DNA from: a virus
Reading direction: 5' to 3' (one strand)
Length of the DNA: 32,486 nt
Virus record (IMG/VR): IMGVR_UViG_3300042691_003508
Coordinates: 1 to 32,486 of that record
This document shows, piece by piece, positions 1 through 32,486 of this stretch. The notes beneath the pieces are model-generated. The model did no database searches, was not told the origin of the DNA, and saw only the letters and a list, made by a program, of their open reading frames with translations. A program made the translations under genes and the position numbers. Each line of letters starts with the position of its first letter. The stretch's first letter is position 1.

Positions 1-1012
1 GTTTTGTAACATCGTCTGGAGTTGCAGATGAGATTGCAATAATTGGAACCTCTTCTGAGATAGCCATTAACTTTAATTCACGAGAAAGATTCTTCATACG
101 AACAGTTTCATTATCTGACTTTTGGTTTGGACTCATGAGTTGCAAATAGTCTACAATAACAAAGTCTGGTTTATATTGATCAATCTTTCCACGAAGAACT
201 AATGGATTAATATCTCCACCAGTGTCGTTTGAAATAATATGAAACTCTGGTCTACCCTGAACATATTTAGTGTGCCAGGACTTTAACATGTCCATCTCAA
301 CTTCACCAGCACTTAATTTACGATGTGACCAAACTCCCTCCCCCATAATTGCAAATACACGATTTCTAACCTCAACCTCAGACATTTCAAGACTTATGAT
401 CATTGGGCTACGACCCTGTTTCCAAGCCTGTACAGCGAAATAGAGAGATAGCCAAGACTTTCCTATACCTGGATATGCAAGAAAGACTCCTAACTGCCCT
501 GGCATGATTCCAGAAGGTAGGTAGTTGTCAAATCCTGGAAGACCTGTTTTAATTCCTATAGCGCCAGCCTCTTGTTGCTTCTTTAGGTTTTCAAAATATG
601 CAACTGCTGAATCTAAATCAGTAACATCAATATCACGAATGGCTGCAGTATTTTTTCTAAGTTCTGCTGTTTTTGTAATTAATATTTCTAATGCCTCAAC
701 ACCAAGACCGCCTTGCACATCTGTCGCAGCAGATCTAATAATATCCTTTAAACTATTTGTAAGATACTCTGCCTGTAATTCTTCAAGATGGTGTTTTGTT
801 GACCCAACCCCATTAATAGGTTCAAAGTCTCTAAACTTTTCAACTACTAACTCTGATGGAGGTACTGTTCCATTATGCTCATAATACTTTCTTATAAACT
901 GCCAGACATCCACATGAGTGCTGAGTATGCTTTCTACATTGGCCTGTAATAATACATGAGCCTGCTTATCTTTTAGTACGGCTGAGATTAACTTTGATTC
1001 TGTATTATTCAC
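1..1012 (-). CDS. DnaB-type replicative helicase (partial, C-terminus off window)
   Basis: Replicative DNA helicase that would unwind the fork for phage DNA synthesis. The visible 337 codons hold an N-terminal helical domain (about residues 1-130) and most of the RecA-like ATPase domain. The Walker A loop YPGIGKS is near residue 180-186, the DnaB-typical SLEMS motif near 207-211, and the Walker B strand VIVDYLQLM near 283-291. I place the start at a GTG (1012) with a strong AAGGAG site upstream; it overlaps the end of the preceding gene by 8 nt, so the two are translationally coupled. The open end is at the left edge of the window, so the C-terminal part is missing. It is the last gene of a small replication-type cluster that follows directly on the tail genes. 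The DnaB family call is firm; a RecA/KaiC-like ATPase is a much less likely alternative. Confidence 0.93.
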   Translation of the reverse strand, partial: MNNTESKLISAVLKDKQAHVLLQANVESILSTHVDVWQFIRKYYEHNGTVPPSELVVEKFRDFEPINGVGSTKHHLEELQAEYLTNSLKDIIRSAATDVQGGLGVEALEILITKTAELRKNTAAIRDIDVTDLDSAVAYFENLKKQQEAGAIGIKTGLPGFDNYLPSGIMPGQLGVFLAYPGIGKSWLSLYFAVQAWKQGRSPMIISLEMSEVEVRNRVFAIMGEGVWSHRKLSAGEVEMDMLKSWHTKYVQGRPEFHIISNDTGGDINPLVLRGKIDQYKPDFVIVDYLQLMSPNQKSDNETVRMKNLSRELKLMAISEEVPIIAISSATPDDVTK

Positions 1013-1313
1013 TCAACCACTCCTTAGCCATCTTTCTACGCTCTTCCCGTTCCTTTAAATCCTTGTTCTGCTGTTCTTTTGCTTCTAGTATATCATCTGC
1101 CATATATGCAAAATTATTCCAGGACGGACTTTCACTAACTTCAAAATAATATTCTAGTAAGTCATAGCAAACTTCTAGTCCATAGGATTCTATTAAGGCA
1201 TCGGCAGACCATTGCTCAACCCACTTGTTATAGCGTGGCTCTTGTCCCAGTTTAAACTTATAGTGTTTGTCAAACCTACTCAACAGAGCAAAACGCTTCT
1301 GTTTATTAGTCAC
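1005..1313 (-). CDS. Small charged protein next to helicase, possible helicase loader or partner
   Basis: Protein of 102 residues that I do not recognise as a named family. The middle is rich in aromatics (WVEQW, YDLLEYYF, PSWNNFAYMADDIL), and the last 25 residues are a highly charged helix (KEQQNKDLKEREERRK) ending in MAKEWLSE. It starts with a GTG placed 1 nt after the stop of the upstream gene and ends inside the start region of the helicase (8-nt overlap). Coupled expression with a DnaB-type helicase, small size and a charged helical tail suggest a helicase loader or accessory factor. That is inference from position only. No catalytic motif is visible. Confidence 0.7.
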   Translation of the reverse strand: MTNKQKRFALLSRFDKHYKFKLGQEPRYNKWVEQWSADALIESYGLEVCYDLLEYYFEVSESPSWNNFAYMADDILEAKEQQNKDLKEREERRKMAKEWLSE

Positions 1314-1314
1314 A

Positions 1315-1521
1315 CTATTCGCTTTCAGATAGTTCTAACTTTGCCTCTGATATTTTTGTTGTTAATTTATCTTCAACAAACTTATAGACACGCTCAAAAG
1401 CCTGATCCGTATTTTCACCATCACGCTTTGAATCTATTACACCTAGATCTAGTCTAAGTGATTGAAAATTTCCAAGATTTAATGTGTACCCCAGTGTTAC
1501 TGATACTTTTGTTTCTTCCAT
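1315..1521 (-). CDS. Conserved-looking small phage protein, unknown function
   Basis: Protein of 68 residues beginning MEETKVSV. I chose the ATG at 1521 rather than a further upstream start because AGAAGG lies 7 nt before it and the longer version would overlap the upstream gene. The first half looks like beta-strands (KVSVTLGYTLNLGNFQSLRLDLGV) and the second half like a helix (AFERVYKFVEDKLTTKISEAKLEL). The pattern is reminiscent of small proteins found near replication genes in actinobacterial phages, but I cannot name the family. It sits between the winged-helix gene (14-nt gap) and the small helicase-partner gene (1-nt gap), so it is part of the replication-type cluster. Confidence 0.7.
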   Translation of the reverse strand: MEETKVSVTLGYTLNLGNFQSLRLDLGVIDSKRDGENTDQAFERVYKFVEDKLTTKISEAKLELSESE

Positions 1522-1535
1522 TTCATACCCTTCTG

Positions 1536-2078
1536 TTATATTGATTCTGACCAAATTGGTATAAACCTACCATCTTCAGTCTTCGTATATGTCAGTATAC
1601 CATCTCCCATTCTTCGTGTCAACTCAGCCTTTGTGGGAGTAATATCATTTGTTATTAAATTATCTTTTCTTGGTCTACCAATATGATATGTAGAAAGTAT
1701 ATCACGAATCTGGTGAACTGTCGATTCTGAATAATATGACCTTATTTGCCATCCACGCTTTCCACCTTTTTGACACCCAACTGGTTCTGGGATAATTCCC
1801 TTTTTAATAAGAGATGGCATATATTTTTTATGCCTATTCATTAGTTGTGCTGTTTCAGAAATAGTATACGCTCTTTGTCTTTTTGTTTTAAAATCAGAAA
1901 TTAAACAACTTTGTAATAAATCTTTTGTTATATTATAAATAGACATAATCCCACTTGATCTGTTATAATGATGCACTCTAACTAAATCACCATTTAAAAA
2001 CCAGATTTTTTTACTTCCAGTTATTACAGGAGCGAGATTGTATTCTTCGCTCTTATTTTTTCTACCGCTAGTAACCAT
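1536..2078 (-). CDS. Winged-helix (MerR/excisionase-like) DNA-binding protein
   Basis: Protein of 180 residues with a helix-turn-helix of the MerR/excisionase type at about residues 70-128. It begins AYTISETAQLMNRHKKYMPSLIKKGIIPEP, continues through a GGKRGW wing, and ends in a second helix ESTVHQIRDIL. Shortly after (134-138) comes GRPRK, resembling the core of an AT-hook, which would suit an AT-rich genome. Its start lies inside the preceding zinc-ribbon gene (55-nt overlap). I accept it because GAGGG lies 3 nt upstream of the ATG and the next Met (residue 45) has no such site. It is the first clearly regulatory gene after the tail module and could control the late/replication switch or organise DNA. 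Target and role are unknown. Confidence 0.75.
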   Translation of the reverse strand: MVTSGRKNKSEEYNLAPVITGSKKIWFLNGDLVRVHHYNRSSGIMSIYNITKDLLQSCLISDFKTKRQRAYTISETAQLMNRHKKYMPSLIKKGIIPEPVGCQKGGKRGWQIRSYYSESTVHQIRDILSTYHIGRPRKDNLITNDITPTKAELTRRMGDGILTYTKTEDGRFIPIWSESI

Positions 2079-2215
2079 TTTCCCTCAACTGAGTTTTCTG
2101 GTGGATGATAAAAAACTCTTGTTCCACAATGTAAACAATATGTCTCAATATGTGATATAGAATTATAAACTCTATCAACAAACATTTTTCTTTTACATTT
2201 CTTGCATGGTATCAT
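2024..2215 (-). CDS. Small zinc-ribbon protein
   Basis: Protein of 63 residues with two Cys pairs, CKKC at residues 4-7 and CLHC at 27-30, the layout of a zinc ribbon (CxxC-x19-CxxC). The second half is helical with no further metal ligands. Such mini zinc ribbons in phages often bind nucleic acid or a host protein such as RNA polymerase, but nothing here settles which. The ATG overlaps the stop of the upstream gene (TAATG), so translation is coupled. The 3' end overlaps the winged-helix gene by 55 nt, and its codons for SVEGKW supply that gene's ribosome-binding site. The overlap suggests the two are made together. Confidence 0.75.
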   Translation of the reverse strand: MIPCKKCKRKMFVDRVYNSISHIETYCLHCGTRVFYHPPENSVEGKWLLAVEKIRAKNTISLL

Positions 2216-2655
2216 TAATTGGGTATTCCTATTATCATTAGGTTTACCCCCACAGTTGCATCTCCGCCTTCATAAAATCTTACTAGACCAGTAACTTTTG
2301 TTGTTGTTGGTGGATCAATTACAACAGAAACATTTTTACCAGCAACCGTTCCAGTAATGTTTACTGGTGTTGCCGTTACAATTGGTGGAAACTTAAAATC
2401 AGCATAATCATAATCAAAAGAAACAGTGTCCCCAGGCTTTACTGTTTGCGTTGTTGTTACTTGCTTATATCCTAAAACTATTTTTGCATTAGACGTTTTT
2501 TCTGTTTCTGAAGGTCTTCCAGGAATATCTAATGTTAAATATTTATAAGTGGTAGATGGAATGCTTGCAGACAAACTATTGATAGCGTCAACCATACTAT
2601 AAATGTATGTTACATCAAGCGGTTGTCCTCTTTCTGGTAATGGAATTTTTGCCAT
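2215..2655 (-). CDS. Virion-associated protein with H-type-lectin-like C-terminal domain (tentative)
   Basis: Protein of 146 residues. The N-terminus (MAKIPLPERGQPLDVTYIY, then a helix VDAINSLS) resembles the short base-binding segments of tail-fibre or baseplate proteins. Residues about 70-146 form a likely beta-sandwich with the H-type-lectin pattern: VSFDY..F.FPPIV, NVSVVI, TTTKVTGLVRF and a final VGVNLMIIGI. This suggests sugar binding and host recognition. It is the last gene of the tail module. It has no Shine-Dalgarno, and an extended -10 (TGGTATAAT) ends 8 nt before its ATG, so it probably makes its own leaderless mRNA. Lectin assignment is by pattern only; a fibronectin-like or other beta-sandwich is possible. 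Confidence 0.7.
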   Translation of the reverse strand: MAKIPLPERGQPLDVTYIYSMVDAINSLSASIPSTTYKYLTLDIPGRPSETEKTSNAKIVLGYKQVTTTQTVKPGDTVSFDYDYADFKFPPIVTATPVNITGTVAGKNVSVVIDPPTTTKVTGLVRFYEGGDATVGVNLMIIGIPN

Positions 2656-2663
2656 AATTAAAT

Positions 2664-2672
2664 ATTATACCA
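2664..2672 (-). promoter_or_regulatory. Extended -10 promoter, predicted leaderless start
   Basis: TGGTATAAT on the minus strand in the 17-nt gap between two tail genes. The -10 hexamer ends 8 nt before the ATG at 2655, which places the expected transcription start at or next to the start codon. No Shine-Dalgarno is present. No good -35 is visible, as is usual for extended -10 promoters. Confidence 0.6.
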
Positions 2673-3098
2673 TTAAATGGTAGTTCCTCCCGTATATATA
2701 CTAGTTTTATCACTATATGTTTTGATAGAAGATTTTGGATGAACAGAGACTGAGACGGCAGAAGCACTGCTATTTTTTACAAATGAATATGTATTATTGC
2801 TTGAAGATCCAACATATGCATAATCTCCAGCATCATATTTTACATAAATATCAAATGCCTGTATCGGTCTTATATTAGACCACCTAACAACAATAAATTC
2901 TCCACTTACAGAAACAGAGCCTTCTTCCATTTCTTCTGGTAACTTTATTCCATTTATGTTGTATATTGGTGACCATTCAGACACTCTATTTTTATCTTCA
3001 GATATTATTCTGTATCTAACATAATGCTTATTCTGTGCATCAACACCAGGTAAAGTTTCTTGTGAAATAATAACATTTTTAATTATTTCTGAAGACAC
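2673..3098 (-). CDS. Tail-tip protein with fibronectin type III-like domain
   Basis: Protein of 141 residues, probably a minor tail protein. About residues 5-110 read like one fibronectin type III domain, with strands such as HYVRYRIISEDKNRVSEWSPIYNI, GEFIVVRWSNI, AFDIYVKYDAGDYAYVGSS and NTYSFV. FNIII domains are common in phage tail tips and are thought to make weak contacts with the cell surface. The start is a GTG that shares a base with the stop of the preceding gene (TAGTG), so it is translated by coupling. The last 30 residues are Ser/Thr rich. It lacks any enzymatic motif. Confidence 0.72.
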   Translation of the reverse strand: MSSEIIKNVIISQETLPGVDAQNKHYVRYRIISEDKNRVSEWSPIYNINGIKLPEEMEEGSVSVSGEFIVVRWSNIRPIQAFDIYVKYDAGDYAYVGSSSNNTYSFVKNSSASAVSVSVHPKSSIKTYSDKTSIYTGGTTI

Positions 3099-4426
3099 TA
3101 TACATCCACCCCAAACCTAAACTCTAGATAACTTGCTTTATTTTCAGACTTCACTATAGTCCTTTTATTGTCTGTTGTTAATCTTGTATAGCCAACAAGA
3201 CCATATAGCGGATTAATTATTGATGTATTCTCAAGTCTAAGTCCATCTAAAAGAACAAAATATTGATTTGAAGGTATATCATTTTCAATAACAGAACAAT
3301 ATACCTTTATCGTGTCTACGCTTGACCAGTTAAATCCGTTGCTGCTTTTAACTAAATCCTGTAATTGTTTTTTTATAACAAAATATCTATTATTAGAAAA
3401 ATCTAAACTTTCATCAACAACAAATCTAGCCCATTCTCCACTTCCAAAAACAGTAGAATTAGAAAACTCTATGATAATTTTAACGGCATCTGGAACATAT
3501 GAGTTAGAATCAAATTTATTTATTACTGAGAATGCAAGCCTTAATTCATCTGTAGGAGTATTTTGTTTTAGATTAACATTTTCTCCAGTCAAAACAAGAT
3601 GATTTCCTGGAGCAGTAACTGGAACCTGTTGTCCACCTTCTTCTATAATCTCGCAACTATCACCAGCAAACGCTAAGGCTTTATTTAAAAATCTTGGTCT
3701 TTCATTTCTTATAGTACGAGCATTACTTGCTAAAACTCTGTTATCTGCATTAGTAGAAAATATTTTATGTGTGACGGTTATGTTATTACTTTTTTCATCA
3801 TTTAGTCCATCATTTCCAGCGTCAAGCGGTGTGAGAACTTCACTAATTGCAGTTTGATCTGGACCTACTGTCCAGTTTTTATTAGTATCAAAAGAAAAAA
3901 TTGTTTTACTATCATAAACTCCAGCATTCGGATTTGCTTTTGCTGACCAAACACCTATTTCTGATATCTCATATCTTTCTTCTGTAGGGACTTCTGCTGT
4001 TAAAACTATTTTAGAAACACCATCTTGATTAACATATCCCTTTGATGTTACTGGAACTCTTATCATCTCAAAATCTAAATTTTCTTTATTAGAAAAATCA
4101 AAATATATTGTTCCAGTAATTTCTTGCTGGGATATTGCATTTCCAGAATATTCAAATTCTAATATATTTTCATTAATGCCAACAATATTTTTTGTTCCGT
4201 CTATAGAACTTATATTTAATTTAACATATACAGAATCTCCAATTTCAAATTCATGATCTGGGCATGTTAAATATAATTTTGTAGGTGTAGCCAAAATGTC
4301 TGTAATGTTAAAATTTAAAGATGATATTGGCTTTGTACCGCAACCTATGGCGATATAGGAGGCATAAGATGTTGTCTGCCCAACCAGGTACTTTGATATT
4401 ATGTTTTTGCCAATATTAGTTATCAT
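3098..4426 (-). CDS. Minor tail / tail fibre protein
   Basis: Protein of 442 residues. The N-terminus (MITNIGKNIISKYLVGQTTSYASYIAIGCG) matches a type I know from minor tail proteins of actinobacterial phages, where a short helix is followed by YASYIAIGCG. A strand around residues 153-163 reads RYEISEIGVWSA, as in fibre attachment domains that sit on the baseplate. Residues about 250-442 look like a beta-sandwich (LAFSVINKFDS, VKIIIEFS, WSSVDTIKVYC), possibly a carbohydrate-binding or structural module. The ATG overlaps the stop of the upstream gene (ATGA). It lies among tail-tip genes, so a role in adsorption is likely. The receptor cannot be read from the sequence. Confidence 0.75.
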   Translation of the reverse strand: MITNIGKNIISKYLVGQTTSYASYIAIGCGTKPISSLNFNITDILATPTKLYLTCPDHEFEIGDSVYVKLNISSIDGTKNIVGINENILEFEYSGNAISQQEITGTIYFDFSNKENLDFEMIRVPVTSKGYVNQDGVSKIVLTAEVPTEERYEISEIGVWSAKANPNAGVYDSKTIFSFDTNKNWTVGPDQTAISEVLTPLDAGNDGLNDEKSNNITVTHKIFSTNADNRVLASNARTIRNERPRFLNKALAFAGDSCEIIEEGGQQVPVTAPGNHLVLTGENVNLKQNTPTDELRLAFSVINKFDSNSYVPDAVKIIIEFSNSTVFGSGEWARFVVDESLDFSNNRYFVIKKQLQDLVKSSNGFNWSSVDTIKVYCSVIENDIPSNQYFVLLDGLRLENTSIINPLYGLVGYTRLTTDNKRTIVKSENKASYLEFRFGVDV

Positions 4427-4953
4427 GATATATCCTCAGTATATATTGTACCATCTGACAGGTCTATGGAGTTAAAAATTTGAACCTCTACCTGCTCTGA
4501 TTTTTCCATATTTGTAACATTTATAACAAGGCTTCCAGTTATTGGGTCTATATAGACTATGTTGCAGTTAGGGCTTTTTACTTCAGACTCATAGTCATAA
4601 TCATACCCTGTACCGCATTGAGGTATCTTTTTTGATAGTTGTATTGGGAAGTTTTTAAAATAGTCTAAAGATGCGTCTTGCAATTTTAATATGTTATTTG
4701 GATTCCATGTAAAATAGAGCATGCTTATATTTTTAATTGGCTGATACAAAACATCAATGCCATTAATGAGGTCGTGTCTTGAAATATTTATTAACTCTTG
4801 GCCACCAATATCCTCAAAAACAAGATCAGTCATTATCTCTACTGGTATTGCTATTTCATTAAATATTTGAAGATCTGGGGTGGCCTGCTTTACTGCAGTT
4901 GATGCTGTTGTAGAAGCCTGTGGAGTTGGTGTGTTTGGTGTTGAAGATGTCAT
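4423..4953 (-). CDS. Minor tail protein, unknown precise role
   Basis: Protein of 176 residues. The first 28 residues are a Ser/Thr/Pro/Ala-rich, probably disordered, arm (MTSSTPNTPTPQAS...). The rest is mixed beta-strand, with a tyrosine-rich patch GTGYDYDYES near residues 114-123 and a strand pair NIVYIDPITGSLVINVTN. I do not recognise the fold. It overlaps both neighbours by ATGA, in the middle of the tail-tip operon, so a structural or assembly role at the tail tip is the reasonable inference. No catalytic motif or transmembrane segment is present. Confidence 0.7.
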   Translation of the reverse strand: MTSSTPNTPTPQASTTASTAVKQATPDLQIFNEIAIPVEIMTDLVFEDIGGQELINISRHDLINGIDVLYQPIKNISMLYFTWNPNNILKLQDASLDYFKNFPIQLSKKIPQCGTGYDYDYESEVKSPNCNIVYIDPITGSLVINVTNMEKSEQVEVQIFNSIDLSDGTIYTEDIS

Positions 4954-7900
4954 TGCTCTACCTGAGATAAGTATACAGTCATCTCTGGTCCTCCCGTAGT
5001 TTTAGAATATTCTATATTATAGACTACAAATCTTGTTATACCGCCGACAACATCTATTCCATTTTTAACACAATCTACAGAAACAATGTCTCCTAGTTGA
5101 ATCATAGGGTTTGCAAATATTTTTAGACCTATGTTTTGTCTTGGTTTCATTACACGGTCAACAAACCATTCCATCATGGTGGTTGCTGAGTCTGCCGACT
5201 GAATATATACTGGACTAATATTAAATTCTTTATTTCCATATGTCATTCTATTTAATTTTATATCTTCAAAATTTTTCTTTAATTTAAACGGAGACCTAAC
5301 TAATGAATCTCCAGATATTTCTTGATTTGAAAGATCCATATTTTTATTAAAATATTCATCAACACTTAGAACCGATGGATTTTGCTGTGTAAAAGTAATT
5401 CCCTGTATTCTTAAATAATTTCCAGATCCAGAGTCTAGTGTCAATGCTGTATCAGTTGAATTAAAAATTAAGAACTCAGCACCATAAGATCCTGCACGGA
5501 ATCCAGAAACAGTATAACCTTTAACTCTATTAAAGGTAGGTGATAGTTTTGCATATAATGCTGGATATGCTTTGTCATATCTAATATTAAAATATGATGC
5601 TTCACGCATAATAGTTCCAAATTCATCAAAATACATATCGTATTCTGGAATTTGATTAGGGGATATACCAGCAAGATAAGTTGACTTAATGGCACCAGAC
5701 ATTGCATACTTTCTGAATGCCTCATTATTATCAACTTCGTCATCTCCAAAAACAGAATTCATCGGTGTGTCTAATTTTGTTACTGTTGATTGACTATAGT
5801 TGTTAGTAACTGCATATATATTTTCAAACATACATGTTGCTGACCCTCTTACAAATAAGCACATATTATTATACTTTGGAAGAGGGTTAACATCGTCAAC
5901 TACCTTTAATAGTTTTCCATTAATATATAAGTAAAACCTTCTTACATTTGCTATATCTTTATACTCAACAGATAGATCATAAACGGTAGGAGTCTTTTCA
6001 TTTACCATCCTATACTGTCCAGTGAACTTTCCATCATCAACAACAATTTGTCCCAGACTTTCCCAAAGTTTTACTGGAACAGCACTACTACTAGCAGAAT
6101 CTTTTTTAATTTTATAAAAAATTATATTGTTAACATTTTTTATATCTTTAAGACTTTGTGTTCCAAGCGCACATATTTCAAAATAGTAACCGACATTTGT
6201 ATCTGGATTTACCATAACTCCAATACCGCCAGAGCCACCAGATATATTAATATTTTTATCTGGAGTAGTACCAGGGATGGTATAAAGATATGACGCACCG
6301 TTTGGTGTCTGAGCCTGTCCAGTTTCTAATCTTCCCACAATTCTCATTCTAGTTCCAAAATGCACATACTTGCTATCTAATGGCTTATAGACATAACTCA
6401 AAAAGTCTCTTGGTGTTTCTGTTGTATTAAATTTTGGACCTTGAAAAACAAGTGCAGAAGACTGGATTGTTCCAGACTGTGTTGATAATTTTTGTAAATC
6501 AGTTTCTTTTACATTTGTAGTAGATAAAAAGTTTTTAATAACTCCAGATCTTACAGATTTTTTTGCCTGGTCATTATTAATACCAGCAGGACCTACTACA
6601 GTTGGTATTTCAGTTTTACTGCTATCAAAAATATATTCGGATTTCATACTACATCCACGGACGTTTGTATTATCTGCCCAATATGGATTAAGTCCAGCAA
6701 AATGATCTACTGGTGTTGTCCCAAACTGTCCACGGCCATGCTTTGCAACCGTACCGTTTTTTAATTTTATAACTCCATTTATTTCTTCATAATTTGGTTC
6801 GCAATAAATTCTAACTCTACCAGTGGGATATATTTTTCCATTGAATGGCAACTTTGAAAAATATTCAGAATATTCTTCTGTGCTGTTAATCCAAACATCT
6901 CCTACTCCAGCAACATTGTATTCTACTGCATCAAACTTAATAATTTCTCCATTTGCATAAAACAAGCCATTGTATCTTGTTATCCAATATACACCTTCTC
7001 CTAAACTAATAATATTATTTTTAATTTGTCTATTGCTTACATATGGAACATCTTTGGTCAAATCAAAGTTTAATGGTATTGCACATAACACATAGTTTGA
7101 TTGATTGTTTATTTCACCGTTAATTGATTTTGTATTTTGAGTCCCGCCAACTTCCCATAAAAGAACTGGCTTGTATATCCAGGTTTTATCTTGATCAATC
7201 ATTGTTGCTTGTTTAATTGAACCGTATGACTTTTGGATATATCTAGATGTATAATTAATTTTCCCACCATTAAAAATATTAGTGGACTGTGAACTAACAT
7301 TAATAATATTTGCTAGTTTATCTGATATTCTTTTATTCTTTATTCTTTCATCTCTAACAGAATCTTCAGAACCCAATAACTCTAAGTCGGTTGTTCTTTC
7401 TGTAGACTTTGGTAAAATATAAGACTTACTCATAACCACAAAATTATTATATTCATCAAAAAACATTGCACATTGAGATGAGACCGCAATATCTTGTAAA
7501 ACCTGAGCAACGCTTTGATCTGGTCCTACAAAAAAGTATGGGATAAGTTGTTCAGACTCTCCTTCATTTCTTTTAAATACATAATTACTAAAACCAATAT
7601 AATCCAATATTGTTGATACAGCAGTGCTAATAGAAACATTTGTCATTAGAAGTTGTGGAGCAGTCAAACTATCAAAATAAAAATATAAATCTTTTAAAGA
7701 TAAAGAAACATGCTTATTTTCTTCTTTGCTATCTGGTAAGTTTTCTGTATACAATGTTTTAATTGGAACATAATAGTCATACTTTATTCCATTGCTTGAT
7801 TGCAATACTCCTACTATTATCTCATAAATCTTTATTTGTATATTTTTATTTAAATAATTATTAATAATACTATTTTTGTTATTAATATTAAAGGAATCAT

Positions 7901-9329
7901 CGTAGTCAAATAATTCTAAAGAACCGACTGATGCCAGCAATTGGCTAACTGGTAGTCCAGCAACGCCTAAGTCTGATGCTGATTTTGTAACATTAAAGGA
8001 CACAGTTCTATCTGTTAAATTTGCAACAAGTCTTGGCGATAGTTCGATTAAATCAAAAATAGAATTTTTATTATGCATTGTATCTACAACAATTCTTATT
8101 CCAGAAATAAAATCAACTTCACGGTATACTGTTTGTCCAAGTCCACTATTAATAAATTTTGGAATGTCAACAAATTTAGTTACAAAGTTAGTCAAACGAT
8201 CAACAGTTTCTTCTTCTAAATACCATCCATACTCTGGTATAAACTCTTCATAATCATTAATGTCATCAATCCAGATATAGTACTTCCCCTGCTCATTTTC
8301 ATTTTCAATAACCAAATATGCATATCCGTTTACATTTTTTTCTGGTAATAATGTTGAACTTGATAGTGTTTCTGCATAAATAAAGATATCTCTATATTTT
8401 TCTGGAACCTTTAAGCCGTATGCAATCTCTACATATCCATCACTTTTAATAATATCTGAGCCGTCTTTTCTTTTTGATGTTGATGTAAATGATATTATAT
8501 CTGTCCAGTTATTATTTTTAAGTACTTGAATCTTCCATTTTTTCGGTGTTTGTTTATTGGTGTTTCCATAAAATGGATCTGAAAATGCTGTTGAGTTATT
8601 TGAGAATGTACCTAAATCTATTGAGCCTATATGTGTTTGTATTTTTGTCACAATTCTATTAACTGGAACATTATTTTCATAAACAACAAATGGTGCAGTG
8701 TCACTAATAAAATTATCACCATTGATTGATTGAGAAACACCATACTCTGTAGTTGAAACCATCTCTCCGTCTTTTTGTGTTCCTTCATTGTCTACATAGG
8801 TTGGTTTGGCGCTGTAGATAACTTCAGTTCCATATTGATGCTTGTACAGTGATTCTGTTCTTATAGATGTCCAATATTTGAATAAATCATTTTTATCTGG
8901 CATGTAATATCTTGGACGCTTTGCCATATTAATATTTGGATGATGCAAATATGTTTTGTCTATATACCGTGCTTTATTTATTCCTGATCTTGGCCTAAAT
9001 GGCTTAAAGCAATCCTCTAAAGAAAAAAGTAAATTATTTTTTTTATTCTTTTTTAAAAATAAAAACGGTTGACCCTCATCATCAAATGTTCCGTCTATTA
9101 TTATGTCTGCATCAGTTGCATTTGTATAATAATATCCATTATCGTTAATATCAAAAGAGTTTGGAATATTTTTATAAAGACTATTTGTTTCTGTAGGTCT
9201 ATATCTATAGTTTCCTATTTTTAAAATATTTGTTGGAATATTCATGTTCCATTCTGCTATTACGGCAGATTGAGTTGAAACAGAAGAAGACTCATATAAA
9301 TGCTTTTTAAGATCATCAGAATCAAACAT
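4950..9329 (-). CDS. Large tail hub / tail-associated protein with LamG-like domain
   Basis: Protein of 1459 residues, starting MFDSDDLKKHL at the ATG that overlaps the stop of the upstream gene (TAATG). About residues 415-640 resemble the tail hub of long-tailed phages: a region ending SFNVTKSASDLG, then TAVSTILDYIGF and SVAQVLQDIAVSSQCAMFFDEYNNFVVMSKS. Residues about 975-1165 look like a concanavalin/LamG jelly roll (VHFGTRMRIVGRL, GGIGVMVNP, RRFYLYINGKLLKVVDDV). The C-terminus (GLKIFANPMIQLGDIVSVDC) has the GDIV motif seen at the end of hub-type domains. It probably forms the tail tip that docks fibres and contacts the cell. No muralytic active site is evident. Hub assignment is moderate; minor tail protein is certain enough. 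Confidence 0.82.
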   Translation of the reverse strand: MFDSDDLKKHLYESSSVSTQSAVIAEWNMNIPTNILKIGNYRYRPTETNSLYKNIPNSFDINDNGYYYTNATDADIIIDGTFDDEGQPFLFLKKNKKNNLLFSLEDCFKPFRPRSGINKARYIDKTYLHHPNINMAKRPRYYMPDKNDLFKYWTSIRTESLYKHQYGTEVIYSAKPTYVDNEGTQKDGEMVSTTEYGVSQSINGDNFISDTAPFVVYENNVPVNRIVTKIQTHIGSIDLGTFSNNSTAFSDPFYGNTNKQTPKKWKIQVLKNNNWTDIISFTSTSKRKDGSDIIKSDGYVEIAYGLKVPEKYRDIFIYAETLSSSTLLPEKNVNGYAYLVIENENEQGKYYIWIDDINDYEEFIPEYGWYLEEETVDRLTNFVTKFVDIPKFINSGLGQTVYREVDFISGIRIVVDTMHNKNSIFDLIELSPRLVANLTDRTVSFNVTKSASDLGVAGLPVSQLLASVGSLELFDYDDSFNINNKNSIINNYLNKNIQIKIYEIIVGVLQSSNGIKYDYYVPIKTLYTENLPDSKEENKHVSLSLKDLYFYFDSLTAPQLLMTNVSISTAVSTILDYIGFSNYVFKRNEGESEQLIPYFFVGPDQSVAQVLQDIAVSSQCAMFFDEYNNFVVMSKSYILPKSTERTTDLELLGSEDSVRDERIKNKRISDKLANIINVSSQSTNIFNGGKINYTSRYIQKSYGSIKQATMIDQDKTWIYKPVLLWEVGGTQNTKSINGEINNQSNYVLCAIPLNFDLTKDVPYVSNRQIKNNIISLGEGVYWITRYNGLFYANGEIIKFDAVEYNVAGVGDVWINSTEEYSEYFSKLPFNGKIYPTGRVRIYCEPNYEEINGVIKLKNGTVAKHGRGQFGTTPVDHFAGLNPYWADNTNVRGCSMKSEYIFDSSKTEIPTVVGPAGINNDQAKKSVRSGVIKNFLSTTNVKETDLQKLSTQSGTIQSSALVFQGPKFNTTETPRDFLSYVYKPLDSKYVHFGTRMRIVGRLETGQAQTPNGASYLYTIPGTTPDKNINISGGSGGIGVMVNPDTNVGYYFEICALGTQSLKDIKNVNNIIFYKIKKDSASSSAVPVKLWESLGQIVVDDGKFTGQYRMVNEKTPTVYDLSVEYKDIANVRRFYLYINGKLLKVVDDVNPLPKYNNMCLFVRGSATCMFENIYAVTNNYSQSTVTKLDTPMNSVFGDDEVDNNEAFRKYAMSGAIKSTYLAGISPNQIPEYDMYFDEFGTIMREASYFNIRYDKAYPALYAKLSPTFNRVKGYTVSGFRAGSYGAEFLIFNSTDTALTLDSGSGNYLRIQGITFTQQNPSVLSVDEYFNKNMDLSNQEISGDSLVRSPFKLKKNFEDIKLNRMTYGNKEFNISPVYIQSADSATTMMEWFVDRVMKPRQNIGLKIFANPMIQLGDIVSVDCVKNGIDVVGGITRFVVYNIEYSKTTGGPEMTVYLSQVEQ

Positions 9330-9976
9330 TATGCCTCTTCCAACGATAAAGTAACATTCCACAAATCAAAATATTGTCCTCTTTTAACTACATCATAATT
9401 AAAACTTGAAAAAAATACTTCAATTACTTCATTATATTGGTTAAGGTGTGCATACGAAGCATCGTTGTCTCCAAAATTTCTATAATTATCATATGCCAAA
9501 AACATCCAAAAAGATCCCTGATGGTTGTTATACCAATTCAATAGTTCGTTTCCTCCAGCACCGCCATCCACCGTGTATGATGCTTCTTGTCTGTTTGGCA
9601 AGCCAGTAACACCGTCGTACTCAGAAACTCCATTAGCATCAAAATCTGGACGCAATGCATATGCTCTTGATGGAAGGTTATCCCAATTCATTGATATGTT
9701 TAGTTTATCGGCAATATGATAAGACCTCATTCTGCCATTAATCATTCTTTCCTTTTTTTCAATTCTTGTGTTAGAAAAATTAAGACTCTTTCTATTATGA
9801 TCAGATAAAATTAAAAACTCATCTGATAGAGAATCTTCTCCATCATTATATGCACCTATCTCAAGTCCTCTTGGTACATAAAGTCCGTCAACAAGGGTTC
9901 CTGGATTATTTGACCACAATATTGATTGTGCTCTATGGTATTTTTTACGACCAGACATGTATAATTCTGTAGCCAT
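9329..9976 (-). CDS. Distal tail (Dit-like) protein
   Basis: Protein of 215 residues directly after the tape measure gene, the usual place of the distal tail protein that joins the tail tube to the tip. It begins MATELYMSGRKKYHRAQ and ends in FFSSFNYDVVKRGQYFDLWNVTLSLEEA, a closing beta-hairpin with the phrasing of Dit/minor-tail N-domains (a strand FDLWNVTLSLEE as in tail-tube-like folds). The middle is rich in Asn, Asp and aromatics with no enzyme motif. Its ATG overlaps the tape measure stop (TAATG), and its own stop overlaps the next start in the same way. The Dit role is inferred from position and fold-like pattern; 'minor tail protein' is safe. Confidence 0.8.
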   Translation of the reverse strand: MATELYMSGRKKYHRAQSILWSNNPGTLVDGLYVPRGLEIGAYNDGEDSLSDEFLILSDHNRKSLNFSNTRIEKKERMINGRMRSYHIADKLNISMNWDNLPSRAYALRPDFDANGVSEYDGVTGLPNRQEASYTVDGGAGGNELLNWYNNHQGSFWMFLAYDNYRNFGDNDASYAHLNQYNEVIEVFFSSFNYDVVKRGQYFDLWNVTLSLEEA

Positions 9977-12900
9977 TATATTCTAACTCCTGTAATTCTT
10001 TGAGAATCTATTCTCTTTAATTGTACCATTACTGCATTTGCAATCTCATCTGGCTTTGCATCAGACTTAACATTAACATTAATACTGTAATTATATACTG
10101 ACTCTCCAATTGAATCGCCATTATTAATTGCTTTCATCTTATCTAAGCCGTAAGAATTGACAGCATACCTACTCATTATAAATTCACCTGGGGTTAATAA
10201 TGCTGGTACAGTATCTGTACCTATTGGCTTAATTCTACCGCCATTGGCGTACCCTCGAATAATTAATCCGCCAGAAGATCTGTCATTAATTCTATATCCA
10301 GTATATGTTGGTTTTGGTGTTGGGTTCGCTGCAGCCCGCATTGCAGCAATTTTTGTTTGTTCATCTACAATAGGTGCCTTAGTAGCATTACCACCGTACA
10401 GATTTGTTCCATACTTGCTATCTGCTGCAGCAAGTGCTTTATCCATTTGAGCATCTGTTACATAATTTCTTCCGCTTGCAGTCTTGGCATCTGCATTTAT
10501 TTTATTTACATATGCCTGAGCATTAGCAAGGTTTGTTGCAGCGTCTACCTTATCTTTTGCTTCCGCATCATTCTTTTTTGCTGTGTCTAATATTTCTTCT
10601 GCCTGCTTAACAATTGGAGAAACTGCAGGAGAAGACATTGATGAGTATGATTGAATTTTTGCTAGGGTTGCATCCCATGCTGAATTTATTGCATTTACTG
10701 CTGCTAAAAGACCAGCAAGTGCTGCACCAAAATTTTGCGCTGCCAATGCAGATGCATCAATCTTTGCCTTAACTCTTTCCCATTCATCTCTATTCATTCC
10801 AAGAACGGTTATTTGTTCTACAAGTGCGTCTATCTGATCTTGCAATAATTGATTCTCATATGTCAGATCATCAATTTTTCTTTCTAATGGCTCTAGTTGT
10901 TTTTCTTGTATATCATAAATCTCATCTTCTTTTTTACGTATTTCTAATAATTTTGCCTCACGCAATTCTTCAAGTTTATAAATTTCATCTTCAAGTCTAA
11001 GCATTTCTGCTTTAATAGCAGTTCTTTCTGGACTAGTTTCAATCCTGTACAACTCTTGCTGTATCTGATATTGTCTTTCTTGAATTTGCTCTTGTGTCAA
11101 ACCACTTTCTGGACCCACTAATGCATTAAGTTCGTTGGTTCTTGATTGTTCAAGCGCAGCCATTGCTTGATCTTGGAACATTCCAGATGCATCGGCACGA
11201 CTTTGTTGTACTGCAGCAGCAGCAGCAGATATATCTCCTTCAGTAATTGCATCTGCAAGTGTAAGTTGATTCTGTTGCTGTTTGGTTATTTGATCATTTA
11301 TTTCTGCAACTTTTCTTAAAGATTCTGCCTGCTTATCATATTTTTCATTAATAGCATCTGACTGGTGAGATATTACTTGTAAATCATTAGAAAGTTTATT
11401 TGACTCTTGATTTAATTGCTCCATGTATCTATTACTGAGTTTAAAGTCAAGATTCATCTTCTTTCCGCCGATTTCGTACTCTCCACCGACTTCTAAGGTT
11501 CTATTAAAATCGCTAATCTTTTCATTCATATCCTCAATAGGACGAGTATAATTAATTTCAATTTCTCTTTGCATATCAGATATTTCTTCATTAATATCTT
11601 CAATTTGTTTTCTGAGTGCTCTTGCTGCATTTTCTGCAGCCTTAATTTCTTTTGTATTGGCCTTCATCTTATCAACCATTGCTGTGCTTCTTGGATCAGC
11701 ACCAGTTCTGATTAATCTTTCTTGAATATCAAACATCTGATCAACTATATCTCTACCCTCTGCTGCTGCGCCAGCAAAGTCACCCTTGTTCATCTTTGTT
11801 TGTATCTCAATAACTTTTCTTGCAGGAATAGAGTTTAGATAGTCTGCAATTTCTTTTGCATCAATTTTTCCATCCTTTAGATCTTCAATTAATACCTTTG
11901 CTAATTGTGGGTCATTTAAAACTTCATCAATTTGTTCTACAGACATTCCAGTTGCCTTTAATGATGATGCAAGTTGTGGCATTTGTTGTAATAACTTAAA
12001 TTCTTCATTTTTATTAATCATGTCATTAATAACTTTTTGGCGTTCAAGAGCACTATTTGCTTCTTTAATATCTTTGACAAATTGTTTCATTTCAGTTGAT
12101 CCAGTTTTACCAACTGCTCCTGCTGCAACAGCAGAGGCTACTGCTTGATCTTCTACAACTGCAAGCGCCTCTGTTGCACTCATTCCAGATGCCACTAATT
12201 GATTAAATGCTGTATTTTGATCCTTAATATTTTGAACTGTTTCCTTTTGAGCCAACTGGTACTCTCCAGCCTGTGCTTCTCTGTATGTTTGCATAATTGC
12301 CTGTCCAGTTTTGGTTAGACCAGTTATGTTTGATTTTGTCTTTGGCTTTCCTTCTGCAAACTTAAATATTGCCTTATCACCCTTAAGGTTTGCTAATTTG
12401 CTAAAGTCTTCAGATGACATACCCATAATCATGTCTCTAAATTCCTTTGGAACTTTCATCTTTAACATTCTTTGCTGCAAACCATCAAATATGGTAAACA
12501 TCTTTGATGCATCCTTTTGAGCCTTTTTACTTGTAAATGCTGCAATCATTGACTGTAGTGGTTTTGTTGCATCAAATGCGCCGTCACGGACATTTTTAAT
12601 TCTCATTGCAAGAGAGTCTAAGAAATCTAATGGGTTGTTTCCTTTACCCGCATCCTTTGGACCTGCTGGAGGAATATTAGCCTTAATAGTTTCAATGCTT
12701 CCGTATTTTGCCTCTGTCTGCTGATTTGCTATCTTAGCAGCCTGAGTTGGATCGTTAAGGGTTCCAGCAGTGTAATATTCAAATCTTGTCTTATAAACAT
12801 CTTCATACTCTTTAGAACCTTTAGCCCCAGCACCCTGTGCTTCTAGTTCTGCCTGCTTTGTTGCCCAGGCTCTTCTAGCATCTTCATTTTCAAAATGAAT

Positions 12901-15900
12901 TAAATTATCATAAAGTGCTGTATATGTTTGCAGTGCTTCTTTTTGAACTACGTCTGGCATTGCACCGTAATAATCCCAGTTGTCAATTACACCCTGCATA
13001 TTAACATTATTGTCTTGTCCAAATTTAGTAACGACTTCTTTTGTTATTGGAGATTTAAGTGCTTCAATGTTATTTAGTTTTTCAGATAATGCTATAAGTC
13101 CTGGTAGACCTACAGTCTTTATATATGCTTCCATATCTATTTCTAAACCATCGCTTTGTTGTAATAAAGCCATAGCATTAGAAACTGAGTCAAATTGTTG
13201 TGGGTTACTCTTTGATAATCTAATTAATGCGCCTATATTAAGTTGAGAACTCTTTTTATCTTTAAAGTTTTTAAAGAATCCAAACAGTTCTGCGGTCTTT
13301 TGTCCGCCAACTGTTCTCATTCCAATATTAACTAATGCGTCTGCCTCTTTTAGATTTCCTTTAAAAATTTCAAGAATTGTATTAACTTGATCTGGATTCA
13401 TTTGTCCAGACTCCATAACCAATTGCATTTTTGCTTCAAATGATTTAGCAGCAGCAATATCCATTGTTCTATCTGTTTTCATAAATGATGGATCTTCGTC
13501 AGACCTTGCTAAGGTATTTAGTGCCTGTTGAGCAGATCCTTCAAATGCTGTTCCTTTATATTTGCCCTTAACATTACCCTTTAATGCATCAAAATAAGCA
13601 TCTTCTCTTCTTCCAACATCGCTTAACCAACCCAAACCAGTCTGTCCACTATTTATGTTTTCATTGAATCCTGAAACCGCACTTTCTAATCTAGCAGCAA
13701 CCAATGAATTCATTCTTTGCATTCCAGCAATTTGCTGATCCTGCATTGCCTTTATTTTTGTTTCTATCTCTAATTGCTTTTGTTTATCGGTTGTTGCTGC
13801 TTTTTGTGCTTCTAAAGATTTTATTTGATCTTCATAATATAAAGCCATAGCGTCTGCTTGTGCTTGTGCTACCTCAATTGCATTAGAACTTGATGCAGCA
13901 AACTCTGCTGCCAAACCAGAACCACTTGCCTTGCCGATTAAACCAAGAGTTCCTATTTGAGACCATATACTGTTAGATCCTTGATCGCCACTTTGTAATT
14001 TAGATAAAGCATCTTGTGATCTAATGTCTGCAACATTTGCAATTCTAGTTCTTACAGCAAGAGGATCTTTTGTTAAATCTTCTCCATCTCTTCCTATTAA
14101 TGATCTTAAATATCCATCAACCTGCATTGTAATTGACGAATCTTTAAGATTAACTCCTAATTGATACGCAATATCTGAGGCAAGTTTTCCAGATATAGTC
14201 CCGTCAGAAACTGCACCTGCAAGTTGCATAGCAAAAGTTTTTGTCGCTACATCCATTCCTTGTTTTTGAAGAACTTCTGTAAAAGTCTTTTGCATTTGTT
14301 GTCCAGCCTCGCCAGACATAAATCTTTCGCTTGCATCTGTTCCTTTTCTTGCAGCCTCATTATATAATCCAAAAGCAGATCCACCTCTGCGCTTTGACAT
14401 AATTTCAGAAGCACCAACAGTTCCCTGTTGTTCACCAATCTTCTTTAATAAGCCTGCAGTAATTGATGTTTGCTTAACATATGTTGCTGTTGCTTCTGCT
14501 GCTTTAGTTAATTTATCATTAAGTACTTTAGCACCCACACCAAGTGCTGCTATTGCAGTTACTGCCCAGCCAACTGGACCCATTCCAGCAAGCATTGGGG
14601 CGAATTGAGCAACCATTGCTCCAGTACCAAGAGCAGCAGTTACTCCAGTTGGAGCACCCAATGCACCTGCTGCCATTGCTGCAACACCTAACCCTCCAGA
14701 AACCTTTCCAGAGAATCTTTGAACTTTTTCTTTTCTTAAACCTCTTTTTTCAGCAAGAGCCTTTTTCTTTGCCATCTTTCTTTCTTTGCTTGTCATTATT
14801 GGAGATGATGCTCCATATGGAATCATTTCTCCAGTTGCTGGGTCTATTAGTGTTTGTGCTCCGTCTGGTATGCTTGCCTGATCCATTGCTTGCTGTGCAT
14901 TTATTCTAGCAGCATCTAATTCTTCTTGTTTTGCCTGTAGTGTTTCTTGTTCGACCTGTTGAGTCTTGTCTAAAATTTCTGATCTATCTTGATCAGTTTG
15001 AGAAATAGCATCATTTAGTTGACCCTGTGTAAGCAGATCCTGATTTGTAGTTTCTAATACTTCTGCATTTCTTTGTGTTGTATCCTTAACATCCGTCATT
15101 GTTATGGTTGTTTGATTTGCAATATTTGCTGCTTGTTCTTGTGCCTGTGCTGTTTGTTCTGTTTTTTCTGCTAATACTTTAGCGCTCTTAATAGTCTTCT
15201 TAGATGAAACACGAATGGATGCAGATACAGAACCAGTCTTTTGATCTTCTGCAATTGGCTGGACTTTTCTTTGTCCTACGCCCCTCTTTCTTCTTTGTCT
15301 ATCTTGAGATTTTAATACCTGTCTTATATCTCTGTTTTCTTCATTATTTAAGTCATCATAAAATGCCTTATTTGCTAAATCCATTCTGCTTACTTTATCT
15401 GCAGTCTCAGATGCAGTAGGTAATGCAGCATTTGCAAGTCTATCAGATTGTGCTTTAACAGCAACTTCTTTTTCATGCATTCCAATTATTAAACCGTCGC
15501 CAATATCATTTCCTGTTTTCTTGCTCTTCTTTGATGGAGATGCAGTTCCTGCACCATCATTCAATCCATCTATAGTTGTTGTTCCTAAAATTTGTCCGCT
15601 TGTTCTTGCTTCACGATTTAATACTTTTGCATTCCCTGTTTCTGGACCGAATGGGGTTTTTGTTTTAATTCCAGCCTCTGATGCTGCCTGATTTAGCATC
15701 TGCAACTCTTCTTCGCTTACGCTTATTCTTATTGCAGTTATAGTTTCTTTTGCTTTTTTAATTAGTGCACTAAACTCTGGTGCTATTGTTTGAATTTGTG
15801 CTTCAACTTCAGCAGATAATCCGTGAATTACGTCGTCTGTTAATAAATCTGGAATAGGCTTCTTGGCATTTTGTTCTTGCCATAACTTAATTTTTTCTAA

Positions 15901-18828
15901 TAATGCGTCGTCATAAATTTGTATCTGACCCTGTAAAGAATCAAAATCTGCACCCATAATTTTTGTCATCTGCTCCCATTTTGCAGATCCAGTTCTTTCA
16001 AACTCAGAAACAAAGTCTTTTGCTAAACTTCCTTTACCAAATTGTTCTTCATATGCAGCAGCAGAACCTTTGCTTGCCATACCTCTATTAATATTTCCAC
16101 GCATGCTATAACCAAAAGCATCAGCAACTCTAAAGTCTTTTCCTCCGAGTCCTTGACTTTCCATTACATCTAATGCCTTTGCAACTGAAGGCTTTAGGCT
16201 CATCCCTCTTAATTCTTCTAAGGTTTTTACTTTTGCAGTTCCTACGTGTGAAAATTGATCTCTCCATTGCTGATCAATCTTTGGCGCATATGCACCCATT
16301 CTGCTCATGCCTTTTTCTACATCAAATCTCTTTCCTATTGAAGATATATTACCTTCAGTTACTCCACCTTCTAGTTGTCTTGCTTCATTGACGATATCTT
16401 TGAGTTCACTAATTATTGCTTCTCTGACACCCTCTAAAGTTTCCTTTGATGTATCTGCTAAAACTTTGCCAGTTCTTTTGGCATAACTTATTAATTCCTT
16501 GTCTGATAAATCTCTGATTCTTCCTAATTCATTAATTATAAAATCTTGAGTTGCTCCAGGCTTTACTGTTCCAGAGGCAAACAGTCTATCTGATTGTGAA
16601 GCAGCAATGTCGTATCTACCCTTTCTATATCCAGGAACAGAATCTGTTGCTATGGCCTGAAGTAGTGGACCATACTTTTCTGTATTATCTTTCGATACAA
16701 CTGTTTCACCTGGTTCAAGCATTGCTGGAACTTTATCGCCACTTCCAGTTCCTGGAACACTGAATACACCATCTTTATATCCTTTAACTGGAGGAGGCGT
16801 TACTGCTTTAACGCCAGGTGAAGTATTAAATAATCCAGGTGCCGATGCTGCTAAAGCCCTTGCTTGTGATGTAGCATTTGCATATGCTCCTGCCAATGCG
16901 TTTAATGCTCCAGCCTCAACATTAAATGTAGAAATAAGATTTTGATGAGATGTATGCAATGCATTTGTTTCTGCAAGATTTTCTATTTCTTGTTGAGTTA
17001 AATAGTCAAATCCTCCACCTAAGACTTGATTTGCTCCATTTAATTTTGCAATTCCACCACGTAGCATTGCAAAGAATTTAATTAAGTTAGCAACACCGTT
17101 GGCAACAAGACCTATAGACATAAGTGCTACTGGTGCAATCAATCCTAATACACCAGTAATAATTGTTACTACTTTTTTGGTTCCGTCGCTTAACCCATTA
17201 AACTTTTTAAGAATGTCTCCAATAAATTTAACAACTGGTGTTAGGGCTTCTAAAAATGCTTTTCCTATTGGAACTAATTCCAACTTTAACTGCTCTACTG
17301 TTTTCTTAAATTTAACTCCTACAGCATTTTCTACTTTTCCTAATTCTCGTTCAGATAAAATTGCTAGTTCTTCTACAGAGGCGCCAGCCAGTCTAAATGC
17401 TCTTGCTGCTTGACTTCCATCTGTAGCAACATTTTTAAACAATGTTGATAAACGTGCAAACTGGAACTTACCAAATAATTGTTCAATAGCACGAGCACGA
17501 TTTAGTGGATCAAGTGTATCTAGCGCTCTTGCAAAACCTACTACAGTTCCCTTAAGGTCACCCGCATTAGATTCAACAATTCCCTTAATATTAATCCCAA
17601 GGCCAGCAAGCATTTCGGATGCTTTGTCTGTAGGATTAATTAATGCTGCAAGTCCAGACTTTAATGCGTTAGCACCTTCTGAAGCATTGATTCCACCTTC
17701 CTTCATTGCTGTAAGGAAGAATGCAAGATCTTCTACAGATCCACCAAGTTGTTTAACAACAGGTCCAGCCTTTGGTATTGCTATTGTCAAATCTTCAATT
17801 GAAAGTACTGTTTGGTTTTCTACTGCGTTTAAAAAGTTAATCTTTTGTGCTAATTGCTCAGTTGATATTCCAAAAGCATTCTGTAGGGATATTGTTGTTT
17901 CTAAAGCCTGTTGCTGTTCAACTTGTCCAAGAACAGATAATCTGGTTGCTTGTCTTACCTGTGCCTCAAGAGCATCTCCAACAAGACCCATTGCTGCTGC
18001 AGATGAGGCCATGTCGATTGTATCTTTTGCAGCAATTCCATACTTTGTAAATTCTAGAGAAAGTCTTTTTATATCTTGTATAGCCTTTTCTGTTGCGCTA
18101 TTAGATGTAAAAGTATCACCATAAACCTTGCTAAATTTTATTAAAGCCTCTTCCATGTCCATGAAGGCACGTGAAGCAGCAGTTCCCATCATTGTTAATG
18201 GTATTGTCAAACCGACCATTAACTGACGGCCAGCCCACTGAGTGTTCTTACCAAAATTTAATAGTTGTGTTGAGCCTTGTTTTAATAACTGATTAAGAAA
18301 TTGTTGGCGCTGTGCAGCCATCTGTACTCTTGTAGCATAATCAGCATATTTTCCATTAACCATCTCAAGGTGTTTTGGAACAACCTGAAGAACCTTAACA
18401 AGTTCTCCGTTTGCATTAGTTAATTGAATATACTGAGACTGTAAAAGTTTTACACGGTCTCTACGAGCACGATTTAAGACTTCTCTTTCAGCAGCAAAAG
18501 CCTTACTGAATACCTTTGTGTCAGCAGTAGCAGCAGCAGCAGTATACCTAAAATATTCTTTTAGAGATAACTTATTTTTTTCTAAGGCATCTGTAAATGA
18601 CTTAGTGCTAGTTGCTATTTCTTTTTGGGATGCAACAAATTTTCCAGTAGCATTTATTGATTGGATTAATTGATCAGTTAAACCTTTTTGTGCATTTACT
18701 GATGCAATGTTGCCTTGAGTTAAGGCTTGATTAAATCTACTTAATGCTGCCTGTAGTTGTCTTAATTGTCTTAACGCATCTTTAGTGTCAATATTGACAT
18801 TAATATTTGCGTTTAAATCATCAGCCAA
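9976..18828 (-). CDS. Tape measure protein (2950 codons)
   Basis: Sets tail length and is ejected ahead of the DNA. About residues 190-465 are the TP901-type tape measure domain (SRAFMDMEEALIKFSKVYGD, ASEGANALKSGLAALINPTD, LDPLNRARAIEQLFGKF). Hydrophobic stretches lie near 546-583 and 1376-1435. A SPSKKSKKTGNDIGDGLIIGM motif, common in tape measures, is near 1090. Coiled coils are near 2380-2440 and 2606-2672, with TLADAITEGDISAAAAA near 2525. A Gly-rich motif ending in VPAxLxPGExxxS occurs twice, near 683-715 and 2863-2895. The start is TTG, chosen because GGGGGTG lies 6 nt upstream and the nearby ATG (18832) opens onto an immediate stop. At about 0.15 nm per residue the tail would be near 440 nm, unusually long. 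No peptidase or lysozyme active site was found. Confidence 0.96.
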   Translation of the reverse strand: MADDLNANINVNIDTKDALRQLRQLQAALSRFNQALTQGNIASVNAQKGLTDQLIQSINATGKFVASQKEIATSTKSFTDALEKNKLSLKEYFRYTAAAATADTKVFSKAFAAEREVLNRARRDRVKLLQSQYIQLTNANGELVKVLQVVPKHLEMVNGKYADYATRVQMAAQRQQFLNQLLKQGSTQLLNFGKNTQWAGRQLMVGLTIPLTMMGTAASRAFMDMEEALIKFSKVYGDTFTSNSATEKAIQDIKRLSLEFTKYGIAAKDTIDMASSAAAMGLVGDALEAQVRQATRLSVLGQVEQQQALETTISLQNAFGISTEQLAQKINFLNAVENQTVLSIEDLTIAIPKAGPVVKQLGGSVEDLAFFLTAMKEGGINASEGANALKSGLAALINPTDKASEMLAGLGINIKGIVESNAGDLKGTVVGFARALDTLDPLNRARAIEQLFGKFQFARLSTLFKNVATDGSQAARAFRLAGASVEELAILSERELGKVENAVGVKFKKTVEQLKLELVPIGKAFLEALTPVVKFIGDILKKFNGLSDGTKKVVTIITGVLGLIAPVALMSIGLVANGVANLIKFFAMLRGGIAKLNGANQVLGGGFDYLTQQEIENLAETNALHTSHQNLISTFNVEAGALNALAGAYANATSQARALAASAPGLFNTSPGVKAVTPPPVKGYKDGVFSVPGTGSGDKVPAMLEPGETVVSKDNTEKYGPLLQAIATDSVPGYRKGRYDIAASQSDRLFASGTVKPGATQDFIINELGRIRDLSDKELISYAKRTGKVLADTSKETLEGVREAIISELKDIVNEARQLEGGVTEGNISSIGKRFDVEKGMSRMGAYAPKIDQQWRDQFSHVGTAKVKTLEELRGMSLKPSVAKALDVMESQGLGGKDFRVADAFGYSMRGNINRGMASKGSAAAYEEQFGKGSLAKDFVSEFERTGSAKWEQMTKIMGADFDSLQGQIQIYDDALLEKIKLWQEQNAKKPIPDLLTDDVIHGLSAEVEAQIQTIAPEFSALIKKAKETITAIRISVSEEELQMLNQAASEAGIKTKTPFGPETGNAKVLNREARTSGQILGTTTIDGLNDGAGTASPSKKSKKTGNDIGDGLIIGMHEKEVAVKAQSDRLANAALPTASETADKVSRMDLANKAFYDDLNNEENRDIRQVLKSQDRQRRKRGVGQRKVQPIAEDQKTGSVSASIRVSSKKTIKSAKVLAEKTEQTAQAQEQAANIANQTTITMTDVKDTTQRNAEVLETTNQDLLTQGQLNDAISQTDQDRSEILDKTQQVEQETLQAKQEELDAARINAQQAMDQASIPDGAQTLIDPATGEMIPYGASSPIMTSKERKMAKKKALAEKRGLRKEKVQRFSGKVSGGLGVAAMAAGALGAPTGVTAALGTGAMVAQFAPMLAGMGPVGWAVTAIAALGVGAKVLNDKLTKAAEATATYVKQTSITAGLLKKIGEQQGTVGASEIMSKRRGGSAFGLYNEAARKGTDASERFMSGEAGQQMQKTFTEVLQKQGMDVATKTFAMQLAGAVSDGTISGKLASDIAYQLGVNLKDSSITMQVDGYLRSLIGRDGEDLTKDPLAVRTRIANVADIRSQDALSKLQSGDQGSNSIWSQIGTLGLIGKASGSGLAAEFAASSSNAIEVAQAQADAMALYYEDQIKSLEAQKAATTDKQKQLEIETKIKAMQDQQIAGMQRMNSLVAARLESAVSGFNENINSGQTGLGWLSDVGRREDAYFDALKGNVKGKYKGTAFEGSAQQALNTLARSDEDPSFMKTDRTMDIAAAKSFEAKMQLVMESGQMNPDQVNTILEIFKGNLKEADALVNIGMRTVGGQKTAELFGFFKNFKDKKSSQLNIGALIRLSKSNPQQFDSVSNAMALLQQSDGLEIDMEAYIKTVGLPGLIALSEKLNNIEALKSPITKEVVTKFGQDNNVNMQGVIDNWDYYGAMPDVVQKEALQTYTALYDNLIHFENEDARRAWATKQAELEAQGAGAKGSKEYEDVYKTRFEYYTAGTLNDPTQAAKIANQQTEAKYGSIETIKANIPPAGPKDAGKGNNPLDFLDSLAMRIKNVRDGAFDATKPLQSMIAAFTSKKAQKDASKMFTIFDGLQQRMLKMKVPKEFRDMIMGMSSEDFSKLANLKGDKAIFKFAEGKPKTKSNITGLTKTGQAIMQTYREAQAGEYQLAQKETVQNIKDQNTAFNQLVASGMSATEALAVVEDQAVASAVAAGAVGKTGSTEMKQFVKDIKEANSALERQKVINDMINKNEEFKLLQQMPQLASSLKATGMSVEQIDEVLNDPQLAKVLIEDLKDGKIDAKEIADYLNSIPARKVIEIQTKMNKGDFAGAAAEGRDIVDQMFDIQERLIRTGADPRSTAMVDKMKANTKEIKAAENAARALRKQIEDINEEISDMQREIEINYTRPIEDMNEKISDFNRTLEVGGEYEIGGKKMNLDFKLSNRYMEQLNQESNKLSNDLQVISHQSDAINEKYDKQAESLRKVAEINDQITKQQQNQLTLADAITEGDISAAAAAVQQSRADASGMFQDQAMAALEQSRTNELNALVGPESGLTQEQIQERQYQIQQELYRIETSPERTAIKAEMLRLEDEIYKLEELREAKLLEIRKKEDEIYDIQEKQLEPLERKIDDLTYENQLLQDQIDALVEQITVLGMNRDEWERVKAKIDASALAAQNFGAALAGLLAAVNAINSAWDATLAKIQSYSSMSSPAVSPIVKQAEEILDTAKKNDAEAKDKVDAATNLANAQAYVNKINADAKTASGRNYVTDAQMDKALAAADSKYGTNLYGGNATKAPIVDEQTKIAAMRAAANPTPKPTYTGYRINDRSSGGLIIRGYANGGRIKPIGTDTVPALLTPGEFIMSRYAVNSYGLDKMKAINNGDSIGESVYNYSINVNVKSDAKPDEIANAVMVQLKRIDSQRITGVRI

Positions 18829-18850
18829 TCATGACACCCCCAATATTTAT

Positions 18851-19180
18851 TTATTTAACTGAATTTAAAAGACCTGTAGATTCAGACAACTGCATTCCAG
18901 ATGCTGCATCGATAACCTTGTATACTGTTGGAAGATCAAGATTATCCTCAATGATCTCTCTGTTATCTGCAAATGCTGGTAGGTACTGCTTAAATGCAAT
19001 CTGAACACAATCCAATAAAACGTCCATAGACTTTGTATTATCGTCTGCTACATCAGCCAATTGACTAAACTTTGCAAGGAACGGCTTAAGTAAAGAAATT
19101 TTTAGTGGCTTAACTTCAAACTTTGTTCCATCAATTAAAGATAGTTCATTCTTAGACTGAGTGTTAGTTTTTGAACTCAT
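18851..19180 (-). CDS. Tail assembly chaperone, short form
   Basis: Protein of 109 residues between the long chaperone gene and the tape measure gene. It aligns along almost its whole length with the first 95 or so residues of the upstream gene: both have a DG strand near the N-terminus, then PLKI..L, a conserved Cys and Gln-x-x-Pro region (IAFKQYLP versus CMEQFKP), and ED..DL...YK..D...G at the end. In most siphophages a short chaperone (gpG) and its frameshifted extension (gpGT) coat the tape measure during tail assembly. Here the short form appears as a separate gene. GGGAGG lies 5 nt before the ATG, and an extended -10 lies further upstream, so it can be expressed on its own. Confidence 0.82.
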   Translation of the reverse strand: MSSKTNTQSKNELSLIDGTKFEVKPLKISLLKPFLAKFSQLADVADDNTKSMDVLLDCVQIAFKQYLPAFADNREIIEDNLDLPTVYKVIDAASGMQLSESTGLLNSVK

Positions 19181-19205
19181 TTTTCCTCCCGAGATATGTT
19201 AATTA

Positions 19206-19214
19206 ATTATACCA
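19206..19214 (-). promoter_or_regulatory. Extended -10 promoter for short chaperone (with leader)
   Basis: TGGTATAAT on the minus strand, about 25 nt before the ATG at 19180. Unlike the leaderless sites, it leaves room for a short 5' leader, and that leader carries a strong Shine-Dalgarno (GGGAGG, 19181-19190 region). A weak 5-bp stem (CGACT/AGTCG, 19219-19237) overlaps the stop of the upstream gene; it has no U tract and I do not call it a terminator. Confidence 0.5.
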
Positions 19215-19230
19215 TAGTCGACTTTTATTT

Positions 19231-19917
19231 TTAGTCGGTTATTTCTTCATAGTCTAGGCCCATACCTATACCAAAGCCTGCTTGTTGTGCATTAATGCCT
19301 TGTAGGGCCATGATGTCTGATGAATCTTTTGCCTTGCCCTTACTGAATACCCTGGCCTTCAGGTCTTCCCATTCATTTGTTTTTTTAACTTTCTTATCTA
19401 AATCTATACCCTGGATTGCAGCAAAAAATTTTTTTTCTTCATAGTCAGATTCTCGTTTTTGAGTCAATAGCCCCATCAACTCTGGTAAGGAAATAGATTT
19501 TTCCAATTCTTCATAATTTTTCCATATTCCTAAAAGTAGAACCTCTGATTCTAATTTTGCTATATCTAGATCTTCCCAACTAGAACCACCCTTTGTGGCT
19601 TGATCTTTAACAGTTTCTTCTGAGTCTTGTTTAATCTTAATTCCAGCGCCTATGTCTAATATTTTATAGATTGCATCTAAATCAATGTAATCTTCTAAAA
19701 CCTCAACACTCGTAGAAATTTCTGGCTTAAACTGTTCCATACAAACTCGTGCACATTGTGTTAATGCAATTATTGCATCTATATCATTTCTTGCTACCTT
19801 GACATTTTCAAAAACAATCATTAATTTTCTTAAATATTTTATCTTTAGTGGAGATAGTTCTATAATAGATCCGTCAGATAATGTTAAATCTAATGTTTTG
19901 TAAATTTGAGTTGCCAT
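19231..19917 (-). CDS. Tail assembly chaperone, long form
   Basis: Protein of 228 residues. The first 95 residues form a chaperone domain paralogous to the downstream 109-residue protein. The remaining part, starting about SSWEDLDIAKLESEV, carries LPELMGLLTQKRESDYEEKKFFAAIQGIDLDK, the kind of segment seen in the frameshift extension (T part) of tail chaperones. It thus looks like a complete GT fusion in one reading frame, needing no frameshift. A run of A8T6 at codons for EEKKFF is a possible slippage point. There is no Shine-Dalgarno; an extended -10 ends 6 nt before the ATG, and a terminator separates it from the tail tube gene, so it is probably translated from a leaderless mRNA. Confidence 0.83.
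   Translation of the reverse strand: MATQIYKTLDLTLSDGSIIELSPLKIKYLRKLMIVFENVKVARNDIDAIIALTQCARVCMEQFKPEISTSVEVLEDYIDLDAIYKILDIGAGIKIKQDSEETVKDQATKGGSSWEDLDIAKLESEVLLLGIWKNYEELEKSISLPELMGLLTQKRESDYEEKKFFAAIQGIDLDKKVKKTNEWEDLKARVFSKGKAKDSSDIMALQGINAQQAGFGIGMGLDYEEITD
19423..19436 (-). other. A8T6 homopolymer run in chaperone gene (possible slippage site)
   Basis: On the coding strand the codons GAA GAA AAA AAA TTT TTT form A8 followed by T6. A -1 shift here reaches a stop after about 11 codons and a +1 shift after about 7, so either would yield a truncated chaperone near 170 residues that keeps the N-terminal domain. Nothing besides the run itself supports use. Confidence 0.25.
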
Positions 19918-19923
19918 ATATTA

Positions 19924-19932
19924 ATTATACCA
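19924..19932 (-). promoter_or_regulatory. Extended -10 promoter, predicted leaderless start of long chaperone
   Basis: TGGTATAAT on the minus strand; the hexamer ends 6 nt before the ATG at 19917. The upstream neighbour is a terminator hairpin whose U-rich tail runs into this element, so no normal -35 is available. Spacing predicts transcription starting at the A of the ATG. Confidence 0.65.
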
Positions 19933-19963
19933 AACAGAAAAGCCCAACCTTTTTGGTTGGGCT
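19931..19963 (-). terminator. Intrinsic terminator after major tail tube gene
   Basis: Perfect 9-bp stem AGCCCAACC / GGTTGGGCT (19941-19963) with a 5-nt A loop, followed on the minus strand by TTTCTGTTT. It starts about 20 nt after the stop of the tail tube gene. The opposite strand also has a T-rich run after the stem, so it could act in both directions. Confidence 0.85.
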
Positions 19964-19983
19964 AATCTTTTTATTAAATTGTA

Positions 19984-20589
19984 TTATGCACTAACTGTGC
20001 GGTCAATAATCTTACCGTAAGATCCTGTTGAATCTTCTGGAAGAAGACGGAATGAAACTTCAAACATTGTAGCCTCATCACGCTTTGCCGATACGGTTAC
20101 ATTCTCAATTGAGAGTGCACGATATGCAACATATACACGTTCCTTATTAGAACCTTCTTCGCAATCACCAGTTCCTGGACCTACTGCAACGAGACCACGT
20201 TCGACGGGGCACTCACCAAGAGTACCTGCCTTCATATTGAAGACACCATCTTCGAGATCTGAATCAGCACCAGCAACGGCAATCAAAAGATTCTCCAAAG
20301 TAGATTCAGCAAATGTTGTGTTTAGATTAACTTGCATGCCTTGCTTGAACAACTTAGCAACGTCAAGAACCTGGTCAACAGCAACCTCACCGAAGTCTGG
20401 CTGGAAAGAAATTTCCAAACCATTCATAGTATATCCAAGGTTACGGAAATCTGTGTCCGCATCCATGGTTGTAGCATACTTGGTACCTGAAACGAATGAT
20501 GGGTTTCCACCAACGCCTAGAGCACCAGCCTTGTGCACCCAAAGTTGGGCTGCACCGACGATAATATTATTACTATTACCTAGAGCCAT
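19984..20589 (-). CDS. Major tail tube protein
   Basis: Protein of 201 residues that would polymerise into the tail tube. Features are an N-terminal MALGNSNNIIVGAAQLWVH strand, a loop, YTMNGLEISFQPDFGEVAVDQVLDVAKLF (the strand-helix pattern of siphophage tube proteins), and a C-terminal sheet VYVAYRALSIENVTVSAKRDEATMFEVSFRLLPE. Position before the chaperones and tape measure supports this. The Shine-Dalgarno is good (GAGGTG, 6 nt spacing). Base composition and codons look more GC-rich than in the surrounding minor tail genes, as expected for a very highly expressed virion protein. It is flanked by a stem-loop upstream and a strong terminator downstream, making it close to a one-gene transcription unit. 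Confidence 0.9.
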   Translation of the reverse strand: MALGNSNNIIVGAAQLWVHKAGALGVGGNPSFVSGTKYATTMDADTDFRNLGYTMNGLEISFQPDFGEVAVDQVLDVAKLFKQGMQVNLNTTFAESTLENLLIAVAGADSDLEDGVFNMKAGTLGECPVERGLVAVGPGTGDCEEGSNKERVYVAYRALSIENVTVSAKRDEATMFEVSFRLLPEDSTGSYGKIIDRTVSA

Positions 20590-20624
20590 TTAATTCACCT
20601 CTTTTTTTTCTATAGAAATTAAAG

Positions 20625-20644
20625 GGCAGTGTTTCCTCACTGCC
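20625..20644 (-). other. Stem-loop upstream of tail tube gene
   Basis: Perfect 7-bp stem GGCAGTG / CACTGCC with a 6-nt loop in the 70-nt gap between the tail terminator and tail tube genes. It is followed on the minus strand by CCTTTAATTTC, a weak U tract, so it may be a partial terminator for the neck operon or an mRNA-stabilising or processing hairpin. A TATAAT (20646-20651) just upstream would place a start site inside the stem, which makes it doubtful as the promoter. Confidence 0.55.
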
Positions 20645-20645
20645 A

Positions 20646-20651
20646 ATTATA
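20646..20651 (-). promoter_or_regulatory. Possible -10 element for tail tube gene
   Basis: TTGTATAAT on the minus strand, 9 nt beyond the stop of the upstream gene. The TG is directly next to the hexamer rather than one base away, and no -35 is seen. A start about 7 nt downstream would begin within the stem-loop. Kept as a weak candidate because a strongly expressed gene follows. Confidence 0.35.
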
Positions 20652-20659
20652 CAACCCTT

Positions 20660-21220
20660 TTATGAAATTATAGTATTGTTATATGTACGCTTGCCGTCTG
20701 AATTTTTGCCTTCTCCTATAGAGTGATAGCAATAACTAATAATTATCTTATTACCAGCATAGGTTCTGGCTGTACCAAAATCTACAATATCCCTTGCCTC
20801 TTCTAGTTGGTATATTGTAAAATCATGAAAATATACTGGAAGGAATTCTTTTCCACCCTTAACATATAGTCCATTTTCATTTAATTTTCCTTGAAGCCAC
20901 GCATTTATTTCTTGTGCTGACTCATCGCCTCTATCAAGAAGATCTTGGACTATTTGCGTTGTCTCTATTAGTGCCTCTGGATCTCCTGATGTCTTATAAA
21001 AATAATATAATAACTGTTCATCCTTGATGTGTGGAAAAGATTTACGACGCATCCTAAACATCCTATCAAACACACAAAACAAACCTTCTGGAAACTGTTC
21101 TGTTAGTTGTTCAATGCTAGATGGAGATGTTGGGAAAAATGGAACATTCCAGCCAAATCTGGTATCTACTTTTTCTGCCAAATAATCATTAACAAATATT
21201 GGTGGATAGGAAATAGCCAT
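20660..21220 (-). CDS. Tail terminator-like protein
   Basis: Protein of 186 residues starting MAISYPPIFVNDYLAEKV. The ATG at 21220 shares a base with the upstream stop (TAATG) and is preferred over a start 30 nt earlier. The last gene before the tail tube gene in siphophages is usually the tail terminator, which caps the tube. The C-terminal sheet (FLPVYFHDFTIYQLEEARDI, KIIISYCYHSIGEG) fits the alpha/beta fold of such proteins but I see no diagnostic motif. The central part (IEQLTEQFPEGLFCVFDRMFRMRRKSFPHIKDEQLLYYFYKT) is longer than in minimal terminators. Role is inferred mainly from order: adaptor, stopper, gp10-like, terminator, tube. Confidence 0.7.
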   Translation of the reverse strand: MAISYPPIFVNDYLAEKVDTRFGWNVPFFPTSPSSIEQLTEQFPEGLFCVFDRMFRMRRKSFPHIKDEQLLYYFYKTSGDPEALIETTQIVQDLLDRGDESAQEINAWLQGKLNENGLYVKGGKEFLPVYFHDFTIYQLEEARDIVDFGTARTYAGNKIIISYCYHSIGEGKNSDGKRTYNNTIIS

Positions 21221-21894
21221 TATCTCATCACCCCAGCCTCTGCAACCCACTTATAACCAGCACTTAGACCAACGCTTCTTCCGCCCTTTATGCCAGCAGG
21301 TAGGTTTGCTTTATAACTTTTTGGTCTAGCAAAATATTCTCTAAGACCACTACTCTTTAAAAATGCTTGTGTAAAATAGTTTTTAAAAAAAGACTCAAAT
21401 GTATTTTTAAACTGATTTTGAGTTATTCCACCAGGGTTGTCTACGGTTACTTGTTTCTTTGTGTATACAACATCACCATTATCTTCAAACCTTAAAACTT
21501 CACCATTCTTTGGTTTAATTGTAACACTTATTCCATTTTCCATAATAAATGCTTTTTCTCTAAATGGCTCTGTAGATCCACTCTTAACAGTAGATGATTG
21601 CTTAAAAGAAGAAATAAAAGAAATACCATTTTTATTTGCAACATATTCTATATCAAATAATCTAGCATTAGGACTTCCAGTTTGATACCATTCATATACG
21701 TGGTGTAATGCTTCTGGATTTACTCTTGCATTTGAGTCTATAAACTGTGACGCTAACTCTGACACATCTGAGCCTAGACTAACCAAAAACTTTCTTTTAC
21801 CATTCTGCATACCGTCTAAAAATCCTACAGAGTAATCTATTAGATTATTCATTTGCTTTTTAAATAATTTATTATCAAACCTAGTAGTAATCAT
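21220..21894 (-). CDS. HK97 gp10-like tail completion / neck protein
   Basis: Protein of 224 residues. The N-terminal helix (RFDNKLFKKQMNNLIDY) is followed by DVSELASQFIDSNARVNPEALHHVYEWYQTGSPNARLFD, which resembles HK97 gp10-like proteins where a helix leads into a conserved His and a W/Y motif. A beta-hairpin with an insert GEVLRFEDNGDVVYTKKQVTVDNPGG is typical of these neck proteins. The ATG overlaps the upstream stop (ATGA). It probably acts at the tail-head junction during tail completion. Family call moderate, position supportive. Confidence 0.75.
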   Translation of the reverse strand: MITTRFDNKLFKKQMNNLIDYSVGFLDGMQNGKRKFLVSLGSDVSELASQFIDSNARVNPEALHHVYEWYQTGSPNARLFDIEYVANKNGISFISSFKQSSTVKSGSTEPFREKAFIMENGISVTIKPKNGEVLRFEDNGDVVYTKKQVTVDNPGGITQNQFKNTFESFFKNYFTQAFLKSSGLREYFARPKSYKANLPAGIKGGRSVGLSAGYKWVAEAGVMR

Positions 21895-22340
21895 ATATCT
21901 ACCGCCTGGTTTTCAGATCTACGAATAACTAACTTGTAATATTCAACATTTCCAAATGGGCCAGCAAACGGATCTTGTGCTGCTATTTCAAATATTGTAG
22001 ACTTTCCAGAACGTGGCCCAGATGTCTCTAGATAGATTTCATTACAGTTTTTATCACGAATATTTGTTATGATTACATTTGTTATTGAATTTTTTGCTTC
22101 TTTGCTAGAAAGTCTAATATCTGTTTTGCATCTTCCAAGTAATAATTTTTCTTGCGTAATATTAATGTTTGGTGTTACTTCTTCTTTAAAAGCAGTACCT
22201 GCTGGAGCAAATGAACAAGCAATTGTACGATCTAATATCCAAGTTTTTTTAACATTTCCATAAGCACCTTGATCAACTATTGGATGGTAAACGTCTGCTT
22301 GCATAGGAAATGCGAAGTCTGGAGTTTCGCATATAACCAT
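21891..22340 (-). CDS. Head closure / stopper protein
   Basis: Protein of 149 residues with mostly beta-strand content: MQADVYHPIVDQGAYGNVKKTWILDRTIACSFAP near the start and GNVEYYKLVIRR at the end, with a mid-protein segment ITNVIITNIRDKN. Small beta-barrel stopper proteins seal the portal after packaging, and this gene occupies their usual place between the adaptor and gp10-like genes. Its ATG overlaps the preceding stop (TAATG) with AGGAG upstream. I see no unique motif, so the name rests on order, size and beta content. Confidence 0.7.
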   Translation of the reverse strand: MVICETPDFAFPMQADVYHPIVDQGAYGNVKKTWILDRTIACSFAPAGTAFKEEVTPNINITQEKLLLGRCKTDIRLSSKEAKNSITNVIITNIRDKNCNEIYLETSGPRSGKSTIFEIAAQDPFAGPFGNVEYYKLVIRRSENQAVDI

Positions 22341-23260
22341 TATAAAACTCCTGGCTTAGTTATTGTCTTAACGTACTTATCTAAAATTCTATCAACAATC
22401 ATATTACCAGTGCCAGCCATCATGCTCTTATCAAACTGTATTCTAAACTGATCTGTATTATATGCAGAAATATATCTGGTGTAATAATCTAACTTTCCAC
22501 ACTTTATATCTTCAATAAGCATTTTTGTTGCCACTTCTACATCTGCTGGAACTGCACGATATCCAACATCTAAAATAAATGTATAGTCAAAGCCTCTTGG
22601 AAAATCTGTTGGAGAGTAAGCAACATAACCTAAATCTCCATGCGCTGTAGATATCTTAGTTAAATCATTTTCTCTTCTGTTTCTCTCTTGGCCAACAGTT
22701 GCTGTTTCAACTTTATAAATCGCAGAATTATCTAATAAAACCTTATACTCAAATTCATAGTCTTCTGGATTATCTATGTCATATACTAAGATATCATTTT
22801 CATAAACTTTTAAAACTCTATTAAAATCATGCCATATTGGGAAATAATCTGCACCATTTCCAGTTGTATTTATAACTAACTTATGATTATAAAAACCATC
22901 GCCAACATATGTATCAATTATAGATCTTGCTATAAGTTCGTACATCTTATATTCATTAATTGCCGTGGCTGTATCTGCCATATCTAAAGGATTTATGTAT
23001 GGTCTAATTACTGATAAGTTGCTTTCATAAAGAATATGTTCGTGCTCTGTATCATAAAATCTAATTAAAAAGTCACGATCAAACTGTACCTTTTCAAGTG
23101 GTAACTCATAAATTAATTTACCATTTGCATTAGAAAAAATATTTGATTCTTCGACTGAGTGATCCACCAAATCCTCGACATACACAATATACTCGTAATT
23201 TGCGATAGGCAAATCCCATGTTGTGACTAGAGGATAAGGTGGAACTCTCAATACTTCCAT
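22340..23260 (-). CDS. Head-tail connector (adaptor) protein
   Basis: Protein of 306 residues. The C-terminal half holds the adaptor-like helical pattern (VPADVEVATKMLIEDIKCGKLDYYTRYISAYNT, then FDKSMMAGTGNMIVDRILDKYV), as in gp6/gp15-type connectors that dock below the portal. A helix near residues 96-116 (TATAINEYKMYELIARSIIDTYVG) would be part of the same bundle. The N-terminal 90 residues look like an added beta domain (YEYIVYVEDLVD, DRDFLIRFYDTEHEHILYESNL), making it larger than minimal adaptors. Its ATG directly abuts the stop of the upstream gene (TAAATG). Confidence 0.78.
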   Translation of the reverse strand: MEVLRVPPYPLVTTWDLPIANYEYIVYVEDLVDHSVEESNIFSNANGKLIYELPLEKVQFDRDFLIRFYDTEHEHILYESNLSVIRPYINPLDMADTATAINEYKMYELIARSIIDTYVGDGFYNHKLVINTTGNGADYFPIWHDFNRVLKVYENDILVYDIDNPEDYEFEYKVLLDNSAIYKVETATVGQERNRRENDLTKISTAHGDLGYVAYSPTDFPRGFDYTFILDVGYRAVPADVEVATKMLIEDIKCGKLDYYTRYISAYNTDQFRIQFDKSMMAGTGNMIVDRILDKYVKTITKPGVL

Positions 23261-23743
23261 TTATCGACCAAACTCCTTGGCGACTTCTTCTGGTGTAGCA
23301 AGTCTAATGTGACTGCGTTCTAACCACTTTTCAGCCTGCTGTGGTGTGACAATATTATATCCACGATATACCTTGCCAACTCCAGGCAAACTTACATTCT
23401 TTGTAGAATGAAGAGCAACTGTTTTGTTAACTTTCTTTTCAACAGATGTCTCTGCATCTCTATTTTGACGGGGAACTTCTGTGACCCCAATCACACCATT
23501 TACGATAGAACCAACAGCCTGCTCTGTATCATTTGCTGGCTTGCTGAAATAGTTTGTAGTAATAACATCAGAAGATTCTGATACCTCAGAAACTGATACC
23601 TGAATATTATTTTCAGCAGCAATTTCTTCTACTTTGGTTTCAACTACTGGTTCTGCTACAACTGGTGTATCAATAGTGGATTGTTCAACAGTAGTATTTT
23701 CTACTGGAGAACTATTTTCATTATTTAAATTATTTTCTTCCAT
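23261..23743 (-). CDS. Acidic protein after capsid gene, unknown function
   Basis: Protein of 160 residues in two parts. Residues 1-90 are acidic and low in complexity (EEN, TPVVAEPVVETKVEEIAAEN), probably disordered. Residues about 107-160 form a compact basic domain, HSTKNVSLPGVGKVYRGYNIVTPQQAEKWLERSHIRLATPEEVAKEFGR, which looks like a well-conserved fold. I have the impression that this C-terminal motif recurs next to capsid genes in actinobacterial phages, but I cannot name it. Possible roles are capsid decoration or a head-assembly factor. It has an AGGAGG Shine-Dalgarno and its own extended -10, and lies just after the capsid terminator. Confidence 0.72.
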   Translation of the reverse strand: MEENNLNNENSSPVENTTVEQSTIDTPVVAEPVVETKVEEIAAENNIQVSVSEVSESSDVITTNYFSKPANDTEQAVGSIVNGVIGVTEVPRQNRDAETSVEKKVNKTVALHSTKNVSLPGVGKVYRGYNIVTPQQAEKWLERSHIRLATPEEVAKEFGR

Positions 23744-23762
23744 TATTTTACCTCCTGTGACT

Positions 23763-23771
23763 ATTATAACA
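23763..23771 (-). promoter_or_regulatory. Extended -10 promoter for neck operon
   Basis: TGTTATAAT on the minus strand immediately after the capsid terminator. The hexamer ends about 19 nt before the ATG at 23743, leaving a short leader that consists mainly of the AGGAGG site (23751-23756). It would restart transcription for the connector genes after the capsid transcript stops. Confidence 0.55.
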
Positions 23772-23785
23772 GAATACTAAAGATA

Positions 23786-23817
23786 AGAGGGGGAGGAGAT
23801 CAACCCCTGCCCCCTCT
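23786..23817 (-). terminator. Intrinsic terminator after major capsid gene
   Basis: Stem of 8 bp, AGAGGGGG / CCCCCTCT, extended inward by an imperfect AGGGG / CTCCT pairing, 20 nt after the capsid stop. The minus strand continues TTATCTTT, a moderate U-rich tail. GC-rich stem in an AT-rich genome makes chance unlikely. Confidence 0.8.
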
Positions 23818-23837
23818 CAAAAGGTACTGTTTACAGA

Positions 23838-24980
23838 TTATGCATCTGCAGCAGCATCGGCCCAGACGATTGCATCTTCTTCTTCCCATTGAATACCAAA
23901 ACGAACGAAGACGGTATACTCAATTGTATCCTTCTTTGCCTTGTATTCACGGTTTACAACGATGTCTCTCTGGAAGCCCCATACACGGTTCTGAGGGAAT
24001 GTCAAATCGACATATCCATCTGGATAGTAAGGAACTTCTTGTACGTCAATTCCGAGAACACGTGTTGTACGTGCTCCACCGAATGTCTGACCATTTCCAT
24101 CAAGGTATGCTTGACGGTTTGATGCAGTACCAGCAACTCTTGGACCCATTGCTTCAGCAATAGCATCTGCGAGTGTACCGTTATTCTTAACAATACCAGC
24201 GAATGTATCAGTACCAACATAGAACTTAAGATTGTTCTTAAGAGCACGATACTTACGTGGCAATGCAAGAATTAATTCCTGCATAACTTCTGGAGTCCAG
24301 GCATTATCAGCAACAGTAACAGCAGCCTCGTGTGAGTCGCCATTATCTTGATGCTTCTTGATAAAGCCCTTCATAATTGAAAGGAAGTTGCCTGTTGCGC
24401 CGTCACCGTTGATAGCGAGATCTTCGATATCATTAGCGAATGCATTTGTCATCAAGCGAACTAGATGATCTTCAAGCGCTGCCCCCTCAATATTATCTTC
24501 AAGTGCTTCAGCAGATACTTCCCAGTCTAGACGAATCTTCTTGGTTGTAAGTTCTACCTTGCTAAATGTTGCACCAGTGTTTGTGTAATCACCGACACCT
24601 TGAGCAGCAGCACGAATAACTCGTTCACCCACGTTAATCTTTTCGAGTTCCATGGTGTTTGCTCTCATTGTGACACGGCGACCATCTTGGGCGAGAACTG
24701 TAGCGTCCCAAACGTAATCAATGAAACGCTGTGCCTGTTCAGGGCGTAGGATACCGCTTCCAGCCTCACCCGAAGGATTTACTGCATTTGGTCCTGTTGT
24801 AAGACCTAGGTTAGCGTTTGGAATGTTACCAAGGACGCCACCATCAGTGTAATTACCAGGAACGTTAGAACCTGCTTCAGAACCTGATGCAAATGCACCC
24901 TGTGACTGATATAGACCTGGTGTTGTTCCACCGAGTTGTCCTGATTCTCCTGGTTGGTTTTTCTTTATTTCTTCCGACAT
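23838..24980 (-). CDS. Major capsid protein, HK97 fold
   Basis: Protein of 380 residues forming the head shell. The first 80 residues are Gly/Pro/Asn rich and flexible. The HK97 fold follows: FIDYVWDATVLAQDGRRVTMRANTMELEKI (E-loop region), VELTTKKIRLDWEVSAEALEDNIEGAALEDHLVRLMTNAFANDIEDLAINGDG (spine helix and P-domain), and a C-terminal sheet WGFQRDIVVNREYKAKKDTIEYTVFVRFGIQWEEEDAIVWAD. A GGAGGTG site precedes the ATG. It follows the protease-scaffold gene by 23 nt. Codons are visibly richer in G and C than in minor tail genes, as for the tube protein. Terminator downstream. Confidence 0.95.
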   Translation of the reverse strand: MSEEIKKNQPGESGQLGGTTPGLYQSQGAFASGSEAGSNVPGNYTDGGVLGNIPNANLGLTTGPNAVNPSGEAGSGILRPEQAQRFIDYVWDATVLAQDGRRVTMRANTMELEKINVGERVIRAAAQGVGDYTNTGATFSKVELTTKKIRLDWEVSAEALEDNIEGAALEDHLVRLMTNAFANDIEDLAINGDGATGNFLSIMKGFIKKHQDNGDSHEAAVTVADNAWTPEVMQELILALPRKYRALKNNLKFYVGTDTFAGIVKNNGTLADAIAEAMGPRVAGTASNRQAYLDGNGQTFGGARTTRVLGIDVQEVPYYPDGYVDLTFPQNRVWGFQRDIVVNREYKAKKDTIEYTVFVRFGIQWEEEDAIVWADAAADA

Positions 24981-25003
24981 ATTGTCACCTCCAAGTATTT
25001 TAC

Positions 25004-25576
25004 TTATCTAAATAAGTCGGCTGTTTTGAGGAAACGTCCGCCCCATAAGGATTTTTCCATCATCTCTGATGGTTGTTCCTGAACGATCTCGCCTAGATCG
25101 CCAGACTTTCGGAAAGCAGTGTCTGCTTCTACTGCGTCTACTCTCTTTCCAAACTCGTTAAAGCGTTCATTTGTTGCAGCAATGTCTTTGGCGACTGCTT
25201 CTAATGAACTTCTTACTGCATCTGTGTCTACCTTATTAGACTTAAGTACTTCTACTTCTGCCTGCAAAGACTTTACAGTTTCAACTAAATCGCTAAAGGC
25301 TGATGTAATTGTATTCTTGATTTCTGCAACTGCTTCAACAATTGCTTCATCTGATTTAGATACTTCTGTAGCAACTTCTGCTGCTGGCGCTTCAACTGTT
25401 TCTTCAGCCTTTTCGACTACTTCTTCAGTCTGTGCAACTTCTGTAACTGGAGTCTCTTCAGACTTTTCAGTAACTTCTGCAACAGGAGTTTCAACTACGG
25501 CATCTGCCTCTGGAGCGATTTCTTCTGACTTAGCAATTTCTGTTACTTCTTCAGTAACCTTCTTTGTTTTTGCCAT
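25004..25576 (-). CDS. Nested scaffold protein from internal in-frame start (predicted)
   Basis: An ATG at codon 251 of the protease-scaffold gene (MAKTKKVTEEV) lies 8 nt after a perfect AGGAGG (25585-25590). It would yield a 190-residue product consisting only of the acidic repeat and coiled-coil part. Lambda makes its scaffold Nu3 from such an internal start within the C protease gene, so the arrangement has a precedent. The Shine-Dalgarno is far better than the one at the main start, which fits the need for many scaffold and few protease copies. Confidence 0.7.
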   Translation of the reverse strand: MAKTKKVTEEVTEIAKSEEIAPEADAVVETPVAEVTEKSEETPVTEVAQTEEVVEKAEETVEAPAAEVATEVSKSDEAIVEAVAEIKNTITSAFSDLVETVKSLQAEVEVLKSNKVDTDAVRSSLEAVAKDIAATNERFNEFGKRVDAVEADTAFRKSGDLGEIVQEQPSEMMEKSLWGGRFLKTADLFR

Positions 25577-26326
25577 AGGATTTTCCTCCTCTGAAATCTT
25601 AGCATCAATGCCTTTAGCACTATCTACTAAGAATTTGACTATATCCATTTTTTCGTTGTCTTCTTTTTCAACGAAACCTATATTCTTCATTGTGTTGCCA
25701 GTAACTGGACTTGTTACTGCTTCTTGATCTGATATCATTACAAGACCAGATTCTTCATCATAAAAAACATTTTCAAGTGCAACATCTGCACCCTTAATAA
25801 CATCAACACCATCTACCTTTTCAACATGCATGATGTTCGCAAATTGATTTGCTGGAGAATCAACAAGTGATAGTTCAACAAGATCATAATCTTTAATAAT
25901 TCTAATTGTAGAGTCTGACTTCTCATCGTATCCATCATCCCACTTATTCATTCTACCGCCAATCGAAAATCCAGAAAGTGTGCCGTCGAGAACTTTTTCC
26001 CAAGTGTCTTGTGCACCTTTTGAAATGTATGCAGACACAAAAACTCCAGAATAAAACTTTTTAGATTCTGGATCAAAATATTTATCTTCTTTAAATGAAA
26101 CCATCTTGCCTACTGCTGATGGCTGATGCATTTCACGAATGTTTCCACGGAAAGCAGAAAAGGCTTTCATAGAAGCCTCTGAAGTAACTATATCTCCTTG
26201 CTTATCAATATTATCAAGGGATGCAAAACCTGAGACGATACGTCTCTCTTTATCAACCTTCGCAAAAGGAAGGGAAAGTCTTACTGAGTCGCCATCGGTG
26301 TTCCAATGGGCTTTGGATATAGTCAT
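25004..26326 (-). CDS. Prohead protease fused to scaffold
   Basis: Protein of 440 residues. Residues 1-175 are a prohead protease of the XkdF/S78-like type: VSGFASLDNIDKQGDIV, a candidate catalytic His at 67 (IREMHQPS), a candidate Ser at 121 or 118 in LSGFSIGG, and the signature DLVELSLVDSPAN. After a linker comes an acidic Glu/Val/Ala-rich repeat region (PVAEV, PVTEV, PAAEV units, about 265-340) and a coiled coil (about 340-410), typical of scaffold. The start at 26326 is chosen over an upstream TTG because the predicted promoter -10 lies between them. A second start at codon 251 would make the scaffold alone. Cleaves head proteins and shapes the shell during assembly. Confidence 0.88.
   Translation of the reverse strand: MTISKAHWNTDGDSVRLSLPFAKVDKERRIVSGFASLDNIDKQGDIVTSEASMKAFSAFRGNIREMHQPSAVGKMVSFKEDKYFDPESKKFYSGVFVSAYISKGAQDTWEKVLDGTLSGFSIGGRMNKWDDGYDEKSDSTIRIIKDYDLVELSLVDSPANQFANIMHVEKVDGVDVIKGADVALENVFYDEESGLVMISDQEAVTSPVTGNTMKNIGFVEKEDNEKMDIVKFLVDSAKGIDAKISEEENPMAKTKKVTEEVTEIAKSEEIAPEADAVVETPVAEVTEKSEETPVTEVAQTEEVVEKAEETVEAPAAEVATEVSKSDEAIVEAVAEIKNTITSAFSDLVETVKSLQAEVEVLKSNKVDTDAVRSSLEAVAKDIAATNERFNEFGKRVDAVEADTAFRKSGDLGEIVQEQPSEMMEKSLWGGRFLKTADLFR
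25585..25590 (-). promoter_or_regulatory. Internal Shine-Dalgarno for nested scaffold
   Basis: AGGAGG on the minus strand, 8 nt before the internal ATG at 25576. It sits in the linker between the protease domain and the acidic repeats, exactly where a separate scaffold would begin. Confidence 0.75.
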
Positions 26327-26336
26327 ACTAGAATAT

Positions 26337-26366
26337 ATTATAGAGCCTTTTTTACACAAATGTTAA
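26337..26366 (-). promoter_or_regulatory. Promoter of protease-capsid operon (TTAACA-18-TATAAT)
   Basis: Minus-strand -35-like TTAACA (26366-26361), 18-nt spacer and perfect -10 TATAAT (26342-26337). The expected start, about 7 nt downstream, lies some 4 nt before the ATG at 26326, so the mRNA would be almost leaderless; no Shine-Dalgarno is present. Two DnaA boxes sit directly upstream of the -35. Confidence 0.6.
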
Positions 26367-26371
26367 TAAAT

Positions 26372-26392
26372 TGTGAATAACATTGTGGATAA
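26372..26392 (-). promoter_or_regulatory. Two DnaA boxes between portal and protease genes
   Basis: On the minus strand TTATCCACA (26392-26384) and TTATTCACA (26380-26372) lie in the same orientation, 3 nt apart. Both fit the bacterial DnaA-box consensus TTATNCACA exactly. They begin directly after the portal stop codon and are followed by very AT-rich DNA and the predicted promoter. A TGTG-containing half match lies near 26351-26359. Confidence 0.7.
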
Positions 26393-27994
26393 CTATTGAG
26401 AAGATCTACCTTCGCCTTTTGGATTTCTACCACTTATTGTGGCAGGACCATCAGACTGGTTGTTCGTTCTTTCTCCATCCCTTGCTCTATTTGCTGTATC
26501 GTTAGCAGTGTCTTGTGGCTTAGGCTGGAAAGGCTCATCCCCTCCTTCCCTTTGTGGAAGTCCAAGCACAGTTCTTGCTTCGTTTGGAAGCATGACCTGG
26601 GTCTTGATATATCTTTCCAAAATCTGAGATTGTGCAATTTCGTCTGTTAATGTTAATTCTTTAAACTTTAAAACCAGAACATCTGTTTTTTCTTTAATAA
26701 TCTTATTTAATATTTTTTCTAACTCTCTTTGTGCAGGTCTGGCTACCTGTTCCTTAAATGTTCTATCTTGAGACATTGCTGCTGCTATACCACCAGCATC
26801 TTCTCCACCTATCTTAGACAAAGGGACTTGATGTGCAATTAAAATATCGTCACGATTTTGTTTGCGATATTTTTCAAATGAACCCTCTTGAACACCGTTT
26901 TCGATAGGCTCCATCTTAAACTCAACCTTGTTTGTGTCACTGTCTCCAGGAAGTGGAATATACAGCGTTCTGTGAGACTGCCCCTTAAGGTTTGTTTGTA
27001 AGAATCTAAACATCTTGTCTTCTGCATCTGCAGAAAGACGTGCTCCCTTTAGAGTTACAACATAACGAGGAACAGCCTTATTGCTAAAGTAGTCGATGTT
27101 ATATTGTGATGCTAACTGGTCTCCATGAAGTGAGTTAATAGCAGACATAATATCTGGTACTCCATAAAATGTGTTTAATGGAGAATATTGCTTGAAGTGA
27201 ATAATTTCATTTGGTCGTGGATCTGATGTAATTGGATTAGGATTGCTTGCTCCAAAGTTTCTAAAATAAACAACTTTTTGTCCTATAATTTGAACATATC
27301 CATCACGAACTCTTCTTGTACGCATTGTTGTTGCTGGTATATGTCCAATATATCCAATCTCTCCACGGGTAGTTCTACCAACTTCTAAGTACCCATTTCC
27401 AATTGCCTGAACATCTGTATACACTTTCATCATTGTAGTTGTAAAAGAATCATCATCATTTAATGATTCAAGCCATTCGTGCATTTCAATTTTTGCTCTT
27501 TCAATTCTATTCCGTGCTCTTGACACCTGCTCTTTATCTTTGTTTGATTCAAGACGAAGCATTGTGCTTGGGGAAACTTCAAAATCATAACCAAGTCCAA
27601 CGATGTTTTCTACCTTTGCATCAATTGCAGCATGGTTAGCAAATGATGTATCGTAATAATTTGCAAGTTCATAAACATTCCATGGTGGTGTGATTACATC
27701 AAATAATCCGTAAGCATTTCTATATACAGTTCCAGGATTAATCTCTTTTGACTTTGCACCGTCAATACCGCTTTGCTCCGCTCTAGCGCTATCAAGATAT
27801 CCCTGCATATTTTCTGGTGCTGCTGCTTTTTCTACTAATCTTCCAGTTCTTCTTTTAAAATTATTGTCAAGACCAGAGTATGATTTTATCTCGGACCATG
27901 ACTTATTAAAAGGATCTTCTACCTTAAACTGATCCATAATATTGAAAGTGTCATCTATCTTTGCACCGATAATAAATTCTTGTTCTTCTGACAT
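26393..27994 (-). CDS. Portal protein
   Basis: Protein of 533 residues, the dodecameric DNA-entry ring at the head vertex. Recognisable portal features are ITPPWNVYELANYYDTSFANHAAIDAKVENIVGLGYDF near residues 100-140, then YTDVQAIGNGYLEVGRT, NEIIHFKQYSPLNTFYGVPDIMSAI, and IDYFSNKAVPRYVVTLKG. The segment SKIGGEDAGGIAAAMSQDRTFKEQVARPAQRELEKILNKI follows. This is the PBSX/SPP1-like portal pattern, and the length is usual. The C-terminus is a disordered, polar tail. Its ATG overlaps the preceding stop (TAATG) with GGAG upstream. No terminase gene lies beside it within the window. Confidence 0.94.
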   Translation of the reverse strand: MSEEQEFIIGAKIDDTFNIMDQFKVEDPFNKSWSEIKSYSGLDNNFKRRTGRLVEKAAAPENMQGYLDSARAEQSGIDGAKSKEINPGTVYRNAYGLFDVITPPWNVYELANYYDTSFANHAAIDAKVENIVGLGYDFEVSPSTMLRLESNKDKEQVSRARNRIERAKIEMHEWLESLNDDDSFTTTMMKVYTDVQAIGNGYLEVGRTTRGEIGYIGHIPATTMRTRRVRDGYVQIIGQKVVYFRNFGASNPNPITSDPRPNEIIHFKQYSPLNTFYGVPDIMSAINSLHGDQLASQYNIDYFSNKAVPRYVVTLKGARLSADAEDKMFRFLQTNLKGQSHRTLYIPLPGDSDTNKVEFKMEPIENGVQEGSFEKYRKQNRDDILIAHQVPLSKIGGEDAGGIAAAMSQDRTFKEQVARPAQRELEKILNKIIKEKTDVLVLKFKELTLTDEIAQSQILERYIKTQVMLPNEARTVLGLPQREGGDEPFQPKPQDTANDTANRARDGERTNNQSDGPATISGRNPKGEGRSSQ

Positions 27995-28398
27995 TAGTCT
28001 TGTGCTCCATACTTCTTAATAGTCTGCTGTGCATCATATACTGATCCAAGGTCATTTAGGTTCGGAATCCAACCTTCCATCATTCTCTGCTTTTGCTCAG
28101 AATATTCTTCATCAGTTACTCTTGCAAGCCCAGGAAAGAAGTGTGGTTCTCCCTCTGGTTCTCCGTAATAGGCTGCTGCCTTTTTTAATTCTGCAATTTT
28201 TGAAATGTCACCTTTCATTGAAGGTATATTTAAGATATTTCCATTGCCGTCAGTGAACCATTTTCCATTTGCCTTTTTCCATACGTAAAGGCCCCAGTCA
28301 TAGTTCTTTTCAATCATAGTAACCTTTGTGTCACCAATTTGACCAGGCATGCGTGGCTTGCCGTCTTTACCAAAAGGTTGATGATTTTTGTTTTTCAT
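27994..28398 (-). CDS. Conserved-looking protein before portal, unknown function
   Basis: Protein of 134 residues, basic at the start (MKNKNHQPFGKDGKPRMPGQ), then a compact WGLYVWKKANGKWFTDGNGNIL strand-turn segment and a C-terminal helical half (ISKIAELKKAAAYYG, DEEYSEQKQRMMEG). I do not recognise the family. Coupling to the portal gene (TAATG) suggests a head-assembly or packaging role. I prefer the ATG at 28398 over one 6 nt earlier because the extended -10 upstream would place the transcript start at 28398, and neither has a Shine-Dalgarno. Confidence 0.7.
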   Translation of the reverse strand: MKNKNHQPFGKDGKPRMPGQIGDTKVTMIEKNYDWGLYVWKKANGKWFTDGNGNILNIPSMKGDISKIAELKKAAAYYGEPEGEPHFFPGLARVTDEEYSEQKQRMMEGWIPNLNDLGSVYDAQQTIKKYGAQD

Positions 28399-28405
28399 AA
28401 CCATC

Positions 28406-28414
28406 AGTATACCA
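28406..28414 (-). promoter_or_regulatory. Extended -10 promoter, predicted leaderless start before portal operon
   Basis: TGGTATACT on the minus strand in a 12-nt gap. The hexamer ends 7 nt before the ATG at 28398, so transcription would begin at that codon. It lies 1 nt from the alternative ATG at 28404, which would then be upstream of the transcript. Confidence 0.5.
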
Positions 28415-28416
28415 TA

Positions 28417-31400
28417 TTATATGGCTGTTGATGTGTTAGATACCCATGATGCATTAGAGTATACGGAATATTCGTAATCCTTAATACTAAAAATCATGTC
28501 TGACTCTGCAATAATCTTATCTCTTCCAGTATAACTGTTATAGATATTTGATGGATTTGCTCCGTAATAACTTGTTGATGATAATACTAAAACACCATTC
28601 CAGGATATTACAGGACTATTCCAAAATGACCAGTGCAATTCAGAAGTTCTTATACCACGTACAAGTACCCATGGCCTTAGTGTCACATCCTGAACTTCTT
28701 GAAGATTGGTTGCCTGATAGTAAGAAATCACATTATATATTAGCGGACCATTTAAATTTAATGAACCAATATTTCCACTGCAATCAAAAAGATTAGAGAA
28801 AGAAACTCCTATAAATGCCCACTGCTTAGTGTTTAATATTGGGTTTTTAACAAGTCTTCCATTTAAATAAAATACAACGTTATTATCTATTTTTCTTGTT
28901 TTTGCATTAATCGCATAGATAATTCCTCTTTTACCGTCTGACTGAATTGCCTTTGTATAAAATTTGATATGAGAGTCATCTGACTTAATTTCAAATACCT
29001 GAGTTGGAGAATATGGAAATGAGTCTTTGTTGTACATAACTGCAGACTGGAAAGACATAAGTTGATAGTTACTATCTTTATTGCTATTTATTGGAATTTG
29101 AAGACCTCTATTTAATACAGGATCATAAATGTCTTTTGGTTCTATTCCAGATTTTTGTGTTAAATATAAATATGGAGAACTAGACTTATAAATACTAAAT
29201 GGGTTTCTTGCTTTATAATTATAATAGAATCCATTCTTTACATATGGATAAAGTTTTGCCTCGCCTCTTGTTCCTATTGCATTTGCTCTATATGAATTAA
29301 ATGCTTGAGATGCTAATTGCATACTTTTAAGGCTAACTATTCCATTCATTGTTCCATAATTTATAAACTCTAAACTTATTTTTATTCCAAGTTTTCTTGG
29401 GTCAATATCTTTTGGTGGATAAATAATCATGTTATCTACAACTTCATATTTTGTAGTTACCCAATTATCCTGTGGGTCTACTACACCTGATTGTGATGCT
29501 GGTTCTATATTTTCAAAATAAGAATCTTGAAGAGTCATTCCATTTCTTATATATTCAAAGTTAATATATGACTTTAAATATGAATCATCTGTATTATATC
29601 TATAAGAAAATTGTGCATTTTTGGCTAAATCAGAATAATCGTTATACCCTGTAAATAAATGATTATCCAACGAATCGTATGACCTTTGTATTGGGTTTGA
29701 ATATTTTTCTTTTAACTCTTTATATGTCCAAGATCCTTCTGTTTCTTCTTTAATAAATTTTGTTGGTGCTGGATAATTAATATTAAACTGTAATAAATCC
29801 AGATCGTAATATTCGTCACCCTTTGCATCTAATACTCTTTCTGCAAAATATGATAATGGAATGTAGTCTTTCCAATAAGACTTTGTTGCTATGTCTAATA
29901 TATATGAGCCGAAAGAATATCTTGCATGTAACATATAACTAGCAACATGATTAAGAAGTCTTGACGCTACAAATGAAGTGGCTAAACCGCCATCTAAATA
30001 AAACTCCCACCACGAATCATTAACCTCAACAAAATCTCCGTTTGCATTGTAGTATCCTCCTACTGCATATGGGTTTGACCCGCCATCTGTATCAACTAAC
30101 TCTGTTTGAATAAACCAATCAAATACATTTTCATAGTCTATTGGCAACCCTCTGGTATTAAAAAAATCAACTATTTCATTATAATTTCTATCAGAACAAA
30201 AGCCAATCTTATACATGTTTCCATGGTATGTGTTTTCTAAATTTTTACTTCCCCCAACATAAAACTTTAATGATTTTTTATCATTAAAAAATGATACTAA
30301 ATCTCCCCCATAATAATTTGTAAAAGTTTCTATGTCTAATCCAATAGTAAACTCATCATTAATGGTGTGCCCAGATGAAACATATAATATCTGCTCTACT
30401 GGTAACCCTGTGTTTGGATCTAAACGTTTTGGAGTTATAAATTTATATTGAATTACATCATCAACAATTTCAATTATAAACCTTTCATCAGAAACATCTG
30501 ATTGAATATAAAAAATAGTTTCTGGTGTTGAGACTGCTCTTCTTGATTTAAATACTCCATAAAAGCATCTTATGGGTTCTGTCATAAAGTCTAAACTCTC
30601 AAAAGATAAAAATCCCTCATTTACTTCATCATTAGTTTTTTTAAAGGTCCAGAAAAGTTCTTCGTCTTCTTGCTGCAAATTTATATTATCAATATAAAAC
30701 TCCGAAACAGTTTTATTTGTTAAATATAATTCTGGATAGTTATATTTTGGAGTAGATATCTTGTTATCTTCAATAATTACATTTTCTCTGGCTCCCTGGT
30801 CCCACTTGCCAAGATCTGGGTATGAATAATTTTTTGAATAGTCTGCAAACTCATAATCTATTAATGCAGTGGTTCCTCCAAATGCAGTATTGATATTATC
30901 TGGAATATCTACTGCCTGTCCGTATACAAATCTACGCTTTGCTAAAATTTCTGCAACACCATAAGAATATATTGCAACACCATCTATTTCTATTGGAGAT
31001 ACATCCTCATATGACCAAAAGCCTATCCAGTCATTGCTCTTCCCATCAGTTGTTGGGTTTGAAAAAATAATATCTTCAGAGTTAAAGTTTACGCTACCAA
31101 CATTTTGTCCGTTTACAAGCAATGATGCTGTATTCTTAGAAAGCCTAATATGAATTAGCATTGGTCTTCCCCACTCACCGACAAAATGAGAAATTATAAA
31201 AGAGTTAATCTTGAGTTTTAAAAATGGGCCATTGACATATAAGCCATCTGATGAATTAATTGGTCCGCATATTTTTTTATCAACATTAGTATCGGATACT
31301 ATTCTCGCCCAAAATTCAAAAGTATAAGAAGAATATTTATTTGACTCATTAAACATTCCTAGTCCAGGGAAAATAATTGATGGTAATGTGTTATGTGGAT

Positions 31401-32193
31401 ATAAAGTTAATGAGTTAGCAGATCCAAAAACTAATGGAACTGAGTTAGTTCTGGCTAATAACCTATTGTCTGAAATCAAGCAATATGCTTTTTGATTATT
31501 AATTCCATACGAAGATATTTCATAACCTTCATTACATGATAAGTTTATGTCGTCAGGAAAGTTTTCTGCAATAATTCCAAGTGAGGTTGAGTTATATTCC
31601 TCAGACCACTGTCCAAAAGAAAGCCCATTAATTAATAAATCATAGTCGTTAGGATTTGTACTTCCATTTGAAAATCTATATCCAATTACTAAAGAAACAT
31701 CTGATGTCTCATGTGGAATTTCAAAACTTTCTGAAACAAAAAACCACTTTTTAACAAATGGTGTTTCAAATTCTTTAATTACCGAAACTGTCTCTCCATT
31801 AGCAGAATCTATGTACGTATAACCTAAAAATGTACTAGATATATATTCTCCTTCAGAATAAAGCCATGCACCTATGCTAAAGGTTTTTAAATCTAGGTCA
31901 AGATCATTAAAATTAAAAAAATCTGGACTTTTTATTAGTACTTTTGTTGTAAGTTGATTTTCAGATAATTGAATACCATTAACCCTATATGTAAAAGAAT
32001 TTTTAAAAGGTTCTCCTATAACAGACTCATCTTTTTCAATTACTACCTCTTCAATACTTGGTGTCCAACTTGTTAAGTCTCTTTGTTCTTCGCTAATTAA
32101 AGAAAGGTAGCCGATACTCTCATCGAAAGACCAAGTTAAGGTTGGATGCTCTGAAAATATTTTTTCTGTATATACATTTGATGAGGTAGCCAT
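28417..32193 (-). CDS. Large LamG-domain tail/adsorption protein
   Basis: Protein of 1258 residues rich in Asn, Tyr and Ser, nearly all beta. Three or four concanavalin/LamG-like jelly rolls can be picked out: about 98-184 (FSIGAWLYSEG), 288-411 (YTFEFWARI, then LLVNGQNVGSVNFN and IEIDGVAIYS), 541-668 (FYGVFKSRRAVSTPETIFYIQ, LKFYVGG, MYKIGF) and 1064-1164 (VVFYLNGRLVKN, WAFIGVSFSN). Such domains in phages bind sugars or act as fibre modules. Lying between a reductase and the portal operon, it is away from the main tail-tip cluster. It has no Shine-Dalgarno; an extended -10 ends 8 nt before the ATG. No hydrolase active site was identified. A virion role is likely; the exact site on the particle is unknown. 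Confidence 0.8.
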   Translation of the reverse strand: MATSSNVYTEKIFSEHPTLTWSFDESIGYLSLISEEQRDLTSWTPSIEEVVIEKDESVIGEPFKNSFTYRVNGIQLSENQLTTKVLIKSPDFFNFNDLDLDLKTFSIGAWLYSEGEYISSTFLGYTYIDSANGETVSVIKEFETPFVKKWFFVSESFEIPHETSDVSLVIGYRFSNGSTNPNDYDLLINGLSFGQWSEEYNSTSLGIIAENFPDDINLSCNEGYEISSYGINNQKAYCLISDNRLLARTNSVPLVFGSANSLTLYPHNTLPSIIFPGLGMFNESNKYSSYTFEFWARIVSDTNVDKKICGPINSSDGLYVNGPFLKLKINSFIISHFVGEWGRPMLIHIRLSKNTASLLVNGQNVGSVNFNSEDIIFSNPTTDGKSNDWIGFWSYEDVSPIEIDGVAIYSYGVAEILAKRRFVYGQAVDIPDNINTAFGGTTALIDYEFADYSKNYSYPDLGKWDQGARENVIIEDNKISTPKYNYPELYLTNKTVSEFYIDNINLQQEDEELFWTFKKTNDEVNEGFLSFESLDFMTEPIRCFYGVFKSRRAVSTPETIFYIQSDVSDERFIIEIVDDVIQYKFITPKRLDPNTGLPVEQILYVSSGHTINDEFTIGLDIETFTNYYGGDLVSFFNDKKSLKFYVGGSKNLENTYHGNMYKIGFCSDRNYNEIVDFFNTRGLPIDYENVFDWFIQTELVDTDGGSNPYAVGGYYNANGDFVEVNDSWWEFYLDGGLATSFVASRLLNHVASYMLHARYSFGSYILDIATKSYWKDYIPLSYFAERVLDAKGDEYYDLDLLQFNINYPAPTKFIKEETEGSWTYKELKEKYSNPIQRSYDSLDNHLFTGYNDYSDLAKNAQFSYRYNTDDSYLKSYINFEYIRNGMTLQDSYFENIEPASQSGVVDPQDNWVTTKYEVVDNMIIYPPKDIDPRKLGIKISLEFINYGTMNGIVSLKSMQLASQAFNSYRANAIGTRGEAKLYPYVKNGFYYNYKARNPFSIYKSSSPYLYLTQKSGIEPKDIYDPVLNRGLQIPINSNKDSNYQLMSFQSAVMYNKDSFPYSPTQVFEIKSDDSHIKFYTKAIQSDGKRGIIYAINAKTRKIDNNVVFYLNGRLVKNPILNTKQWAFIGVSFSNLFDCSGNIGSLNLNGPLIYNVISYYQATNLQEVQDVTLRPWVLVRGIRTSELHWSFWNSPVISWNGVLVLSSTSYYGANPSNIYNSYTGRDKIIAESDMIFSIKDYEYSVYSNASWVSNTSTAI

Positions 32194-32201
32194 ATAAGAC
32201 T

Positions 32202-32210
32202 ATTTTATCA
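32202..32210 (-). promoter_or_regulatory. Extended -10 promoter, predicted leaderless start of LamG protein
   Basis: TGATAAAAT on the minus strand in the 19-nt gap after the reductase gene. The hexamer TAAAAT ends 8 nt before the ATG at 32193, and no Shine-Dalgarno is present. Confidence 0.5.
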
Positions 32211-32212
32211 TA

Positions 32213-32486
32213 CTAAGAGATTTTTATTTCACAGGCATCAGTTGTACAGTACATTTCTCCCTGTGCTTCTAGATTCTCAGCACCATCATAGATAGCAGAC
32301 CAATCAATCTTTTTGATTTGACCAATATAACTATTATATTCTTCTTCTGTTATTTGTGTATATGGTTGCTGAGGATATGTATGATTTCCCATAGGCAAGA
32401 ATGAAACAGCCTTTAACTGTCCCTCGTACATATGGAGCGCAGGCGCAACATGCTTTGCTTCAGTTTCTTTGTCAAATGAAAGCGTT
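32213..32486 (-). CDS. nrdJ: Class II (AdoCbl-dependent) ribonucleotide reductase, C-terminus only
   Basis: The last 90 residues of a gene that enters from the right edge. The reading frame stays open up to base 32485, so the visible Met at 32431 is internal. The text SFLPMGNHTYPQQPYTQITEEEYN followed by a Cys pair four residues apart at the very end (YCTTDACEIKI) matches the C-terminal tail of the monomeric, B12-dependent ribonucleoside-triphosphate reductase of the Lactobacillus leichmannii type, whose tail cysteines re-reduce the active site. It would convert NTPs to dNTPs for phage DNA synthesis, with or without oxygen. Only the tail is visible, so the class call rests on this Cys pattern and the surrounding motif. 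Confidence 0.78.
   Translation of the reverse strand, partial: TLSFDKETEAKHVAPALHMYEGQLKAVSFLPMGNHTYPQQPYTQITEEEYNSYIGQIKKIDWSAIYDGAENLEAQGEMYCTTDACEIKIS

Follow-up and report, generated by a model that had tools for sequence, protein, structure and literature searches.

DnaA is an established activator and repressor of transcription (PMC8203912). The Escherichia coli nrdAB promoter has three DnaA sites, one of which is specific for DnaA-ATP while the other two bind regardless of nucleotide. It is activated when DnaA is low, or in the ADP form, on the strong boxes and repressed when DnaA-ATP is high (PMC8203912). The same source, citing Szalewska-Palasz et al. (1998), adds that DnaA stimulates transcription at ori-lambda. 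Here, we describe a phage locus that can be compared with both systems. As at nrdAB, three DnaA sites, here putative, stand at one promoter, two of them strong and one weak. Unlike nrdAB, a host gene of nucleotide supply whose regulation has been measured, the phage promoter serves a head operon whose regulation we infer, and its third site overlaps the -35 hexamer. Likewise, a phage may be using host DnaA as a transcription factor, as at ori-lambda, but in lambda this serves origin activation and the expression of replication proteins, whereas ours is an actinophage head promoter.

The timing of phage late genes is usually ascribed to phage-encoded regulators. Our literature search, in a collection with few subscription journals, returned no paper linking DnaA boxes to a phage late promoter. 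From sequence comparisons, we consider it reasonably likely that the pair of boxes described below is a binding site for the DnaA of an actinobacterial host and forms part of a sigma70-type promoter that starts a protease-capsid-tail unit.

The locus lies in a stretch of 32,486 nt (IMG/VR record IMGVR_UViG_3300042691_003508), hereafter the window, which is a fragment of a phage. Its relatives have genomes of about 110 to 120 kb; more distant kin are Streptomyces phages of the Stanwilliamsviridae. Two of the latter, Jada and LukeCage, have homologous portal, protease, and capsid genes in the same order, with portal proteins 45 to 48% identical. Unlike in the window, a gene for a membrane or hypothetical protein occupies the place of the portal-protease gap, and no box pair occurs in the stretches read. 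An element shared with these Streptomyces phage cousins was rejected because the gap does not exist there. The features of the locus, in order of transcription, are as follows.

26393..27994, minus strand: portal protein gene (phrog_12), upstream of the promoter
26384..26392, minus strand: DnaA box 1, TTATCCACA, directly 3' of the portal stop codon, centred at about -59 from the predicted transcription start
26372..26380, minus strand: DnaA box 2, TTATTCACA, centred at about -47 from the predicted transcription start
26361..26369, minus strand: third, degenerate copy, TTATTAACA, which overlaps the -35 and is a putative weak DnaA site
26361..26366, minus strand: -35 hexamer TTAACA, contained in the third copy
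26337..26342, minus strand: -10 hexamer TATAAT, 18 nt from the -35 and a few nt before the protease ATG
25004..26326, minus strand: head maturation protease gene (phrog_9427, E 4.9e-114), first gene downstream of the promoter
23838..24980, minus strand: major capsid protein gene (phrog_1623, phrog_10; PF05065)

Both boxes are on the minus strand, which is the coding strand of the structural genes. Read along it, the portal TAG (26395-26393) is followed by TTATCCACA, ATG, TTATTCACA, AT, TTATTAACA, 18 nt, TATAAT, ATATTCTAGT, and the protease ATG (26326). A sequence-only reading of the window had drawn attention to two exact 9-mers in the same direction, 3 nt apart, in the 66-nt gap between portal and protease genes (26327-26392), and all of these positions were confirmed. 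Its claim that such an arrangement is unlikely by chance holds for the pairing but not for the boxes taken singly. Specifically, the whole window contains two matches to TTATNCACA, both of them the boxes in this gap, compared with a mean of 2.48 in shuffles of the window. Because their number is at the chance level, single boxes are uninformative and it is the pairing that counts: a same-strand pair with a spacer of 0 to 10 nt appeared in none of 1,500 order-2 simulated windows.

The same reading had noted adjoining AT-rich DNA and a promoter directly downstream of the boxes. The gap is indeed AT-rich, but this richness is largely owed to the promoter inside it. That promoter was found, a sigma70-type TTAACA-18-TATAAT that scores 11/12, the best among 45 promoter-like sites between 22000 and 32486, the number of such sites being at the chance level (41.8 expected). 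Transcription is predicted to start 7 to 8 nt past the -10, which would give a near-leaderless transcript with a leader of 3 to 4 nt. Portal protein is needed in about a dozen copies and capsid protein in hundreds, and it would make sense to have a promoter under separate control at the border between low-copy and high-copy genes. Farther upstream of the portal gene, the window encodes a 1,258-aa protein (28417-32193) for which searches of PHROGs and Pfam gave no match.

Upstream elements among relatives

The protease has relatives on 594 stretches in IMG/VR. We kept the best 80 of 594 and found further ones via the promoter sequence; the tree comprises 76 distinct relatives, with rows selected by -10 and ATG. 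Labeled by simple motifs, under which a few assignments could shift, the upstream element consists of boxes in 47 of these relatives, of a palindrome (ATCTCA-N5-TGAGAT) in 23, and of neither in 6. Scanning relatives for boxes in the same gap thus gave a divided answer, since most keep them but about one-third with the same gene order do not. The box label switches at least five times on the protease tree. Furthermore, the proteases of L032, which has boxes, and L043, which has the palindrome, are near-identical. These patterns indicate that the core promoter stays fixed and that the element upstream of it is swapped in modular fashion. The core itself, TATAATATAT(A/T)CTAGT-ATG, is kept in relatives with and without boxes alike, and also among protease-selected loci that were chosen without the -10 and ATG criterion. 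Given the several swaps and the third of relatives that have the palindrome or neither, the boxes are a modular regulatory element and not an obligatory origin. The palindrome (relatives L028-L038, L152-L172, and L065) covers both the portal stop codon and the -35, and TCTCA-N5-TGAGA-like sites are present elsewhere in the genomes of these relatives.

Where boxes are present, they vary in a restricted way. Counted across 46 distinct box-bearing relatives with a motif that fixes positions 2, 4, 7, 8, and 9, they differ at positions 1, 3, and 5, mainly at 3 and 5, which DnaA tolerates. Box 1 is mostly TTWTCCACA, with TTATCCACA and TTTTCCACA as main variants; box 2 is TTATNCACA, free at position 5 (T 30, C 9, A 6, G 1) and nearly invariant at the others. 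The spacer between the boxes is 2 to 3 nt long and varied in sequence, and 16 to 18 nt separate the third copy, or -35, from the -10, so that phase is preserved. In a motif-free alignment, position 5 of box 2 had an entropy of 1.5 bits and the neighboring spacer columns had 1.3 to 1.9 bits, compared with 0.15 to 0.75 bits in the other columns of box 2. Judged from these alignments, a variable position 5 and variable spacers between conserved cores are the pattern of the DnaA consensus. The boxes match TTWTNCACA adjoining the -35 and are conserved relative to the promoter, a conservation that is not universal among relatives.

The third copy is more ambiguous. Box-less relatives keep a TTAACA or TGAGA hexamer in its place, so TTATTAACA can be explained by the -35 alone, and we count the sufficiency of TTAACA against a role for DnaA at this position. 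In L002 and L023, the third copy is replaced by TTTTCCACA, in register, and TTATTAACA is also a member of DnaA-box arrays on unrelated phage contigs.

Paired boxes elsewhere in phage and bacterial genomes

Tandem pairs are not confined to the head promoter. Each of 15 large records has at least one, with no match to a reversed control pattern, and nine near-complete relatives together hold 19 compared with 0.17 expected, again with zero in reversed-pattern controls. Individual genomes contain 6 to 18 matches to TTATNCACA and up to three tandem pairs, which recur at three places: site A, the head promoter; site B, the promoter of an early operon; and site C, a repeat-rich noncoding stretch. The site B pair precedes the first promoter of an early-type operon, which consists of small genes, by about 70 to 110 nt. 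It is found at the following positions and their equivalents in other relatives.

L084:3975-3995: site B pair
L083:14268-14288: site B pair
L086:6385-6405: site B pair

One relative, G007, has the palindrome and no boxes at site A yet keeps the pair at site B. Within the early-type operons, promoters built as GGCGTGTC...TTGATTTTGTCAG-N7-TGATAGGAT recur. DnaA domain IV (PF08299) was found in none of 11 phage records (G000 itself being a fragment) but in the control genomes, and a phage-encoded DnaA was rejected on this basis. Similarly, a domain search found no sigma70 region 4 in the phages, and a phage sigma factor with region 4 was likewise rejected.

On the bacterial side, we compared 30 genomes grouped around a small freshwater actinobacterium, of which 17 have pairs of TTATCCACA. 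These genomes, of 1 to 1.7 Mb, were found via the MraZ motif and are Microbacteriaceae-like and freshwater, and they do not represent a proven host; genes were named by reading N-termini, and dnaA also by PF08299. The pairs have spacers of 1 to 3 nt, and those read lie mostly in the dnaA-dnaN (oriC) or rplI-dnaB intervals. With the same 9-mers in direct repeat at such spacers, the phage pair is thus built like the DnaA arrays of these bacteria. Unlike the phage pair, the bacterial arrays hold more boxes, and the exact box-box-TTATTAACA array was absent from all 297 actinobacterial genomes searched. In the rplI-dnaB interval of L342, L340, and L348, dnaB, the replicative helicase gene, is preceded by four to six DnaA boxes, some of them paired in tandem, which suggests that DnaA controls dnaB or that a further origin element is located there. 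A search of the 297 genomes for the phage promoter, as a trace of host or prophage, gave no match with a 79-nt query that was inexact in its first bases and had no positive control.

Control by host DnaA and its alternatives

The sequence-only reading had offered two accounts of the boxes: DnaA gating of the capsid operon or a phage origin opened by DnaA. Our comparisons favor the first, which would be consistent with the position of the promoter, the consensus-like conservation of the boxes, their recurrence at early promoters, and the matching pairs at oriC and dnaB of the bacteria. Two good boxes are directly repeated just 5' of the -35, spaced by about one helical turn, and a weak third copy covers the -35; this geometry would fit a two-level switch as at nrdAB. 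DnaA on the two strong boxes may help RNA polymerase, while excess DnaA-ATP would spread to the weak site and shut the promoter. Phage replication would then multiply the high-affinity pairs at sites A, B, and C and titrate DnaA, and the promoter might open fully as phage DNA accumulates. We infer binding by host DnaA, use of the promoter, the direction of regulation, and a link to replication; a change of sign as DnaA-ATP falls is the reading that would best join the anatomy to late timing. Counted against the proposal are 29 of 76 distinct promoters (23 palindromic, 6 neither) that evidently work without recognizable boxes. If DnaA control holds, head production in this freshwater phage family may be tuned by the free DnaA left in the infected cell. 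A head promoter on host DnaA sites would also make the link between late transcription and replication testable in abundant, little-studied freshwater actinophages, where promoters with and without boxes on the same core form a natural comparison set.

Alternatively, the boxes could serve as operator for a late activator or repressor that the phage itself encodes and that prefers TTWTNCACA, with the palindrome serving another regulator. Many phages run their late genes through their own proteins, and the swapping of boxes and palindrome at one place would be expected if regulator and operator were exchanged together. Yet at each position the boxes vary as the DnaA consensus permits; oriC and dnaB of the bacteria carry the same pairs; and pairs also occur on early-type promoters, before a late activator would act. 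We regard this alternative as unlikely, though a phage protein reading TTWTNCACA is possible after one domain search.

It is more improbable still that the pairs act mainly as a sponge, drawing DnaA from the host origin to sites A, B, and C with placement at promoters secondary. Replication would multiply the pairs and single boxes carried by each genome, as a sponge would need, but their preserved phase to the -35 and -10 would be unnecessary for it.

An origin opened by host DnaA at the boxes is very improbable, and we rejected it for the portal-protease gap on skew, distribution among relatives, and anatomy. Two perfect boxes, an AT-rich gap, and a phage-encoded DnaB_C helicase would suit such an origin. 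However, GC skew is monotonic through the window, where a turn at the boxes had been envisaged, and in three near-complete relatives it likewise does not turn at the boxes, its extremes lying away from site A. The cluster comprises two boxes and a promoter in tight geometry, with no further boxes, iterons, or separate unwinding element, and the repeated switching of boxes on the tree, with their absence from about one-third of relatives, also speaks against an origin. The suggestion that the phage helicase is loaded here fared no better, its gene being about 26 kb away, a distance counted against an origin. That gene is a truncated DnaB-type helicase gene (29-556) at the contig edge. Site C of the same genomes, where repeats and boxes lie in noncoding DNA, is the stronger candidate for an origin. 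Finally, although the window has no more single boxes than chance would give and a third of relatives lack them, chance or a functionless inherited relic is scarcely credible, contradicted as it is by the absence of pairs from simulations, their excess over expectation in near-complete relatives, and conserved cores between variable spacers.

Site C and its MraZ-type operator

Site C also contains a triple MraZ-type operator, AAAGTGGAGTRAAGTGGAGGATAGTGG, in noncoding DNA.

L084:13970-14051, minus strand: triple operator
L082:5677-5760, plus strand: triple operator
L083:4274-4360, plus strand: triple operator

Exact or with few mismatches, AAAGTGGAGTRAAGTGGAGGATAGTGG is present in all nine near-complete genomes and in L091, and in many cases a DnaA pair precedes it by about 35 nt. 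Its 20-base core occurs in 56 stretches among 84,980 bacterial genomes, nearly all directly 5' of mraZ. The MraZ operator is the switch of the division and cell-wall operon. No mraZ gene was found in the phages, and a literature search on MraZ and phages returned nothing. One possible, though doubtful, extension is that these phages use host cell-cycle regulators as clocks, with DnaA pairs at early and head promoters and the MraZ operator with its DnaA pair at site C timing early and late transcription as the factors are titrated by multiplying phage DNA.

The injection stop signal of phage T5 has been described with repeats and DnaA boxes (PMC13250531), and we treat this parallel, together with a placement of site C near the genome end, as a lead and not a result. 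A gene in the operon adjoining site C has a homologue near the end of Streptomyces phage genomes, at two places per record, and the terminal 700 nt of phage Navo contain TTCGTAA repeats like those of site C; site C is thus probably near the genome end.
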